Source of the DNA: an uncultured Gemmatimonadota bacterium
GTDB taxonomy: Bacteria; Gemmatimonadota; Gemmatimonadetes; Gemmatimonadales; Gemmatimonadaceae
DNA: 64,000 nucleotides
Reading direction: 5' to 3'
Assembly (NCBI GenBank): GCA_902825965.1
Contig: CADEDA010000003.1
Location: 221,149 to 285,148 of the forward strand
Shown: piece after piece, positions 1 through 64,000 of the stretch
Position numbering within the stretch: position 1 is the stretch's first letter
How the letters are laid out: each line of letters starts with the position of its first letter
Notes under the pieces: model-generated
What the model was told of the DNA's origin: nothing
Database searches by the model: none
What the model saw: the letters and a program-made list of their open reading frames with translations, nothing else
Translations under genes and position numbers: made by a program

Positions 1-60
1 GTGACCACCGCGAGCGTCTGGCGCGTGGAGCATGGGCGCCCGGGCATCACCAAGGGCTGA
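1..60 (+). CDS. C-terminal end of an unidentified protein (partial)
   Basis: The first 60 bases read through without a stop in frame 1 and end in TGA at 58-60, giving the tail VTTASVWRVEHGRPGITKG. The gene enters from the left edge. The tail is too short to assign a family. It is followed by a long palindrome that separates it from the convergent DUF481 gene, which fits a gene end there. It could be a chance open frame, because in this GC-rich DNA short open frames are common. Confidence 0.4.
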   Translation: MTTASVWRVEHGRPGITKG

Positions 61-88
61 GTCTCCGATCCGGGGCGGACCTGACGGA

Positions 89-128
89 CGACGAGGCGCG
101 CCGCGGGACTCCGCGGCGCGCCTCGTCG
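89..128. terminator. 18-bp perfect hairpin between convergent genes
   Basis: Positions 89-106 pair perfectly with 111-128 around the loop GACT (107-110). It lies between the gene ending at 60 and the convergent gene ending at 169. There is no T tract, as is common in GC-rich genomes, so bidirectional termination is inferred from position and stem strength. Confidence 0.7.
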
Positions 129-168
129 TTCGTCCACGTCCCTCGCGCCGTCGGCGCGGGGCAGGGGA

Positions 169-906
169 TCAGAAGGTGATCTGGATGCCCGTCGTGAAGA
201 GCTTGTCGGTCTTGGAGAACGTGGGTTCCGGCAGGTTGTCGAAGCGGATCACGTAGGAGAGCTTGAGCCCGATGCGCGCCGAGAGCGGGGCGACGACCGA
301 GGACTCGGTGTTCACGCGCCAGTCCTCGGCTTCCTTCATGTTGGGGATGTACTCGACGTTCTGCAGGAAGTAGGCGGCCGGCGTGAACGCGTGCCGCCAG
401 GCCAGTGCCCCGCGCGCCGAGGGGAAGTTCTGCTGGCGGCCGTCGGTGCCGATCTGCTGCGTCACGCTGCCACCGCCCTCGACGCGGATCGTGTCGCTGG
501 CTGCGGCGAGGAGGCGCGCGGCCACACCGAGCTGCTCTTCGAAGCGCCGCTCGATGCCGGCGAAGGTGTTCCGGTCGAAGCCCGTGCCGAGGAACAGCGA
601 GAAGATGTTGTCGATCTTGTAGTCGCCGCGGAGGTTGGCCCGCAGGTTGTTGGTGTTCACGGTGTCGCGCTGTTTGCCGTACACCAGCGCGAACGCCTGC
701 TGCAGCGTGAAGCGGCCGCGCTGCTGCGTGAACTTCTCCCCGACGTTCATGGTGGTGACCTGCGTGTTGCCGCTGGTCTGCACGTAGCCGAGGTCGGCGG
801 TGATCTTGGTGACGACCGCCGGGGCGGCATCCTGCGCGCCCGCGAAGGACGGCAGCGTGAGGGCGGGGATGAGCGCCGCGAGGGCGCGGGGCAGGAGGCG
901 CGGCAT
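169..906 (-). CDS. DUF481 outer-membrane beta-barrel protein
   Basis: 245 residues with a Sec signal peptide (about residues 1-24, ending SFAGA-Q). The rest alternates in the way of a beta-barrel and ends in phenylalanine (GIQITF), the usual C-terminal signal for BAM-assembled porins. Segments such as LGYVQTSGNTQVTTMN, RANLRGDYKID and RIGLKLSYVIRFDN match the DUF481 (YdiY-like, salt-induced outer membrane protein) pattern. Substrate and role are unknown. It is a single gene facing away from the DUF1569 gene at 1005, so the roughly 100-base gap should hold both promoters. Confidence 0.8.
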   Translation of the reverse strand: MPRLLPRALAALIPALTLPSFAGAQDAAPAVVTKITADLGYVQTSGNTQVTTMNVGEKFTQQRGRFTLQQAFALVYGKQRDTVNTNNLRANLRGDYKIDNIFSLFLGTGFDRNTFAGIERRFEEQLGVAARLLAAASDTIRVEGGGSVTQQIGTDGRQQNFPSARGALAWRHAFTPAAYFLQNVEYIPNMKEAEDWRVNTESSVVAPLSARIGLKLSYVIRFDNLPEPTFSKTDKLFTTGIQITF

Positions 907-1004
907 CGGAACGGGGTGAGTGGGTGAGCCCGAAAGATAGGGCGGCCGGGCGCTGGCGGTACCTCGCCGGCTGTCGCACCTTCCGTCAGTCCATTCCGCC
1001 GCCC

Positions 1005-1445
1005 ATGCCCTCTCTGTACGACTCGTCGCGCCGCCATGAGGTCCTCACGCGGCTCGCCACGCTCCCGCCGGACCGCCGCCCGCAGTGGGGACGATTCACC
1101 GCGCCGCAGATGGTCGCCCACCTGCACGAGGCCTACCGGATGTACGCGGGGGACCTGCGGATCCCGCTGCGTCCGGTGCCCCTCCGGCCGCTGGTCCGGC
1201 GCCTGCTGATCCATCACCTGCCATTCCCCAAGGGTGCCCCCACGGCACCCGAACTGCTCGCACGCATCCCCAGCACCTGGGACCGGGACGTCGCCGAACT
1301 CTCGGCCGCCATCGAACGCGTGCGCACGCCGGCCGAGGGCAGCACGCTGCCGCAGCACCCGATCTTCGGTGCCATGACGGCCGACGACTGGGGCGTCCTG
1401 TTGTACAAACACACCGACCACCACCTGCGCCAGTTCGGTGTCTAG
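1005..1445 (+). CDS. DinB-like DUF1569 family protein
   Basis: 146 residues from ATG 1005 (MPSLYDSSRRHEVL). The open frame extends upstream to 924 but that part (RAAGRWRYLAGC) looks non-coding and has no matching homology. The WGRFTAPQMVAHLHEAYRMY segment and the C-terminal YKHTDHHLRQFGV resemble DUF1569/DinB four-helix bundle proteins, where histidines in these helices form a metal site. Function is unknown; related proteins include thiol-dependent transferases. The 3' end lies 37 bases before the lipoprotein gene at 1483, so the two may be co-transcribed. Confidence 0.65.
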   Translation: MPSLYDSSRRHEVLTRLATLPPDRRPQWGRFTAPQMVAHLHEAYRMYAGDLRIPLRPVPLRPLVRRLLIHHLPFPKGAPTAPELLARIPSTWDRDVAELSAAIERVRTPAEGSTLPQHPIFGAMTADDWGVLLYKHTDHHLRQFGV

Positions 1446-1482
1446 TCTTCCCGTTCCCCGCCGCTCCCCCGCCGGAGGTTCC

Positions 1483-2067
1483 ATGCTCGACCGTCGACCG
1501 CAGCACCGCGTGACCCTCGTCCTCGCCGCCATCACGCTCGTGCTGGCCGCGTGCGAGAAGCAGGAGCAGGCGCCACCTTCGGCCAGCGCCGACCTCAGTT
1601 GCTTCGGCGGCCGCGTGCTGTCGTTCCAGGACCTCGTCGCCGAGGTGGTGATCCCGAGCGGGGAGAACTGCACGGAGGGCACGTTCCAGATCGTGTTCAC
1701 GCGCGCGGGGGACACGCTCACCACGCTCACCGAGACCCGAGTGGGCACGGTCGGCTTCATCGGCACCGCCGACGTGGACGGGGACGGACGCGGGGAGTTC
1801 TTCGTGTCCACCATCGCCGGCGGTGACGAGGCGAAGGGTGCACTGTTCGCCTACACCGAGAAGGAGTCGGGCATCGGACGGCTCGCGCTCGCGGCGCTCG
1901 ACAGTGCGCAGCTCAACGGCTACGCGGGCCACGACCGGTTCGGCTTCGGCGGTGCGGACCAGCTCGTGCGGGCCTTCCCGCGCAGCGGCGGCGACACGGC
2001 GTGGTACGGCTACTCACACGGCGAGCAGCGTTGGAACAGCATCACGCGGCCCAGCTGGATCCGCTGA
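1483..2067 (+). CDS. hypothetical lipoprotein
   Basis: 194 residues from ATG 1483, preceded by GGAGG at about 1472-1476; this decides against the upstream ATG at 1438. The N-terminus has arginines, a hydrophobic stretch and the lipobox LVLAAC, so it should be lipidated at Cys24 and anchored in a membrane. The mature part contains TADVDGDGRGEFFVSTI, a calcium-binding-like DxDGDG loop as found in FG-GAP/VCBS repeats. No enzyme motif is visible. It is convergent with hrpB, 13 bases away. Confidence 0.6.
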   Translation: MLDRRPQHRVTLVLAAITLVLAACEKQEQAPPSASADLSCFGGRVLSFQDLVAEVVIPSGENCTEGTFQIVFTRAGDTLTTLTETRVGTVGFIGTADVDGDGRGEFFVSTIAGGDEAKGALFAYTEKESGIGRLALAALDSAQLNGYAGHDRFGFGGADQLVRAFPRSGGDTAWYGYSHGEQRWNSITRPSWIR

Positions 2068-2080
2068 CGTCGCCTGGGGC

Positions 2081-4648
2081 TCACGTGCCGCGCGGCTTCG
2101 CGCGGCGCGTCGCCGGCGCGCTGAGCGGGTCGTCGGGCCAGGGATGGCGCGGATAGCGACCCTTGAGGTCACGGCGCACGTCGAAGTACGTCGTGCGCCA
2201 GAAGTTCGCGAGGTCCCGGGTCACCTGCACCGGTCGATGCGCGGGTGAGAGCAGGTGCAGCGTGAGCGGCACGCGACCGTCCCCGACGCGAGGCGTCTCC
2301 AGCCACCCGAACACCTCCTGCAGCCGCACCGCCAGCACCGGCGCCGCCGGATCGCTGTAGTCCACCGGCACGCGAGACCCGCTGGGCACCTCGAGATGCG
2401 TGGGCGCGAGCTGATCGAGCCGCGCGCGATCCGCCCAGCGCAGTCCCTGTAGCAGTGCCTCGCCCAGATCGACACGGTCCACGTCGCTGAGCCGACGCGC
2501 GTCGCCCAGGGCCGGAGCGAGCCAGTCCGCGAGCGACGCCTGCAGCGCCGCGTCCGAGACGTCGCGATACGTCTCGGGGGCGAGGGTGTGCGCGAACGCG
2601 AGTCGCGCACGGAGCTGGCGTGCGGCAGCACTCCACGGCAGCGCGGCGACGCCGCGCGACTCCAAGGCGGTGAGCAGCGCCGCGGTGATGGCCTCCGGCG
2701 GCACGTCGCGCAGCGGGCGTTCCTTGAGCACCAGCGCACCGACGCGTTCGCATTCCGTCGCGCGCACGGCACCGGTCCGGTCGTCCCAGCTGATGTCGCG
2801 TTCGACGACGAGCCCGGGTCCCACGGCGGCGCGCAGCGCCGCCTCGTCCAAGGGCGCCGCGAGCCAGATGCGGCTTTCCGCTGGGTCCCCATCGAGGTCG
2901 GCGATCGCGAGGAACGAGGACCGTCCGAGCGCACCCGGCACCTCGAGACGTGCACCGCGGCCGTTGCGCAGCAGATATCGCGCGGCCTCGCCCGGCCGCC
3001 GCATCGCCACGCGATCGGGGTACGCGAGGCCCAGCAGCGCGCCGGTGTGGTCGAGATCGTCGTCCGCCGGCTGCACCGCGGCAGCAGGCGCATGTGGCAA
3101 CGCGCGCTGCAGCGCACGCGCTTCCTGACGCACACGGTCGAGGCGGGCGCGATCGGCGTCCCCGATCCGGCCCTGCCCGCGGAGCAGTTCCACGCGGGAC
3201 CGCAGGTCCGCGTCCTGCGCGGCGGCCTCGCGGCGGAGCACGTCGCGCTCACCGAGCAGGGCGGCCAGTTCGCAGCCGAGCCGCGTGAGTCCCCGGTCGG
3301 CCGCGACCAGCACCAGGTGCGCCAGGCGCGGCACCACACCCAACGCAGCCATACGCCGACCATGCGCAGTCGCACGTCCCGTCGCGTCGAGTGCGCCGAG
3401 GTCGAGCAACAACGCCCGCGCCTGGGCGAGCGCGCCGGGCGGCGGCGCATCGAGCCAGCGCAGCCGCCCCGCGTCGCTGATTCCCGCGCAGGCCAGCTCG
3501 AGCGCGAGCGCCGCGAGGTCGGCCTCGAGGATCTCGGGCAACGCGCGCGTCGGCAGGCTCGCATGTTCGCCTTCGCTCCAGAGCCGCACGCAGGTTCCTT
3601 CCGCCACGCGACCTGCACGACCACGCCGCTGGTCGGCCGAGGCTTGCGAGACGCGCGTGGTCTCGAGGCGCGTCATGCCGCTGCGCGGGTCGAATCGCGG
3701 CACCCGCGCCAGACCGGCGTCGATCACCACACGCACGTCGGGCAGCGTGACGGACGACTCGGCGATCGCCGTGGCGAGGACCACGCGCCGTCGCGATCCC
3801 TGGCGTCGCAGCACGTGATCCTGCTCGGCAAGCGTGAGCCCGCCGTGGAGCAGGAGCACCTCCGCGTCTGCCGGCCCGCCCTCCTCGAGCGCGCGACGCG
3901 TGCGGTCGAGCTCGGCGATGCCCGGCAGGAACACCAGCACGTCCCCCGCGGTGGTCTCCCACTGCGTGCGCACGGCCTGCGCGGTCGCCAACGGCAGCGG
4001 CGTCTCGGGGCGCGGCGCGCGCCAGAGGGTGCTCACCGGGAAGCTCCGCCCCTCGCTCACGACCACCGGCGCCCCGCCGAGCAGGCTCGCCACCGGCGCG
4101 GCCTCCAGTGTCGCCGACATCACCACGATGCGCAGGTCCGGGCGCAGGACCGCCCGCGTCTCGAGGCAGAGGGCGAGCCCGAGGTCCGCGCTCAGGTGCC
4201 GCTCATGGAACTCGTCGAACAGCACCGCCGCGACACCCTCGAGCGTGGGGTCGTCCTGCACCATGCGCGTGAGGATGCCCTCGGTGACCACCTCGACCCG
4301 CGTGCGCGGCCCCACGCGCGACTCCAAGCGCACGCGATACCCGACCGTCTCGCCCACCGCTTCACCGAGGAGCTGCGCCATCTGCTGCGCCGCCGCGCGG
4401 GCGGCGATGCGGCGCGGTTCCAGCACGAGGATGCGGCCGTCCTCGCGCCACGCGGCATCGAGCAGCGCCAACGGCAGCCGGGTGGTCTTGCCCGCGCCCG
4501 GGGCGGCGACGAGGACCACCGCGCCCGCCGACGCGAGCGCGTCGAGCGCGGGCGGCAGCACCGCATTGATGGGAAGCTCGGGGGCGCCGTGGAGCAGGGG
4601 CACTGGCAGGGCGGGAGAGGGAACCGCGAAACGGTGGTCGCGTACCAC
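2081..4648 (-). CDS. hrpB: ATP-dependent helicase HrpB
   Basis: 855 residues, the usual HrpB size. DEAH-type helicase core: Walker A APGAGKTTRLPL near residue 50, Walker B FDEFHERH, motif III MSATLE, and motif VI RRGRAGRV, followed by the helicase-associated domain and the HrpB C-terminal domain (DISWDDRTGAVRA, APETYRDVSDAALQASL). It is a predicted RNA/DNA helicase of uncertain cellular role. The frame opens with GTG at 4648. The family alignment begins only at LPINAVLPPALDAL, so an in-frame GTG at 4603 is an alternative start. It diverges from lspA; the 47-base gap contains the AT-rich spot TAACTTAAT (4666-4674), a possible -10 region. Confidence 0.9.
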   Translation of the reverse strand: MVRDHRFAVPSPALPVPLLHGAPELPINAVLPPALDALASAGAVVLVAAPGAGKTTRLPLALLDAAWREDGRILVLEPRRIAARAAAQQMAQLLGEAVGETVGYRVRLESRVGPRTRVEVVTEGILTRMVQDDPTLEGVAAVLFDEFHERHLSADLGLALCLETRAVLRPDLRIVVMSATLEAAPVASLLGGAPVVVSEGRSFPVSTLWRAPRPETPLPLATAQAVRTQWETTAGDVLVFLPGIAELDRTRRALEEGGPADAEVLLLHGGLTLAEQDHVLRRQGSRRRVVLATAIAESSVTLPDVRVVIDAGLARVPRFDPRSGMTRLETTRVSQASADQRRGRAGRVAEGTCVRLWSEGEHASLPTRALPEILEADLAALALELACAGISDAGRLRWLDAPPPGALAQARALLLDLGALDATGRATAHGRRMAALGVVPRLAHLVLVAADRGLTRLGCELAALLGERDVLRREAAAQDADLRSRVELLRGQGRIGDADRARLDRVRQEARALQRALPHAPAAAVQPADDDLDHTGALLGLAYPDRVAMRRPGEAARYLLRNGRGARLEVPGALGRSSFLAIADLDGDPAESRIWLAAPLDEAALRAAVGPGLVVERDISWDDRTGAVRATECERVGALVLKERPLRDVPPEAITAALLTALESRGVAALPWSAAARQLRARLAFAHTLAPETYRDVSDAALQASLADWLAPALGDARRLSDVDRVDLGEALLQGLRWADRARLDQLAPTHLEVPSGSRVPVDYSDPAAPVLAVRLQEVFGWLETPRVGDGRVPLTLHLLSPAHRPVQVTRDLANFWRTTYFDVRRDLKGRYPRHPWPDDPLSAPATRRAKPRGT

Positions 4649-4695
4649 CCGTACGGCTGCCCGGGTAACTTAATGGAGCCCCGTACCTCCTCCCC

Positions 4696-5265
4696 ATGAC
4701 CGACACCGCCCCGCCGATCGCGGGCAGAGCGAGCACCGCGCCGCGCGATCGCACCTTCTGGGGATTCATCGTCCTGATCGCGGTCACCGACATCGTCACC
4801 AAGCGATGGGCGGAGCGCGCGCTCGCGCTGCATACGCCGGAAGACGTCTTCCCGCCCTGGCTGCGGTGGACGCTGACCTACAACACCGGCGCGGCGATGA
4901 ACCTCTCGCTCGGCGACTGGTCCCGTGTCGTGTTCAGCCTCATCGCCGTGAGCATGATCGGGTACCTCTTCGTGCTCTATCGGCAGGCGGCGCCCGAATC
5001 GCGCGCGACCCCCGCGGCCCTGGGGCTGATCGCTGCCGGCGCCTTCGGCAACTTGCTCGATCGCTTGCGCCACACCAAGGGTGTCGTCGACTTTATCGAT
5101 GTCGGCACAGCGGATTGGCGCTTCTGGACGTTCAATGTGGCCGACGTCGGGGTCACCAGCGGAGCCATCCTCCTCGCGCTGCTGCTGTTCAACGAGAACG
5201 ACGCGACACCGACACCCGAGTCCGCCGTCTCCGTCCCATCACCCGAGAGTGCGTCCCATGACTGA
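4696..5265 (+). CDS. lspA: lipoprotein signal peptidase (signal peptidase II)
   Basis: 189 residues with four hydrophobic segments. It cleaves signal peptides of prolipoproteins in the inner membrane, consistent with the several lipoproteins encoded here. Family motifs are present in order: TDIVTKRW in helix 1, YNTGAAMNL, GAFGNLLDRL, GVVDFIDV and FNVADVGVTSGA. Asp132 (VVDF) and Asp150 (FNVAD) match the catalytic aspartate pair. The C-terminus carries a short polar tail rich in P, S and E. Its end overlaps the next gene by 8 bases, so translation is probably coupled. Confidence 0.95.
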   Translation: MTDTAPPIAGRASTAPRDRTFWGFIVLIAVTDIVTKRWAERALALHTPEDVFPPWLRWTLTYNTGAAMNLSLGDWSRVVFSLIAVSMIGYLFVLYRQAAPESRATPAALGLIAAGAFGNLLDRLRHTKGVVDFIDVGTADWRFWTFNVADVGVTSGAILLALLLFNENDATPTPESAVSVPSPESASHD

Positions 5266-5959
5266 CCGTCGCGATTTCCTCCGCCAGGCCTCGTTGCTCG
5301 CCGCCGGCTCCCTTGCAGCGGCCGGTGAGCTCACGGCCACCGAGCGCCCCCGCGCGGAGCGTGGCGACCGCGCGGCGCTCGACGCGCTCCAGGGGCAGGC
5401 CCAGACCTGGGACATGAGCTGGACGGAACGCGTGACGGGCAAGTATCGCATGGTGTTCGATGCCCCGGAGATCTCCGGAGGTGTATGCCTGCATCAGGCG
5501 CGCTCCTTCCTCGCCGGCAGCGCGGCGACTGTGGGAGCCACCGACAAGGACTGCTCGGCGGTGCTGGTCATCCGCCACGCTGCCGTGCCGATGGTCCTCG
5601 GTGACGAGCTCTGGTCCGACGGGGCCTGGGGCGAGAAGGACGAGCTGAAGGATCCGTCCACCGGCGAGCCCACGAAGCGCAATCCGTTCATCAACATCGC
5701 GCCCGGAAGCCAGCATGCGCTCACTTGGCCCGATGGGGCGCTCGACACCCTGATGTCGCGCGGCGTGATCGTGCTCGCCTGCGATCTCGCGTTGAACAAC
5801 GCCGCCGGCCAGATCTCCAACCGGCGCAAGATCCCGCGGCAGGACGCCCGGGCGCTCGTCGCCGAACACCTCATCAAGGGCGTGATCCGGATGCCATCCG
5901 GGGTGTTCGCGACCTGCCATGCGCAGCAACTCGGCTGCGGCATGATGTACGCGGGGTGA
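5258..5959 (+). CDS. Tat-exported DsrE-like protein
   Basis: 233 residues from ATG 5258, overlapping the end of lspA. The N-terminus MTDRRDFLRQASLLAAGSLA is a twin-arginine signal (RRDFLR), so a folded protein should be exported. The mature part has the layout of DsrE/DsrF-like folds: a strand and loop SAVLVIRHAAVPMVLGDELW, then the strand GVIVLACDLALNNAAGQ, and a C-terminal region with FATCHAQQLGCGMMYAG. Cys residues in LACD and in TCHAQQLGC could be functional but no catalytic role can be claimed. Pairing with lspA by overlap is probably an operon accident rather than a pathway link. Confidence 0.6.
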   Translation: MTDRRDFLRQASLLAAGSLAAAGELTATERPRAERGDRAALDALQGQAQTWDMSWTERVTGKYRMVFDAPEISGGVCLHQARSFLAGSAATVGATDKDCSAVLVIRHAAVPMVLGDELWSDGAWGEKDELKDPSTGEPTKRNPFINIAPGSQHALTWPDGALDTLMSRGVIVLACDLALNNAAGQISNRRKIPRQDARALVAEHLIKGVIRMPSGVFATCHAQQLGCGMMYAG

Positions 5960-5996
5960 TCCCCGCGTCGGTGCCGTGGGTCAGGCCACGGCACCG
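5951..5996. terminator. two adjacent hairpins between convergent genes
   Basis: GCGGGG 5951-5956 pairs with CCCCGC 5961-5966, with the stop codon of the DsrE-like gene in the loop. An 11-bp stem pairs 5969-5979 with 5986-5996 and contains the stop of the convergent FAD gene (TCA 5981-5983). Placement over both stop codons suggests bidirectional termination. Confidence 0.6.
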
Positions 5997-7252
5997 CGCG
6001 AGGCGCGCCACGAGGCGAGCAGCGCCTCGGCGGCGCGCCGTCCGCTGCGCAGGGCGCCGTTGATCGACGGCGTCTCCAGGTAGTCACCGCAGGCGAAGAG
6101 CCCGTCGTCGAGTCGCACCGCCGTGGAGGTCATGCCGCCGGCCGGGAATTGCCGCGGCAGCGAGAACGGCACGCGCGAGATGCGCAGCATCCGCCAGGCA
6201 TCGACGACGCCGGCGCCGAACCACCGCGCGAGTTGGGCGCGGACCTCACGCTCGAGCGACGGGTCGTCTGCGCTGGGGGTGCCGAGCAGCGTCGCGGAGA
6301 TCAGGTGCTGGCCCGGAGGTGCGTACGCGGGCGCGACGAGGCTGGGGACGCACAGGTGATTCACCGGCCCAGGCGTGCGTTCGCCGTTGAGCAGGAGCAC
6401 CGGCGCGTCGAGTGGTGCCGTCGTCGCCGCGAACGAGAGCGTCACGCAGCCCGACCACTGCGGCGCGCGGCTGCCCGGCACGAGGACGTTCGCGTGCCGC
6501 GCGTCGGTGGCGAGGATGATCGCCCGCGGGGAGAGGAGTTCGCCCGAGGCCAGTTCCACGCGGCCGTCGCGGATGCTGCGGACCTTGGCGTTGGTGCGGA
6601 CCGAGCTTGCGGGCAGGCCGGCCGCCAGCTGACGCGGGATGGCGCGCATGCCGTCGGCGGGCAGGGTCGCGCGGCCGGTGGCGAACATGCCGAACAGGAA
6701 CTCGAACCAGCGCGCCGGGGCCGTGAGCTGTGCATCGAGGAACACGCCCCCGAAGAACGGGCGGAAGAACCCATCCATGGCACGCTCGGAGAACCCCCGC
6801 TCCTGCAACTCGCGCGCGGTGTTGTGCCCGTCGCTGCTGACCTCGCCCTCGAGGTGCAGGATCGCGTCGGCCCGCAGGCGCATCATCCGCCACGCATCCG
6901 CCGGCGTGAAGGCTCCGCTCACCAACGAGCGTGCGCCGGCGATGGGATCGCGCCAGGGGTCCGCCACGCGGCCCACGCCGTTCGCGCGGCGGATCAGCGC
7001 GCCGGGAGCGAAGGGGCGCAGGTCGAGTGCCTTGAGGTCCAGCTGCTGCCGGGCTTCCGGATAGGAATCGAGCAGCACCTGGAAGCCGCGGTCGATCAGG
7101 AACCCATCGACCTCGTCCGTCGCGACCCGACCCCCGAGGACGTCATTGGCCTCGAGGAGCGTGAAGGAGACATTGGCGGCCGTGAGCGCTCGGGCGGCGG
7201 CCAGGCCGGCGAGACCACCGCCGACGATGACGACGTCTGGGGAAGCAGGCAT
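5981..7252 (-). CDS. FAD-dependent amine oxidase/desaturase-like oxidoreductase
   Basis: 423 residues from ATG 7252 (MPASPDVVIVGGGLAGLAAA). The frame continues upstream but without family similarity. The N-terminal Rossmann motif GGGLAGLAAARAL binds FAD. VLGGRVATDEVDGFLIDRGFQVLL is typical of amine oxidase, protoporphyrinogen oxidase and phytoene desaturase families. The C-terminus has the second FAD contact, LDDGLFACGDYLETPSINGALRSGRRAAE. Substrate is not clear; it lies apart from any carotenoid or haem genes. The gene diverges from the NAD(P)-binding protein at 7324. Confidence 0.8.
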   Translation of the reverse strand: MPASPDVVIVGGGLAGLAAARALTAANVSFTLLEANDVLGGRVATDEVDGFLIDRGFQVLLDSYPEARQQLDLKALDLRPFAPGALIRRANGVGRVADPWRDPIAGARSLVSGAFTPADAWRMMRLRADAILHLEGEVSSDGHNTARELQERGFSERAMDGFFRPFFGGVFLDAQLTAPARWFEFLFGMFATGRATLPADGMRAIPRQLAAGLPASSVRTNAKVRSIRDGRVELASGELLSPRAIILATDARHANVLVPGSRAPQWSGCVTLSFAATTAPLDAPVLLLNGERTPGPVNHLCVPSLVAPAYAPPGQHLISATLLGTPSADDPSLEREVRAQLARWFGAGVVDAWRMLRISRVPFSLPRQFPAGGMTSTAVRLDDGLFACGDYLETPSINGALRSGRRAAEALLASWRASRGAVA

Positions 7253-7323
7253 GCGAAGTTGAACGCCGACCGGACGCCCGGGGTTCCGTTGGCCACCTGC
7301 GCCCGGTGGAGTAGGTTCCCGCC

Positions 7324-8067
7324 ATGTCTGCCCCACCCGCGGCCTTCGTGGCCGGTGCCACCGGATACACCGGCCGTTCGGTCGTCGCCGAACTCCGGCG
7401 ACGCGGCGTCGCCACCGTCGCGCACCTGCGTCCCGACTCCCGCGATCGCGCACGATGGACGGAGCGATTCGCGTCGTCGGGCGCCTCCGTTGACCTCACG
7501 CCGTGGGACGCGGCGGCGCTGCGGGACACCCTCGTCCGCCTCCGACCGACGGTGGTGTTCGCGCTGTTGGGCACGACCCGCGCCCGCGCGGGCAAGGAGG
7601 GCATCGACGACCCGTACGAGCGCATCGACTTCGGTCTCACCGAGATGCTGCGCACGGCGGCCATCGGTGCGGGACATCAGCTGCGGTTCGTGTACCTGTC
7701 GGCCTATGGCGCCACCGAGCGCACGACCAACAAGTACCTCGCCGTGCGCGGGCGTATGGAACGGCTCCTGCACGACGGCACGCTGCCGTTCCTCATCGCG
7801 CAGCCGTTGTTCATCACCGGCCCGGACCGCGAGGAATCCCGTGCGGCGGAACGGATCGGCGCCGCCGTGCTGGACTCGGTGCTGCGCGCCGCGGCGTGGA
7901 TGGGCGCTGCGCGGCTCCGGGAGCGCTTCGCCTCGATGACGGGCGGGGAGCTCGCCCGGGCGCTCGTGACGCTGGCACTCGAGGACCAGGCGGCGCGTCG
8001 GGTCGCCGACGCGGTGACCCTGCGCCGCGCTGCGGGCTCGGCGCTCACGGAAGGCGCCGCCCCATGA
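7324..8067 (+). CDS. NAD(P)-binding (atypical SDR) protein
   Basis: 247 residues. The start MSAPPAAFVAGATGYTGRSVV has the GATGYTG dinucleotide-binding loop of NAD(P)H-binding atypical short-chain dehydrogenases; FALLGTTRARAGKEG and FVYLSAYGAT are the next core strands. The usual YxxxK catalytic pair is not clear (KYLAVRGRME could stand in). Such proteins often act as NADPH-binding quinone reductases or regulators. It overlaps the following methyltransferase by ATGA (8064-8067), so the two are co-translated. Confidence 0.75.
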   Translation: MSAPPAAFVAGATGYTGRSVVAELRRRGVATVAHLRPDSRDRARWTERFASSGASVDLTPWDAAALRDTLVRLRPTVVFALLGTTRARAGKEGIDDPYERIDFGLTEMLRTAAIGAGHQLRFVYLSAYGATERTTNKYLAVRGRMERLLHDGTLPFLIAQPLFITGPDREESRAAERIGAAVLDSVLRAAAWMGAARLRERFASMTGGELARALVTLALEDQAARRVADAVTLRRAAGSALTEGAAP

Positions 8068-8672
8068 GTGCGCGCAAGGCGTACGACGCCGAGTACTTCC
8101 GGCGTTGGTACCACGATCCGGCGCAGCGCGTGATCACTCCCGCGGCGGTCGCGCGGAAAGTCCGCCTCGTGACGGGGATCGCCGAGCTGCTGCTCGAACG
8201 ACCGCTGCGCAGCGTGCTCGACATCGGTTGCGGCGAGGCCGCCTGGCGCGCGCCGTTGCGGCGGTTGCGGCCACATATCGCCTATCAGGGCGTGGAGTCG
8301 AGCGCCTATGCCGTCGAACGCTTCGGTCGGGCCCGCAACATCCGCGCGGGCACATTCGGCGGACTCGCGGACCTGGGACTGGATGGCCGCTACGATCTCA
8401 TCGTCGTCTGCGACGTGCTGCAGTACGTGCCCGATGCCGAACTGTCGCGCGGGCTCGCGGCGATCGCCCAGCGGCTGGGCGGTGTCGTGTACCTCGAGGC
8501 GTACACCACCGACGACGCGCTCGACGGAGACCACCACGACTGGCACCATCGCAGCCCGGAGCAGTATCGCCGCGCGTTTCGCCGCGCGGGCCTGCACGCC
8601 GTCGGCATGCACTGCTACGTCGGCGAACACCTGCTCGGCGCGACGGTGACGCTGGAGCGTGGGCACCCATAG
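8064..8672 (+). CDS. class I SAM-dependent methyltransferase
   Basis: 202 residues from ATG 8064 in the ATGA overlap with the previous stop. SRSVLDIGCGEAAWR-type motif I is seen as SVLDIGCGEAAWR at about residue 50, then GVESSAYAVERF (motif II) and DLIVVCDVLQYVPD (motif IV). Substrate unknown. The N-terminal AYDAEYFRRWYHDPAQRV resembles small-molecule methyltransferases that act on diverse acceptors. It is the last gene before a 156-base gap. Confidence 0.8.
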   Translation: MSARKAYDAEYFRRWYHDPAQRVITPAAVARKVRLVTGIAELLLERPLRSVLDIGCGEAAWRAPLRRLRPHIAYQGVESSAYAVERFGRARNIRAGTFGGLADLGLDGRYDLIVVCDVLQYVPDAELSRGLAAIAQRLGGVVYLEAYTTDDALDGDHHDWHHRSPEQYRRAFRRAGLHAVGMHCYVGEHLLGATVTLERGHP

Positions 8673-8690
8673 GCGACCCGCGCGGTCTGC

Positions 8691-8703
8691 CGGGGATTCC
8701 CCG
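8691..8703. terminator. weak palindrome after the methyltransferase gene
   Basis: CGGGGA-T-TCCCCG forms a 13-base palindrome 19 bases after the methyltransferase stop. A second small palindrome (CGGCGTCACGCCG) lies about 40 bases on. The rest of 8673-8828 shows no gene. A terminator role is only a guess. Confidence 0.3.
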
Positions 8704-8828
8704 ACATCGGAGATCCGCGGGCGCGGAGCGGCGTCACGCCGTGAGATGAACCGGTCGAGTTTCTCCCGGGCTGGACGAGAATCGGAAGACCACCCATTCC
8801 GTGTCCTCGTACTCCGGAGTCCGAATCC

Positions 8829-9626
8829 ATGCGCTGTCTCCCCGCGTTGCTCCTCGTCGCCGTCGCTGGCCCGCTCTCTGTCGCCGCGCAGTCCCACGCC
8901 CCTGCCGCCAAGCCCGACCACAAGCCCGTCGCCCACGCGCCGGCCTCGCACGCGCCGCACTGGACGTACGAAGGCAAGGGTGGCCCCAAGGACTGGGGAC
9001 GCCTCGACCCGGCCTGGGCGATCTGCAGCACCGGGCACGAGCAGTCGCCGATCGACCTCGGCGGTCCGGTCGCGTCGCACAAGGCGCGCATCGAGGAGCG
9101 CTTCACGTCGTCACCGTTCGTCCTCTTCCACAACGGGCACACAGTGCAGGCGGCGCTCGAGAAGCCGAGTGAGCTGCTGGCCGAGGGCGCGAAGTTCCAG
9201 GCCATCCAGTTCCACTTCCATCACCCGAGCGAGCACACCATCCGCGGCAAGGCCTACCCGGGCGAGTTGCACCTCGTGCACAAGAACGCGAAGGGCGAGC
9301 TGGCCGTGCTCGGCGTGTTCATCGCCATCGGTCCCAAGGACAACGCGCTGTTCGAAGGCATGCTCAGCCGGATCCCGCGGCATGAGGGCGACAGCGTGAA
9401 GTTCGCCGCACCGGTGGACATCGGCATGTTGCTCGACGACCATCACGACGAGCTCGAGGACGTGTACACCTACCACGGCTCGCTGACCACGCCGCCGTGC
9501 TCCGAGGGCGTGCGCTGGACCGTGCGGGCGCGCCCGCTGCAGGTCTCGCTGCGGCAGATGCAGCGGCTGGTGGAGGTGCTCGGCGAGAGCGCCCGGCCGG
9601 TGCAGCCGGTGTACGCCCGGCACTAG
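8829..9626 (+). CDS. alpha-type carbonic anhydrase, exported
   Basis: 265 residues; signal peptide 1-20 (ending SVAAQ), then a His-rich segment (about 23-44) and a complete alpha-CA domain. It interconverts CO2 and bicarbonate in the periplasm. Signature segments are EQSPIDL, FHFHHPSEH, ELHLVHKN and YHGSLTTPPCSEGVRW. The zinc ligands should be His129, His131 and His148 by comparison with human His94/96/119. It stands alone, closed by the strong hairpin at 9652. The His-rich linker might help bind zinc in the periplasm (inference). Confidence 0.93.
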   Translation: MRCLPALLLVAVAGPLSVAAQSHAPAAKPDHKPVAHAPASHAPHWTYEGKGGPKDWGRLDPAWAICSTGHEQSPIDLGGPVASHKARIEERFTSSPFVLFHNGHTVQAALEKPSELLAEGAKFQAIQFHFHHPSEHTIRGKAYPGELHLVHKNAKGELAVLGVFIAIGPKDNALFEGMLSRIPRHEGDSVKFAAPVDIGMLLDDHHDELEDVYTYHGSLTTPPCSEGVRWTVRARPLQVSLRQMQRLVEVLGESARPVQPVYARH

Positions 9627-9651
9627 GCCACCCGGCTCCGGCAGTCCCACG

Positions 9652-9685
9652 AGCGCGCCGCCCCCTTGACGGGGGGCGGCGCGCT
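9652..9685 (+). terminator. 14-bp hairpin after the carbonic anhydrase gene
   Basis: 9652-9665 pairs perfectly with 9672-9685 around the loop TTGACG; a short CCTTT follows. It ends only 25 bases before the start codon of the ArsR-methyltransferase gene, so it insulates that gene from read-through and leaves very little room for a conventional promoter and leader. Confidence 0.75.
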
Positions 9686-9691
9686 TGCAAC

Positions 9692-9717
9692 CTTTCATCC
9701 GGATATACGGATGAAAG
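9692..9717 (+). promoter_or_regulatory. palindromic operator over the regulator start codon
   Basis: CTTTCATCCG (9692-9701) and CGGATGAAAG (9708-9717) are a perfect 10-bp inverted repeat around GATATA. The ATG at 9711 of the ArsR-methyltransferase gene lies in the right arm. ArsR dimers bind such palindromes, so self-repression is likely. The central AT-rich part could also be part of the promoter. Confidence 0.65.
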
Positions 9718-10649
9718 CGACACCCCTCCACGACCGCCTGTCGGCCCTGGCCGATCCGATCCGCACCCGGCTCCTCCTGCTGCTCGAGCGCCACGAGCTG
9801 ACGGTGACCGAGTTGCGGGCGGTGCTGCAGTCCCCGCAGTCCACTGTGAGCCGGCACCTCAAGGTGCTCGCGGACAGTGACTGGGTGGACTCCCGCGAGG
9901 ACGGCACCTCCAACCGCTATCGCCTCGAAGTGCGCACGCTCGACGCGGGCGCGCGGAAGCTCTGGGCGGCCGTGCGCGACGAGGCCGCGTCGAGCGCCGC
10001 GGCGCGCCGCGACGCGGAGCGGGTGAAGGGGGTGCTGGCGGAACGGCACACGCGGTCGCAGGCGTTCTTCGCGAACGCGGCGGCCCAATGGGACCGGATG
10101 CGAGCCGAGCTGTTCGGACCGCGCACGGAACTGTTCACGCTGGCGGGCCTGCTGGACCCCGCGGCGGTCGTCGGGGATCTGGGCTGCGGCACGGGGCAGT
10201 TGACCGAGACCGTCGCCCCGTTCGTGCGGCAGGTCATCGCCGTCGATGAGTCGGCGCCGATGTTGAAGGCGGCACGCGCGCGTCTCGCCTCGCAGGCGAA
10301 CGTCGAGTTGCGCGAGGGGTCCCTGGAGGCGCTGCCGATCGCCGATGCTGCACTCGATCTCGCGGTGCTCTCGCTGGTGTTGCACTTCGTGGCCGAGCCC
10401 GTGGAGGCGTTGACGGAGATCCGTCGCGTGCTGCGCCCCGGCGCCGGCCGCCTGTTGTTGCTCGACATGCTCCCGCACGACCACGACGAGTACCAGCAGA
10501 CGATGGGCCATGTCTGGCTGGGCATCTCGTCGGACCAACTCCAGCAGTGGAGCGACGCGGCCGGTTTCCGTGCCCTGCGCTACCACGCCCTGCCTGCGGC
10601 GACGCAGGTGAAGGGGCCGATGTTGTTCACGGCCGTACTGCAGGTGTGA
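9711..10649 (+). CDS. ArsR-family regulator fused to a methyltransferase domain (SahR-like)
   Basis: 312 residues from ATG 9711. An upstream in-frame ATG (9666) lies in the terminator loop and gives a poor N-terminus. Residues 1-75 are a winged helix-turn-helix of the ArsR type (LADPIRTRLLLLLERHELTV, PQSTVSRHLKVLADSDWV). Residues 115-310 are a class I methyltransferase domain with GDLGCGTGQL (155-164), VIAVDESAPML and VLSLVLHFVAEP. SahR regulators of this architecture repress methionine-cycle genes and respond to S-adenosylhomocysteine; here the next gene is ahcY, which breaks that compound down. The domain may act as a ligand sensor rather than an enzyme (inference). Its stop codon lies inside a GGTGTGAGG repeat. 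Confidence 0.85.
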   Translation: MKATPLHDRLSALADPIRTRLLLLLERHELTVTELRAVLQSPQSTVSRHLKVLADSDWVDSREDGTSNRYRLEVRTLDAGARKLWAAVRDEAASSAAARRDAERVKGVLAERHTRSQAFFANAAAQWDRMRAELFGPRTELFTLAGLLDPAAVVGDLGCGTGQLTETVAPFVRQVIAVDESAPMLKAARARLASQANVELREGSLEALPIADAALDLAVLSLVLHFVAEPVEALTEIRRVLRPGAGRLLLLDMLPHDHDEYQQTMGHVWLGISSDQLQQWSDAAGFRALRYHALPAATQVKGPMLFTAVLQV

Positions 10650-10753
10650 GGTGGGAGGTGTGAGGTCCCCGGCGCGCGATCCTGCGCGCCCAGCCCGCAC
10701 GCCGAACCAGCCGCACCGCTCCGTCGTTTCCTCACACGTCCCACCTCACACCT
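10642..10753. repeat. facing GGTGTGAGG/CCTCACACC repeat block upstream of ahcY
   Basis: The left arm 10642-10666 (two GGTGTGAGG units around a GGG) faces the right arm 10730-10753, its reverse complement with one mismatch. Between them is a GGCGCGC/GCGCGCC hairpin (10671-10677 with 10684-10690). The left arm contains the regulator stop codon and the right arm ends 13 bases before the ahcY start. The whole intergenic region is therefore this element. Confidence 0.8.
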
Positions 10754-10766
10754 CTCTCTTCCGATC

Positions 10767-12257
10767 ATGACCGCCACCGCACCCACGCTGCACCCGTTCG
10801 ACGCCTCTGCGGCCAATGGCCGCCCGGGCTTCAAGGTCAAGGACATCTCGCTCGCCGAATGGGGCCGCCAGGAGATCCGCCTGGCCGAGTACGAGATGCC
10901 GGGGCTGATGGCGCTCCGCGCCGAGTACAAGGGCAAGAAGCCGCTGGCCGGCGCCCGCATCATGGGCTCGCTGCACATGACCATCCAGACCGCCGTGCTC
11001 ATCGAGACGCTGGCCGAACTCGGCGCCGACGTGCGCTGGGTCTCGTGCAACATCTTCTCCACGCAGGACCATGCCGCCGCCGCGATCGCGGTGGGCAAGG
11101 ACGGCTCCGCGGCGCAGCCGCGCGGCATCCCGGTGTTCGCCTGGAAGGGCGAGACGCTCGAGGAGTACTGGTGGTGCACCGAGCAGGCGCTCATGTGGCC
11201 CGACGGCGCCGGCCCGAACCTCATCCTCGATGACGGCGGCGACGCGACCCTGCTCATCCACAAGGGCACCGAGTTCGAGGCGGCCGGCAAGGTGCCGGCG
11301 TTCGACCCCAAGAACGATCCCGAGGAGTGGGGGGTCATCCTCGACCTGCTGCGCACGACCATCAAGCAGGATCCGCAGCGGTGGACCAAGGTGGGCAAGG
11401 CCATCCGCGGCGTCTCCGAGGAGACGACCACGGGTGTGCACCGCCTCTACGAGATGATGCAGGCCGGCAAGCTCCTCTTCCCGGCGATCAACGTCAACGA
11501 CTCGGTCACCAAGTCGAAGTTCGACAACCTCTACGGCTGCCGCCACTCGCTCACCGACGGCATCCTCCGCGCCTCCGACGTGATGCTCGCCGGCAAGGTC
11601 GCGGTCGTGCTGGGCTACGGCGACGTGGGCAAGGGCTCGGCGCAGTCGCTGCGCGCGCAGGGCGCCCGCGTGGTGATCACCGAGATCGACCCCATCTGCG
11701 CGCTGCAGGCCGCGATGGAGGGCTTCCAGGTCACGACGCTCGAGGAGGTCGTGCGCACCGCCGACATCTTCATCACCGCCACGGGCAACGCCGACATCAT
11801 CTCCGTGGAGCACATGGCGAAGATGAAGGACAAGGCGATCGTCGGGAACATCGGCCACTTCGACAATGAGATCGACATGGCCGGACTCAAGAACTACCAG
11901 GGCATCAAGCGCAACAACATCAAGCCGCAGTTCGACGAGTGGATCTTCCCCGACGGGCACTCGGTGCTCATCCTCGCCGAAGGCCGCCTGCTCAACCTCG
12001 GTTGCGCCACCGGCCATCCGTCGTTCGTGATGTCGGCGTCGTTCACCAACCAGGTGATGGCGCAGATCGAGCTCCACACCAACAACAGCAAGTACGAGAA
12101 GAAGGTGTACGTGCTGCCCAAGAAGCTCGACGAGAAGGTCGCGCGGCTGCACCTCGACAAGCTCGGCGTGAAGCTCACCAAGCTCACCGAGAAGCAGGCG
12201 GCGTACATCGGCGTGCCGATGGACGGGCCGTACAAGCCGGAGCATTATCGGTACTAG
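10767..12257 (+). CDS. ahcY: adenosylhomocysteinase
   Basis: 496 residues, full length, ending KPEHYRY as in the family. It hydrolyses S-adenosylhomocysteine to adenosine and homocysteine in the cytoplasm, relieving product inhibition of methyltransferases. Visible motifs: [30 protein letters not shown], the NAD-binding loop [12 protein letters not shown], and [12 protein letters not shown]. It carries the roughly 40-residue insertion ([12 protein letters not shown]...IKQDPQRW) seen in many bacterial enzymes. It follows the SahR-like regulator with no other gene between, and is flanked on both sides by the same repeat family. Confidence 0.97.
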
Positions 12258-12262
12258 AACGA

Positions 12263-12405
12263 CAGGTGTGAGGTGTGAGATGTGAGGTGTGAGGAGGGCG
12301 CGCTGATCCTGGATCGGCGCGCCCTTCTGTTCGCCTGGAGTGTTGCGCGAGAGGTGGGAGGAGGCGCAGCTTCTCCTCACACCTTCCACCTCACACCTGC
12401 CACCT
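12263..12405. repeat. second GGTGTGAGG/CCTCACACC block, downstream of ahcY
   Basis: The left arm 12263-12295 has about four GGTGTGAG/ATGTGAG units and starts 5 bases after the ahcY stop. The right arm, about 12373-12404, has CCTCACACCTTCCACCTCACACC and ends just before the ATG of the next gene (12410). A strong hairpin (12296-12324) sits inside. The layout copies the block at 10642-10753, with more variation between the arms. Confidence 0.75.
12296..12324 (+). terminator. hairpin after ahcY
   Basis: GGGCGCGC 12296-12303 pairs with GCGCGCCC 12317-12324; the loop itself contains GATCC/GGATC, so the stem continues nearly to its tip. CTTCTGTT follows. Likely intrinsic terminator of the regulator-ahcY unit. 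Confidence 0.7.
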
Positions 12406-12409
12406 CGAA

Positions 12410-14038
12410 ATGAAGCGCCGCTCCTTCCTCACGCATTCCGCCATCGGCGCGCTCGCGCTCACGGGGGCACCCGCGCTCATCGGGCTCGGCCGACGCGATC
12501 ACGGCCTGGTGCTGCGCGGTGGGACCGTGATCGACGGCAGCGGGCGGCCGCGCTTCGCGGCGGATGTCGCCGTGGATGGGGACCGCATCGTGCGTGTCGC
12601 GCCACGCATCCGCGAGCGCGGCACACGCGAGATCGATTGCCGAGGGCTGATCGTCGCTCCGGGATTCGTCGACATCCACTCGCACGGGGACGGCACGTTG
12701 TTCGACGACCCGATGATGGAGTCGATCGTGCGGCAGGGGGTCACCACCATCGTCGTGGGCGCCGATGGCAGCTCGCGTGCGCCGTCGGGCAACGACGAAG
12801 GTGACGGGACCGACTCGGTGCGCGCGGTGCTCGAGCGCATCAACGCGCTCCCGCCCGGTGCGAACGTCGGCACCTGCGTGGGACTCGGCACGGTGCGCGG
12901 CGTGGTCGTGGGGCAGGACGATCGCCCGGCCAGCGCGGCCGAGCTGGCGCGAATGGTCGCGCTGGTGGAGCAGGCGCTCGCGGAGGGCGCGCTCGGTGCG
13001 TCCACCGGCCTCGAGTACACGCCCGGTGCCTTCGCCTCGCGCGAGGAACTCATCGCGCTCTGCCGCCCGCTCGCGGCACGCCGGTTGAACTACCACACGC
13101 ACATGCGCAACGAGGACGACCAGCTCCTCGAGGCCGTGGACGAGTCCATCGCCATCGCGCGCGGTGCGGGCTGCGGGCTGCAGATCTCCCATCTCAAGAC
13201 GCAGGGACCGCGCAACTGGGGCAAGCTCGACGCGGTCTTCGCGCGCGTGGCGGAGGCGCGGGCCGCCGGGGTCGACGTGGCGTTCGACCGCTACCCCTAC
13301 CTCGCGTACCAGACGGGCCTCACCAACCTGTTCCCGGTGTGGACCCGCGACGGCGGCATCGACCGCTTCTTCGCCCGGCTCGACGACCCCGCCATCGCCG
13401 GGCGCATCCGCACCGAGGCGCAGGGCCGCGCCGAGCTCATCGGCGGCTGGCAGAACGTGCAGATCACCAGTGTCTCCGCGCGTGAGGACAAGCTCGCCGA
13501 AGGGCAGCGCTTGGCGGCCTACGCGCAATCGCTCGGCCAGGACCCCTACGAACTCGCCGTCGCCATGCTGCGCCGCAACAACGGCTCGGTGGGCATGATC
13601 GGCTTCGCGATGAGCGAGGAGAACCTCGAGCGCATCCTGCAGCACGAGTGGGGCATGATGGCGAGTGATGGTGGTTCACTCGCAGTGAGCGGACCGGCGC
13701 GGCGCGGAGTGCCGCATCCGCGTGGGGCCGGGAGCTTCGCCCGGGTGCTCGGCCGCTACGTGCGCGAGCGCAGGGCCCTCACGCTGGAACAGGCGGTGCG
13801 CAAGCTCAGCGCGCTCCCGGCGTCACGCGTGGGCATCCGCGATCGCGGCCGCATCGCCGAGGGACTGCTCGCCGACGTCGCCGTGTTCGACGCGGACCGC
13901 GTCATCGATCGCGCGGACTTCGCGAACCCGTTCCAGTACGCCGAGGGATTCAAGGCCACGATCGTGAACGGCGGCGTGGCCTTGGTCGATGGCGAGCGCG
14001 GACGGCGCACCGGGCGGGCGATCGGCGGGACGGGGTGA
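12410..14038 (+). CDS. Tat-exported N-acyl-D-amino-acid deacylase family amidohydrolase
   Basis: 542 residues. The N-terminus MKRRSFLTHSAIGALALTG is a twin-arginine signal. The amidohydrolase barrel carries metal-site motifs GFVDIHSHGDG, NYHTHMRNED, LQISHLKTQGP and MASDGGS, arranged as in D-aminoacylases/dihydroorotase-like enzymes. It should release D-amino acids from N-acyl derivatives or act on similar imides in the periplasm; the exact substrate cannot be read from sequence. GLTNLFPVW and FDRYPYLAYQTGL are also family segments. Its leader is the CCTCACACC repeat arm. It is convergent with the YVTN protein gene. Confidence 0.85.
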   Translation: MKRRSFLTHSAIGALALTGAPALIGLGRRDHGLVLRGGTVIDGSGRPRFAADVAVDGDRIVRVAPRIRERGTREIDCRGLIVAPGFVDIHSHGDGTLFDDPMMESIVRQGVTTIVVGADGSSRAPSGNDEGDGTDSVRAVLERINALPPGANVGTCVGLGTVRGVVVGQDDRPASAAELARMVALVEQALAEGALGASTGLEYTPGAFASREELIALCRPLAARRLNYHTHMRNEDDQLLEAVDESIAIARGAGCGLQISHLKTQGPRNWGKLDAVFARVAEARAAGVDVAFDRYPYLAYQTGLTNLFPVWTRDGGIDRFFARLDDPAIAGRIRTEAQGRAELIGGWQNVQITSVSAREDKLAEGQRLAAYAQSLGQDPYELAVAMLRRNNGSVGMIGFAMSEENLERILQHEWGMMASDGGSLAVSGPARRGVPHPRGAGSFARVLGRYVRERRALTLEQAVRKLSALPASRVGIRDRGRIAEGLLADVAVFDADRVIDRADFANPFQYAEGFKATIVNGGVALVDGERGRRTGRAIGGTG

Positions 14039-14064
14039 GCGCGGGCGCGCCCACCGCGCCGCAC

Positions 14065-15249
14065 TCACTTCCAGATCTCGATGCCCCCGGCCTGCTGTCC
14101 CACCTCGACCGTGGCCACCACCCTGAGCGCCACGAGGTCGATGATGTCGACGGTGCTCTTCTCGCTGCCCACGCCTTCGTTGCTCACGAAGGCGTAGCGG
14201 TCGTCGTCCGTGATGGCGACGCCATGCACCACGCGCCGCGTCGTCGGGATCCGCGCCAGTTCCTTGCCGCTCCGGGTGTCGAACACCGAAACGGACTGTC
14301 CGCGCTTGTTGGTGGCCACGAGCTTGGTCCCGTCGCGCGTGACGGCGAGATTGTAGACGCCGTCGCCCGCCGGGAGGCGCCGCACGAGCGACCAGGTGGC
14401 GACGTCGATCTCCACCAGCTCGCTCGATTTGTTGCAGGCCACCCAGACGCGCGTGCCGTCGGCACTGGGTTGGGCCCAGGTGGGTGAGCATCCCACATCA
14501 CCGGGCTTGGGCGGTTCCATGCCGTGCCCGCCCATGTCGTGCCCGGCGTGGGCCGCCGCGCCGCGCACCGGCGGCGCGCCGTCCATCCCCATCTCCTTGC
14601 CGGCAGTGAGGAAGAAGTGCCGCGACACCTCGAACCGCCGCGTGTCGATCTCGACCAGCTCCTCATCCATCATGCAGGCCGAGTAGTGCTTGGTGCCGGC
14701 CGGGTTGAGGCGCGAGCCATGGGGCATGGTGCAGGTCGTGATGCGCGCGACCTCGAGCATCTCCCCGGTCTCCACGACGGAGACGCTCGACGCCACCATC
14801 TCGCCGTGCAGGTTGAAGTTCACCACCCACGCGTACCAGCCGTCGGGGCTCACCTGCACCGTCGCAGGGAAGTTGCCGAGCACGGCGCGGGCCCGCGGTT
14901 CGTCGCTGCGGGCGTCGAACTTCCAGAGCGACCCGCCCGGCAGCCCGTGGGCGGTGCTCACGAAGTAATGCTGCTTGTCGGGCGCCACGGCGACGCCGTG
15001 CGGCCCGTCCGGGTCGATGATCGAGAGCCCCACGGTCGCCTTGCGCTCGACGCGGGCGCCGGCGGGACCGAACGCGATCAACGCGACCTCGTCGACCGAC
15101 TCGGACACGACGAAGGCGCGGTACTCGCGCGATTGCGCCGTGGCGGTCGCGGAGGCCGCGACCGCCCCGGTGGCCAGCAGAAGCGCGCGCCCAATCCAGC
15201 CGCGCGCCCACGCCGTCACCCCGCGTCCCGTCACCCCGCGTCCCGTCAC
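14065..15249 (-). CDS. exported YVTN beta-propeller protein
   Basis: 394 residues from GTG 15249, which overlaps the TGA of the upstream gene as GTGA. The N-terminus begins with a 5-residue repeat (TGRGV) coded by 15-nt DNA repeats, so GTG codons at 15234 and 15219 are alternative starts. A hydrophobic signal follows (ALLLATGAVAASATATA). The mature protein has propeller blades such as GPHGVAVAPDKQHYFVSTA, GVYNLAVTRDGTKLVATNKRG and RVVHGVAITDDDRYAFVSNEG. A His/Met-rich loop (AAAHAGHDMGGHGMEPP) could bind copper or another metal. Ligand and role are unknown; co-expression with the LVIVD protein is likely. Confidence 0.75.
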   Translation of the reverse strand: MTGRGVTGRGVTAWARGWIGRALLLATGAVAASATATAQSREYRAFVVSESVDEVALIAFGPAGARVERKATVGLSIIDPDGPHGVAVAPDKQHYFVSTAHGLPGGSLWKFDARSDEPRARAVLGNFPATVQVSPDGWYAWVVNFNLHGEMVASSVSVVETGEMLEVARITTCTMPHGSRLNPAGTKHYSACMMDEELVEIDTRRFEVSRHFFLTAGKEMGMDGAPPVRGAAAHAGHDMGGHGMEPPKPGDVGCSPTWAQPSADGTRVWVACNKSSELVEIDVATWSLVRRLPAGDGVYNLAVTRDGTKLVATNKRGQSVSVFDTRSGKELARIPTTRRVVHGVAITDDDRYAFVSNEGVGSEKSTVDIIDLVALRVVATVEVGQQAGGIEIWK

Positions 15250-15250
15250 G
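15214..15250. repeat. 15-nt tandem repeat over a translation start
   Basis: CGTCACCCCGCGTCC is present twice (15214-15228 and 15229-15243), with a third partial copy from 15244. On the coding minus strand every unit offers a GTGACGGGACGC start, so three in-phase GTG candidates exist at 15249, 15234 and 15219. Confidence 0.8.
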
Positions 15251-17288
15251 GGACGACCGTGCTCTTGGGCTCGATGCGCACGATCCAGAGGCCGTTGTAC
15301 ATGTCGTTCACGAACGCGAGACCGTCGCGCACCACCACACCCCAGGTCATCGCCTGGCTCTTCACGAAGCCGTTCGCATCGGCGGTGTTGAGGTGGCCGA
15401 TCTCGCGGCCCTGTGCGCGGAGGTCGCCGCGCAGCTCACCCGAGACGTCGAACACCCGGAAGCCGCCGTTGTACGCCCCGATGTACAGCGAGTCGCCGGC
15501 GACCCAGACATTGTGCACGCCGCCGAACTCCGGCTCGTAGAACGCCACCGACCGCGGCTTGGTGACATCGGAGATGTCCACCACCTGCAGGCGCCCGTAG
15601 GCGCGGCCGGCCGCCGCCTGCGGCGCCCCCTTCACGCCGCTCGCCGGGAACACCTCGTCGGCGATGAACACGTAGTTCTTGTGGCGCCACGCCGTGTGTG
15701 TGCCGCGGATGAAGCCCGACCCGCCGTCGGCCTCGACGTTCCGATAGAGCGCGTTGAGATCGTACTTGAACTGCGACACCATCACCGGCTTGGACGGCGT
15801 GCCGCCGCGGATGCCATTGCCGACGTCGAGGATCACGAGCCCGTCGTTCCACCACGACCCGTAGAGCAGGCCGTCCTGCACATCGATGTCGTGCAGCGTG
15901 CGGCCCACGTCCGGCCGGTTCTCCGTCTTCCACTGCGCGACCTCGCGCGGGTTGCGCGGGTCGTCGATGTTGAGGACGTGCAGCGCCCCGGTGCCGTCGT
16001 TCGTGAGGAACACGTGCTGGCCGTGCTTGGGATCCTTGTAGATGAACGACGAGTGCACGCCGGCCGAGACCCCCTGCGTGAACTCCGAGACGGGCTTGGG
16101 ATGCAGCGGGTCCTCCAGCGAGGCGAACACCACGCCGTTCTTGCGGTCCGACGCCCCCTCGCGCGTGAACACGAGGAACTTCCCGTCCGGCGTCGTCATC
16201 ACGTCGTTCACGCGACGGGTGTTGGCGACGATGGAGTCGGTGACCACGGGCGCGGCCGGATTCGAGATGTCGATGGTGTACAGCACGTCGCCGCCGCTGC
16301 CCGAGCCCAGGTACGCGACTTTGCCGTTGGGATGGATCCAGACCTCCTCGGTGGTGAAGCGGGTGCGGGGCAGGCGGCCCACCACGGTCAGGGGGCGGCG
16401 CACATCGCGCGCACTCAAGGTCACCACCGCCTCCGCCGTCCGGTTGCCCAGCGACGCGGTCACGGTGTACTCCCCGGCCTCGTAGCCGACGAACGCGCCG
16501 TCGCTCTCGATCACGCCCTGCCCGGGGTTGAAGCTCCAGACCGGCGTGAGGCCGTCGATGGTCCGGCCCGCGGCGTCCTTGGCCACGGCCGTGAAGCGAA
16601 CCACATCGCCCTGGCGGGCATCGGTCGTCGCCGGCGACAGCGTGAGCGACGCGACGGGCGTCGCGAGCACCTGCACCGGCAGCGCCTGCGACACGCTTCC
16701 CACACTCGCCGTGATGGTGGCGCGACCCGCCGCGACCGCCGTCACCAGGCCCACGTCGCTCACGCGCACGATCGCGGGGTTGGAACTCTTCCACGTCACC
16801 TTGTCGCTGCGACGGTCATCGATCTTGGAGTAGACCTCGCCGCTGAGGCGGATCCGCTGGCCCGGCACCAGCCGTGCCGGCGCCGGCGTGATCGCGATCC
16901 GCGCCGCAGGTCCGGCGATCATCTTCACCTCGAAGCGCTCCGACTTCGGCGCCTCGCCCGGGATGATGCCGACGACCGCGCCGGGCAACGTGCCCGTGGA
17001 GCCCGCCGTCACGAGGCCGGTCTGGCTGATATTGCCCTCGAAGCGCGCGCCCGTGGCGCTGAAGCGGAACTGCACGTCCGGGATGACGTTGTTGTTCGCG
17101 TCGCGCGCCTCGGCCGTCAGGCGCAGCGAGTCGCCCGCAACCACGACCTTCTGCACGGGCGACACGATGATGCGCGCGATCCGCGACGGCGCGGCCGACG
17201 CGGGAGACGTCGCAGCGGGAGCCTGCTGCGCTGACAGCGCCACAGGCAGCGCCAGCGCGAACGCGAGTGGAAGCACGGTCCGGAACAT
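15246..17288 (-). CDS. exported Ig-like and LVIVD-repeat protein
   Basis: 680 residues from ATG 17288 (MFRTVLPLAFALALPVALSAQ, signal peptide); the frame upstream looks non-coding. Residues about 35-310 hold three bacterial Ig-like modules (RIIVSPVQKVVVAGDSLRL, WKSSNPAIVRVSDVGLVTAV, SLTLSPATTDARQGDVVRF). The C-terminal half has LVIVD-type propeller repeats (LYTIDISNPAAPVVTDS, LHVLNIDDPRNPREVAQW, LQVVDISDVTKPRSVAFYE). It is a predicted cell-surface or periplasmic binding protein, not an enzyme. It is the first gene of a two-gene unit with the YVTN protein. Confidence 0.8.
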   Translation of the reverse strand: MFRTVLPLAFALALPVALSAQQAPAATSPASAAPSRIARIIVSPVQKVVVAGDSLRLTAEARDANNNVIPDVQFRFSATGARFEGNISQTGLVTAGSTGTLPGAVVGIIPGEAPKSERFEVKMIAGPAARIAITPAPARLVPGQRIRLSGEVYSKIDDRRSDKVTWKSSNPAIVRVSDVGLVTAVAAGRATITASVGSVSQALPVQVLATPVASLTLSPATTDARQGDVVRFTAVAKDAAGRTIDGLTPVWSFNPGQGVIESDGAFVGYEAGEYTVTASLGNRTAEAVVTLSARDVRRPLTVVGRLPRTRFTTEEVWIHPNGKVAYLGSGSGGDVLYTIDISNPAAPVVTDSIVANTRRVNDVMTTPDGKFLVFTREGASDRKNGVVFASLEDPLHPKPVSEFTQGVSAGVHSSFIYKDPKHGQHVFLTNDGTGALHVLNIDDPRNPREVAQWKTENRPDVGRTLHDIDVQDGLLYGSWWNDGLVILDVGNGIRGGTPSKPVMVSQFKYDLNALYRNVEADGGSGFIRGTHTAWRHKNYVFIADEVFPASGVKGAPQAAAGRAYGRLQVVDISDVTKPRSVAFYEPEFGGVHNVWVAGDSLYIGAYNGGFRVFDVSGELRGDLRAQGREIGHLNTADANGFVKSQAMTWGVVVRDGLAFVNDMYNGLWIVRIEPKSTVVP

Positions 17289-17486
17289 CGGAGTGGGAGC
17301 TGGAGGGTGGTCGGGCACGCGGCGTCGGACGCCGGTCAACGGTCTGGAAAATGTAAGTCACCGACCGCGGCGTGAGGGATTCCCCGTGCGACTGTCCACC
17401 GTTCCCGCACACGGGAACTCGTTCCAGCATCAGTGGATACGCTCGCTCGAAGGCGATGTCCTCCACCCCCTTTTTCGGAGCGATCC

Positions 17487-17687
17487 ATGTTCAAGACCAA
17501 TGAAGGAAGCGTCGACCGCATCGTCCGCGTCGCACTCGGGCTCGCGGTCCTCTCCCTCGCGTTCGTCGGCCCACAGTCCCCCCTCGGCTATCTCGGCATC
17601 GTGCCCATTGTGACCTTACTCATCGGCTGGTGCCCGCTGTATACCGTGCTCGGGATCAACACCTGCGGTGTGAAGACGGCGAAGTGA
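17487..17687 (+). CDS. DUF2892 (YgaP-type) small membrane protein
   Basis: 66 residues from ATG 17487 (MFKTNEGSVDRIVRVALG). Two hydrophobic helices follow (LAVLSLAFVG and LGIVPIVTLLIGW) with CPLYTVLGINTCGVKTAK at the end, exactly the DUF2892 pattern found alone or fused to rhodaneses such as YgaP. The two cysteines near the C-terminus are family features. The ATG has the purine stretch GGAGCGATCC upstream. It sits alone between the surface-protein unit and the dipeptidase gene. Confidence 0.85.
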   Translation: MFKTNEGSVDRIVRVALGLAVLSLAFVGPQSPLGYLGIVPIVTLLIGWCPLYTVLGINTCGVKTAK

Positions 17688-17742
17688 GTGTGGTCGCCGC
17701 GCGCGCAACAGGTGGCGCGCGGACTCCTTCCGAGACGAGGAG

Positions 17743-17764
17743 AAGGGCGCGCCGACGCGCCCTT
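17743..17764 (+). terminator. 9-bp hairpin after the DUF2892 gene
   Basis: AAGGGCGCG 17743-17751 pairs with CGCGCCCTT 17756-17764 around the loop CCGA. It lies 55 bases after the DUF2892 stop and 60 before the dipeptidase start. No T tract follows. Confidence 0.5.
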
Positions 17765-17824
17765 CCCTCGGCGGGGTGGGGAGGGCAGGTTCCGTGGAGA
17801 CCCTTCCACGAGCCTCCGATCCCG

Positions 17825-19051
17825 ATGACCACTCGCATCGTTGCCCGCCTCCGCCCGATCCTGCTCGGCGTTGCCATCCTGACGACTGCCGACGTGACGG
17901 GCGCGCAGGCGCCGTCGGCCGCCGACCTGGAGAAGGCCAAGCGCGTCCTGCGCGCCGTGCCGCTCATCGACGGGCACAACGACCTGCCCTGGGCGATCCG
18001 CGAGTCCAAGACCGCGCCCCACGATGTGGAGGCGTACGACCTGCGCGGTCGCACCACGGGCCACACCGACCTCGCGCGGCTCTCGGCCGGCATGCTCGGC
18101 GGGCAGTTCTGGTCCGTGTACATCCCCGGCGACAGCGCGACCCGGCGGTTGGGCTTTGCGAAGGTCCAGCTGGAGCAGATCGACATCATGCGCCGCGTGA
18201 TGGCCAAGTATCCGGACCGCTTCGAGCCGATCGGCACCGCGGCGGGATTCACGGCCGCGTTCGCGCGCGGCAGGATCGGATCCGTGCTCGGACTCGAGGG
18301 CGGACACGCGATCGAGAACTCGCTCGGTGCCCTGCGCGCGTACTACGACCTGGGCGCGCGGTACATGACACTCACGCACAACCAGACGCTCGACTGGGCC
18401 GACGCCGCGAGCGACGTCGCGCGGCACGGCGGCCTGAGCAACTTCGGGCGCGAGGTGGTGCGCGAGATGAATCGGCTCGGCATGCTCGTCGATCTCTCGC
18501 ACGTCTCGCCGGGCACGATGAGTGACGCGCTCGACGTGACGGAGGCGCCGGTGATCTTCTCGCACTCCAACGCCCGCGCCGTCACCGAGCACGTGCGCAA
18601 CGTGCCGGACTCCATCCTCACGCGACTCAAGGCCAACGGCGGCATCGTGATGGTGACGTTCGTGCCGGGGTTCAGTTCCAACGAGGTCGCCACCTGGAAC
18701 CGGACACCGGCCGCCCAGCGGCCGGCCGGCCCCGCGCCGCGGGCGACGCTCGCACAGGTCGCGGACCACATCGACCACATCCGCAAGGTGGCCGGGGTGG
18801 CACACGTGGGGTTGGGCGGCGACTTCGACGGGATCGAGGATGTGGTGCTGGGCCTCGAGGATGTGTCCACCTACCCGGCATTGCTCGCGGAACTGTCGCG
18901 TCGCGGCTGGAGCGAGGCGGACCTGCGGAAACTCGCCGGCGAGAACATCCTGCGTGTGTTCACGCAGGCCGAGCAGGTGGCGGCCCGCCTGCAGAAGGCG
19001 CGGCCGGCCAGCACGCGGACGATCGCCGAGCTCGACGGCTCAGCGCGCTGA
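17825..19051 (+). CDS. membrane dipeptidase (peptidase M19)
   Basis: 408 residues from ATG 17825; signal peptide to about residue 26 (TADVTGAQA). The M19 zinc-dipeptidase core is complete: LIDGHNDLPWAIRE, SVLGLEGGHAIENSLG, YMTLTHNQTLDWADA, VIFSHSNARAVTEHVRNVP and VGLGGDFDGIEDV. It cleaves dipeptides, including D-amino-acid-containing ones, outside the cytoplasm. The longer upstream frame to 17630 overlaps the DUF2892 end and has no signal peptide, so it is rejected. The 3' end overlaps the convergent CarH-like gene by 12 bases. Confidence 0.92.
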   Translation: MTTRIVARLRPILLGVAILTTADVTGAQAPSAADLEKAKRVLRAVPLIDGHNDLPWAIRESKTAPHDVEAYDLRGRTTGHTDLARLSAGMLGGQFWSVYIPGDSATRRLGFAKVQLEQIDIMRRVMAKYPDRFEPIGTAAGFTAAFARGRIGSVLGLEGGHAIENSLGALRAYYDLGARYMTLTHNQTLDWADAASDVARHGGLSNFGREVVREMNRLGMLVDLSHVSPGTMSDALDVTEAPVIFSHSNARAVTEHVRNVPDSILTRLKANGGIVMVTFVPGFSSNEVATWNRTPAAQRPAGPAPRATLAQVADHIDHIRKVAGVAHVGLGGDFDGIEDVVLGLEDVSTYPALLAELSRRGWSEADLRKLAGENILRVFTQAEQVAARLQKARPASTRTIAELDGSAR

Positions 19052-19999
19052 CCGGTTCGATGGGAGGGCCAGCGCCCGGCGCCGCAGCCAGCCGCGCAGG
19101 GCGCTGAGCGACGGCAGCAGGTCCGCGCCGACCTCGCGCAGCGCGTCCGCGTACGGCGGCGCGCCGCTGCCGCCGACCACCACCCCCACCCGCGGCGGTA
19201 GCAGCAGGCGCAGGCGGCGGAGCTCGTCGATGATGCGCGGATCCTCGGTCGGGTACACGATCGACAGCGCGATCGCGTCCGCCTTCACGTGCTCCACCGC
19301 GCGCGCCAGTTCCTCCGCCGGGAGGTCGGCGCCGAGATAGATCACGCGCCATCCGTTGCCGGTGGCCGACGTCGCGGCGAGCATCGCGCCCAGCTCATGC
19401 ACCTGGTGGGCGGGAGTGCCGACGATGAGCACGGGCGCACCGGGCTGCGGCGCCGCCACCTCCGACATCCAGGTGAGCACGCGCCGGATGGTGGTGCTGG
19501 CGAGATGCTCGTTCGCCGGCTGCAGCTGTCCCTGGTGCCACAGCGAGCCGATGGTGAACAGCAGCGGGCTGATGACCTCATCGAGCACTTCGTCCGCCGA
19601 GAGCCGGATGACGGCGGAGCGCAGCGTCTGCTCGAGGGCGTGCGCATCGAAGCGCTCGACGGCCATGAGGGCCGAGGAGAGGAAACCCTCGATCGCGGGA
19701 CCGTCGCTGCTGACGGGTCGATTGACCGCAGCCGCGCGCTCGTCGGCCTCGATGAGCGAGAGCAGCTCGGCGTTGTGGCGCGACGCCACCTGACTGATCT
19801 GGCGGCCGCCCTTGGTCGCGCGCACGAGGAGCTGCAGGCGTTCGACGTCGGCGTCGGTGTAGTGGCGCTGCCCGCCGGCGGAGCGGACGGGGGTCACTGC
19901 CCGGTAGCGCTTCTCCCAGGCACGCAACAGGTCGGGCGTGAGTCCGGTGCGCTGAGCCACGACGCGCATCGGGTGGAGGATCGGGGGTTGGTCAGCCAT
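19040..19999 (-). CDS. MerR-type regulator with B12-binding domain (CarH-like photoreceptor)
   Basis: 319 residues from ATG 19999. Residues 8-75 form a MerR helix-turn-helix (RVVAQRTGLTPDLLRAWEKRY, GQRHYTDADVERLQLL). Residues 100-185 are a four-helix B12 cap containing W154-x9-E164-H165, the motif that marks adenosylcobalamin-using CarH light sensors. Residues 188-310 are a cobalamin-binding Rossmann domain with His201 in VHELG as the likely lower cobalt ligand, and YLGADLPAEEL. Known CarH proteins repress in the dark and release DNA in light. A sigma70-like promoter and GGCAAA repeats lie directly upstream, suggesting autoregulation. Target genes are not obvious from neighbours. Confidence 0.85.
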   Translation of the reverse strand: MADQPPILHPMRVVAQRTGLTPDLLRAWEKRYRAVTPVRSAGGQRHYTDADVERLQLLVRATKGGRQISQVASRHNAELLSLIEADERAAAVNRPVSSDGPAIEGFLSSALMAVERFDAHALEQTLRSAVIRLSADEVLDEVISPLLFTIGSLWHQGQLQPANEHLASTTIRRVLTWMSEVAAPQPGAPVLIVGTPAHQVHELGAMLAATSATGNGWRVIYLGADLPAEELARAVEHVKADAIALSIVYPTEDPRIIDELRRLRLLLPPRVGVVVGGSGAPPYADALREVGADLLPSLSALRGWLRRRALALPSNRSAR

Positions 20000-20006
20000 G
20001 ATAGGA

Positions 20007-20035
20007 AATATCTGGACGCAAATGAACTTTGTCAA
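20007..20035 (-). promoter_or_regulatory. sigma70-like promoter of the CarH-like gene
   Basis: On the minus strand TTGACA (20030-20035) and GATATT (20007-20012) are separated by 17 bases, and the ATG lies 7 bases beyond the -10 box. The perfect -35 hexamer in locally AT-rich DNA stands out from the GC-rich background. The leader must be very short or absent. Confidence 0.7.
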
Positions 20036-20045
20036 GCAAATGGCT

Positions 20046-20080
20046 GGCAAAGTACAATAATTTGCCGAACAAGAGGCAAA
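20046..20080. promoter_or_regulatory. GGCAAA repeats, candidate operators for the CarH-like regulator
   Basis: GGCAAA 20046-20051 and TTTGCC 20061-20066 form an inverted repeat with a 9-base spacer, and another GGCAAA lies at 20075-20080. They sit just upstream of the -35 box of the regulator and between it and the divergent acetyltransferase gene. Binding is inferred from position only. No other gene is seen in 20000-20168. Confidence 0.4.
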
Positions 20081-20201
20081 ATCAGCGCCTCCTGTTCATA
20101 TACTACGTTGATCAAGGGCTGGTGTTATGGTTCTGTCCGGACATTCCGAATAGCCTCTGTGGGACATTGTGCAGTCCACCAAGCGTCACATCCTTCACCG
20201 C

Positions 20202-20732
20202 ATGATCGACCTGCATCACGTCGAACTCCGCTTCGCGACCGCGGCGGAGGCTGCAGACTACGCCCACGCGGCCCGCGAGTCCTTCCGCGAGGCCTACGAC
20301 ACCGGGGATGATCCCGAGAACCTCGAGATCCATCTCTCGCGTGCGTTCGGCGAGCCCATCCAGCGTCGCGAGTTACTCGACCCGCAGCAGCGGGTGCTGG
20401 CGGCGATCGAACCGGGCGGTGCCTGGGCCGGCTTCGCGATGCTGCGCGCCGATTCGCGGGCGGAGGGGGTCACGGGCCACGCGCCGATGGAGGTCGTGCG
20501 GTTCTACACGCGTGCGACCTGGTACGGCCGTGGCCTCGCCGCACGACTCATGGATGGCGCCCTCGCCGCCGCACGAGCGGCCGACCATGACGAGGTGTGG
20601 TTGCAGGTCTGGGAGCACAACCAGCGGGCGCGCCGCTTCTACGAGAAATCCGGCTTCGTCGCGCGTGGACGGAACCCCTTCCGCTTCGGCGACGTATGGG
20701 AAGAGGACATCGTGTATGCGCGCGTGCCCTGA
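20202..20732 (+). CDS. GNAT-family N-acetyltransferase
   Basis: 176 residues from ATG 20202 (MIDLHHVELRFATAAEAADY); an in-frame ATG at 20169 would add 11 residues and cannot be excluded, since neither has a clear ribosome site. It is an acetyl-CoA-dependent acetyltransferase of unknown substrate. The acetyl-CoA loop is seen in VVRFYTRATWYGRGLAARLM, and VWEHNQRARRFYEKSGFVARG is the typical motif B region. It diverges from the CarH-like regulator, so light/B12 control is possible but unproven. Confidence 0.8.
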   Translation: MIDLHHVELRFATAAEAADYAHAARESFREAYDTGDDPENLEIHLSRAFGEPIQRRELLDPQQRVLAAIEPGGAWAGFAMLRADSRAEGVTGHAPMEVVRFYTRATWYGRGLAARLMDGALAAARAADHDEVWLQVWEHNQRARRFYEKSGFVARGRNPFRFGDVWEEDIVYARVP

Positions 20733-20799
20733 GCTACATTGTCCGAGGCTGGTGCCCGCCGCGGGCGCCGCGCCCGACCACCCCAACCTGACCCACCCG

Positions 20800-21366
20800 A
20801 TGCGCTTCCTCCCGATCCTCGCCGCCACTGTGCTGCTCGCGTCTCCGCTCGTGGCGCAGCAACGCCTCACGGCCGCGCCGAGCACGCGTGCGACCGCGAC
20901 GCTGACGCTCAATCCGCCGCGGGTCCAGGGCCAGCCCGCCCCCGCGGCGCTCACGGTCAAGATCGACTACGGCGTGCCGCACGCCCGCGGCCGCGACGTG
21001 CCCAGCGAACTCGCCAAGGACGGCACGGTGTGGCGGACGGGGGCGAACTCGTCCACGACGCTCACCACCGACGTCGATCTCATGATCGGCGGCGCGAAGG
21101 TGCCGAAGGGTGCGTACTCGATCTACACCATCCGCGAGGCGGGCGCGTATCACCTGATCATCAACAAGAACACCGGGCAGTGGGGCACCGAGTACGACGC
21201 CTCCAAGGACTTGGTGCGCGTGCCGCTCAAGGCCACCACGCTCGCGGCCCCGATGGAGTCGCTGCAGATCACCTTCGTGCCGCCGGCCTCCGGCCCGCCG
21301 GCCGGCGTGCTGACCATCGCCTGGGGCAAGTTGCACCTCTCCGCGGACTGGTCGCTCGCGAACTGA
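20800..21366 (+). CDS. DUF2911 exported protein
   Basis: 188 residues from ATG 20800 with signal peptide MRFLPILAATVLLASPLVAQ. The core (VKIDYGVPHARGRDV, VWRTGANSSTTLTTDVDLMI, VPKGAYSIYTI, LTIAWGKLHLSADW) is the DUF2911 pattern common in Bacteroidota and Gemmatimonadota. Its role is unknown. It follows the acetyltransferase gene with a 67-base gap and may share its transcript. Upstream of the ATG is a pyrimidine/C-rich leader with no Shine-Dalgarno sequence. Confidence 0.85.
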   Translation: MRFLPILAATVLLASPLVAQQRLTAAPSTRATATLTLNPPRVQGQPAPAALTVKIDYGVPHARGRDVPSELAKDGTVWRTGANSSTTLTTDVDLMIGGAKVPKGAYSIYTIREAGAYHLIINKNTGQWGTEYDASKDLVRVPLKATTLAAPMESLQITFVPPASGPPAGVLTIAWGKLHLSADWSLAN

Positions 21367-21395
21367 CACGCGGCGCGGACCCCCGCGCGGCGCGC

Positions 21396-21761
21396 TCAAC
21401 CCGAGAGCGCCGCGCGGAGTTCCACCGCGATGGTCATCGGATCGAAGGGCTTGCTGAGGCAGGCCACGGCGCCGAGCTCGAGCGCATCATCCCGCTCGCC
21501 ACGCTGGACCCGCGCCGTCAGGAACACCACAGGGATCGCGGCCGTCGCCGGATCCGCCTTGAGCCGCCGACAGGTCTCGTACCCGTCGACTTCAGGCATC
21601 ATCGCATCCAGCAGGATCGCGTCGACGCCGCCGGCCCGTGCCCGCGCGATCAGCGCCGGCCCGCTGTCGAAGAACTCGGCCGTGATCTCGGGGTCGAGGC
21701 CGAGCGCGAGTTCGAGTATCGTCCGGATGTCGGACTCGTCATCGGCACAGAGGATGCGCAT
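21396..21761 (-). CDS. single-domain response regulator
   Basis: 121 residues from ATG 21761 (MRILCADDESDIRTILELAL); the upstream frame is repeat DNA. It is a lone receiver domain with acidic pair Asp7/Asp8, phospho-acceptor Asp52 (LLDAMMPEVDG), Thr82 and Lys104 (LSKPFDP), all conserved. No output domain is present, so it should signal by protein contact, as CheY or Spo0F do. It diverges from the Hpt gene 122 bases away and is near a hybrid kinase; together these could form a phosphorelay. Confidence 0.9.
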   Translation of the reverse strand: MRILCADDESDIRTILELALGLDPEITAEFFDSGPALIARARAGGVDAILLDAMMPEVDGYETCRRLKADPATAAIPVVFLTARVQRGERDDALELGAVACLSKPFDPMTIAVELRAALSG

Positions 21762-21837
21762 CGACGGCAATCTGGCCTGCCGGTCGAGACTCTGGCAACG
21801 TAGGCGCGCGCCCCAGACCGCTCGCACGACGGCCCCG

Positions 21838-21921
21838 CACGAACCCGGCCGCGATCCCGGCCACGAACCCGGCCACGAACCCCGTGATGGACCCTGCGAT
21901 GGACCCTGCGATGGACCCCAC
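21838..21921. repeat. 12-nt tandem array spanning the start of the Hpt gene
   Basis: Four units like CACGAACCCGGC (21838-21885) pass into three units like GATGGACCCTGC (21886-21921), seven in all with constant 12-nt period; the two unit types share 8 of 12 bases. The right half codes for the repeated MDPA and supplies several in-phase start codons. Confidence 0.85.
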
Positions 21922-22261
21922 TGCACGCATGCAGGCCGCGCTGGCACAACTCCGCCTGCGCTTCGCCGCCACGGCCCCGGCGACCGTCGAACGGTTCCGC
22001 GCATTGGCGGCCGCGCTGGACGTCGATCCCGTGTCGGCGGACGTGCTCACCGACCTGGCGAAGGAACTGCACCGCTTCCGCGGCACCGCCGGGAGCTACG
22101 GCTTCCGCGCCGCGAGTTCGTTGGCGGGCGAGTTCGAGGCGCGTGTGCACCGCTGGTCGGCGGAGCCGGACTTGGAGCGCACGACCCGCGCGGCCGACGC
22201 GCGGCGGTTCGTCGAAGCGCTAGCGCCGCTTCTGCAGCTCGAGGCGGACGCGGTCGAATAG
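21884..22261 (+). CDS. Hpt (histidine phosphotransfer) domain protein
   Basis: 125 residues from GTG 21884, with ATG codons at 21887, 21899, 21911 and 21929 as alternative starts because the N-terminus (MMDPAMDPAMDPTARM) is encoded by tandem repeats. The helical core contains LAKELHRFRGTAGSYGF with His63 in the Hpt pattern HxxxGxxxxxG. It should shuttle phosphate between the hybrid kinase and the lone receiver next door. Its 3' end overlaps the convergent kinase gene by 42 bases, so both reading frames are coding there. Confidence 0.75.
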   Translation: MMDPAMDPAMDPTARMQAALAQLRLRFAATAPATVERFRALAAALDVDPVSADVLTDLAKELHRFRGTAGSYGFRAASSLAGEFEARVHRWSAEPDLERTTRAADARRFVEALAPLLQLEADAVE

Positions 22262-24199
22262 CAGCGCCTCCGAGTCGCGCGTCTTCACGAACGCGTCCGA
22301 CGCCCGGATGCCGGCCGCGCGCAGCTCATCGGTGGGATGCTCGCGCGCCGAGAACAGGAACACCGGCAGGGTGCGGGTCTTGGGGTCCTGCCGGATGGTG
22401 CGCGCGAACTCGAGTCCCGACATGCCGGGAAGCCCCGGGTCGAGCACGATCGCGCCGACGGGCTCGCGGCTCAGCACCTCGAGCGCTGCTTCGGCGCTCT
22501 GCACCCCGATGGGCCGCGCCAGCGCCTCGAAGTGTGCCACCAGCACGTCGCGCATCGAGGGGTCGTCCTCGACGATCAGGATCACGCGGCGCGCGTCATC
22601 GCCTCCGGTGTACGGCGCAGCGATCGGCAGCGTGACCCAGAAGGCGGTGCCGCCACCCTCGGCCGCCTCGAAGCCGATCGCCCCGGAGTGCTGCTCCACG
22701 ATGCCGCGTGCGATGTTGAGACCGAGTCCCGTGCCGCCGCTCTTGCGGGAATCGGCGCCACCGGCCTGCTGGAACCGCCCGAAGATGCGCTCGGCGAACT
22801 CGGGAGCGATGCCCGGGCCGAAGTCGCGGACCCGGACCCGCACCTGGCCCTGTTCGAGCCCGATCGACAGCTCCACCGTCCCCTCGGCCGGCGAGAACTT
22901 GATCGCGTTGCTCAGGAGATTGGTGAACACCTGGATCAAGCGGTCCGGATCGCCGATCACGTCGGCGTCGGCATCCATCGCCGTGGTGATCCGCAGGCTG
23001 ATCCGGTGGTCGCGGGCGAATCCCTCCAGCCCCGTGCAGGTGGTCTCGAGCAGCGGTCGCAGGCGCAGCCGATCCCGCCGCAGCGAGATCTGGCCCGCGT
23101 CCATCTTCTCGATGTCGAGGATGTCGTTGATGAGCCGGATGAGGCGTTCGGTGTTGGACATCGCGATCTGGAGCAGGTCGCGACCCTTGGCGGGGAGCTC
23201 GCCGACCTTGCCGCCGAGGATGAGGCCGAGCGCGCCGCGCATGGAGGTCAGCGGCGTGCGCAGTTCATGGCTCACCGTCGAGACGAAGTCGGTCTTGAGC
23301 CGTTCGAGTTCGCGCAGCTGCACGATGTCCTGCTGCAGCTGGCGTTCACGCCGTTCGATGTTGGCCGCGAGCTGCTCGAACGCGGTCGCGAGGTGGGCCA
23401 TCTCGCGGTTGGGGGCGAGTTGGGCGTCGGGCAGGCGGGCACGCGCGTACGCGCCGGCGTCGAGGGCCTCCGCGGCCGCCACCACCTGCGCGAGCGCCCG
23501 GGCCACGAGCCGCATGAGCAGCGTGAGCACGAGCAGGAAGACCGCCAGCGCCGCGGTCCACACGAAGAAGTTGGCCAGTTCGTAGTACGCGGCGTCGGCA
23601 TCCACCGTGAGTTCGGTCTGCAGGGTCGCGTTCCGCAGGTTGCGCGCGACCTCCGCCTGCAGCTGCTGCGCGACGGCCATGGCGGCGGCGCCGCTGGCGA
23701 TGGCGCGGGCTCCCGGAGTGCCGGCGGCGAACGCGGCGAGGCCACCGGCGCGCCGCCGGGCGACGTTGGGGACGAATGACGAATCCTCCCAGCGGGCCAG
23801 CAACGTCTGCAGGGAGTCCAGCGCGAGGGTCGTGCGCGGGTTGGGAACCAGCTCCGTCAGGTCGGCGATGTCCACGCGGAGGCCGAGGCGGGCCCGGGCG
23901 TAGGCGTTGAGATACGCGGTGTCGCCGGTGAGCAGGTATCCGCGGTGGTTCGACGCGATCTCCCGCAACCCCGTCTCGATGCGCGTCGCCACGAGGGTCG
24001 CGGTGTGCAGGCGGCTCAAGCGCTGCGTGACCGCCCGCAGTTCGGTCTGCTGGCGTTCGCTGGCACGCCGGGCCACGAGGAACCACCCCAGGCCGAAGAG
24101 CATGCCGACCACGAGCAACTGTGCGGCCAGCGGCAGGCCGCGCCAGCGGGCGATGAGCGTACGGCGTGCCGGGGCGGGCGCGGGAATGGGTGACTTCAC
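22220..24199 (-). CDS. hybrid sensor histidine kinase with C-terminal receiver
   Basis: 659 residues from GTG 24199 (MKSPIPAPAPARRTLIARW); a longer frame to 24337 exists but runs into the divergent promoter region. Transmembrane helix about 25-43, a CHASE3-like periplasmic sensor 50-205 (EIASNHRGYLLTGD), second helix 212-232, HAMP-like linker, then HisKA with His311 (VSTVSHELRTPL), HATPase motifs NLLSNAIKFSP, FGPGIAPEFAERIFGRF and GGTGLGLNIARGI, and a receiver with acceptor Asp near residue 590 (VLDPGLPGMSG). The signal is unknown. It is convergent with the Hpt gene and diverges from tal. Confidence 0.9.
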   Translation of the reverse strand: MKSPIPAPAPARRTLIARWRGLPLAAQLLVVGMLFGLGWFLVARRASERQQTELRAVTQRLSRLHTATLVATRIETGLREIASNHRGYLLTGDTAYLNAYARARLGLRVDIADLTELVPNPRTTLALDSLQTLLARWEDSSFVPNVARRRAGGLAAFAAGTPGARAIASGAAAMAVAQQLQAEVARNLRNATLQTELTVDADAAYYELANFFVWTAALAVFLLVLTLLMRLVARALAQVVAAAEALDAGAYARARLPDAQLAPNREMAHLATAFEQLAANIERRERQLQQDIVQLRELERLKTDFVSTVSHELRTPLTSMRGALGLILGGKVGELPAKGRDLLQIAMSNTERLIRLINDILDIEKMDAGQISLRRDRLRLRPLLETTCTGLEGFARDHRISLRITTAMDADADVIGDPDRLIQVFTNLLSNAIKFSPAEGTVELSIGLEQGQVRVRVRDFGPGIAPEFAERIFGRFQQAGGADSRKSGGTGLGLNIARGIVEQHSGAIGFEAAEGGGTAFWVTLPIAAPYTGGDDARRVILIVEDDPSMRDVLVAHFEALARPIGVQSAEAALEVLSREPVGAIVLDPGLPGMSGLEFARTIRQDPKTRTLPVFLFSAREHPTDELRAAGIRASDAFVKTRDSEALLFDRVRLELQKRR

Positions 24200-24321
24200 A
24201 CTGCGGAGACGAATCAGCCGAGAGCGAGGGCACGTCCGCCGTGACGGCGAGCGGACTTCGTGACGCCTCTCGTGGTAGATTCCCAGTTCGGCCTCCCGTT
24301 CACCTGTCCAGCATCCCCTCC

Positions 24322-25455
24322 ATGTCCGCCAACACACCGCTCCACACGCTGCACGCCGCCGGCCAGTCGATCTGGCTCGACTACATCGACCGCACGATGC
24401 TCGCCAACGGCGACCTGCAACGGCGGATCCGCGATGACGCCCTCACGGGCATGACCTCGAATCCCACGATCTTCGAGAAGGCGCTGGCGACGGGGACGGC
24501 GTACGACGCGCAGCTCAGCGCCGCGGCGGGGACACGGGGCGCCTGGGAGCTGTTCGAACTCGTCGAGACCGATGACGTGCGCACCGCCTGCGACGCCTTC
24601 GCCGGCGTGTATCGCGCGTCGACGGGACTCGACGGCTACGTCTCCATCGAGGTGTCGCCGGGGTCGGCCCACGACGCCGCCGCGACGATCACCGAGGCGC
24701 ATCGGCTCTGGAAGACCGTGGACCGGCCGAACGTCATGATCAAGGTGCCCGGCACCGCCGAGGGCTGTGTCGCGCTGCGTCGCCTCATCGCGGATGGCCT
24801 CAACGTCAACGTCACGCTGTTGTTCTCCGTGGACGCGCACGCCCGCGTGATCGACGCCTATCTCGCGGGTCTCGAGGACCGGGCGGCGGCGGGTGGTGAC
24901 CTGCGCCACGTCGCCTCGGTCGCGTCGTTCTTCGTGAGCCGGGTGGATGGCGCGATCGACGCGATGCTCGAGGCCAAGGTGAAGGACGGCGCGCTCCCGC
25001 GCGAGCGGGCGACCGCACTCCAGGGCAAGGCGGCGATCGCCAACGCCAAGCGGGCGTACCGCCTGTTCCAGGAGCGGTTCCGCGGCGCGCGGTGGGAGCG
25101 GCTCGCGGCGCTGGGGGCGCAGGTGCAGCGTCCGCTCTGGGCGAGCACGAGCACCAAGAACCCGGCGTACCGCGACGTGCTCTACGTGGAGCAGCTCGTG
25201 GGGCCGTCCACCGTCAACACCATGCCGCCGGCGACGCTCGAGGCTTTCCGCGACCACGGCGTGACGGCCCGCACGGTCGACGCCGACGTCGCCGCCGCCG
25301 ACGCGCTGCTCGAGGCGCTCGCGGGCGTCGGCATCCGCCTCGATGCCGTCACCGACCAGTTGCTCATCGAGGGCCTGGCCAGCTTCCAGAAGTCCTTCGA
25401 CACGCTGATCGCCGGCATCGAACGCAAGACCGCCTCTCTCGCCGCCGGACACTGA
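24322..25455 (+). CDS. tal: transaldolase
   Basis: 377 residues from ATG 24322, the long transaldolase type that in some bacteria is fused to phosphoglucose isomerase. It transfers dihydroxyacetone units between sugar phosphates in the pentose phosphate pathway. Motifs: GMTSNPTIFEKA, PNVMIKVPGTAEG with the Schiff-base lysine, NVNVTLLFSVDAH, VASFFVSRVD, and PLWASTSTKNPAYRDVLYVEQLVGP. It is first in a carbon-metabolism run; pyk starts 7 bases after its stop. Pgi follows three genes later rather than being fused. Confidence 0.95.
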   Translation: MSANTPLHTLHAAGQSIWLDYIDRTMLANGDLQRRIRDDALTGMTSNPTIFEKALATGTAYDAQLSAAAGTRGAWELFELVETDDVRTACDAFAGVYRASTGLDGYVSIEVSPGSAHDAAATITEAHRLWKTVDRPNVMIKVPGTAEGCVALRRLIADGLNVNVTLLFSVDAHARVIDAYLAGLEDRAAAGGDLRHVASVASFFVSRVDGAIDAMLEAKVKDGALPRERATALQGKAAIANAKRAYRLFQERFRGARWERLAALGAQVQRPLWASTSTKNPAYRDVLYVEQLVGPSTVNTMPPATLEAFRDHGVTARTVDADVAAADALLEALAGVGIRLDAVTDQLLIEGLASFQKSFDTLIAGIERKTASLAAGH

Positions 25456-25462
25456 GCCCCGC

Positions 25463-26872
25463 ATGAGCCTGCGCCACCCCGTCACCAAGATCGTCTGCAC
25501 CATCGGCCCCGCGTCGTCGAGCCCGGACGTGATCCGCAAGCTGATGCTCGCCGGGATGAACGTCGCGCGGCTCAACTTCTCGCACGGCACCCACGAGGCA
25601 CACGCCCGCACGGTCGCGAACATTCGCGGCATCGCGGAGGACCTGCGGCGTCCGGTCGCGATCCTCGGCGACCTGCAGGGTCCGCGGATCCGCATCGGGA
25701 TGCTGGCGGAGGCGATCGAGATCAAGGAAGGCGACAGCTTCGTGCTCGCGCCGGAGCAGGTCGCCACGGGCAAGGAGGTCCCGGTCACCTACGCCGACAT
25801 CGCGAAGGACGTGCGGACCGGCGGCCTGATCCTCGTCGACGACGGCCTGCTGGCCCTCGAGGTGACCGGCGTACACGGCGACCGTGTGGCCGTGAAGGTG
25901 CGCTACGGCGGGCTGCTCAAGTCCAACAAGGGCATGAACCTCCCGGGTATCGACGTCTCGGCCCCGTCGCTCACGGAGAAGGACCGGGCGGACATCCCCT
26001 TCGCGATCGAGCACGACCTCGAGTACCTGGCCCTCTCGTTCGTCCGGCGGCCGGAGGACATCCACGAGCTCCGCGCCCTGTTGCCCAAGGGGATGCTCAT
26101 CGTCGCGAAGATCGAGAAGGACTCCGCGCTCACGCGCATCGAGGAGATCCTCAAGGCGACCGACGCGGTGATGGTGGCGCGCGGCGACCTCGGTGTGGAA
26201 CTGCCGTTCGAGGAGGTGCCGATGCAGCAGAAGCGCATCATCGGCCTCGCGAGCCGCTACGGCCGTCCGGTGATCACCGCCACGCAGATGTTGGAGTCGA
26301 TGGTGCAGCATCCGCGCCCCACGCGCGCGGAGGCGAGTGATGTGGCCAACGCGATCCTCGATGGCACGGACGCCGTGATGCTCTCGGCCGGGACCGCCGC
26401 GGGCCTGCATCCGGTGCTCGCCGTGGAGGCCATGCGCCGCATCGCGTCGGCCGCGGAGGAGACGCCGGTCCAGCGCGGGCAGGGCATCGACCGCGTGACA
26501 CCGGGATCCGCCTCCGTGGAGGAGACGATCGCCTCGGCGTCGGTGACGGCCGTGCGGTTGCTCGGGGCGAATACCATGGTGGTGTTCACCAAGAGCGGCT
26601 TCTCCGCGCGCATCGTCGCGGCCCGCCGGCCCAACGTGCGCATCGTCGTGCTCACCGACAACGTGCGCACCTACCGCCAGCTCGCGATGGTCTGGGGCGT
26701 CGTGCCGTTCCTGGTGCCGCACTGCGACACCTACGAGCAGATGACCACGCTCGCGCGCGAGAAGCTCAAGGAGCACGCCCTCGCGCGACCGGGCGAACGC
26801 ATCGTCGTGACCGCGGGCGTACCGTTCGACGTGCCGGGGACCACCAACCAGCTCAAGGTCGAGACCGTCTGA
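25463..26872 (+). CDS. pyk: pyruvate kinase
   Basis: 469 residues, full length. It converts phosphoenolpyruvate and ADP to pyruvate and ATP. Signatures: KIVCTIGPASSSPDVIRKL, MNVARLNFSHGTHEAH, ILGDLQGPRIRIG, VAKIEKDSALTRIEEIL, MVARGDLGVELPFEEVP (metal/substrate site) and PVITATQMLESM. The C-terminal domain is shorter than in enzymes with a PEP-utilizer extension. It ends 1 base before the GTG of the next gene, so it lies in a compact operon with tal, the PhnP-like hydrolase and pgi. Confidence 0.97.
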   Translation: MSLRHPVTKIVCTIGPASSSPDVIRKLMLAGMNVARLNFSHGTHEAHARTVANIRGIAEDLRRPVAILGDLQGPRIRIGMLAEAIEIKEGDSFVLAPEQVATGKEVPVTYADIAKDVRTGGLILVDDGLLALEVTGVHGDRVAVKVRYGGLLKSNKGMNLPGIDVSAPSLTEKDRADIPFAIEHDLEYLALSFVRRPEDIHELRALLPKGMLIVAKIEKDSALTRIEEILKATDAVMVARGDLGVELPFEEVPMQQKRIIGLASRYGRPVITATQMLESMVQHPRPTRAEASDVANAILDGTDAVMLSAGTAAGLHPVLAVEAMRRIASAAEETPVQRGQGIDRVTPGSASVEETIASASVTAVRLLGANTMVVFTKSGFSARIVAARRPNVRIVVLTDNVRTYRQLAMVWGVVPFLVPHCDTYEQMTTLAREKLKEHALARPGERIVVTAGVPFDVPGTTNQLKVETV

Positions 26873-26873
26873 C

Positions 26874-27653
26874 GTGCGGCTGACCTTCCTCGGCACCGGC
26901 ACGAGTTTCGGCGTCCCGCAGATCGGTTGCGGCTGTGCCGTGTGCCGGTCCGATGACCCGCGGGACCGGCGCACCCGTGTGGCCGCGGTGCTGGCGCGGC
27001 GCGATCGCGCGCTGCTGTTCGACACGCCGCCGGAACTGCGGCTCCAACTGCTCGCCACGGGGATCGACCGCGTGGACGCCGTGCTCTACACGCACGACCA
27101 TGCGGACCATACGCACGGCATCGACGACCTGCGCGCGATCTCGGTGCGCACGGGCGCGCTGCCGCTCTACGGTCCGGTGGAGGCACTCGACGGGCTGGCC
27201 CAGCGCTTCCCCTACATCTTCGACCCCAACGTGAAGCCGCTGCCGGGCACCTCGAAGCCCGAGGGCAGCCGCGTGCCATTGGAGCCCGGCGTGCGGGTCG
27301 CGATCGCCGGGTTCGACGTGCTGCCGATCGAGGTGCCGCACGGACGCATCCGCGTGTTCGGTTACCGAGTCGGTCCTGTGGCGTACATCACGGACGCCAA
27401 GTCGTTGCCGGACGCCGCCGTGGCACAACTCGCTGGCGTGGAGGTGCTGGTGCTCAACGCCCTGTTCCGCCGGCAGCACCCCTCGCACTTCTCCATCGAC
27501 GAGGCCGTCGCCGCCGCACGGGCGGTCGGCGCCTCGCGCACCTTCCTCACCCACCTGACGCACGAGACCGGGCATGCGGAGCTCGAGGCGTCACTGCCGC
27601 CGGACATCCGGCCGGCGTACGACGGCCTCGCCGTGGAGATCGGCACCGAATGA
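26874..27653 (+). CDS. PhnP-like metallo-beta-lactamase-fold hydrolase
   Basis: 259 residues from GTG 26874. The N-terminus LTFLGTGTSFGVPQIGCGCAVC carries the extra Cys cluster (CGCAVC) that binds a structural zinc in PhnP-type phosphodiesterases. The catalytic metal motif is YTHDHADHTHGIDDL, with further ligands in IEVPHGRIRVFG, YITDAKSL and FLTHLTHETGH. PhnP opens cyclic ribose phosphates; here, without phosphonate genes and inside a glycolytic operon, the substrate may be another cyclic or damaged phosphate (inference). It overlaps pgi by ATGA. Confidence 0.85.
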   Translation: MRLTFLGTGTSFGVPQIGCGCAVCRSDDPRDRRTRVAAVLARRDRALLFDTPPELRLQLLATGIDRVDAVLYTHDHADHTHGIDDLRAISVRTGALPLYGPVEALDGLAQRFPYIFDPNVKPLPGTSKPEGSRVPLEPGVRVAIAGFDVLPIEVPHGRIRVFGYRVGPVAYITDAKSLPDAAVAQLAGVEVLVLNALFRRQHPSHFSIDEAVAAARAVGASRTFLTHLTHETGHAELEASLPPDIRPAYDGLAVEIGTE

Positions 27654-29038
27654 CGATCCAGCTCGATGTGACGGGCATGATGCGCAGCGCGGTGCCCACC
27701 GGGGCCACACCGGAGGCGCTCGCGGCGCTGGCCCCGCGTCTCGCCGCGGCGCACGAGGGGCTGCTGGCCGACGCCGCGCGCGGCGTGCTCGGCTTCCGCG
27801 AACTCGAGGCGCAGGCGGCCGAACGAGCCCGTGTGCTCGCGTGGGCCGCGGCACAGCGCGGGAGCTGCGACGACGTCGTGGTGCTGGGGATCGGCGGATC
27901 GGCACTGGGCGCGGTGGCGCTGCGCACCGCGCTGCTGCCGCGCGACTGGAACCTGCGATCGCCGGCGCAACGCGGCGGGCGACCGCGTCTGCACGTGCTC
28001 GACAACGTGGACCCGCGCTCCGTGCGTGGCCTGCTCGAGCTCGTGGATCCCACGCGCACGCGATTCCTCGTGATCTCCAAGTCGGGGAGTACGGCCGAGA
28101 CCATGTCGCAGTACCTGCTCGTGCGCGAGCGGCTGCGGGCAGCGGGGCGCAGTCCCGCCGAGGGACTGGCGTACGTGACGGACCCGGTGAAGGGCGTGCT
28201 CCGCCGCTTGGCCGCCGCCGACGGCGTGCCGACCTTCGATGTGCCCGCGAACGTCGGGGGCCGATTCTCCGTGCTCTCGCCCGTGGGCATGCTGCCGGCC
28301 GCGCTGCTGGGCATGGACGTGGACGCGATGGTCGCCGGCGCGATCGCGATGCGGGACCGCTGTGCCTCCGGGGTGCTGCAGCAGAACCCGGCGCTCGCGT
28401 TCGCGGGTCTGCAATGGCGCGCGCATGCGGAGGCGGGGCAGGGCATGCAGGTGCTGATGCCGTACTCCGACGCGTTCCGCGACCTCGCGCCGTGGTTCGT
28501 GCAGCTGTGGGCGGAGAGCCTCGGCAAGGTGACGCCGGCCGGTGCCCATGTGGGCCCGACGCCGATCGTTGCCGTGGGCGCCACCGACCAGCACGCCCAG
28601 GTGCAGCTGTTCATGGAGGGCCCGGTGGACAAGACCGTCACCTTCATCGACGTCGAGGAGATGGACGGCGGTGACCTGACGATCCCGTCCGTCGGTGCGG
28701 ACGGACCGGCTGAGCTCGCGTACCTCGGCGGGCACGGTTTCGGCAAGCTGTTGCGCGCGGAGTGCCGTGCGACGGCGGGGGCGCTCACCAAGTCCGGCCG
28801 CCCGACGATGACGATCCGCGTGACCCGCGCCGACGCCTTGCACCTGGGCGGCCTCTTCATGCTCTTCGAGCTGGCGACGATCTACGGCGGGCAGCTCTAC
28901 GGCGTGGACCCGCTGGACCAGCCGGGGGTGGAGCTCGGCAAACAGCTCACCTACTACCAGTTCGGGCACCCCGACTGGCAGCACATGAAAGTGATCTGGG
29001 ATACACTCCCGGGCTCCGACCCGGCCTGGGTGATCTAG
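27650..29038 (+). CDS. pgi: glucose-6-phosphate isomerase
   Basis: 462 residues from ATG 27650 in an ATGA overlap. It interconverts glucose-6-phosphate and fructose-6-phosphate. SIS-fold motifs: VVVLGIGGSALGAVALRTAL, FLVISKSGSTAETMSQYLLV, FSVLSPVGMLPAALLG, and LGKQLTYYQFGHPDW near the end. It is shorter than the E. coli enzyme and matches the type found in tal-pgi fusions, agreeing with the long transaldolase upstream. A hairpin at 29044 follows the stop, so the tal-pyk-hydrolase-pgi transcript may end here. Confidence 0.93.
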   Translation: MTIQLDVTGMMRSAVPTGATPEALAALAPRLAAAHEGLLADAARGVLGFRELEAQAAERARVLAWAAAQRGSCDDVVVLGIGGSALGAVALRTALLPRDWNLRSPAQRGGRPRLHVLDNVDPRSVRGLLELVDPTRTRFLVISKSGSTAETMSQYLLVRERLRAAGRSPAEGLAYVTDPVKGVLRRLAAADGVPTFDVPANVGGRFSVLSPVGMLPAALLGMDVDAMVAGAIAMRDRCASGVLQQNPALAFAGLQWRAHAEAGQGMQVLMPYSDAFRDLAPWFVQLWAESLGKVTPAGAHVGPTPIVAVGATDQHAQVQLFMEGPVDKTVTFIDVEEMDGGDLTIPSVGADGPAELAYLGGHGFGKLLRAECRATAGALTKSGRPTMTIRVTRADALHLGGLFMLFELATIYGGQLYGVDPLDQPGVELGKQLTYYQFGHPDWQHMKVIWDTLPGSDPAWVI

Positions 29039-29043
29039 GCGCG

Positions 29044-29069
29044 TTGCCCTCCCCGCGGGGCAGGGGCAA
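29044..29069 (+). terminator. hairpin after pgi
   Basis: TTGCCC 29044-29049 pairs with GGGCAA at the right end (29064-29069), enclosing the inner palindrome CCCCGCGGGG (29051-29060). It begins 6 bases after the pgi stop. Pairing between the two stems is imperfect, so the call is moderate. Confidence 0.5.
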
Positions 29070-29161
29070 ATTGCCAGGATGCCGTCGGCGCGCCGGAGTC
29101 CCGGTCCGCCCGCGCGCGGTGCGTGGCGCCGCGTGCTCTCCCATCCCACCCGCCCAGAACG

Positions 29162-30583
29162 ATGTCCAAGGCTCCTGACTCCCTCCACCGCGTCCTCGGC
29201 GCGGCGATCACGATCGACGGTTCGCAACTCGCGGTGAAGGACCCGGCCGCGCTCGCCGGGCCGATGATGGACGCGCTGGTGCGCCTGGCGGTGTTCGGCG
29301 GGACGGAGGAGAAGGATTGGGCGCGTTGGGTGATCTGGGAGGCCGGGCGTGCGGTGGGCACGTACTCCGCGTCGATCCACGACTTCTACATGGCGCGCGG
29401 GCGCGGGGACGTGAAGGGCGTCACGGTGCCGGCGATCAACGTCCGCGGTGCCGCCTACGACACCGCGCGCGCGATCTTCCGCACCGCGATCGCCCTCGAG
29501 GGCGGCGCGTTCCTGCTGGAGATCGCCCGCTCGGAGATCGCGTATACCGAGCAGCGGCCGGCCGAGTACGTCGCCGTGATGCTCGCGGCCGCGCTGCGTG
29601 AAGGGTACCGCGGCCCGGTCTTCATCCAGGGCGACCACTTCCAGGTGAACGCCAAGAAGTACAAGGCCGACCCGGGCCCCGAGGTGGCGGCCGTGAAGCA
29701 GCTGGCCACCGAGGCGATCGCGGCGGGCTTCTACAACATCGACCTCGACACCTCGACGCTGGTGGACCTGGCCCACCCGACGCTCGAGGCGCAGCAGCGG
29801 CTCAACTTCGAGGTGGGGGTCGAACTCACCCGGCACGTGCGGGCACTCGAACCCAAGGGCGTGACGATCTCGCTGGGCGGGGAGATCGGCGAGGTGGGCA
29901 CCGAGAACTCGACCGTCGCCGAGCTCGAGGCCTTCATGGACGGGTACAACCGCACGCTGCAGGCGCAGGCGCCGGGCATGGTGGGGCTCTCCAAGATCTC
30001 CGTGCAGTCGGGCACGTCGCATGGCGGCGTGGTGCTCGCGGACGGTTCGATCGCGGACGTGAAGCTCGACTTCAAGACCCTCGAGGACCTGTCGCGGGTG
30101 TCGCGCGAGAAGTACGGGCTCTCGGGCGCGGTGCAGCACGGGGCCTCCACGCTGCCGGACGACGCGTTCTTCCACTTCCCGCGCACCGAGACGGCGGAGA
30201 TCCATCTCGCGACCGGGTTCCAGAACATGCTGTACGACCACCTGCCGACGGCGCTGCGCGAGGAGATCTACGGCTGGTTGCGCAGCAACGCCGCCGACGA
30301 GCGCAAGGCGGGCGACAGTGACGAGCAGTTCTTCTACAAGACGCGCAAGAAGGCGCTCGGGCCGTTCAAGGCGAAGCTCTGGGACCTGGACGCCACCACC
30401 AAGGCGGCGCTGGCCAAGGCCTACGACGCCAAGTTCACCTTCCTCTTCGAGAAGCTCGGGGTGGGCGGAACATCCGCCGCCGTGCGGCGGTATGTGACGG
30501 GTCCGGCCATCAAGCGGTCGGCACCCGGTACCGGAGGCCCCGCCGTCGAGGCGGCGCCGGACGATGCCGAAGCGGGCGAGTAG
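29162..30583 (+). CDS. class II fructose-bisphosphate aldolase
   Basis: 473 residues from ATG 29162 (MSKAPDSLHRVLGAAITI). Zinc-dependent aldolase fold; candidate metal and substrate motifs are VFIQGDHFQVNAKKY (zinc His), NIDLDTSTLVDL, ISLGGEIGEVGTENS and KISVQSGTSHGG. GAVQHGASTLPDDAFFHFP is the C-terminal substrate loop. It is longer than E. coli FbaA and resembles the ~450-residue branch; a tagatose- or other ketose-bisphosphate specificity cannot be excluded. Context with tal, pyk and pgi supports a glycolytic/gluconeogenic role. The tail is rich in Ala, Gly and acidic residues. Confidence 0.85.
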   Translation: MSKAPDSLHRVLGAAITIDGSQLAVKDPAALAGPMMDALVRLAVFGGTEEKDWARWVIWEAGRAVGTYSASIHDFYMARGRGDVKGVTVPAINVRGAAYDTARAIFRTAIALEGGAFLLEIARSEIAYTEQRPAEYVAVMLAAALREGYRGPVFIQGDHFQVNAKKYKADPGPEVAAVKQLATEAIAAGFYNIDLDTSTLVDLAHPTLEAQQRLNFEVGVELTRHVRALEPKGVTISLGGEIGEVGTENSTVAELEAFMDGYNRTLQAQAPGMVGLSKISVQSGTSHGGVVLADGSIADVKLDFKTLEDLSRVSREKYGLSGAVQHGASTLPDDAFFHFPRTETAEIHLATGFQNMLYDHLPTALREEIYGWLRSNAADERKAGDSDEQFFYKTRKKALGPFKAKLWDLDATTKAALAKAYDAKFTFLFEKLGVGGTSAAVRRYVTGPAIKRSAPGTGGPAVEAAPDDAEAGE

Positions 30584-30653
30584 GACGGTCGGGATCCACT
30601 CGACCCGTGCCCCCATCACGCGCGCGCGACGCGCAATAGCAAGGAGCAACACG

Positions 30654-31541
30654 ATGCGGCGTATTCTTCTGACTGGTGTGCTGGCGCTCGCGGCGACCGC
30701 CTGCGTCTCCAAGTCCGAGTATGACAAGCAGATCGAACAGGTGACGGCCATCTCCGCGGAGAAGGACTCGCTGCTGCAGGAGGTGCTGCAGACCTCGCAG
30801 TTCATCTCCGAGGTCAACTCCGAGCTCGACAAGGTGAAGAGCGGCCAGCCGGTGGTGAAGGCGGGCGGTGAGATGGAGCAGATGTCGCCGACCGAGGCGC
30901 GCAAGGCGCTCGCCGAGCGGGTCAAGGGCCTCACGGCGCGCCTCAAGGATTCGGAGGACCGCCTCGCCGCGAGCCGCCGCCGTGTGAGCCAGCTGGCCTC
31001 CAACAACACCGGCCTCACGGCGCAGGTCGCGCAGTACGACTCGACCATCAAGTCCTTCCAGGCACTGATCGACAACCAGAAGGCCGAGATCGTCTCGCTG
31101 CTCGACCAGGTGTCGGTGCTGACCTCCGAGAACATGTCGCTCCGCGACGCGAACGCGCAGTTGGAGACGCAGCGCGCCGAGCTGAACGCGAGCTTCACGT
31201 CGCTCACCACCGAGTCGAACACGGTGTACTGGGTGGCCGGCAAGAAGGACGACCTCATCAAGCGCGGCATCATCGAGCAGCGCGGCGGCATGCTGGGCAT
31301 CGGCAAGACGCAGGTGCTCGCCCGCACGCTCGATGCCGGCGAGTTCACGACGATCGACCGCCTGCAGATGCGCGAGATCACGCTGCCCGACCCGACCAAG
31401 CAGTACCGCATCATCTCCACGAACGACCTCGGCGGCTTGGATTCCGCGCCGGCCGATGGCAAGTTCAAGGGGTCGCTGAAGATCCAGTCGCCGGAGACCT
31501 TCTGGCGCCCCTCGAAGTTCCTCGTGTTGATGGAGCTCTAA
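30654..31541 (+). CDS. coiled-coil lipoprotein of unknown function
   Basis: 295 residues from ATG 30654 with AAGGAG at 30641-30646. Signal peptide and lipobox LAATAC give a lipidated Cys17. Residues about 25-200 are heptad-rich coiled coil (KQIEQVTAISAEKDSLLQEV, ASRRRVSQLASNNTGL, QLETQRAELNASFTSL). The C-terminal globular part has YWVAGKKDDLIKRGIIEQRGG and ends WRPSKFLVLMEL. It is a predicted envelope protein similar in layout to surface lipoproteins of Bacteroidota and Gemmatimonadota. No function can be given. It starts a compact run with ytxH and brkB. Confidence 0.7.
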   Translation: MRRILLTGVLALAATACVSKSEYDKQIEQVTAISAEKDSLLQEVLQTSQFISEVNSELDKVKSGQPVVKAGGEMEQMSPTEARKALAERVKGLTARLKDSEDRLAASRRRVSQLASNNTGLTAQVAQYDSTIKSFQALIDNQKAEIVSLLDQVSVLTSENMSLRDANAQLETQRAELNASFTSLTTESNTVYWVAGKKDDLIKRGIIEQRGGMLGIGKTQVLARTLDAGEFTTIDRLQMREITLPDPTKQYRIISTNDLGGLDSAPADGKFKGSLKIQSPETFWRPSKFLVLMEL

Positions 31542-31551
31542 GGAGACCGAC

Positions 31552-31890
31552 GTGTCCGACTCGAATGGCGGGGAACCGACCGTGGTGGTCGAACGGCGGT
31601 CGGGTGGCGGGATGGGACTCTTCCTGCTCGGTCTGGCGCTGGGTGCCGGACTGGCCCTGCTCTACGCACCGCAGTCGGGGGCGGAGACCCGTGCCGACCT
31701 CCGGCGCGGGGCACGGAAACTCAAACGGCGCGTCCGCGACCTGGCGGACGACACCACCGAGGCGGCCGGGGAACTCTCCCGGTCGGCTCGGGACGCCGCC
31801 CGCGAGGCCCGTGAGACCCTTGAACGGCGCCTGGCGCGGCACCAGCGCCCGCGCGCCACGGACGATGAGGACGAGGACATCGGCGTCTGA
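31552..31890 (+). CDS. YtxH-domain protein
   Basis: 112 residues from GTG 31552, preceded by AAGGAG (31541-31546). A single membrane helix (GGGMGLFLLGLALGAGLALL) is followed by the YtxH signature YAPQSGAETRADLRRGARKL and a charged amphipathic helix, then an acidic tail ([10 protein letters not shown]). YtxH proteins are small stress-associated membrane proteins of poorly known role. The stop TGA (31888-31890) appears to overlap the CTG start of the BrkB gene. Confidence 0.85.
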   Translation: MSDSNGGEPTVVVERRSGGGMGLFLLGLALGAGLALLYAPQSGAETRADLRRGARKLKRRVRDLADDTTEAAGELSRSARDAAREARETLERRLARHQRPRATDDEDEDIGV

Positions 31891-32882
31891 GAGCCCTCGG
31901 GCGTTTCCTGGCGGATGTCTGGCGTCGCGCTGACGCCGACGATGCACTGTTCCTGGCCGGCGGGGTGGCGTTCAACGTCCTCCTCGCCGGCATTCCGTTC
32001 TTTCTGCTCCTCGCGGCGGGCCTCGGCTACATCCTGAAGCAGTCCCCCGACGACGCGGTGCGCGTGGTCCAGGCCGCACTCGGCACCTGGCTGCCGGCCC
32101 GCATCGTCGCCGAGGGCACCATCCTCGACCCCGTGCTCGCGGACGTGGTGCGCACACGCGCCCTCGTCGGCTTCTGGGGTGTGGTCGCGTTCGTCTGGTT
32201 CTCCATGCGGCTGTTCACCTCGCTGCGCGCCGTGCTCGCGTTCGTGTTCATGCTCGGCCGCGACCGCGGGTACTTCCACGGCAAACTCGTGGACTTCTAC
32301 CTGATAGTGTTCTCCGTGATCCTCATGACCACCTGGGTCACCGTGAACACCTGGCTGCTCGTGACCAGCGGCCGTGTGGGCGAGACCCTCACGCGCGTGG
32401 GGGTGCTCGAGGACGCGACCGGTGCGCTGGGCTTCTGGGTGGGCCGTGTGGCCGGGTTGCTGGCGCTCGCGGCGATCTTCGTCGGGCTCTACCGCTGGCT
32501 GCCCCGCAGCCGCACCCCGTGGCGCCCGACCTTCGTGGGGGCCGCGGCCGCCACCGCGCTCTTCGAACTCGCCCGCTGGCTGTTCGCGGAGTTCATGCGC
32601 GCCTACTCGCCGACGTCGCTCTACACCGGCACGCTCGGCGCCATCTTCATCGTCATCTTCTGGACCTACTACGCCGCCTTGATGTTCGTCATCGGCGCCG
32701 AAGTGGCGCATATTGTCGAACTCCGGCTGATCGAACGCGGCGACCTGCCCGCTCGCTCCCCCCTCACCGGCGAGTTCAAGTCCACCAGCCACGCCCGGGC
32801 GTCGGGGGCGATCGACCGCCTGCGTGCGTCACGCCCCTCGCCGGGCGACGTCCCGACCGTCCCACCGGATCCCTCGCCATGA
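31887..32882 (+). CDS. YihY/BrkB-family inner-membrane protein, probable CTG start
   Basis: About 331 residues with six hydrophobic segments. The family N-terminus ([20 protein letters not shown]) is encoded upstream of the first standard start, GTG 31965, in an open frame that begins after a stop at 31866. The only near-cognate starts there are CTG codons; CTG 31887 overlaps the ytxH stop (CTGA) and has GAGGA 9 bases before it. GTG 31965 would remove the conserved first segment. Other motifs: [17 protein letters not shown], [17 protein letters not shown] [17 protein letters not shown], and [21 protein letters not shown]. Function is uncertain. The stop overlaps the next gene as ATGA. Confidence 0.8.
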
Positions 32883-33919
32883 CCACGCCGATCGACCTTC
32901 GCAGCGACACCGTCACCACACCCACGGCGGCGATGCGTCGCGCGATGGCCGAGGCGGAGGTGGGGGACGACGTACTCGACGGGGATCCGACGGTGCGCCG
33001 GCTCGAGGCGCGCGTGGCGGACCTGCTCGGCAAGCCCCAGGTGCTGTTCTTCCCGACCGGCACCATGGCCAATCAGGCGGCGCTCTGGTTGCAGGGGGAG
33101 CCGGGCACGGAGGTGTACTGCCACGACGATTCGCACATCGTGAACTGGGAGATCGCGGGTACCGCCGCGCTGGCGGGGCTGCAGGTGCGGATGGTGCGTG
33201 GTGGTCCGGTGCTCGACGCGGCCGCGCTCCACGCCGCCTTCCGGCGGCCGTTCTCCATCCACGCGCCGCGCGCATCGCTGGTGTGCGCGGAGAACACGCA
33301 CAACGGTGCCGGCGGGATGGTGACGCGCCTCGAGCAGCTGCGCGCGATCCGCGATACGGCCGCCGAGGCGGGACTGCCGCTGCACCTCGACGGGGCACGC
33401 CTCTGGAACGCCTCGGTCGCGACGGGGACCTCGCTGGCGGACTTCGCGTCCTGTGCGGCCACGGTGATGGTGTCGTTCTCCAAGGGGTTGGGCGCGCCGG
33501 TCGGCGCCTGCCTGGCAGGCGATGCGGCCCCGATGCGCCGCGCGTGGGAGGTGCGCAAGCGGCTCGGCGGCGGCATGCGCCAGTCAGGCATCCTCGCGGC
33601 CGCGGCGCTGCACGGCCTCGACCATCATCTCGGCCGCCTGCACGAGGACCACGCCCGGGCGCGCCGCCTGGCGGAGGCGTTGGCGACGGTGCCCGGCGTC
33701 TCCGTGGTGCCACCCGACACCAACATCGTGATGATCGACCTGGTGGGCGGCCAGGAGTCGAGTGCGGTGGTGGAGCGGGCCAAGGCGCTGGGCGTGCGTT
33801 GCACCTCGTGGAACGCCACGCGTGTGCGCTGCGTGCTGCATCTCGACATCGACGATGCGGCGCTGGCGCGGGCGACGGCCGCGCTGGCCGAGGCGCTGCG
33901 CGAGGCGCTCCCCAAGTGA
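32879..33919 (+). CDS. ltaE: low-specificity threonine aldolase (beta-eliminating lyase)
   Basis: 346 residues from ATG 32879 in the ATGA overlap. PLP-dependent enzyme that cleaves threonine or allo-threonine to glycine and acetaldehyde. Motifs: [62 protein letters not shown] and the PLP lysine in [17 protein letters not shown]. Its 3' end overlaps the histidine kinase gene by GTGA, linking metabolism and signalling genes in one transcript, though a functional link is not shown. Confidence 0.92.
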
Positions 33920-34602
33920 ACACCGACGAACACCGCGTCGCGGACGCCTCGCTGCGTCTGTTCGCCGCGGGCGAGCGCGAACTGCAGCGGATCGTCCTCG
34001 ACATGCACGACGGGCCAGTGCAGGACGTCTTCGCGGCCGTCTCGCACCTGCAACTGCTGGAACGCGAACTCGCCGACCGTCCGGCGCAGGCCCGTCGCGC
34101 CGGCCAGGCCGTCCAGCTCCTGGAGCGCGCGCTCAGCGAGGTGCGCACCCTCATCGGTGTCTTCCGCCCGCCGGGCTTCGAGCGTCGGGCGCTGGGCGCC
34201 ATCCTCGAGGGCCTCTGCGTGCAACACGAGGCGATGACCGACCAGCCGGTCGAGCTCACCATGGACGCGAACCTCGGGGACTGCGAGCTGCCGACGAAGA
34301 TCGCGCTCTACCGGATCCTGCAGGAGGCGCTGGCCAACGGCCATCGCCACGCACGGGCGACGCGGCAGACCGTGAGCGTGGAGCGACGCGGGGACGAGAT
34401 CCTCCTCACCGTCACCGACAACGGCCGTGGCTTCGACACGCCGCGCGTGCTCGCGGCCGAGGCGGACGTGGGCGTCGAGGGCGGCCACTTCGGGCTCCGG
34501 GGGATCCAGGACCGCGTGGCGATGCTCAGCGGCTCCTTCGCCCTCGACAGCACACCGGGGCAGGGCACGGTGCTGCGCATCTCCGTCCCGGCGGCCCGAT
34601 GA
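33916..34602 (+). CDS. soluble NarL-type sensor histidine kinase
   Basis: 228 residues from GTG 33916 (GTGA overlap with the aldolase stop). HisKA_3 dimerisation motif with His31 in LDMHDGPVQDVFAA, then HATPase motifs RILQEALANGHRHARAT, LTVTDNGRGFD and FGLRGIQDRVAML. No transmembrane or sensor domain is present, so it must take its signal from the cytoplasm or from a partner. The response regulator starts in an ATGA overlap, giving a complete two-component pair. Confidence 0.9.
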   Translation: MNTDEHRVADASLRLFAAGERELQRIVLDMHDGPVQDVFAAVSHLQLLERELADRPAQARRAGQAVQLLERALSEVRTLIGVFRPPGFERRALGAILEGLCVQHEAMTDQPVELTMDANLGDCELPTKIALYRILQEALANGHRHARATRQTVSVERRGDEILLTVTDNGRGFDTPRVLAAEADVGVEGGHFGLRGIQDRVAMLSGSFALDSTPGQGTVLRISVPAAR

Positions 34603-35255
34603 GCCGTGACGCGATCCGCATCCTGCTCGTGGACGACCACGCGATCGTGCTCGAGGGGCTCCGCGCGCTCGTGGACGGCGAGGACGACATGGCCGTCGTG
34701 GGCGCCACGACCAAGGGGGAGGACGTGCTGGCGATGGTGGGCGCGCTCGCGCCCGAGGTGGTGGTGCTCGACTATGAGCTGGGGGGCATCCGCGCGACGG
34801 AGCTGATCGAGCCGCTGCGGGCGATGCCCGACGCGCCGCGCGTGCTCGTGCTCACCGCGTACCACGATGGCGAGACGATCCGTTCGGTGCTCGAGGCGGG
34901 TGCCGAGGGGCTCGCGCTCAAGACGGCCTCACCGCAGCAGACGATCGCGGCGATCCGGCAGGTCGTCGACGGGCAGCTCGTGTTCCCGCAGGCCGCCCGG
35001 CGCTGGCTCGAGGCCCGTGGTGCGGCGCGCGGAGGTGCCTCCGAGCTCACGGGCCGCGAGCGCGAGGTCTGGGCTCTCCTCGCCGAGGGACTCACCAACG
35101 TGCAGATCGCCGCGCGCCTCTCCCTCTCGGAGAACACCGTGAAGTTCCATGTCCAGCACCTGTTCCAGAAGCTGGGTGTGAAGAACCGCACCGAGGCCGC
35201 GCTGCGGCACGCGTCCCCGGGTCGCTCCGGGAACGGTCCTTCCTCGCGCCGCTGA
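34599..35255 (+). CDS. NarL/FixJ-type response regulator
   Basis: 218 residues from ATG 34599. Receiver with Asp12/Asp13, acceptor Asp58 (VVVLDYELGG), Thr86 and Lys108 (LALKTASP), then a LuxR-type helix-turn-helix (SELTGREREVWALLAEGLTN, IAARLSLSENTVKFHVQHLF) at about 150-205. It is the DNA-binding partner of the kinase just upstream. Last gene of the ytxH-brkB-ltaE-kinase chain. Targets unknown. Confidence 0.93.
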   Translation: MSRDAIRILLVDDHAIVLEGLRALVDGEDDMAVVGATTKGEDVLAMVGALAPEVVVLDYELGGIRATELIEPLRAMPDAPRVLVLTAYHDGETIRSVLEAGAEGLALKTASPQQTIAAIRQVVDGQLVFPQAARRWLEARGAARGGASELTGREREVWALLAEGLTNVQIAARLSLSENTVKFHVQHLFQKLGVKNRTEAALRHASPGRSGNGPSSRR

Positions 35256-35305
35256 CCACGCCGCTGAGCACGCCGCCGGGCCTGCGCCGGATGTGCGCGG
35301 GGAGG

Positions 35306-35360
35306 GCGCACACGGAGCGGGCGCACACGGAGCGGGCACACACGGAGCGGGCGCACACGG
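35306..35360. repeat. 15-nt tandem repeat between the regulator gene and the SRP RNA
   Basis: GCGCACACGGAGCGG occurs at 35306-35320 and 35321-35335, with one change at 35336-35350 and a partial fourth copy from 35351. It lies in the 127 bases between the response-regulator stop and the SRP RNA promoter. It is read-through in one frame (repeat AHTER) but has no start or context of a gene. Confidence 0.8.
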
Positions 35361-35382
35361 GCGAATCGCCCCGTCGGGCACG

Positions 35383-35411
35383 TTGTCCCGCCGGGTGGCA
35401 GCCACTATCCT
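35383..35411 (+). promoter_or_regulatory. promoter of the SRP RNA gene
   Basis: TTGTCC (35383-35388) and TATCCT (35406-35411) are spaced by 17 bases, and a start 7 bases on (about 35418) matches the 5' end deduced from RNA folding. Each box matches the sigma70 consensus at 4 of 6 positions. Confidence 0.65.
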
Positions 35412-35417
35412 TCAGTG

Positions 35418-35514
35418 GTCCCAGGTCCCGGAGGGCTTCGGCCCGCCAATCCGCCAGGGCCGAAAGGCAGCAACGGTACGTGGTGTCCATCGTCGCTCCG
35501 TCAGGCCTGGGGCA
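35418..35514 (+). ncRNA. ffs: signal recognition particle RNA (4.5S type)
   Basis: The segment folds as a single hairpin: CCCAGGT 35420-35426 pairs with GCCTGGG 35505-35511. The tip is domain IV, with CCAGGGCC, the GNRA tetraloop GAAA (35462-35465), GGC and the conserved internal loop strand AGCAAC, closely like the Ffh-binding site. Bacterial SRP RNAs commonly precede dnaX, as here. The RNA pairs with Ffh to target membrane and secreted proteins. Ends are estimated to a few bases. The tetraloop is GAAA rather than the commoner GGAA. Confidence 0.88.
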
Positions 35515-35551
35515 CTCGCGCGGGTGAGCACACAAGTGCTCCCCGCGCGAG
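35515..35551 (+). terminator. terminator hairpin of the SRP RNA
   Basis: 35515-35531 pairs with 35536-35551 through 16 base pairs with one bulged T and the loop ACAA; GTCGTTT follows. The remaining 35552-35713 holds degenerate copies of a GGTCGTT motif (to about 35603) and no gene. Confidence 0.75.
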
Positions 35552-35713
35552 GTCGTTTGGGGCGGTCGTTTCGGACGGTCGTTCGGGGAGGTCGTGCGGC
35601 GAGCGCCGATGGCCGCACCCCGCATTCCCACCGGCGCCCCGCAGCGCGGGTCACCCTGCATCCCGCATCCGCAAGAGTCGCCCAATCCCCCCACCCGGGG
35701 CTAAATTCCGCCC

Positions 35714-37561
35714 ATGTCCTTGGCATTGGCCCGCAAGTATCGCCCCCGCCGCTTCGCCGACGTCGCCGTGCAGTCCCACGTCGCGAACACCCTGCGGAAC
35801 GCGATCGCCGGCGACCGGCTCGGCCACGCCTACCTCTTCTGCGGGCCCCGCGGGACGGGGAAGACCACGCTGGCCCGTGTGCTCGCGATGGCCCTCAACT
35901 GCGAGGCCCGGCGGCCGGACCGCGAACCCTGCGGGGAATGTGCGTCCTGCCAGCGCATCTGGAGCGGCGGGGCTTCGCTCGACGTCGTCGAGATCGACGC
36001 GGCGTCCAATCGCGGCGTCGATGATGCGCGGGAGCTCCGCGAGCGCGCGATGTACGCCCCCTCCGGAGAGGACCGCTACAAGGTCTACATCATCGACGAG
36101 GCGCACATGCTGACGCGCGAGGCATGGAACGCCCTGCTCAAGATCCTCGAGGAGCCGCCGCCGCGCGTGGTGTTCGCATTCGCGACCACCGAGCCCAACA
36201 AGATCCAGCAGGCGGCCGCGCCGGTGCTCTCGCGCATGCAGCGCTTCGACCTCAAGCGTATCGGCCCGGCCGACGTGCGGGCGCGACTGGCGACCGTGCT
36301 GGCCGCCGAGGGCCTCAGCGCACAGGGTGATGCGCTGGCAATGCTCGCCCGCGCCGCCGACGGCTCCATGCGCGACGCCCTCTCGCTCACCGACCAGGTG
36401 CTGTCCCTCGGCGGCCAGGAGATCACCGCCGCGCGGGTGCGCGAGGCGCTGGGTCTCGTGCACGAGGACGAACACCTCGCGCTGCTCGACATCGTGGCCG
36501 AACGACGGGCGGGCGACGTGTTCGCGGCGGTCGCGCGCCTCGCGGACCACGGTGTGGACTTCGGCACCCTGCTGTCCGATTTCGCCGACCTGCTGCGGGC
36601 GCAGCTCTCCGTGGTGCTCGGCGGCCGCCTGCCCGATCTCTCGGAGCGGCTCGCCGAGGAGCTGCCGAAGCGCGCGCCGCAGTTCGCGGCCGGTGACCTG
36701 CTCCGCATGCTCAACATGGTGGTCGAGATCGAGCCGCACCTGAAGCGCAGCGGACAGCAGCAACTGCTGTTCGAGACGCTGCTCGTGCGCTTCGCGCTGC
36801 TCGACCGCACGATCGACCTGGAGCAAGTGCTCCGTGGTGTCGGCAGTGGAAGTGGTGGCGCTGGCGCGACGGCGCCAGCGACTGCGCCAGCGACTGCGTC
36901 CGCGAGTGCGTCCGCGAGTGCGTCCGCGAGTGCGTCCGCGCCGGCGGCCCCACGCGCCGCTCCCTCGTCGCGGCCTGCGCCGCAGCACGCGTCCGCTGCT
37001 CCCGTCGCCGTGCCCCCCGTCGTGCCGGCCGCGACGCCGCTCGCGGCGGAACCGATCGCGCGCATCGAGTCGGAGCCGCCCCCGCGTCGCGTCGCGGCCC
37101 CGAGCGCCGCCCCGGCCGCCCGCGTGCGCGAGCCCGAGGTGGCCGACCGGGTGGCACCGCGCCGTGAGCTGCTCGCGCTCGACATCAATCGACTCGCCGA
37201 GCATTGGGACCACATCGTGGACAGCGTCAACGCCGAGCATCGCGCGCTGTTGCTCTCGAGCACCTTGGCGCACGCCACCCCCACCGCGGTGACCGCCGGC
37301 GGCACGGTGACGATCACCGTCGAGTCGGATGCCCACGCGGACATCCTCACCGGCGGCGAAGCGGTGTTGCTGGCGGCGCTCCGGCGCCGCTTCGACGGCG
37401 TGCAGAAGCTCCTCGTCCGGACGGTGGCGCCCGAGGGGGATCGGGCGCCGCGCCGGCTCAACGAGGGTGCGGTGAAGGCGGACCGCATGGCGATGCTCCG
37501 TCGCCAGTCCCCGTTGCTCGATGCCGCGGTGGACGCGCTCGATCTCGAACTGCTGGACTGA
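35714..37561 (+). CDS. dnaX: DNA polymerase III subunit gamma/tau
   Basis: 615 residues. Clamp-loader ATPase: RKYRPRRFADVAVQ start, Walker A GPRGTGKTTLARVLA, zinc cysteines in CEARRPDREPCGECASCQRI, Walker B YIIDEAHMLTREAWNALLK, sensor 1 FAFATTEPNKI. A low-complexity Ala/Ser/Pro/Thr linker (about residues 375-470), partly coded by a 12-nt tandem repeat, joins the C-terminal tau region. No obvious slippery A-rich frameshift site was seen, so a short gamma form is not predicted. It sits directly after ffs and before ybaB and recR, the conserved order. Confidence 0.95.
   Translation: MSLALARKYRPRRFADVAVQSHVANTLRNAIAGDRLGHAYLFCGPRGTGKTTLARVLAMALNCEARRPDREPCGECASCQRIWSGGASLDVVEIDAASNRGVDDARELRERAMYAPSGEDRYKVYIIDEAHMLTREAWNALLKILEEPPPRVVFAFATTEPNKIQQAAAPVLSRMQRFDLKRIGPADVRARLATVLAAEGLSAQGDALAMLARAADGSMRDALSLTDQVLSLGGQEITAARVREALGLVHEDEHLALLDIVAERRAGDVFAAVARLADHGVDFGTLLSDFADLLRAQLSVVLGGRLPDLSERLAEELPKRAPQFAAGDLLRMLNMVVEIEPHLKRSGQQQLLFETLLVRFALLDRTIDLEQVLRGVGSGSGGAGATAPATAPATASASASASASASASAPAAPRAAPSSRPAPQHASAAPVAVPPVVPAATPLAAEPIARIESEPPPRRVAAPSAAPAARVREPEVADRVAPRRELLALDINRLAEHWDHIVDSVNAEHRALLLSSTLAHATPTAVTAGGTVTITVESDAHADILTGGEAVLLAALRRRFDGVQKLLVRTVAPEGDRAPRRLNEGAVKADRMAMLRRQSPLLDAAVDALDLELLD
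36872..36943. repeat. 12-nt tandem repeat inside dnaX
   Basis: Six units: GCGCCAGCGACT twice, GCGTCCGCGAGT three times, and a final GCGTCCGCGCCG. They encode the linker ATAP/SASA run between the ATPase and tau regions. Length changes by whole units would keep the frame. Confidence 0.85.
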
Positions 37562-37563
37562 CG

Positions 37564-37890
37564 ATGACGGATTTCATGAAGATGCTGCAGCAGGCGCAGC
37601 AGATGACGGGGAAGTTGCAGGAAGTGCAGGAGTCGCTGGCGCGCCTCACGGTCACCGGCGCGGCCGGGGGTGGACTCGTGCGGGTCGAGGCCGACGGCAA
37701 GGGCACGGTCAAACGCGTGTCCATCGATCCGAGCGTCGTGAACCCGGCGGACGTCGAGATGCTCGAGGATCTCGTGACGGTCGCGATGCAGGAGGTGCAG
37801 AAGAAGGCGCGCGAGCTGAGCGAGCAGGAGATGAAGAAGGTCGCCGGCGGGCTCGGGCTCGGCGGACTCCCATTCAAGCTCCCGTTCTGA
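37564..37890 (+). CDS. ybaB: YbaB/EbfC nucleoid-associated protein
   Basis: 108 residues from ATG 37564, 2 bases after the dnaX stop. MTDFMKMLQQAQQMTGKLQEVQ and VEADGKGTVKRVSIDPSVV match the family; the C-terminus is Gly-rich (GGLGLGGLPFKLPF). It forms dimers that bind DNA. It is part of the dnaX-ybaB-recR unit. Confidence 0.93.
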   Translation: MTDFMKMLQQAQQMTGKLQEVQESLARLTVTGAAGGGLVRVEADGKGTVKRVSIDPSVVNPADVEMLEDLVTVAMQEVQKKARELSEQEMKKVAGGLGLGGLPFKLPF

Positions 37891-37897
37891 GCCGGCC

Positions 37898-38485
37898 GTG
37901 TCCGCCATCGACGACCTCGTGACCGAGCTGTCCCGGCTCCCGACCATCGGGCGGAAGTCGGCGCTGCGGCTCACGTACCACCTGCTGCGGCAGCCGGCGG
38001 AGCAGAGCAAGCGGTTGGCGGCGGCGCTGGTGACCCTCGCCGAGAAGGTCCGGCCCTGCGCGGAGTGTTTCAACCTGACGGAGGCGGAGCGCTGCGCGTA
38101 CTGCTGTGACAGTCGGCGCGACCGCGCCGTGGTCTGCGTCGTCGAGGAGGCGTCGGACATCCCGTCGATCGAGCGGACGGGTGAGTACCGCGGGCTCTAC
38201 CACGTGCTGGGCGGGCGCCTGGCGCCGCTGGACGGGATCGGACCGTCCGACCTGACCGTGGCGGCGTTGGTGACCCGCGTCACCTCCGGGGGGGTCCGGG
38301 AGGTGATCGTGGCCACGAACCCCAAGCTCGAAGGCGAGGCGACGGCGCTGTATCTTCAGGAGCAGCTCCGGGAGACGGGCGTGACGGTGAGTCGTCTGGC
38401 TCGTGGACTGCCCGTTGGCGGGGACCTGGAGTACGCGGACGGCGTGACCATCGTGCAGGCGTTGTCGGCGCGGCGGGCGATGTGA
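37898..38485 (+). CDS. recR: recombination protein RecR
   Basis: 195 residues from GTG 37898. N-terminal helix-hairpin-helix (LVTELSRLPTIGRKSALRL), a four-cysteine zinc motif (CAECFNLTEAERCAYC) and a Toprim domain (VVCVVEEASDIPSIERTGEY, ATNPKLEGEATALYL). It helps load RecA with RecF/RecO during gap repair. Its stop overlaps the next gene as GTGA. Confidence 0.96.
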   Translation: MSAIDDLVTELSRLPTIGRKSALRLTYHLLRQPAEQSKRLAAALVTLAEKVRPCAECFNLTEAERCAYCCDSRRDRAVVCVVEEASDIPSIERTGEYRGLYHVLGGRLAPLDGIGPSDLTVAALVTRVTSGGVREVIVATNPKLEGEATALYLQEQLRETGVTVSRLARGLPVGGDLEYADGVTIVQALSARRAM

Positions 38486-38751
38486 GTCGCCGGGCGCTGT
38501 GGTTCGGAGTCGGACTCGCCGGCGGCTTGGCGGCGGGGTTGTGGTGGTGGCGGCGCCAGCAGGCGCGGCATCAGCAGGGCCTGTACAGCTCCCGCCCGCT
38601 CGAGCGGCTCGCCGCCCTGGGCTGGTTGCGGGGCCGGCCGAGTGCCGAGTCGGTGGTGCTGTTGCGGGAGTACGTGCAGTGGGAGCGACATCCCGCGTTG
38701 CGGCGCCGCGCCCGGCGGCTGCTGACACGCTTCGAGAATGCCCTCGCATAG
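38482..38751 (+). CDS. small membrane-anchored protein of unknown function
   Basis: 89 residues from GTG 38482, overlapping the recR stop (GTGA). One N-terminal helix (ALWFGVGLAGGLAAGLWWW) followed by a strongly basic cytoplasmic part (RRQQARHQQ, RRRARRLLTRF) with segments SSRPLERLAALGWLRG and LLREYVQWERHPALRR that look like a short HEAT-like helical pair. Not recognised as a known family. Overlap with recR and the 9-base gap to the roadblock gene suggest it is a true gene co-expressed with MglAB. Confidence 0.65.
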   Translation: MSRRALWFGVGLAGGLAAGLWWWRRQQARHQQGLYSSRPLERLAALGWLRGRPSAESVVLLREYVQWERHPALRRRARRLLTRFENALA

Positions 38752-38760
38752 GACGGACGC

Positions 38761-39246
38761 ATGGCGATCGGCTCGGCTAGTTGGTCCTTCACGGAAGAAG
38801 ACTTCGGCGCGATCACGCGCACGCTGCAGCGGTTCCTCACGGACACCAACGCGCGCTGCGCCCTGCTCGTAGACCGATCGGGGCAGTTGGTGGCGACGGT
38901 GGGCGAACCGCCCAACTTCGATCCCACCGCCTTCGCCACGCTCACCGCCGCCGACTTCTCGGCCAACGACCAGCTCGCGAAACTCATCGGCGAGAGCGAC
39001 TTCAACTCCCTGTTCCACCAGGGCGAGAAGGAGTCGATGTACCTCGCGGACGTCGCCCGGCGCGTGATCCTCGTCGCGCTGTTCGACAACCGCACGACGC
39101 TCGGCCTCGTGCGCCTCAAGATCAAGGACACCGTGCTCGAACTCACCAAGCTCTTCCACGACGTCTTCACACGCGGCAAGTCGGCCACGCAGCAGCCCGG
39201 GCTCCTCGCCGGCGCTGATGATGAAATCGACAAGCTGTTCGGGTAA
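38761..39246 (+). CDS. roadblock/LC7 domain protein (MglB-like)
   Basis: 161 residues. The roadblock fold is seen in FGAITRTLQRFLTDTNARCALLVDRSGQLVATVGE and in VILVALFDNRTTLGLVRLKI. MglB proteins are GTPase-activating partners of MglA, setting cell polarity in myxobacteria and found widely in other phyla. The C-terminal tail (GLLAGADDEIDKLFG) is extra. The MglA gene follows after 12 bases, so the two proteins very likely form a pair. Confidence 0.85.
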   Translation: MAIGSASWSFTEEDFGAITRTLQRFLTDTNARCALLVDRSGQLVATVGEPPNFDPTAFATLTAADFSANDQLAKLIGESDFNSLFHQGEKESMYLADVARRVILVALFDNRTTLGLVRLKIKDTVLELTKLFHDVFTRGKSATQQPGLLAGADDEIDKLFG

Positions 39247-39258
39247 GGAGAACAGACG

Positions 39259-39936
39259 ATGTCGATGATCAACTACGCCTCGCGCGAGATCAACTGCAAG
39301 ATCGTGTACTACGGTCCGGGCCTCGGCGGGAAGACCACCAACCTCGAGCACGTCTACGGCAAGGTGAAGCCGGACACGCGGGGCAAGCTCATCTCGCTCG
39401 CGACCGAGACGGAGCGCACGCTGTTCTTCGACTTCCTGCCGGTGGACCTCGGAACGATCCGCGGCTTCAAGACGCGCTTCCACCTGTACACCGTGCCGGG
39501 CCAGGTGTACTACAACGCGTCGCGCAAGCTCATCCTCAAGGGCGTGGACGGCATCGTGTTCGTCGCCGACTCGCAGGTCGAGCGCATGGAGGCGAACCTC
39601 GAGGCGATGCAGAACCTGTACGACAACATGGCCGAATACGGCTACGACCTCACGAAGATGCCCTTCGTGATCCAGTACAACAAACGCGACCTGCCCAACG
39701 CCGCGCCGCTCGCCGAGCTGCAGCAGACGCTCAATCCCGGCTGGGAGGTCACCGACCCGGCCCGCATGAAGGTGATCGCCGACCAGTTCCACCCCGGCGA
39801 GAACATCGTCGAGCAGCTGCCCACCGGCGAATGGGTGGAGCGCGCGACGTACTTCGAGGCCGTGGCGGTCACGGGCGACGGCGTGTTCGACACGCTGCGC
39901 GCGGTGAGCAAGCTGGTGCTGAAGACGCTGGCCTGA
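39259..39936 (+). CDS. mglA: MglA-like small GTPase
   Basis: 225 residues with TAAGGAGA as ribosome site upstream. GTPase motifs: P-loop [17 protein letters not shown], switch region [14 protein letters not shown]3-like [15 protein letters not shown] (with the MglA-type PGQ), and G4 QYNKRDLP. Cytoplasmic polarity or motility switch, with the roadblock protein as partner. In this genome the role is not known because no gliding or type IV pilus genes are in view. Confidence 0.93.
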
Positions 39937-39958
39937 GGATGGCCGTCCTCGTGGCCGC

Positions 39959-40645
39959 GTGAACCTCCCCAACAGCATCTCGGCCGCGCGCATCGCCGCG
40001 TCCCCGCTGCTCGCGGCGCTGCCGTTCGTGCCGTCGGTCCCCGTCCGCGGCTTCGCGTTCCTGCTCTACCTCGTCACCGCGATCTCGGACCACTGGGACG
40101 GCAAGATCGCCCGCAGCCGCGGGCTGATCACCGACCTCGGCAAGGTGCTCGACCCCCTCGCGGACAAGCTGCTGCTGCTCGGCACCTTCGTGCCGATGTT
40201 CCTGCTGCAGGGACGCCCCGGCGATCCCGTGCTCGAGCTGCTGCCGACGGTGGCCGAGCGCTCCGCCTACCCGTTCATCACCTGGGGCTTCGACGCCATC
40301 TGGTTCCCGTGGTGGGTGCTGCTGCTCATCCTCGGGCGCGAGGCGTTCATGACCTGGTTCCGCGGCTTCGCCCAGGGCCGCGGCGTGGTGATCGCGGCGC
40401 AGCGGCTCGGCAAGTGGAAGGCCGGCTTCCAGTACACGTGGATGGGGGCGTCCTACTGCTGGTTCACGCTCAAGCTGCTCTACGACCAGCAGGCCTGGCA
40501 CGGCAGCACCGCGATGTTCTGGGGACAGCTGCTCGGCGGCATCGGCCTGGTGTCGATGTACGTCGCGTTCCTGCTCACGCTGATCTCCCTCGTGGACTAC
40601 CTCATCCGCCACGGCAGCGTGTTCGCGCGCGCCACGGCGCGCTGA
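39959..40645 (+). CDS. pgsA: CDP-alcohol phosphatidyltransferase (PgsA-like)
   Basis: 228 residues from GTG 39959. The CDP-alcohol signature is complete: SDHWDGKIARSRGLITDLGKVLDPLADK (metal-binding aspartates), starting at about residue 44, with several hydrophobic helices. It should make phosphatidylglycerophosphate from CDP-diacylglycerol in the inner membrane, though CDP-alcohol enzymes share the motif and the acceptor is inferred from the NLPNSISAARIAASP start typical of PgsA. It is followed by cinA, its usual neighbour. Confidence 0.88.
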   Translation: MNLPNSISAARIAASPLLAALPFVPSVPVRGFAFLLYLVTAISDHWDGKIARSRGLITDLGKVLDPLADKLLLLGTFVPMFLLQGRPGDPVLELLPTVAERSAYPFITWGFDAIWFPWWVLLLILGREAFMTWFRGFAQGRGVVIAAQRLGKWKAGFQYTWMGASYCWFTLKLLYDQQAWHGSTAMFWGQLLGGIGLVSMYVAFLLTLISLVDYLIRHGSVFARATAR

Positions 40646-40670
40646 CTTCGACCCACCGGCCGGGACCCGC

Positions 40671-41918
40671 ATGGACGTCGAACTCGTCTCGATCGGCGAC
40701 GAGCTGCTGCTCGGCTTCACCATCGACACCAACGCGGCGTTCTTCGCGCGTGAGGCGGCGGCCCTCGGCATCCAGGTGGTGCGCCGCGCAACGGTGGGGG
40801 ACGGCGCGGAGGCGATCGCGTCGGCGGTGAAGGAGGCGCTGGTGCGCACCGGTGCGGTGATCACCAGCGGCGGCCTCGGACCGACCGCCGACGACCTCAC
40901 CAAACCGAGCATCGCGGCGCTGTTCAACCGGGGCATGCGGCTCGATGCCGCGATCGTCGAGTCCCTGCGGGCGCGGTGGAAGGCGCGCGGCTGGCCCGGC
41001 GAACTCCCCGAGGCGAACCGGGCGCAGGCCATGATCCCGGAGGACGCGGTGATCCTCGAGAACCGTCACGGTTCCGCACCGGGCATCTGGCTCGAGGACG
41101 AGGCGGGCCGCTGGGTGGCCATGCTGCCCGGGGTCCCGCGCGAGTTCCGTGGCATGACGCGCGACGTGCTGCTGCCGCGACTCGTCGGCATGGGTGCGGG
41201 CGGCACGGTGGTGCGCTCCCGGACGCTCCGCACCACCGGCATCGCCGAGTCGGCGCTCGCCGATGCGCTCGGGCCACTGGCGAAGGATCCCGAAGGCGTC
41301 GCGCTCGCGTATCTCCCGGGCTGGGAAGGGGTCGACCTGCGTCTCACGGTGCGTGACCTCCCGGGTGACGAGGCCGACCGCCGGCTCGATGCGGCGGCGA
41401 CCGCACTCCGGGCGCGCGTCGCACGGCACGTCTACGGCGAGGATGACGCCGACCTCGCCGTGCTGGTGCTGGAAGCGCTGCGCGCCCAGCGGATGCGCAT
41501 TGCCGTCGCCGAGAGCTGCACGGGCGGGATGCTGGGCATGCGCCTCACGGCGATCGCGGGCTCGAGCGACGTTGTGCACGGCGGCGTGATCGCGTACGAC
41601 AATGCGGTGAAGACCGGGCAGCTGGGGGTGCGGCCGGAGACGCTGGCCGCCCACGGCGCGGTGAGCGAGGAGACGGCGCGCGAGATGGCGAGCGGGGTCC
41701 GCGAACGGCTGGGGGTCGATGTCGGCGTCAGCATCACGGGTGTCGCCGGGCCCGGCGGGGGCACACCGGAGAAGCCCGTCGGGACCTACTGCGTCGCCGT
41801 GGATGTGCGCGGTGCGCTGCGGTCGTTCCGCGCGTCGAGTGTCGGCGACCGCCACGAGGTGCGGCAGCGCGCCACGCAGGCCGCCCTGAGCCTCGTGCGC
41901 GCGTCCCTGGGGCGCTGA
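40671..41918 (+). CDS. cinA: CinA competence/damage-inducible protein
   Basis: 415 residues, full length. The N-terminal molybdopterin-binding-like domain has VSIGDELLLGFTIDTN and ITSGGLGPTADDLTKPS; the C-terminal domain (AVAESCTGGMLGMRLTAI, GVAGPGGGTPEKPVGT) is the nicotinamide-nucleotide amidase. The enzyme recycles NMN and hydrolyses ADP-ribose. It follows pgsA by 25 bases. Confidence 0.94.
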   Translation: MDVELVSIGDELLLGFTIDTNAAFFAREAAALGIQVVRRATVGDGAEAIASAVKEALVRTGAVITSGGLGPTADDLTKPSIAALFNRGMRLDAAIVESLRARWKARGWPGELPEANRAQAMIPEDAVILENRHGSAPGIWLEDEAGRWVAMLPGVPREFRGMTRDVLLPRLVGMGAGGTVVRSRTLRTTGIAESALADALGPLAKDPEGVALAYLPGWEGVDLRLTVRDLPGDEADRRLDAAATALRARVARHVYGEDDADLAVLVLEALRAQRMRIAVAESCTGGMLGMRLTAIAGSSDVVHGGVIAYDNAVKTGQLGVRPETLAAHGAVSEETAREMASGVRERLGVDVGVSITGVAGPGGGTPEKPVGTYCVAVDVRGALRSFRASSVGDRHEVRQRATQAALSLVRASLGR

Positions 41919-42074
41919 GCCCCGCCGGGGCGGCGCTCCACGGCGAAGTGGTCCGAAACGACCCGTTCCGGCCTGCCGTAGTGGGCTCAACCGCCGGTCC
42001 CGCCTGCAATTCCGGCATGTTCCGGCGGGCATGGACGTTGCCCCACCTGCGGGTGAACGGCGAACTTTCCCCCT

Positions 42075-42695
42075 ATGACTGACCCGAACGTGAAATCCGA
42101 CCCCACCACCACGTCCTCGTTCGAGAACGCGGCGATCGATCCCGCCACGGCGCGTGCGGCGCAGGAGGGTGGCGACGGTCCGCCGCGCAGTCCGCGCGCG
42201 ACGGACGAGAACCCGACGATCGACCAGGAGATAGGCATGGTCGCGGGCGCGCTCGAGCGCGAGGTGGCCGAGCAGAAGGAGAAGTACCTGCGGTTGTACG
42301 CCGAGTTCGAGAACTTCCGGCGCCGCTCGGTGAAGGAGCGCCAGGACGCCGAGCACAAGGGTATGCAGAACCTGCTGCGCGGCGTGCTCGAGATGCTCGA
42401 CGACCTCGCGCGCTTCGCGCATGTGGATCCGGCGTCGACCGATGCGCGCACGATGGTCGAGGGCGTGGCGATGGTCGAGCGGAAGCTCCTCAAGTCGCTG
42501 AACGGCCACGGACTCGAGGTCATCGATCCCAAGGGACATCCGTTCGACCCGGCGCTGCACGAGGCGATCACGACCACACCCGCCGCGAGCAAGGAGGAGG
42601 ACCATCTCGTGGCGCAGGTCTACCAGGTCGGCTACGTGCACAACGGCACGCTGCTCCGTCCCGCTCGCGTCGTCGTGACGCAGTGGAACGGGTGA
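42075..42695 (+). CDS. grpE: nucleotide exchange factor GrpE
   Basis: 206 residues. The N-terminal third is charged and disordered; then a long helix (KEKYLRLYAEFENFRRRSVKERQ) and the beta domain VIDPKGHPFDPALHEAI, ending VGYVHNGTLLRPARVVV. It releases ADP from DnaK. dnaK itself and hrcA are not in the window. The 156-base gap upstream (41919-42074) holds no gene and no clear CIRCE element. Confidence 0.95.
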   Translation: MTDPNVKSDPTTTSSFENAAIDPATARAAQEGGDGPPRSPRATDENPTIDQEIGMVAGALEREVAEQKEKYLRLYAEFENFRRRSVKERQDAEHKGMQNLLRGVLEMLDDLARFAHVDPASTDARTMVEGVAMVERKLLKSLNGHGLEVIDPKGHPFDPALHEAITTTPAASKEEDHLVAQVYQVGYVHNGTLLRPARVVVTQWNG

Positions 42696-42723
42696 GCAGA
42701 CCCGCCACTTCCGCGTAAGCCCC

Positions 42724-43860
42724 ATGGCCCAGAAGGATTTCTACGCCGTCCTCGGCGTGAGCGCCTCGGCCACCGCCGACGAGATCAAGAAGCAGTACCG
42801 TCGCCTCGCGAAGCAGTACCACCCCGACACCAACAAGGGGGACGCGAAGGCCGCGGAACGCTTCAAGGAGATCTCGGAGGCGAACAACGTGCTGTCCGAT
42901 CCCGCGAAGCGGAAGCAGTACGACGAGATGCGTCGACTCGGGGCCTTCGACCCGTTCACGCGCCCGCGGCAGGGTCCGTCGGCGCGCCCCGGTGCCAGCC
43001 GTCCAGGCGGCGCGGGCAGTGCTGGCGCGGGCGCGGGTAGCCGGACCACCGAGGAGTTCGACATCGGGGGCCTGGGTGGCCTCGGTGACCTCTTCTCGTC
43101 GATGTTCGGTGGCGGCCGCGGCCGCGCGGCCGGTCCCGAGCAGGGACAGAGCGTGGAGACCACGCTCGAGGTGCCGTTCAAGGTCGCCGCGATCGGTGGG
43201 AAGGTGCCCATCGAACTCGAAGTGAACGAGGAGTGCGGCACCTGCAACGGGAGCGGCGCCGCGAAGGGCGCCAAGATCACCGTCTGCCCCGAGTGCAGCG
43301 GTCGCGGGACGATCTCGTTCGGCCAGGGCGGCTTCGCGGTGAACCGCCCCTGTCCCATGTGCCTCGGCAAGGGGTCGGTGCCTTCCGAGAAGTGCGCGTC
43401 CTGCGGGGGCGCCGGTGCGTCGCGCTCGCGCAAGAAGGTGCTCATCACCGTGCCCCAAGGCACCGAGAGCGGCGCGAAGATCCGGCTCAAGGGGCAGGGT
43501 GGCCGTGGCGTCCGTGGCGGTCCCAACGGCGACATCCTGATCACCTTCCAGGTGAAGGACGATCCGGAGTACGCCCGCGAGGGGCTGGACGTGATCGTCC
43601 ACGCGCCGGTGAACATCGCGCAGGCGACACTCGGCTCGCGCATCTCGGTGCTGACCATCGACGAGAAGAAGGTGACGATCACGCTCCCACGCGGCACGCC
43701 GAGCGGCAAGCGGTTCCGCGTGCGCGGCCAAGGCATCACCCACGGCGACAAGACCGGCGACCTCATCGTCGAGATCGCCGTGGTGGTGCCGGACTCGCTC
43801 ACGGCGGAGCAGGAACGCCTGATGAAGCAGTTCGCCGCGGCGAGCAACCTCACGTACTGA
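42724..43860 (+). CDS. dnaJ: chaperone DnaJ
   Basis: 378 residues. J domain with HPD (KQYHPDTNKGDAKAAERFKEI), G/F- and Gly-rich linker (about 75-125), zinc region with four CxxCxGxG units (CGTCNGSG, CPECSGRG, CPMCLGKG, CASCGGAG) and the C-terminal substrate-binding domains. Works with DnaK and GrpE in folding. It follows grpE by 28 bases. Confidence 0.97.
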   Translation: MAQKDFYAVLGVSASATADEIKKQYRRLAKQYHPDTNKGDAKAAERFKEISEANNVLSDPAKRKQYDEMRRLGAFDPFTRPRQGPSARPGASRPGGAGSAGAGAGSRTTEEFDIGGLGGLGDLFSSMFGGGRGRAAGPEQGQSVETTLEVPFKVAAIGGKVPIELEVNEECGTCNGSGAAKGAKITVCPECSGRGTISFGQGGFAVNRPCPMCLGKGSVPSEKCASCGGAGASRSRKKVLITVPQGTESGAKIRLKGQGGRGVRGGPNGDILITFQVKDDPEYAREGLDVIVHAPVNIAQATLGSRISVLTIDEKKVTITLPRGTPSGKRFRVRGQGITHGDKTGDLIVEIAVVVPDSLTAEQERLMKQFAAASNLTY

Positions 43861-43866
43861 GCCGCG

Positions 43867-45135
43867 ATGCCGCGGGCCATGCCTGGGGAGGGAGTGGCCG
43901 CACCGGCCGCGGGCCGCAGCGGCCTGATGCTCGCGATGCTCGTCGTCGCGTACACACTGAACTTCGTGGACCGGCAGGTGATCGGCATCCTGGCCGGTCC
44001 CATCAAGCAGGAGCTCGCCCTCAGCGACACGCAGCTGGGGCTCATGGGCGGCGTGGCGTTCGCGCTGTTCTACAGCGTGCTCGGCCTCCCGGCCGCCGTG
44101 CTCGCCGACCGTCACGGGCGGGCGAGGGTGATCACCGGCGCCCTCGCCTTGTGGAGCGCCTGCACGGCGCTCTGTGCGGCCGCGTCGGGCTTCTGGGGGC
44201 TCTTCCTCGCGCGCGTGGGCGTGGGCGTCGGCGAGGCCGGTGGCGTGGCGCCGTCGTTCGCGCTGGTGGCCGACCTCGTGCCCCCGGCGCGTCGCGCGCG
44301 GGCACTGGCCATATTCGCGTTCGGCAGTCCCATCGGGTCGGCGCTGGGGATCCTCCTCGGCGGCTACATCGCGACGCGATTCGACTGGCGCGTCACGTTC
44401 GTGGTGCTGGGGCTGGCGGGCCTCGTGTTCGCCCCGGTGTTCGCGCGCCTGGTGCGCGAGCCGCCGGCGACGGCGACACGCGTCGCCGCGCCGCCCATCG
44501 CCACCGTGTGGCGTGCCCTCCGCACCAACGGGAGCTTCTGGCTGCTGAGCCTGGGCGCCGCGTCCACCTCGCTCGTGGGGTACGGCCTGCTCTTCTGGTT
44601 GCCGTCGTTCTTCGCCCGCAGCTTCGCGCTCAGCCTCTGGACGACCTCGCTGGTGTACGGCGCGATCGTCCTCGTCGGCGGGATCTCCGGCCTGTGGGCA
44701 GGAGGCTGGCTCGCCGACCGTCTGGCGCTGCGCTCGCGACGCGCCTACGCGCTGGTGCCGGCGGCCGCACTGTCGCTGGCGGCGCCGTTGTATGCGCTCG
44801 GGCTGCTGAGCCGCTCGCTGCCGTTGACGATCGCGCTGTTCCTGGTGCCGAACGCGCTGGGCCTCATGTGGTACGGTCCGGTGACCGCGGCGGTGCAGGG
44901 GCTGGTGCCCGCACCGGCGCGGGCCACGGCCTCGGCGGTGTTCCTGCTCGTGCTCAACTTGCTGGGGATCGGCGGCGGCGCCCTGTTCTTCGGGGCGCTC
45001 TCGGACGCCCTCGCGGGGCGGCTCGGGCAGGAGTCGTTGCGCTACGCGATCCTGGCTGGGCTATCGTTCTATGTGATCGCCGCCGGCCTCTTCGTCGCAG
45101 CGTCCCGCCGCCTGGAGCGTGACTGGCATGAGTGA
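43867..45135 (+). CDS. MFS transporter (spinster-like)
   Basis: 422 residues, twelve predicted helices. The start MLVVAYTLNFVDRQVIGILAG and the loop LADRHGRARVI (MFS motif A) are typical; GVGEAGGVAPSFALVAD is seen in the Spns-like branch, whose members move lipids or organic acids. Substrate unknown. Its last 8 bases overlap the DUF445 gene. Confidence 0.85.
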   Translation: MPRAMPGEGVAAPAAGRSGLMLAMLVVAYTLNFVDRQVIGILAGPIKQELALSDTQLGLMGGVAFALFYSVLGLPAAVLADRHGRARVITGALALWSACTALCAAASGFWGLFLARVGVGVGEAGGVAPSFALVADLVPPARRARALAIFAFGSPIGSALGILLGGYIATRFDWRVTFVVLGLAGLVFAPVFARLVREPPATATRVAAPPIATVWRALRTNGSFWLLSLGAASTSLVGYGLLFWLPSFFARSFALSLWTTSLVYGAIVLVGGISGLWAGGWLADRLALRSRRAYALVPAAALSLAAPLYALGLLSRSLPLTIALFLVPNALGLMWYGPVTAAVQGLVPAPARATASAVFLLVLNLLGIGGGALFFGALSDALAGRLGQESLRYAILAGLSFYVIAAGLFVAASRRLERDWHE

Positions 45136-46270
45136 GCCCGCAGGACCTGACGTGAAGGCGCTGCCGTCGGCAGCCTCGACCCTGGGACCGCGGCCCACGG
45201 ACGAGGCACGCCGCGCCGACATCGCGCGCATCCGTCGTCGCGCCACGGGCTTGCTGGTGCTCGCGGCCGTGGTGTACGTCATCGCCAAGATCTACGAGGC
45301 GGAGGCGCCGTGGGTCGGCTTCGTGCGCGCGACGGCGGAGGCTTCGCTGGTGGGTGGGCTCGCGGACTGGTTCGCCGTGACCGCGCTGTTCCGGCAGCCG
45401 TTGGGGCTCCCGATCCCGCACACCGCGATCGTGAAGCGCCAGAAGGACCGCATCGCCCGCGTGCTCGGGACCTTCGTGCAGAACCACTTCCTCACGAGCG
45501 AGGTCATCGCGCAGCGGTTGCGCGCGCTCGACCTGCCGATGCGCATCGGCACCTGGCTGTCGGAGCCGGAGCACGCGCGTCGCATCGCGGGCCAGGTCAC
45601 GCAAGGTGTGGTGCGCACCGTGGACGCGCTGCCCGCGCAGGGCTGGCAGTCGGGGCTGGTGGACGAGGGCGTGAAGCTGATGGCGCGTGCGGTGGAGAGC
45701 AGCGAGGACGCCATCGCCTGGACGCTCCGGGAGCAGATCAAGGCCGGCATGCCGCGCTGGGTGCCCGGCATGGTGCACGAGGCGATCCACAAGCGCGTGA
45801 TGGCGGGGCTCGAGCGATTCCTGGCCGACGTGTCGAGCGATCCCGCCCACCCGGCGCGCGCGAAGCTCGAGGTGTCGCTGCGCGTGGCGCTCGACCGCTT
45901 CCGTCAGTCGGCGCTGGCTTCGACGGCGGATGCCCCGCATGGTCCGGCCGACGACGCCGCCGCGGACGGCGGCGCCACGGGCACGATCGCGCGCGTGCTG
46001 GAGTCCATCGGACGGCACCTGGTGAATGACGAGGGGGCGCGCCGCGAGCTCGACGCGCGCATCACCGAGACCGCGTCCACGCTGGTCGAGGAGCACGGGG
46101 CCGAGGTCGCGGCGCTGATCGAGCACACGGTGGCCGGGTGGGACCCGAACCTCGCCGCCGAACGCATCGAACTCGCGGTGGGCCGCGACCTGCAGTACAT
46201 CCGGCTCAACGGCACGCTGGTGGGCGGCCTCGCCGGCCTGATCATCTACAGCATCGGCCTGTGGCTCTGA
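45128..46270 (+). CDS. DUF445 family membrane protein
   Basis: 380 residues from ATG 45128, overlapping the MFS stop; GTG 45119 is an alternative start. N-terminal helix LLVLAAVVYVIAKIYE, then the family segment VRATAEASLVGGLADWFAVTALFRQPLGLPIPHTAIV, a long helical region and a C-terminal helix (LVGGLAGLIIYSIGLWL). Role unknown in spite of wide occurrence. It ends directly against the convergent symporter gene: their stops together read TGATCA at 46268-46273. Confidence 0.88.
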   Translation: MSEPAGPDVKALPSAASTLGPRPTDEARRADIARIRRRATGLLVLAAVVYVIAKIYEAEAPWVGFVRATAEASLVGGLADWFAVTALFRQPLGLPIPHTAIVKRQKDRIARVLGTFVQNHFLTSEVIAQRLRALDLPMRIGTWLSEPEHARRIAGQVTQGVVRTVDALPAQGWQSGLVDEGVKLMARAVESSEDAIAWTLREQIKAGMPRWVPGMVHEAIHKRVMAGLERFLADVSSDPAHPARAKLEVSLRVALDRFRQSALASTADAPHGPADDAAADGGATGTIARVLESIGRHLVNDEGARRELDARITETASTLVEEHGAEVAALIEHTVAGWDPNLAAERIELAVGRDLQYIRLNGTLVGGLAGLIIYSIGLWL

Positions 46271-47548
46271 TCAGCTGAGCATCGCGGTCTGGTCGTCCGG
46301 GAACTCGCCTTCCCAGCGCGCCATCACCGCCGTCGCCAGGCAGTTGCCGAGCAGGTTGATGCTGGTGCGCGCCATGTCCATGATCGCGTCGACGCCGAGG
46401 ATGAGGGCGATGGCCTCCAGCGGCAGGTCGAACATGGCCAGCGCCCCGGAGAGGATGACCAACGAGGCCCGCGGCACGCCGGCCACTCCCTTGGACGTCA
46501 GCATGAGCGTGAGCATGATGAGCAGCTGCTTGCCGATGCTCAGTTCGATGCCACCCGCCTGCGCCGCGAAGACCGCGGCCACGGCGAGATAGAGCGTGGA
46601 ACCGTCGAGGTTGAACGAGTAGCCGGTGGGCAGCACGAACGCGATGATGCGGCGCGGGATGCCGAACTTCTCGAGGTTCTCCATCGCCTTCGGCAGCGCG
46701 GCCTCGGAGCTGGCGGTGGAGAACGCGATGAGCCAGGGCTCCTTCACGAAGCTCCAGAAGCGCCGGATCGGCACCCGCGCGATCCACGCGGCCGGAAGCA
46801 GCACCGTGAGCGCGAAGACGAGCAGCGCGCCATAGAGCGTCAGCACCAGGATCGCGAGGGACTTGAGCACCGAGAGTCCGCTCGAACCCACGGTGACGGC
46901 GATCGCGCAACCGATGCCGATGGGTGCGAAGGCCATGACGAGGCCGGTGAACTTGAACATCACCTGCGCGAGGGCGTCGCACCACTCGAGCATGACCTGC
47001 TTGGGCCGCCCGTCCACCCGCGAGAGTCCCACCGCGAACAGGATGGTGAAGACGACGATCTGCAGCACCTCGTTCTTGGTGCCGGCCTCGAAGAAGCTCT
47101 GGGGCACCATGTGCTCCATCACGCTGGCGAAGGTCACCTTGGTCGCCGCGTACTCGGAGCCGGTCTGCACCGACGCACCGGCCAGGGTGATGCCGTCGCC
47201 GGGACGGATGAGGTTCACCGCCAGCAGGCCGACCACCAGGGCGAGCGTGGTGACGATCTCGAAGTACACGATGGACCGGAACGCGAGCCGGCCGACCTTC
47301 TTCATGTCGTCGCCGTGGCCCGCGATGCCGACCACCAGGGTGCTGAAGAGCAGCGGGACGATGAGGGTCTTGATCAGCCGCAGGAACACCGAGGAGCCGA
47401 CCTTGAAGGCGGCGATCGCCTGCGGGTACTCGGATGCGGGGAAGAGGTAGCCGACGAGGATGCCGACGATCATCGCGACCACGATCTGCTGGGTCGGCGA
47501 GAGGAAACCCTTGGACGGTGCGGGTGCAGCAGCAGCGTGAGCGGTCAT
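46271..47548 (-). CDS. dicarboxylate/amino acid:cation symporter (DAACS family)
   Basis: 425 residues, eight helices plus re-entrant loops. LIKTLIVPLLFSTLVVGIAGHGD, AFSTASSEAALPKAMENLEKFGIP (serine-rich hairpin 1), PTGYSFNLDGSTLYLAVAAVF and the transport motif NCLATAVMARWEGEF are all in place. It imports glutamate, aspartate or C4-dicarboxylates with protons or sodium; which one is not clear from these motifs. Stand-alone gene; its upstream region contains two tandem repeat arrays. Confidence 0.92.
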   Translation of the reverse strand: MTAHAAAAPAPSKGFLSPTQQIVVAMIVGILVGYLFPASEYPQAIAAFKVGSSVFLRLIKTLIVPLLFSTLVVGIAGHGDDMKKVGRLAFRSIVYFEIVTTLALVVGLLAVNLIRPGDGITLAGASVQTGSEYAATKVTFASVMEHMVPQSFFEAGTKNEVLQIVVFTILFAVGLSRVDGRPKQVMLEWCDALAQVMFKFTGLVMAFAPIGIGCAIAVTVGSSGLSVLKSLAILVLTLYGALLVFALTVLLPAAWIARVPIRRFWSFVKEPWLIAFSTASSEAALPKAMENLEKFGIPRRIIAFVLPTGYSFNLDGSTLYLAVAAVFAAQAGGIELSIGKQLLIMLTLMLTSKGVAGVPRASLVILSGALAMFDLPLEAIALILGVDAIMDMARTSINLLGNCLATAVMARWEGEFPDDQTAMLS

Positions 47549-47665
47549 CAGTCGCGGAAAGGGGGGAACGGGCGCGGCCTAGGCCTGCTGGGACTCGGAA
47601 ACTTACGGTGGGCGGCGGGCAATCGCTGGTGGCGGGCGGGGCCGCGCGGTGCGGGGCCCCGCGCT

Positions 47666-47710
47666 GCGGTGCCGCGAGGCGCGGTGCCGCGAGGCGCGGT
47701 GCCGAGGCCC
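47666..47710. repeat. 15-nt GC-rich tandem repeat
   Basis: GCGGTGCCGCGAGGC occurs twice exactly (47666-47680, 47681-47695) and a third time with changes (47696-47710). It lies between the symporter start and the mnmA stop. The surrounding 47549-47790 contains no gene. Confidence 0.8.
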
Positions 47711-47739
47711 GGTTCAGGCCCCGGTCCGGCGGCACTCAC

Positions 47740-47794
47740 GCGAGATTCACGCGAGACTCACGCGAGACTCACGCGAGACTCATGCGAGACTCAT
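47740..47794. repeat. 11-nt tandem repeat reaching into the mnmA stop codon
   Basis: Five units of GCGAGACTCAC/T (47740-47750, 47751-47761, 47762-47772, 47773-47783, 47784-47794), the first with one change. The last unit contains the mnmA stop (TCA at 47791-47793). The unit length is not a multiple of three, unlike the other arrays here. Confidence 0.85.
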
Positions 47795-48888
47795 GCGGCG
47801 CGCACGGGCAGCGCGCGCTTGCCGCGCTCGATCACACCGCCGCCAAGCACGACGTCGCCGTCGTAGAAGACCACGGACTGCCCTGGGGTGATGGCCTGCA
47901 CGGGGGTGTCGAGGGCCACCTCGACCTCGTCGCCCTCGACGCGCAGCAGCGTGCCGGGCACGAGCGCGGCGCGATGCCGGATGCGCACCCGGAGCGGGGT
48001 GCCGACGCCGGGGACCTCGCCGACCAGCCAGTTCACGCCGCGGGCCACCAGCCCGCGACCGAGCAGCGCGTCCCGCGGTCCCACCACCACGGCCCGATCC
48101 TCGGGCCGCAGTGCGACGACGAACAGCGGCTCGTTGTGCCCACCCGGCAGGCCGCGCCGCTGCCCCACGGTGTAGCGCGCGAACCCGTCGTGCGTGCCGA
48201 CCACCGTGCCATCGAGCGTGACGATGGGCCCCGGGACGAGTGCCGGGGCGTCGGCCGGCAGCTCGCGTTCCAGGACCTTCACGTAGTCCCCGTCCGGCAC
48301 GAAGCAGATCTCCTGGCTCTCGGCCTTCTCGGCCGTGAGCAGGCCGAGTTCCCGCGCCATCTCCCGCGTCTCGGCCTTGGTCATCGCGCCCACGGGGAGC
48401 AGCATGCGGTCGAGCACCGCGCGCTCGATGCCCCACAGGAAGTAGGTCTGGTCCTTCTGGTCGTCCACGCCGCGCAGCAGTCGGCCATCGGCGACACGCG
48501 CGTAGTGCCCCGTCGCGATGAACGGCGCCTCGATCCGGTCGGCGGTGTGCAGCAGGTCGCGGAACTTGGTGAACGTGTTGCAGCGCACGCAGGGGATCGG
48601 CGTGCGGCCCGCCGCGTACTCGGCGACGAACTCCTGCAGCACGTCGCGACCGAAGGCGTCCTGCAGGTTGAGCACGTAGTGCGGGATGCCGAGCGACTCG
48701 GCGACCCGCCGCGCGTCGTTGACGCTGTCGAGCGAGCAGCAGGGCCGGTCGGGGGTCTCGCCGCCGTCGTGGAAGAGCTTCATGGTCACGCCCACGACGT
48801 CATGGCCCGCGCGCACCAGCAGCGCCGCGGCGACGCTCGAGTCGACGCCGCCGGACATGGCGACCAGCACGCGGGACCTGTTCACCAC
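47791..48888 (-). CDS. mnmA: tRNA-specific 2-thiouridylase MnmA
   Basis: 365 residues from GTG 48888. PP-loop ATP-binding motif VAMSGGVDSSVAAALL, then CVRCNTFTKFRDLL (first catalytic Cys), KDQTYFLWGI, and AESQEICFVPDGDY (second Cys). It inserts sulfur at U34 of tRNAs for Lys, Glu and Gln. The cysteine desulfurase that could supply the sulfur ends 7 bases upstream, so the two are an operon. The C-terminus ends in the 11-nt repeat. Confidence 0.95.
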   Translation of the reverse strand: MVNRSRVLVAMSGGVDSSVAAALLVRAGHDVVGVTMKLFHDGGETPDRPCCSLDSVNDARRVAESLGIPHYVLNLQDAFGRDVLQEFVAEYAAGRTPIPCVRCNTFTKFRDLLHTADRIEAPFIATGHYARVADGRLLRGVDDQKDQTYFLWGIERAVLDRMLLPVGAMTKAETREMARELGLLTAEKAESQEICFVPDGDYVKVLERELPADAPALVPGPIVTLDGTVVGTHDGFARYTVGQRRGLPGGHNEPLFVVALRPEDRAVVVGPRDALLGRGLVARGVNWLVGEVPGVGTPLRVRIRHRAALVPGTLLRVEGDEVEVALDTPVQAITPGQSVVFYDGDVVLGGGVIERGKRALPVRAA

Positions 48889-48895
48889 GACGGAC

Positions 48896-50062
48896 TCAGC
48901 CGACGCTGGCCAGACCCCGCGCCTTCGCGACGAGGGAGGGGAAGACCTCGGCGACCCGCGCGACGTCGGCGGGCGTGCTCAGGGAGCCAAGGCTCATGCG
49001 GATGGCGGCGTTGGCGAGTTCGGCGCGCACCCCCATCGCCGAGAGCACGTGCGAGGGGGTCACGCTCCCGCTCTGGCAGGCCGAGCCGCTCGACGCCGCG
49101 ATGCCCTGCAGGTCGAGCGCCATCAGCAGCGACTCGGAGTCGGTGCCGGGCACGGAGACATTGAGGATGTGCGGGGCGCGCTTGGCGTCGCGGCCGTGGA
49201 TCGTCGCGTCGGGGATCTTGGCCACGATCGCCGCCTGCAGCTCGTTGCGCAGCGCCTCGAGCTCACGCCAGTGCGCCTCGCGCTCGGCGATCGCCAGTTC
49301 CATCGCGCGGGCGAGCCCCACGGCGGAGGCGACGTTCTCCGTACCCGGACGACGGCCGCGGTCCTGCGACCCACCGAAGAACAGCGGCTCCAACGCCGTG
49401 CCGCGCCGGATGAAGAAGGCGCCGATGCCCTTGGGGGCGCCGATCTTGTGACCACTCACGGCGACGAAGTCGAACGGGATCTTCCGCGCGTCCACCTCGA
49501 CCTTGCCGAACGCCTGGACCGCGTCGGTGTGGAAGACGGCGCCGGCGGCCTTCGTGAGCTCGGCGAGCTCCGCGATCGGCTGGATGACACCGGTCTCGTT
49601 GTTGATCCACATCACGCTACACAACGCGAGGTCGCCCGGTGTCAGCTTGGCGCGCGCATCGTCGAGTGCGACCGTGCCGGTGGCGTCGACCCGGAGCAGG
49701 CGTTCCTCGGCCCCTTCCTTGGCGGCCTGGTGGACGGCCTGCAGCACGGCCTTGTGTTCGATGGGCGACGTCACGACCGCCTTCTTGCCCTGCGCCTTCA
49801 GGATGCGCCAGCCCCCCAACACGGCGAGGTTGTCGCCTTCGGTGCCTCCGCTGGTGAAGCAGACTTCGTCCGGTGCCGCGCCGAGGCACTGGGCCACGCG
49901 CTCGCGGGCCTCATCGAGTGCGGCACGTGCCTCGCGTCCCCAGCGGTGCGTGGACGAGGGGTTGCCGAAGCGCGGGCCGAAGAACGGCGCCATCGCCTCG
50001 AAGACCTCGGAACGGACCGGGGTCGTGGCGGCGTGATCGAGGTAGATCGGGTCGCGGGACAT
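48896..50062 (-). CDS. iscS: cysteine desulfurase (IscS/NifS type)
   Basis: 388 residues. PLP enzyme taking sulfur from cysteine as a persulfide. Motifs: IYLDHAATTPVRSEV, FTSGGTEGDNLAVL, the PLP lysine in AVSGHKIGAPKGIGA, and the active-site Cys loop SSGSACQSGSVTPSHVLSAMG. Directly upstream of mnmA, suggesting it mainly feeds tRNA thiolation; no iscU-like scaffold is next to it. Confidence 0.95.
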   Translation of the reverse strand: MSRDPIYLDHAATTPVRSEVFEAMAPFFGPRFGNPSSTHRWGREARAALDEARERVAQCLGAAPDEVCFTSGGTEGDNLAVLGGWRILKAQGKKAVVTSPIEHKAVLQAVHQAAKEGAEERLLRVDATGTVALDDARAKLTPGDLALCSVMWINNETGVIQPIAELAELTKAAGAVFHTDAVQAFGKVEVDARKIPFDFVAVSGHKIGAPKGIGAFFIRRGTALEPLFFGGSQDRGRRPGTENVASAVGLARAMELAIAEREAHWRELEALRNELQAAIVAKIPDATIHGRDAKRAPHILNVSVPGTDSESLLMALDLQGIAASSGSACQSGSVTPSHVLSAMGVRAELANAAIRMSLGSLSTPADVARVAEVFPSLVAKARGLASVG

Positions 50063-50098
50063 GGGTCGGAATATAAGGGGGTCCGAGGCCCGTCGGCC

Positions 50099-50737
50099 TC
50101 ACTCCCCAGGATGCGTCAACTTGAAGACCGAGGCGGCAGCCACCCCCCCGGCGAGCGGGCCCGCAAGGTAGATCCACGCTTCACCGGTGACGGGATTCCC
50201 GACCACGATCTCGACCAGCGCACTCGCGAGCCCGACCGCCGGATTGAAGGCGCCGCCGGAGATCGTGGCCATGGCATAGATGCACGCCGTCACGGCGCCG
50301 CCGATCGCCAGCCCCGCGTAGTGGTTGTCCTGCGTCGCGCGGGCGGTGGCGACGTTGAGGATGACGGCGATGAGGAAGAAGCTCATCACCGCTTCCCCGG
50401 CGATGGCCTTGGCGATGCTCACCCCTTCGTCGGGTGCGATGTGCAGCGGCACGCCGAGGAACTTGTACGTGAGCATCGCCGCGGCCACGGCGCCGAGGAA
50501 CTGCGCGGCGACGTACGGCAGCACCTCGCGCGCGGGGAACCCGCCGCGGATCCAGAACGCGATGGAGGTGGCCGGGTTGTAGTGCGCCCCGGAGACGTGC
50601 CCGCCGAAGTGCACGAGCGCCATGAGCGCGAAGCCGATGGCGAGTGGGGCGGTCTCGTCGAACTGCAGCGACGAGAGGCCGATGACGAGCATCAGCAGGA
50701 AGGTGCCGACGGCTTCCGTGAGGAGTTTGGGGAGCAT
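50099..50737 (-). CDS. MIP-family channel with atypical selectivity filter
   Basis: 212 residues from ATG 50737, six helices. The two half-helix motifs are HYNPATS (NPA 54-56) and FNPAVGL (NPA 165-167). Water and glycerol channels normally have Arg right after the second NPA; here it is Val168, which should widen the pore and remove a positive charge. It diverges from an arsR gene with a cysteine pair in the metalloid-site position, so metalloid passage, as for the rhizobial channel AqpS, is a reasonable inference. Plain water or small-solute transport remains possible. Confidence 0.85.
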   Translation of the reverse strand: MLPKLLTEAVGTFLLMLVIGLSSLQFDETAPLAIGFALMALVHFGGHVSGAHYNPATSIAFWIRGGFPAREVLPYVAAQFLGAVAAAMLTYKFLGVPLHIAPDEGVSIAKAIAGEAVMSFFLIAVILNVATARATQDNHYAGLAIGGAVTACIYAMATISGGAFNPAVGLASALVEIVVGNPVTGEAWIYLAGPLAGGVAAASVFKLTHPGE

Positions 50738-50816
50738 GGCAGCCCATAGGTTGCGGTGCGGTGGCGCGGTCCACAAGGCGTCTGGCCTTGTCGCGCCGTG
50801 TGCCGACGGATATCGT

Positions 50817-50834
50817 ATATGCGATGCCGCATAT
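50817..50834. promoter_or_regulatory. palindromic operator upstream of the arsR start
   Basis: ATATGCG (50817-50823) and CGCATAT (50828-50834) form a perfect inverted repeat with a 4-base spacer, flanked by further GATAT/ATATC-like sequence. It ends 3 bases before the ATG at 50838 and lies between arsR and the divergent channel gene, so one ArsR dimer could control both. Confidence 0.65.
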
Positions 50835-50837
50835 GAT

Positions 50838-51224
50838 ATGACCCCGCTCGCCCTGCTGCCAGCGACCCGCACGGCGCTCCGCCGCATCGCCACCCTGCAT
50901 GAGGCCTGCGGCGACCCGGCCCGCCTGCGCCTGCTCAACCTCCTCGCCGCCGGGGAGCTCTGCGTCTGCGACCTCGTGGCGCTCACGGGCGCATCCCAGC
51001 CCTTCGTCTCGCGGCACCTGGCGCGGCTGCGCGCGGCGCAACTGGTGGAGGTGGAGCGCCGAGGCAAGTTCGCCTACTACCGCCTGCGCCCGCTCGCCGC
51101 GGCCGCGCAGCGCCAGCTCGATGCCGTGCTCGACGGTGTGCACACCGCCGACGCCCACCTGCGACGCGAACGTGATCGCGCGACGACGCTCGCCGCACGA
51201 CGCGGCGCCCAGCCCTGCGACTGA
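50838..51224 (+). CDS. ArsR-family metalloregulator
   Basis: 128 residues from ATG 50838. Winged helix-turn-helix with LHEACGDPARLRLLNLLAAG and GASQPFVSRHLARLRAAQLV. Helix 3 carries ELCVCDL with Cys42 and Cys44 as in arsenite-binding ArsR (CVCDLC), but the third Cys position is Val47. It should repress itself and possibly the divergent MIP channel until a thiophilic metalloid binds. Two-cysteine variants can still respond. The metallophosphoesterase gene begins 7 bases after its stop. Confidence 0.85.
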   Translation: MTPLALLPATRTALRRIATLHEACGDPARLRLLNLLAAGELCVCDLVALTGASQPFVSRHLARLRAAQLVEVERRGKFAYYRLRPLAAAAQRQLDAVLDGVHTADAHLRRERDRATTLAARRGAQPCD

Positions 51225-51231
51225 CCACCCC

Positions 51232-51984
51232 ATGACCGTCCAGATCGCCCTGCTCTCGGACATCCACGCGAATCTCCACGCGCTCGACGCCGTGCTGGCG
51301 GACATCGCCGCGCAGTCCGGGATCGCGGGCCGCTATCACCTCGGCGACCTGGTGGGCTACCACGCCTACCCGAACGAGGTGACCGCCCGGCTCGGGGAGG
51401 CCGGCGTCCCCGGCGTGGCGGGCAACTACGACTCGACCGTCGCGATGCACTACAAGCATTGCGGGTGCCGCTCGGAGAACCCGCGCCAGGAGGAGTTGGC
51501 GCACCAGAGTTTCGCGTGGACGCTCGCCACCGTCACCGAGCGCACGCGCGCGGCGCTCGCCGCGCTGCCGTTCCGGCTCGACGTGCGACCGCTGGGTGGT
51601 CACGTCGCGGGCCCGACGCTGATCCTGCTGCATGCGACGCCGACGAGCAACCTCGTGTACGTGACGGAGGATCGCAGCGACGACTTCCTGCGGAAGATGG
51701 CCGAGCAGGCCGGGGCGAAGGCCGGCGATGTGATCGCCTTCGGACACACCCACAAGCCGTGGCATCGCGTGGTGGACGAGGTGCTGTTCGTCAACACGGG
51801 ATCCGTGGGCCGCCCCAAGGACGGGGACCCGCGTGCGGGCTGGACGCTGATCACGCTGGGAGGCGCAGCGCCACGCGCCGAATCGCGCCGCGTCCCCTAC
51901 GACGTCGCTGCGGCCTGTGCCGCGATCGGCGCGGCGGGGCTGCCGGAGGAGTTCGCCGAGACGCTGCGGACGGGACGCGCCTGA
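51232..51984 (+). CDS. metallophosphoesterase
   Basis: 250 residues from ATG 51232. Calcineurin-like motifs in order: LLSDIHANLHAL, YHLGDLVGYHAYPNE, GVAGNYDSTV (Asn-Tyr-Asp in place of the usual GNHD), LLHATP, and FGHTHKPW. A Cys-rich loop KHCGCRSENPRQEEL is specific to this subgroup. Substrate unknown. Placement directly after arsR in a divergent unit with a MIP channel suggests a role in the same response (inference only). Confidence 0.85.
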   Translation: MTVQIALLSDIHANLHALDAVLADIAAQSGIAGRYHLGDLVGYHAYPNEVTARLGEAGVPGVAGNYDSTVAMHYKHCGCRSENPRQEELAHQSFAWTLATVTERTRAALAALPFRLDVRPLGGHVAGPTLILLHATPTSNLVYVTEDRSDDFLRKMAEQAGAKAGDVIAFGHTHKPWHRVVDEVLFVNTGSVGRPKDGDPRAGWTLITLGGAAPRAESRRVPYDVAAACAAIGAAGLPEEFAETLRTGRA

Positions 51985-51988
51985 GCCG

Positions 51989-54049
51989 CTACCGCGGGAA
52001 CGCGGCCGCGTTCCCGCCGTCCACGGGCAGGACGCAGCCGGTGGTGGCTTCGGCCGACGCGAGGTAGGCGAACGCCGCGGCGACATCCTGGGCCGTGGTT
52101 TCGCGCCCGAGCAGGTTCTGCGTGAAGTACTCGTCTGGCGTGAGCCCGCGTGCGCGGGCCCGCGCCTCCAGCACGCCGCCCGCGAACAACGCCGTTCGCA
52201 CGCGGTCCGCATTGACGGCATTGGCCCGGATGTGATGGGCGCCGAGGTCGATCGCGTACTGCTTCATGAGGGCGACCAACGCGGCCTTGGGGACGGCGTA
52301 GGGGCCGAAGTCGGGTCCCGGGTTGAACGCACTCTTCGACGCGTTGAACAACAGTACGCCGCCCATGCCCTGGGCGAGCAGGACCTGCGCCACGGCGGAC
52401 GCCACGTGCTGGTGCGACCGCAGGTTGAGGTCGAGCGAGGCCTCGAACGCCGCTGCGCCTTTGCTCGTGTGGAGCGCACCGTGCGGTGCGGAACCCGCGT
52501 TGGACACGAGCACGTCGATCCCGCCGAACGTGCGCACCGCCGTCTCGACCGCAGCCGTGACCGCGTCACGATCCGTCACGTCGCAGACCACGCTGACGAC
52601 GCGCGCGTCGGGGTGCGCGAGGGGCTCGCGGTCGAGCACGACCACGTGCGCGCCCAATCCGACGAAATGGTCCACCGTCGCGCGGCCGATGCCACCCGCA
52701 CCGCCGGTGACGAGCAGCACCTTGCCGGCGAAGCGGCCGCCGGCCGCGGCGGCGCCGAGCTTGGCCTGCTCGAGGCTCCAGTACTCCACGGCGAAGAGGT
52801 CGCGCTCGCTCACCGGATGGTAGCGCCCGACCGCCTCGGCATGTTGCATGACCTGCACCGCCCGTGTGACGATGTCCCCGGCGATGCGGGCGTCGGCGCG
52901 GCTGCGCCCGACGGTGAGGGCCCCGAGTCCCGGCACCAGCACCACACGCGGCGCGCGGTCGAGGGCCGTGAGTGCGCGGCCCTCCGCGTTCCGCCGGAAG
53001 TACGCCTCGTACCAAGCCGCATACTCATTGGCCGCGCTGTCGCAGGTGGCGCGCAATGCGTCGTCGTCTAGGGCGGCCAACTGCGCGGCGGGGGGCAGCC
53101 AGAGCGGTCGCGGTTTGGTCCGGATCACATGGTCCGGAGTGACGGTCCCGCGCTCGGTGAGGGACCGGGCGTCGGCCCGCAGCGAGAAGGCGCAGGTGGC
53201 ATCGTCGTCGCGCCACTCCGCGATGAAGTGTCCGGCACCCAGCCGGGCGAACGCTCCGCGCAACCGCGGAGCGAGCCGCGCCTGCAAGCTGCGGCGCGCC
53301 GGGGCGTCATGGACTCCGCCAGGCGGCGACGCCACCGCCACCACCGGGCGGCGCGCCGCCCGCCACTGCTCGGCGCGGGTCACCGCGTCGACCATGCGTT
53401 CGTAGCTCTCACGCGCGGTCGCGCCCCAGGTGAAGATGCCGTGCTGTTCCAGCACGAGACCGTGGACGCTCGACCCGTCCCGGTGCAGGTCGCCCGCCAG
53501 CTCGACCACGCGGCGCGCGAGTGCGAATCCCGGCATCACGTACGGGATGAACCGGAACGCGGCACCCCAGACCTCCTCGGCGATCGCCCGCGCGTCCGGC
53601 TGGTCCTGCAGCGTGAGTACCGCGTCCGCATGTGTGTGGTCGACGAACGTGCCGGGGAGGAACGCGTGCAGCAGCGCCTCGACGGACGGGGTGGGCGCGG
53701 CCGGATCGAGCATCTGGGCACGCAGCGCCGTGACCATCGCGTCGTCCGACAGCGACTCGCATTCGCAGAGCCGGCGGAGCGGCTCCAGCCGGCAGGGCGA
53801 GAATCCCTGCGGCTCGATGCGACCGAGGTCCCACCCACTGCCCTTCACGTACAGCACCTCGACCGGCGCGCCGTGCACCTCGCGCGCGACGGACTTCACC
53901 GAGGTGTTGCCGCCGCCGTGCAGGACCAGGGCCGGGTCCGCACCGAGCAGGCGCGAGGTGTACACGCGTCGGGCGAGGTCCGCTCCCCAGCGGGCACCAT
54001 ACGCCGTGATCGCGGCCTGTTCGTCGGTTGCGTCGAATCGGGAGTGCAT
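51989..54049 (-). CDS. bifunctional class II aldolase/short-chain dehydrogenase (RhaD-ADH type)
   Basis: 686 residues from ATG 54049. N-terminal class II aldolase (LVLHGGGNTSVKS, VDHTHADAVLTLQD with zinc histidines, LEQHGIFTWGATA) joined to a C-terminal short-chain dehydrogenase (LLVTGGAGGIGRATVDHF, LVSNAGSAPHGAL, YAVPK catalytic Tyr-Lys). This matches rhamnulose-1-phosphate aldolase/lactaldehyde dehydrogenase fusions of the rhamnose pathway. No rhamnose isomerase, kinase or transporter is nearby, so the substrate may be another deoxysugar phosphate. It is convergent with the metallophosphoesterase gene, 4 bases apart. Confidence 0.9.
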   Translation of the reverse strand: MHSRFDATDEQAAITAYGARWGADLARRVYTSRLLGADPALVLHGGGNTSVKSVAREVHGAPVEVLYVKGSGWDLGRIEPQGFSPCRLEPLRRLCECESLSDDAMVTALRAQMLDPAAPTPSVEALLHAFLPGTFVDHTHADAVLTLQDQPDARAIAEEVWGAAFRFIPYVMPGFALARRVVELAGDLHRDGSSVHGLVLEQHGIFTWGATARESYERMVDAVTRAEQWRAARRPVVAVASPPGGVHDAPARRSLQARLAPRLRGAFARLGAGHFIAEWRDDDATCAFSLRADARSLTERGTVTPDHVIRTKPRPLWLPPAAQLAALDDDALRATCDSAANEYAAWYEAYFRRNAEGRALTALDRAPRVVLVPGLGALTVGRSRADARIAGDIVTRAVQVMQHAEAVGRYHPVSERDLFAVEYWSLEQAKLGAAAAGGRFAGKVLLVTGGAGGIGRATVDHFVGLGAHVVVLDREPLAHPDARVVSVVCDVTDRDAVTAAVETAVRTFGGIDVLVSNAGSAPHGALHTSKGAAAFEASLDLNLRSHQHVASAVAQVLLAQGMGGVLLFNASKSAFNPGPDFGPYAVPKAALVALMKQYAIDLGAHHIRANAVNADRVRTALFAGGVLEARARARGLTPDEYFTQNLLGRETTAQDVAAAFAYLASAEATTGCVLPVDGGNAAAFPR

Positions 54050-54188
54050 GCGCGGGGCGGGGCAGGCGGTCCACGCGGGCGCTGCAGGCGCGTGGTCCAG
54101 TGGGCGGGGCGGTTCATGCCGGCGCCGTGCGCCGACTCCGCGGGCGGCACTACTGGTGCTCCGCCCGCTGCTCAATAGAATAGCGCCG

Positions 54189-56741
54189 ATGCGACGCACT
54201 GTCCTCTGCCTGCTGCTGCTCGGTGCCTGCCGTGCCGATGCCGACCTCGGTGACCCCGTGCCCGGTGTGGCGCGCGTGCTGGCCGACCGCCGTGCGGCCG
54301 CGATCGATTCGCTCTCGTACGCGATGCGGTTCGACATCCCGCTCGCGCGTGACTCGGCCGTGCGCGGCGAGGTGACGGTCGGCTTCACGCTGCGCGGCTG
54401 GCGCGGCGACCTCCCGCTCGACTTCCGCGCCGCGGCCGAGCAGGTGCAGGGCGTGCGGGTGGACGGCGTCGCGATCACGCCGCGCATCGTGCCGGACCAC
54501 ATCCTGCTGCCGGACTCGCTGCTGGGCGACGGCCGGCACACGGTGACGGTGCAGTTCGCGAGTGGCGAGGCAGCGCTCAACCGCAGCGACGACTTCCTGT
54601 ACGCGCTGTTCGTGCCGGACCGCGCGTCCACGGCCGTTCCGGTGTTCGAGCAACCGGACCTCAAGGCGCGGGTCTCGCTGACGCTCAGCATCCCGAAGGG
54701 CTGGGAGGCGCTCGCCAACGGGGCGGCACTCGAGATCACCGGCGACTCGCTGCGCGAGGTCCGCCGGTTCGCGGCCACGGAACCCATCAGCACCTACTTG
54801 ATCGCGTTCGCGGCGGGGCGCATGCAGGTGGAGACCGCGGAGCGCGCGGGGCGCCGGTTCACCATGTACCACCGCGAGACCGACGTGGCACGGGTACGCC
54901 GCAACCGCAAGGCGATCTTCGACCTCCACGCGTCCGCGCTCGCGTGGCTCGAGCGGTACACGGACATCGCGTATCCGTTCGGCAAGTTCGACTTCCTCGC
55001 GGTGCCGGCCTTCCAGTTCGGCGGCATGGAGCACCCCGGTGCCGTGTGGTACCGCGCCGATGCGCTGTTCCTCGACGAGGCGCCGTCGCGCACTGCGGAA
55101 CTCGCCCGCGCCAGCCTCATCGCACACGAGACGGCGCACATGTGGTTCGGCGACCTCGTCACGATGCGGTGGTTCAACGACGTCTGGATGAAGGAGGTCT
55201 TCGCGAACCTCATGGCGGCGAAGATCGTGGAGCCCACGTTCCCCGACATCAACCACGCGCTGCGGTTCTTCCAGGCCCACTATCCGGCCGCCTACGCCGT
55301 CGATCGCACGGAGGGCGCCAACCCCATCCGGCAGGATCTCGAGAACCTGCGGGAGGCGGGGTCGCTGTACGGCGCGATCATCTACCAGAAGGCGCCCATC
55401 GTCATGCGGCACCTGGAGCGCCTGGTGGGCGACGACGAGTTCCGGGACGGATTGCGCCGCTATCTCGCGACGCACGCGTTCGGCAACGCGACCTGGGACG
55501 ACCTCATCGCGCAGCTCGATCCGCTCACCGAGTCCGACCTGCGGGCGTGGAGTCGAGTGTGGGTGGAATCGCCGGGCCGTCCGCGCATCCGCACGACGCT
55601 GGAGGGCGACACCCTCGTCGTCCGGCAGGATGACCCCTGGGATCGTGCGCTGCGCTGGCCGCAGGCGTTCGGGGTGCAGGTGGGATACGGCGCGTCGCCG
55701 ACGATCATCGCGGGCCGGCTCGACGCACCCGAGATCCGCATCGGCATCCCCAAGGGCGCGGATGGGCATGCCATCCTGCCCGCGTACGACGGCGTCGCGT
55801 ACGGCCGATTCCCGCTGACGGACTCCACGCGCTCGCGCCTGCTGGCCTCGGCTGGCGGGCTCGACGACGCCTTGGCGCGCGCGGTCGCCTGGCAACTGCT
55901 GTACGAGGAGATGCTGGACGGGGCGCTCGCGCCCGCGGCGCTGCTCGACGCGCTCCTGATCGCGCTGGACACCGAGCCGGACGAGCTGGTCGCAACCCAG
56001 CTCGTGGGGACGCTGCGCTCGGTCTACTGGCGGTTCCTGTCGGATTCCACTCGACGGGCGGCCGCGCCACGCGTCGAAGCCACGCTGTGGGAGGCCTTGG
56101 AGCGGGCCCCGACGCCGGGACGGAAGGGCGCGTTCTTCTCCAGCCTCATCGGCGTGACGCTCACCGAGAGCGGTGTCGCGCGACTGGAGCGCATCTGGCG
56201 ACGGGTGGAGAAGCCGCGCGGATTCCCCGTCTCGGAGCAGCAGGAGACCGCCCTCGCGGAAGGGCTGGCGCTGCGCGGGGTGCCGAACGCCGAGGCGATC
56301 CTCGACGCGCAGGCCAAGCGGACGACCAACCCGGATCGGCTCGCGCGCGCGCGCTTCGTGCGGCCCGCGCTCTCGGCTGACCCGGCGGTCCGCGACTCGC
56401 TGTTCCGGACCTTCGCGGACGTCGCGCAGCGCCGACGCGAGAGTTGGGTGCTCGATGCGATGTCACTGATGCACCATCCGCTGCGCGCGGAGGCCTCGGC
56501 CGCGCAGGTGCCGGCGGCCCTGCTCCTCACCGAGGAGATCCAGCGCACCGGGGACATCTTCTTCCCGCTGCGCTGGTTGAACGCCACCCTGGACGGCCAT
56601 CGGAGCCGTTCAGCGGCCGACGCGGTCACTGCGTTCTTGGAGGCGCATCCGGACCTCCCGCCTCGCCTGCGCGGGAAGGTGTTGCAGGCCGCGGACGATC
56701 TCTTCCGGAGCGCGCGGGTCGTGAACGGGTGGAGCCGTTAG
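54189..56741 (+). CDS. M1-family aminopeptidase lipoprotein
   Basis: 850 residues from ATG 54189. Signal peptide with lipobox LLLGAC, so anchored by Cys14. The catalytic site is His313-Glu-Thr-Ala-His317 with Glu336 eighteen residues on (KEVFANL), the M1 spacing; the exopeptidase loop is FGGMEHPGA instead of GAMEN. N-terminal beta domain and a long helical C-terminal domain are present. It trims peptides at the cell envelope. The frame continues upstream to 53430 on the antisense of the aldolase gene, which is rejected. Confidence 0.92.
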   Translation: MRRTVLCLLLLGACRADADLGDPVPGVARVLADRRAAAIDSLSYAMRFDIPLARDSAVRGEVTVGFTLRGWRGDLPLDFRAAAEQVQGVRVDGVAITPRIVPDHILLPDSLLGDGRHTVTVQFASGEAALNRSDDFLYALFVPDRASTAVPVFEQPDLKARVSLTLSIPKGWEALANGAALEITGDSLREVRRFAATEPISTYLIAFAAGRMQVETAERAGRRFTMYHRETDVARVRRNRKAIFDLHASALAWLERYTDIAYPFGKFDFLAVPAFQFGGMEHPGAVWYRADALFLDEAPSRTAELARASLIAHETAHMWFGDLVTMRWFNDVWMKEVFANLMAAKIVEPTFPDINHALRFFQAHYPAAYAVDRTEGANPIRQDLENLREAGSLYGAIIYQKAPIVMRHLERLVGDDEFRDGLRRYLATHAFGNATWDDLIAQLDPLTESDLRAWSRVWVESPGRPRIRTTLEGDTLVVRQDDPWDRALRWPQAFGVQVGYGASPTIIAGRLDAPEIRIGIPKGADGHAILPAYDGVAYGRFPLTDSTRSRLLASAGGLDDALARAVAWQLLYEEMLDGALAPAALLDALLIALDTEPDELVATQLVGTLRSVYWRFLSDSTRRAAAPRVEATLWEALERAPTPGRKGAFFSSLIGVTLTESGVARLERIWRRVEKPRGFPVSEQQETALAEGLALRGVPNAEAILDAQAKRTTNPDRLARARFVRPALSADPAVRDSLFRTFADVAQRRRESWVLDAMSLMHHPLRAEASAAQVPAALLLTEEIQRTGDIFFPLRWLNATLDGHRSRSAADAVTAFLEAHPDLPPRLRGKVLQAADDLFRSARVVNGWSR

Positions 56742-56785
56742 TCGTCCACCTCCCGGCCTCCACCTTCCACCCTTCGTGTTCCACC

Positions 56786-57154
56786 ATGCCCTGTGTCGTG
56801 ACCCGCACCCCGCAGTGGGTGCTGATCGAGTTCAGCGGGACCGTGAGCAAGCAGGAGTTCGTGACCGCCGTGGCGGAGGTGGACGCGCTGGAACGTGATG
56901 CGGGATGTCCGCGGGACCGCCTGTACGTGCTGGGCGGGTTGTTCGCTCGGGAGCTCGACTTCGTCACGCTGAACGGGGCCCTGGAGGCGCGGCGGACCGC
57001 GACCTACGCGGCGCCGATCCGCTCGGCGGTGGTGGCGACCACGCCAGCGGCGGTGAACACCGCGCGACTGGTGACCGCGATTAACACCAACGAGCAGATT
57101 CGCGTGCAGACCTTCCGCGCGCGTGAGGACGCGGAGGCCTGGCTCCGGGGCTAG
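56786..57154 (+). CDS. SpoIIAA-like (STAS-fold) small protein
   Basis: 122 residues from ATG 56786. The pattern QWVLIEFSGTVSKQEFVTAV at the start and INTNEQIRVQTFRAREDAEAWL at the end matches SpoIIAA-like/STAS-related proteins of unknown role. No phosphorylatable serine motif is evident. Its leader (56745-56784) is a C-rich CCACCT-type tract like those upstream of ahcY and the deacylase gene. It may be co-transcribed with the M1 peptidase. Confidence 0.6.
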   Translation: MPCVVTRTPQWVLIEFSGTVSKQEFVTAVAEVDALERDAGCPRDRLYVLGGLFARELDFVTLNGALEARRTATYAAPIRSAVVATTPAAVNTARLVTAINTNEQIRVQTFRAREDAEAWLRG

Positions 57155-57164
57155 GGCCTGCCGC

Positions 57165-58193
57165 TCAGCGCGGCCGGGTCACCACACGCGGTGTGTAAGC
57201 CACGCCGTCCGGCGTCTCACCGACGGACACGTGCCCGATCACCTGCCGGTCCGCGAGTCGGATCACCGCCACGCGCGACTGCGCACTGAGCGAGAGGAAT
57301 GCGTGCTGCCCGTCCGGGGCGATCGCGATGCCCTGCGGCCCGCCGCCGGGGAAGGGGATGCGCCCGCGTTCCGCGAACGTCGCCCGGTCGAGCACGCGCA
57401 GCTCCTCTCCACGATAGTCCGGCAGCAGCACCTGGCTGGCGTCCGGCGTGAACAACACGCGATACGGCCAGCCGAACCCCTCGGCCGCCGTGCGCACCGT
57501 GCCCGTGGCGGCGTCCACCACGCTCACGCGCCCGGTGGCGTTGCTGCCCACCCAGACCTGCGCCCCGTCGGCCGTCACGTTGATCGCTTCCGGCTGCGTC
57601 GGCACCGCGATGCTGCGCAGCGCGGTGCCGGTCGAGAGGTCCAGCTCGGTCACCGTATTGCTGCCGATGTCGCCGGTCCAGGCCCGACGCCCGTCGGCGG
57701 CGACACCGACCATGTGCGAGCCGGCCTTGTCCGTCCGCGCGGTGCGCAGCACCTCACCGGAACGCAGCGACACCACGAGCACGGCGCGCAGCTGCTCCGA
57801 CGTGACCGCCACCAGCGAATCACCGGGCAGGAACACGATGCCGTGCGGGCGAAGCGCCGGTGCGAGGTTGATGCTACGCGTCACCCGGAGTCCCGGCACG
57901 TCAATGACGGTGAGCGTGCTGCCGGGCTGCGGTCCGGTGCCGTAGTCGGTCACCACCGCGGTGGCGCCATCACTCGAGACCACCACCTCGTGCGGTCCGA
58001 CGCCGGTGGGCAGTGTAGCCAGTGTCGCACCGCTCGCCACATCCACGATCGTCGCGGTGTACGGGGCCTTGTTGGTGATGATCAAGGTCCCGCGCAGCGC
58101 GGGCACCTGTGCCCGCCCGGACATCGGTCCCGCGACCGCCAGGACGGCGAGGACGGTGGCACGCAGGAGCGGGCGAAGCGAGCGGCGTGGCAT
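57165..58193 (-). CDS. exported YVTN beta-propeller protein
   Basis: 342 residues from ATG 58193; signal peptide MPRRSLRPLLRATVLAVLAVA. Seven-blade type repeats: TGVGPHEVVVSSDGATAVVTDYG, HMVGVAADGRRAWTGDIGSNTV, AINVTADGAQVWVGSNATGRVSVV and GIAIAPDGQHAFLSLS. Binding partner unknown. It starts 5 bases after the S9 peptidase stop, so both are in one transcript. It is a different protein from the propeller at 14065 and lacks its His-rich loop. Confidence 0.85.
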   Translation of the reverse strand: MPRRSLRPLLRATVLAVLAVAGPMSGRAQVPALRGTLIITNKAPYTATIVDVASGATLATLPTGVGPHEVVVSSDGATAVVTDYGTGPQPGSTLTVIDVPGLRVTRSINLAPALRPHGIVFLPGDSLVAVTSEQLRAVLVVSLRSGEVLRTARTDKAGSHMVGVAADGRRAWTGDIGSNTVTELDLSTGTALRSIAVPTQPEAINVTADGAQVWVGSNATGRVSVVDAATGTVRTAAEGFGWPYRVLFTPDASQVLLPDYRGEELRVLDRATFAERGRIPFPGGGPQGIAIAPDGQHAFLSLSAQSRVAVIRLADRQVIGHVSVGETPDGVAYTPRVVTRPR

Positions 58194-58198
58194 GGCGG

Positions 58199-60853
58199 TC
58201 ACGGGGTGAAGGTGGGCTTGCTGCCCTTGAGGTGGACGTCGAACCAGGCGAGCCAGCGGGCCCACTGGTCGAGGTCGCTCTCGTAGGTCATCACGCTGTG
58301 GTCCTCGTACGGATACAGGTAGAGTGCGGCTTCCTTCCCGAGGCCCTGCAGCGCCGCCATCATGCGGATGGAGCTCAGCGGGGCGGTGCCGGTGTTCTGG
58401 TCCTCGAGGTTGTGGTAGAGCAGCAGTGCGCCCGAGATCCGGTCGGCGCGGAAGAACGGCGACATGTCGAGGTAGGTATCCTGCGCCTCGTAGAAGTTGC
58501 GGCGTTCGCTCTGGAAGCCGAAGGGCGTGAGCGAGCGGTTGTACATGCCGTCGCCGGCGATGCCGGCCTTGAAGTACGGCACGAGGGTCATCGCGTTCAC
58601 GGTGCTGAACGCGCCGTAGCTGTGGCCGCCGATGCCGAAGCGGTCGCGCGCGACGAAGCCGGAGTCCACCATGGCGTCCACGACCGCGTCGAGGTTCTCC
58701 TTGAGGTCCCGCGTGTAGTTGTCGTTCATGCGGCCGGAGTCGCCGTAGATGGGCAGGTCCGGCTCGATGAACACATAGCCACCGGCCACCCAGAGTTCGG
58801 TCGCCGTGGCCGGGCGCGCGGCGGGCACCGCCGGGAACTGGTTGATGTTGGTGCTCCACTTGGAGCGCTCGTACAGCGCGGCGGTGGTGTACTCGCGCGG
58901 GTAGAACCAGATGACGCCCGGCGTGCCATCGCCGGCGCGCCAGCTGCGCGGCAACACCACGTCGGTCCAGAACTGCGTGCCGTCGCGCGGTCGCGTCACG
59001 CGCACGCGCTTGCGGATCGCGCCGGTGACCTCCGGTGCGACGTCCACGGCCTTGGTGAGCTGCCGGAGCGCCCCACTGCGCGTGTCCCGCAGCCAGGCGT
59101 CCTCGATCGTGGTCGCCGTCTGGCGCGTGACGATCAGTTCGCGGTGGTCATCATCGAGGCTGGTGACGAACTGTTCGTATACGTCCGCCGGGCTGTCGAG
59201 GAGGCGCGTGCGGCCGGCCGACTCGATGTCGAGCCGGTCGACCCAGGGGCGCGGCGCGCGCGTGTGCCAGTCGGCGCCGTAGCTGCGCTGCCCCGACACG
59301 AAGACGCTCTTCCCATCACTCGACAGCGTGACGAACAGTTGCCCGTTGGGGCCGCGCTTCGTCGCGAGTGCTCCGCCGGTGCCGATCGTGTCCGGCGGGG
59401 CGGCATTGCCGCCGAACCCACCGCCGCCACCTCCCCCGAACCCTCCGAAGCCTCCGCCGGGCAACGTGACGCCGCGGCCGAGCGCGTACTTCCGGGTCGG
59501 TGCGCCCACGCGCACGGCGCTCACCGCGCCGCTGTCGCTCACGAACATCGTCGAGCCATCGGCGCTGTAGACGACGTTGTTGAACTGCGGTCCGCCCTCG
59601 AACAGCAGCTTGGTGTCGTTGGGACCGAACGGCGGCAGCCATTGCAGGTAGCGCACGCTGCTCACCGTCGGCCGTGCGGCGCCGCCGCGCGTCGGCCGTC
59701 CCTCACCCGCCGCCGGCGCCGCGACCACCGACTGGAAGTACACGAGCCCCGGACCCACCGGGTTCCACTGGATGTTCCGCTTGCCGGTGTCCGGTGCCGC
59801 CGCCTGCGGTCCACCGGGGCCGCCCGGCCCCCGTCCCGCTTCGCGCAGCTCGGTGCTGCTCAACTTGGCGAGGACCTTTCCGTCGCGGCCCCAGAGCTCC
59901 TGCACCGACCCGAAGCTGGAGACCGGCACCAGGTAGGAGAACGGCTCGGTCATGGTGGTGACGCGCAGGTAGGCGCCGTCGCTCGACGCGTCCACGTCAC
60001 GGATCATCGCCGGCGCACCCACCTTCAGCACGCTGCGCTTGGCGACGTCGATCAGGGCCAGCTGGCCGGTGGTGTACCACTTGAGCAGCGCCTGATCGTT
60101 GGGGTCCTCGAGCAGGCTCCAATGCACCGGCTGCGGCACCGCCCGGCCACCCGTGAGGCGCACCTTGGGGCCATCATCGATGCCGTCACCGCCGTCGTTC
60201 GGCTGCGGGCCGCGTCCCTCCGGGACGAGCACCGTGATCAGCTGGCGACCGTCGGCGGTGTAGCGGAGGTCGGTGTAGAGGGTCGCCAGGATCGGCGTGC
60301 GGGTGAGCTGCGTGCTGCGGCCGCTGGCCACGTCGGCGACGAACACATGCGAGGCTTCCGGGAAGTTCGCGATGTAGGCCACCTGCTTCCCATCCGGCGA
60401 CCAGGTCTCGGCCGAGATGGTCGCGCCGGCCGGCGTCTGCAGCACCTTGGACTGGCCCGTGCGGGGGTTCACCAAGGTGATGCCGCTGCGGGTGCTCACG
60501 GTGAGCGACCGCGCGCGGTTGGCCCGGGTGTCGAGTGCGAGGCCACCGAGGTAGATGTGCGGCGCGCCATAGGCGAGCACGCTGCCGCGGTCCTGGCCCG
60601 TCGTGCGCAGGAACCAGGTCCGGTCGGGGCTCGGAGCGGTGAAGGAGATGTCGGTACGCGGCGCCATGATGATGCGCTCGAGCAATGCCGGCGGCTTCAC
60701 GAACGACTCGGCCTTGATGATGGCCTGCGGGTCCCAGCTGCGGCCCGCGGCGGGGGCCTGCGCGGCGGCGCCTTCGGTGAGCAGGGCGGCAGCGAGAAGT
60801 GCGAGGCTGGCGCGGCGGTACGAGGCCGCAGCCGTGTGGCGGGACGGGTGCAT
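58199..60853 (-). CDS. exported S9-family peptidase (prolyl oligopeptidase type)
   Basis: 884 residues from ATG 60853 (MHPSRHTAAASYRRAS) with signal peptide to about residue 33. A beta-propeller region (AETWSPDGKQVAYIANFPE, LRYTADGRQLITVLV) with a Gly-rich insert (GFGGFGGGGGGGFGG) is followed by an alpha/beta hydrolase: catalytic Ser in GIGGHSYGAFST (near residue 745), Asp in LLYHNLEDQNTGT and His in LYPYEDHSV. It degrades peptides in the periplasm or outside. The upstream frame to 61033 lacks a signal and is rejected. Confidence 0.92.
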   Translation of the reverse strand: MHPSRHTAAASYRRASLALLAAALLTEGAAAQAPAAGRSWDPQAIIKAESFVKPPALLERIIMAPRTDISFTAPSPDRTWFLRTTGQDRGSVLAYGAPHIYLGGLALDTRANRARSLTVSTRSGITLVNPRTGQSKVLQTPAGATISAETWSPDGKQVAYIANFPEASHVFVADVASGRSTQLTRTPILATLYTDLRYTADGRQLITVLVPEGRGPQPNDGGDGIDDGPKVRLTGGRAVPQPVHWSLLEDPNDQALLKWYTTGQLALIDVAKRSVLKVGAPAMIRDVDASSDGAYLRVTTMTEPFSYLVPVSSFGSVQELWGRDGKVLAKLSSTELREAGRGPGGPGGPQAAAPDTGKRNIQWNPVGPGLVYFQSVVAAPAAGEGRPTRGGAARPTVSSVRYLQWLPPFGPNDTKLLFEGGPQFNNVVYSADGSTMFVSDSGAVSAVRVGAPTRKYALGRGVTLPGGGFGGFGGGGGGGFGGNAAPPDTIGTGGALATKRGPNGQLFVTLSSDGKSVFVSGQRSYGADWHTRAPRPWVDRLDIESAGRTRLLDSPADVYEQFVTSLDDDHRELIVTRQTATTIEDAWLRDTRSGALRQLTKAVDVAPEVTGAIRKRVRVTRPRDGTQFWTDVVLPRSWRAGDGTPGVIWFYPREYTTAALYERSKWSTNINQFPAVPAARPATATELWVAGGYVFIEPDLPIYGDSGRMNDNYTRDLKENLDAVVDAMVDSGFVARDRFGIGGHSYGAFSTVNAMTLVPYFKAGIAGDGMYNRSLTPFGFQSERRNFYEAQDTYLDMSPFFRADRISGALLLYHNLEDQNTGTAPLSSIRMMAALQGLGKEAALYLYPYEDHSVMTYESDLDQWARWLAWFDVHLKGSKPTFTP

Positions 60854-61051
60854 CGGGGTCTCCGGCGGGGACGGCGGCCGCGGGCCGCCTCGGGGTGGGT
60901 TCGCAGATAGTACGCGGCGCCACGCGTCCCTGCTGGTTCGTCCCGGCCCTGTGACCTGTCGGCGGGGTCGTGGGTATCGTAGGCAGAGGCCGGCGACGCG
61001 CGCCCGCGCATCCACCGGCTCGGCTCCCGCCACTTCTGCCTGACACGCCCC

Positions 61052-61534
61052 ATGCCGCTTCGCTCCGTCGGTCGCGTTCTCCGTTCATCCCCGCTGCGTC
61101 GCGGTGCGCTGGCCGTCGCCGTCATCGCGGCCGCGGGCTGTGGCGCGCCCTTCGTCCCGGGAGAGCCCACGGGCGTGCTCGTACTGCATCAACTGGACGG
61201 CGCTCCGCCACCGGTGCGTCCGAGTCCGGAGGCGGACTACGAGATCCTCGCCGAGACGCTGTGGTTCGCCCCGGACGGAACCGGGTCCCGGCGCCAGACG
61301 ATCCGGAACCTCGCGTCCGGGAACAGCCACGCGTGGACGGGTGACGTCACCTGGACGCTGCAGGGCGCGCGGCTCTCGATGTGGGCGTACTGTCCGCCGT
61401 ATTCGCTCGTGGCCTGTCCGTCCGAGCCGACGCTGAGCGGCTCGTACCTGGAGGGTCTGTGGCAGATCGACCAGGCACTGTCGGCGCGCACGCCGATGAC
61501 GTTCCGCATCATCGACCTTCCGTCGTCGATGTGA
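61052..61534 (+). CDS. hypothetical lipoprotein, paralogue 1
   Basis: 160 residues; hydrophobic signal and lipobox IAAAGC (Cys30). The mature part has VLVLHQLDGAPPP, ETLWFAPDGTGSRR, DVTWTLQGARLSMWAYC and SYLEGLWQI, a lipocalin-like beta pattern. It shares the order of these segments with the next gene, so the two arose by duplication. It diverges from the S9 peptidase; the 198-base gap (60854-61051) shows no gene. Confidence 0.65.
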   Translation: MPLRSVGRVLRSSPLRRGALAVAVIAAAGCGAPFVPGEPTGVLVLHQLDGAPPPVRPSPEADYEILAETLWFAPDGTGSRRQTIRNLASGNSHAWTGDVTWTLQGARLSMWAYCPPYSLVACPSEPTLSGSYLEGLWQIDQALSARTPMTFRIIDLPSSM

Positions 61535-61539
61535 GGCTC

Positions 61540-61998
61540 ATGACGTCCCGCCCCTTGCGAGCGACCCTGCTGGCGACCGCGGTGCTCGCGGCCGCAGTCC
61601 TTGCGGGCGCCTGCGATGAGAATGGCGGCCTCTCGCCGCGCATCGAGGCGGAGCTGCTCGTGCTGGAGACCATCGATGGCCGTCCGCTGCCGACCACCGG
61701 CATGCCGCGCACCATCCTCGACATCAGCGCGGAATCGCTGTCGCTGCGCGCAGACGGCAGCGGCACCGCGGTGCGGCACTGGCGATTGCTGACCGGTGAG
61801 GCGCGGCGCGACGAGACGCGGCTCCGCTGGACCGTCCGCAATGCGGCGCTCGAGATCAACTACGTCTGCCCCAACGACGCCCTAGTCGATTGCATCCCGA
61901 CGCCGCATTGGCGTGGCATGCTCTTCGACGACCGCTACGTCGCCACGGAAGCGATCTCGTACGCCACGCCGGCTGTGTTCAGGCGCGCGCGGCCGTAG
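61540..61998 (+). CDS. hypothetical lipoprotein, paralogue 2
   Basis: 152 residues from ATG 61540, 5 bases after the stop of paralogue 1. Lipobox VLAGAC. Matching segments: LLVLETIDGRPLP, ESLSLRADGSGTAV, LRWTVRNAALEINYVC and HWRGMLFDDR, all in the same order as in paralogue 1. The paired cysteines near YVCPNDALVDC also match YCPPYSLVAC there. Function unknown. Confidence 0.65.
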   Translation: MTSRPLRATLLATAVLAAAVLAGACDENGGLSPRIEAELLVLETIDGRPLPTTGMPRTILDISAESLSLRADGSGTAVRHWRLLTGEARRDETRLRWTVRNAALEINYVCPNDALVDCIPTPHWRGMLFDDRYVATEAISYATPAVFRRARP

Positions 61999-62004
61999 CG
62001 CGCC

Positions 62005-62568
62005 TCACTTCTTCTTCGCCGGGGCGGTCTTCTTAACGGGGGCGGCCTTCCGCGTCCGGGCCGCCGTCGTGGATCCGCCCGCCGCGGCGGACGTCCCGCG
62101 CCGCTTCTTCCACGCGTTGGGCCCGGCCTTGAGCACGTACTCCTGCAGGTACGCCCGCGCCGGCGCGCGCGCGATCGCCCCCGCCAGCACGTCGAGGTCG
62201 AGCTCCTCGAGCCGCTTGAAGCGGATGCAGCTCTTTCCCATGTCGAGCTTCTTGCCCTTCTTCTCGTACTCGGCGCGGATCCAGCGGTCACCTTCGCCGC
62301 TGATGTACGGTGCCATGAGGTAGATCGCGAGGTGCTGCTTCTGCGACGCGACCGCGGCGTATGGCACGGGCTGCGTCGGGTCGCAGTGGTATCCGTCGGG
62401 GAAGACCCGGTGCGGGATCACGTACGAGATCATCCCGTATTGCATGACTTCCTCGATCTCGGCGCTCACGTTGGCCCGGATCACCCGACGCACCGCCTCC
62501 ACCGCGGCGCGACGGTCCCCCGGGAGCTCCGCGAGGTACTGGGCGACGGTCTTCGCTGCACTCTGCAT
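62005..62568 (-). CDS. DUF1801 domain protein with Lys/Ala-rich tail
   Basis: 187 residues. The DUF1801 (YdhG-like) fold shows in TVAQYLAELPGDRRAAVEAV, EEVMQYGMISYVIP, QKQHLAIYLMAP and GKSCIRFKRLEELDLDVL. The C-terminal 45 residues (KKRRGTSAAAGG, KAAPVKKTAPAKKK) are basic and histone H1-like, suggesting nucleic-acid binding. It begins 10 bases after the M28 peptidase stop and may be co-transcribed. Confidence 0.8.
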   Translation of the reverse strand: MQSAAKTVAQYLAELPGDRRAAVEAVRRVIRANVSAEIEEVMQYGMISYVIPHRVFPDGYHCDPTQPVPYAAVASQKQHLAIYLMAPYISGEGDRWIRAEYEKKGKKLDMGKSCIRFKRLEELDLDVLAGAIARAPARAYLQEYVLKAGPNAWKKRRGTSAAAGGSTTAARTRKAAPVKKTAPAKKK

Positions 62569-62578
62569 GGATGGCTCC

Positions 62579-64000
62579 TCAGCGACCGCAGCTGGGGTAG
62601 GAGGGGTCCGGCCCGGTGATCGCCGGTCGCTCGGGGCGGTCCGCGATCGCGAGCATCACGTCGTGGATGAAGCGGGCGAGGCGCGCCGAGTGCTCGTACT
62701 CGACGTACTGCGGCTCATCGGTGAGCTGGTGGTAGTCGAGCGAGTAGCCGAGCGAGAAGTAGGTGACCGGGATGTTCTTCGCGACGTAGTTCACCTGGTC
62801 GGAGCGGCAGAAGCGGTTCATCGGATTCGCCGTCACGTCCCAGCTCTTGTCGATCGCCATCGGCTCGCTGCGCACGGCGTTCACCGAGTCGATGATGTCG
62901 CCGAACTCGCGCGACAGGCGCCGCGACCCGAGTGTCTGCACGGAGTTGGGGCCGCCGAACTTCACCTGGTCCGCCCGGCCCTTGCCGAGCATGTCCATGT
63001 TGTGCGCGGCCACGATGCTCGTGTGCGGCACGGGCGAGTGGTCGACGAACCAGCGCGAGCCCAGGAGCCCCGCCTCCTCCCCTTGATGCGAGACGAAGAT
63101 GATGGAGCGCGCCGGCTTCTCGCCCGCGAAGCGTTCGGCGATCTCGAGCAGCACGGCCGTGCCGGAGCCGTCGTCGTCGGCACCGTTGAAGATCGAGTCG
63201 AGGCGCGGCGGACGGATCCGTCGGGCGTGCGCGATGAGCGAATCGATCTGCCGCTGTTGCGCCGCCGTGGGATTGCAGACCGGGTCGTTCTGTCCCTGAC
63301 GCCGCGTGACCATGTTGAACGCCCGCAGCGAGTCGTGGTCCACCGCGTTGGGGGTCGTGCCCACGTGGTCGTTGTGCGCGCCCACCAGCACGTACTCGGC
63401 GGCCTTGGCCGGATCCGAGCCCGGCAGGATGGCGACCACGTTGCGCGCCGGCGCGCTCGACGCGCGCCAGCCGTAGTTCCAGCGACCGCTCACCGGCTGG
63501 CCCGTGCTGCCGACCGTGAGCGCATCGATTGGCCGGCCGAAGATCCGCTCCGCGACCGCTCGCGAGACGGTCGCGGCGCCGGTGCTGGCGTCCATGCCGC
63601 TGATCGTGGTGGGCCGCATGGTCGGTCGCGGCGCGAGCGCCGTGCTGCGCGCGTTCGGGTTCATGTCGTCAAGCCCGACCACCAGCACCGCCACCGCCCC
63701 GGCAGCGAGGGCGCGCCGGTCCGGCGCGGGGCCGGCGGCCGCGAACGTGGGCCGCGGCCCCGCGGCGGCAGGCCGTGGGTTGGCGCGCGCGGCCGCCTCG
63801 ACGTCCGCGGCCGCGGCAGCGCCGAACTTGTTCGGGACGTCGGCGCAGCTCACGAAACTCACCGGGCCACGTCCCTGCGGTGTGCCGCCCGGCGTCGCCG
63901 TGCTCACGAACACCGCCACCTTGCCGCGCAGCATCGCGGGGTCGAGCATCACGCTGGTGTCGCCCCAGCGGCCGGCGAACACCGCCGGCACGTCGGTGAC
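62579..64000 (-). CDS. M28-family metallopeptidase (partial, cut at window edge)
   Basis: The frame is open to the right edge (VTD precedes the first in-window GTG at 63991), so the N-terminus is missing. The visible part has a PA-type domain (MLRGKVAVFVSTATPGG, AGAVAVLVVGLDDMNP) and the zinc peptidase core: VLVGAHNDHVGTTPN, GADDDGSGTAVLLEIAERF, SHQGEEAGLLGSRWF and YSLDYHQLTDEPQYV with the last ligands. Probably an exported aminopeptidase. DUF1801 gene follows. Confidence 0.9.
   Translation of the reverse strand, partial: VTDVPAVFAGRWGDTSVMLDPAMLRGKVAVFVSTATPGGTPQGRGPVSFVSCADVPNKFGAAAAADVEAAARANPRPAAAGPRPTFAAAGPAPDRRALAAGAVAVLVVGLDDMNPNARSTALAPRPTMRPTTISGMDASTGAATVSRAVAERIFGRPIDALTVGSTGQPVSGRWNYGWRASSAPARNVVAILPGSDPAKAAEYVLVGAHNDHVGTTPNAVDHDSLRAFNMVTRRQGQNDPVCNPTAAQQRQIDSLIAHARRIRPPRLDSIFNGADDDGSGTAVLLEIAERFAGEKPARSIIFVSHQGEEAGLLGSRWFVDHSPVPHTSIVAAHNMDMLGKGRADQVKFGGPNSVQTLGSRRLSREFGDIIDSVNAVRSEPMAIDKSWDVTANPMNRFCRSDQVNYVAKNIPVTYFSLGYSLDYHQLTDEPQYVEYEHSARLARFIHDVMLAIADRPERPAITGPDPSYPSCGR

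Follow-up and report, generated by a model that had tools for sequence, protein, structure and literature searches.

Arsenate reductases of the metallophosphoesterase (MPE) type were recognised only in 2024, with Car1 of Rufibacter tibetensis, according to the account given in PMC12124457 an As(V) reductase that evolved from an MPE and in which both Cys74 and Cys76 are essential (Shen et al. 2024, 10.1111/mmi.15289, cited in PMC12124457). The same account describes an MPE of Paraclostridium dentum, Orf1, which is encoded in an ars operon, shares about 40% identity with Car1 and carries its Cys74 and Cys76. Other metallophosphoesterases, mrme1 and mrme2, occur together with acr3 in the ars operons of Mucilaginibacter gossypii (PMC10652896). 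As for the exit of arsenite, in Sinorhizobium meliloti it leaves by diffusion through the MIP channel AqpS (PMC6205960), and in an earlier survey all 18 of the 18 ars-operon MIPs were found without ArsB or ACR3 (PMC4435449).

The locus analysed here lies within a stretch of 64,000 nucleotides (the window) on contig C3 of a Gemmatimonadaceae genome. Gemmatimonadota are common soil bacteria, and the related MPE loci belong to the same group. A first-pass annotation had recognised three genes at this site, together with a CxC motif in ArsR, a Val168 in the channel, an HCGC motif in the MPE and a palindrome between the channel and arsR, all of which are indeed present in the sequence. The genes and their flanks are as follows:

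47791..48888, minus strand: mnmA-like tRNA thiouridylase, a flanking housekeeping gene
48896..50062, minus strand: iscS-like cysteine desulfurase, flanking, adjoining the MIP gene
50099..50737, minus strand: MIP channel (P0002), 212 aa, Pfam MIP 112.8 bits
50838..51224, plus strand: arsR, repressor of the ArsR/SmtB type (P0001), 128 aa, NF033788 83.5 bits
51232..51984, plus strand: metallophosphoesterase (P0003), proposed Car1-type arsenate reductase, 250 aa, Metallophos_2 67 bits

The divergent MIP and arsR genes are separated by a gap of 100 bp, and the MPE gene starts 7 nt past arsR, which places it in the position of an ars-operon gene. The sequence elements of the arsR gene and its upstream region are these:

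50773..50791, unstranded: perfect inverted repeat ACAAGGC-gtctg-GCCTTGT with 7-bp arms, between MIP and the operator
50810..50839, unstranded: predicted ArsR operator ATATCGTATATGCGATGCCGCATATGATAT, which includes the palindrome and reaches into the arsR start codon
50833..50862, minus strand: weak sigma-70-like promoter CTGGCA-18-TATCAT directed toward MIP, a consensus match only, its -10 within the operator block
50961..50969, plus strand: codons of the arsenite-type CxC of ArsR (Cys42-Val43-Cys44), read from the sequence

Profile searches place the repressor in the ArsR/SmtB winged-helix family, with its NF033788 score well over the curated cut-off of 55 and a further match to HTH_5 (59.8 bits). 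Its CxC is located within the DNA-binding domain in an ELCVCDL context, and the four cysteines Cys24, Cys42, Cys44 and Cys127 are all retained in two relatives, L040 and L158. The palindrome ATATGCG-N4-CGCATAT at 50817-50834 is perfect, in comparison with 0.03 occurrences expected in shuffled sequences at two or fewer mismatches; the element reported in the first-pass annotation is thus real and above chance, and it forms part of a longer block, ATATCGTATATGNNATRCC, with a single copy in the window (0 expected). This block is kept ahead of arsR, at the same place, in L040 and L158, where the gene that diverges from arsR across it encodes ACR3. Such a palindromic block, conserved at the arsR promoter of three species, is a putative operator as judged from sequence conservation. 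The inverted repeat at 50773-50791 (0.18 expected at two or fewer mismatches) is absent from the intergenic sequences of L040 and L158, and for the sigma-70-like element toward MIP one copy was found versus 0.1 expected in shuffles. There is little doubt, in our opinion, that the ArsR of the window is an arsenic repressor.

The MPE is predicted to adopt a calcineurin-like fold with a complete set of metal ligands, and D10, H12, D39, N65, H134, H172 and H174 are invariant in the alignment. Soon after the active-site GNYD motif, a loop carries two closely spaced cysteines:

51457..51468, plus strand: codons of His76-Cys77-Gly78-Cys79 of the MPE

The HCGC motif is invariant in 52 of 52 aligned MPE proteins, and CGC is found in 81 of 81 loci. 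In the predicted structure (pLDDT 92.9 overall) the loop comes after the helix that begins at the active-site Asn65, and the block containing CGC is the lowest of the model, with a pLDDT of 74. Cys77 and Cys79 align with C74 and C76 of the MPEs of Adhaeribacter, Hymenobacter, Pedobacter and Paraclostridium, the window protein being 44% identical to the Adhaeribacter homologue and 32% to the one encoded on the Paraclostridium plasmid. The comparison with Car1 was made through these Paraclostridium and Bacteroidota intermediates, with the Car1 numbering taken from what PMC12124457 reports; a search of plasmid 1 of R. tibetensis gave no match. A sister family of MPEs (about 30% identical; L178, L179, L180, L182, L183, L184, L186 and L187) has a C(Q/R)C in the corresponding position with no clear ars genes nearby, and consequently the CxC alone is insufficient as evidence of arsenate reduction and was rejected as a proof of it. 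These sister proteins may reduce arsenate as stand-alone enzymes, or the CxC may have come from them. In the ars operon of Pedobacter, the second of two tandem MPEs (L123:6775-7509) lacks the CGC and therefore cannot act by the same cysteines.

How far MPEs of this kind are tied to arsenic was examined by scanning 84,980 species genomes, which yielded 214 MPE relatives, the best 80 of them being examined with their flanks by means of a simple home-made gene caller and tblastn within a distance limit of 3.5 kb. Within this limit, and among the best matches of the 214 relatives, an ars gene (arsR, ACR3, ArsM, ArsN or ArsA) was found in 70 of 81 MPE loci, mostly from Gemmatimonadota; many of the loci are short contigs, where the absence of a neighbour is soft, and among those with full flanks the linkage holds for 27 of 32. 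The most frequent neighbour in these 81 loci was arsR (57), followed by ArsM (35), ACR3 (31), ArsN (25), ArsA (9) and MIP (9), with arsR on the same strand as the MPE in 57 of 57 cases and with arsR-arsM-arsN2-MPE, arsR-acr3-MPE and arsR-arsM-MPE-MIP as typical orders. Moreover, MPEs occur within annotated ars operons on plasmids of Rubrobacter, Adhaeribacter, Hymenobacter, Pedobacter and Paraclostridium, and a close relative of the window protein is encoded in 71 of 200 sampled Gemmatimonadota genomes. The neighbourhood survey that had been suggested with the first-pass annotation thus revealed an ars context conserved in other genomes, and arsR-MPE is well supported as a metalloid-response locus. 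The idea of the MPE as a strict replacement for ArsC is weakened, since ArsC adjoins the MPE on the Rubrobacter and Hymenobacter plasmids and an LMW-type ArsC-like gene lies nearby in 4 of the 81 loci (best matches of 214 relatives). Some MPE cassettes (L158, L041, L043, L047 and L051) are found beside ppk, ppx, pitA, pst or phoU, and so adjoin genes for the uptake of phosphate, by which arsenate enters the cell.

Due to this linkage with ars operons and to a CGC at the place of Cys74 and Cys76 of Car1, the window MPE is most likely a Car1-type arsenate reductase, an assignment by alignment that we hold with good confidence. What had been described as a Cys-rich loop in a metallophosphoesterase following arsR is correct as a motif, and is better read as the mark of such a reductase. 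In functional terms, then, the earlier statement that the locus has no arsC is probably wrong, and the minimal set of three genes is better taken for an arsenate system that is probably complete, its reductase being of the MPE type.

The rest of the genome was checked family by family. Neither of the two candidates for a canonical ArsC among its PF01451 and PF03960 proteins exceeded the NCBIfam cut-offs (43.8 bits versus 174.3 for the LMW-PTP candidate; 36.2 versus 106.05 for the Spx-like one); PF01451 itself matches every genome and is therefore unusable as an ArsC marker. No match to ACR3 was found in this genome by a search that was positive in 5 congeners, nor was there any match to ArsP, and an ArsB/NhaD/MamN-like transporter encoded elsewhere stays below all NCBIfam cut-offs. 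A second ars locus with the order arsR-arsM-arsN2-arsO is present on another contig (G000:C6, L161:4343-7166, plus strand), where arsM, arsN2 and arsO each score over their specific NCBIfam cut-offs, so that the reported absence of arsB, arsC and arsM holds at the locus and fails, for arsM, in the genome as a whole. Another frame of the window (~9623-10645, plus strand; 340 aa), which combines an ArsR-type HTH with a SAM-dependent methyltransferase domain and immediately precedes ahcY, looks like a regulator of the SAM cycle and not an arsenic gene.

As for the MIP channel, in L040 ACR3 holds its place beside the same mnmA-iscS flank, and the MPE is 86% identical to that of the window; the MPE of L158 is 78% identical, and the ArsR of these relatives 77%. 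In genome G073, which carries L158, the ACR3/arsR-MPE cassette with the same operator lies at another site, between ppk and ppx. A genome of the same genus, G125, has mnmA-iscS-MIP without arsR and an MPE elsewhere, also without arsR, which indicates that the MIP lay next to iscS whether or not the cassette was there. ACR3 and a MIP were never found together in one MPE locus (81 loci, best matches of 214 relatives). Across the 71 genomes with an MPE, ACR3 and MIPs (of the window subfamily or adjacent to an MPE) tend toward exclusion, with p=1e-4 in a tally by genome that ignores phylogeny and p=0.009 when counted by genus for either kind of MIP. The genus-level exclusion is clear for the MPE-adjacent, Arg-type MIPs (0/25 vs 6/16, p=0.002) and not significant for the window subfamily alone (p=0.15). 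Replacement of ACR3 by the MIP in its functional place is plausible from these comparisons, because the channel has the operator and the divergent position of ACR3 in L040 and L158, the genome has no ACR3, and the two were never found in a single MPE locus.

The channel itself has NPA motifs at 54-56 and 165-167, and a subfamily filter made of Ile34, Ile or Ala at 153, Gly162 and Val168, with Val168 in place of the usual Arg. This valine had been taken as a hint of a metalloid channel, a weak argument given that it is the norm of the subfamily (30 of 30 members), most of whose members lack ars neighbours; as a mark of an arsenic channel it was rejected. Among 29 relatives, 28 have neither the ars genes tested for nor mnmA-iscS within 1.5 kb, and the remaining one, that of G125, has iscS and no ars gene. 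Where a MIP is found downstream of an MPE within an ars operon, it belongs to a different type that has Arg at the filter position. AqpS-type relatives were located through a short motif, and the arsR and arsC genes annotated next to them bore out the assignment; four such plasmid proteins from arsR-arsC operons are also NPAV. In the tree, nevertheless, the window MIP falls outside the AqpS clade (separating branch 2.31, support 100/100), by which orthology with AqpS is rejected. A cluster on a Priestia plasmid (L176:632-4636) unites an aquaporin with a radical SAM protein with an RCCLKC tail, a GTP-binding protein and a phosphate transporter, for which a link to organoarsenicals is possible.

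On the whole we lean towards an arsenic-inducible cassette for arsenate detoxification, formed by an ArsR sensor, a Car1-type reductase and a recruited exit channel. ArsR bound at 50810-50839 would repress both divergent promoters, and As(III) on its CxC would release it, as family knowledge and the conservation of the site suggest. By homology with Car1, the MPE would then reduce arsenate to arsenite via its active-site CxC, and the arsenite may leave down its gradient through the MIP, in the place that ACR3 has in the sister species; this last is the least secure part. In all probability the cassette did not bring the channel with it: already beside iscS, it would have come under the ArsR operator by the position that the cassette took, and we infer the recruitment of a pre-existing neighbour as exit channel.

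For the channel, the evidence is evenly balanced as to whether it is an ArsR-controlled exit for arsenite. Possible as well, if on balance doubtful, is a reading in which arsR-MPE is the arsenic cassette and the MIP a bystander, an ordinary channel for water or small solutes that has long been beside iscS and faces arsR by chance. The conserved mnmA-iscS-MIP order of G125 without arsR, the lack of ars neighbours in 28 of 29 relatives, the valine common to the whole subfamily, the position outside the AqpS clade and the lack of a significant genus-level exclusion for this subfamily would all fit an indifferent neighbour. It is harder to explain in this way why ACR3 sits at the same iscS-side place under the same operator in L040, how arsenite from the reductase, which needs an exit, would leave a genome without ACR3 and ArsP, or why the weak promoter-like element toward MIP overlaps the operator.

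The enzyme allows for another interpretation too, in which the MPE hydrolyses phosphodiesters or dinucleotides, like SapH and YfcE, as part of the arsenic stress response, and its CxC senses As(III) or binds metal instead of reducing arsenate. All metal ligands are retained, and among solved folds the nearest to the predicted model is the Ap4A hydrolase/phosphodiesterase SapH, followed by other MPEs; in Rubrobacter and Hymenobacter an ArsC is present alongside the MPE, and the sister family without ars neighbours has its own CxC. However, Car1 has these two cysteines as well and is reported in the account of PMC12124457 as an arsenate reductase derived from an MPE. An ArsC-like gene of the LMW type, moreover, accompanies only the 4 loci mentioned among those 81 best matches, and we consider a hydrolase unlikely. 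The CxC of ArsR repressors also binds Sb(III), Cys24 and Cys127 could supply a third ligand, and the genome has a separate arsR-arsM-arsN2-arsO locus, all of which could speak for another thiophile (antimonite, methylarsenite or cadmium) as the ligand rather than inorganic arsenic; yet the Car1-type MPE, and the ACR3 of the relatives' cassettes, point to inorganic arsenate and arsenite, making such a ligand very improbable.

Returning to the exit-channel reading in its full extent, we propose tentatively a three-gene arsenate resistance that combines an MPE-type reductase with an aquaporin whose subfamily is not known to have a role in arsenic. The aquaporin would have been taken over from its housekeeping site at iscS once ACR3 had been lost from its place at a conserved ArsR operator, in what could be an exporter-to-channel swap within one genus. 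Such a swap is testable, and the locus offers a natural comparison of sister species that have ACR3 or a MIP under one and the same operator. Concerning the enzyme, a probable arsenate reductase of Gemmatimonadota is annotated only as 'metallophosphoesterase', and surveys that count arsC could therefore miss arsenate reduction in those 71 of 200 sampled genomes.

In comparison with the described systems, the locus shares with Car1 and with Orf1 of P. dentum, as far as these are reported, the MPE fold, a CGC past GNYD at the place of Cys74 and Cys76, and an adjacent arsR in an ars operon, whereas it faces a MIP rather than an ACR3 gene. With mrme1 and mrme2, and with the Pedobacter pair seen in this analysis, it has in common an MPE within an ars operon, which in those cases contains acr3; they differ in having two tandem MPE copies, of which the second one of Pedobacter is without CGC. 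AqpS of S. meliloti and AqpS-type channels resemble the window MIP in lying beside arsR with no other arsenite pump adjoining, and in having two NPA motifs, with Val after the second in the four plasmid relatives, but the window MIP belongs to a distant clade, reads SGGAFNPAVG instead of FANPAVTI, and has most of its relatives outside ars operons. The nearest counterparts are the arsR/acr3/MPE cassettes of L040 and L158, with the same arsR, MPE and operator and, for L040, the same mnmA-iscS flank, in which ACR3 occupies the divergent place that in the window belongs to the MIP channel.
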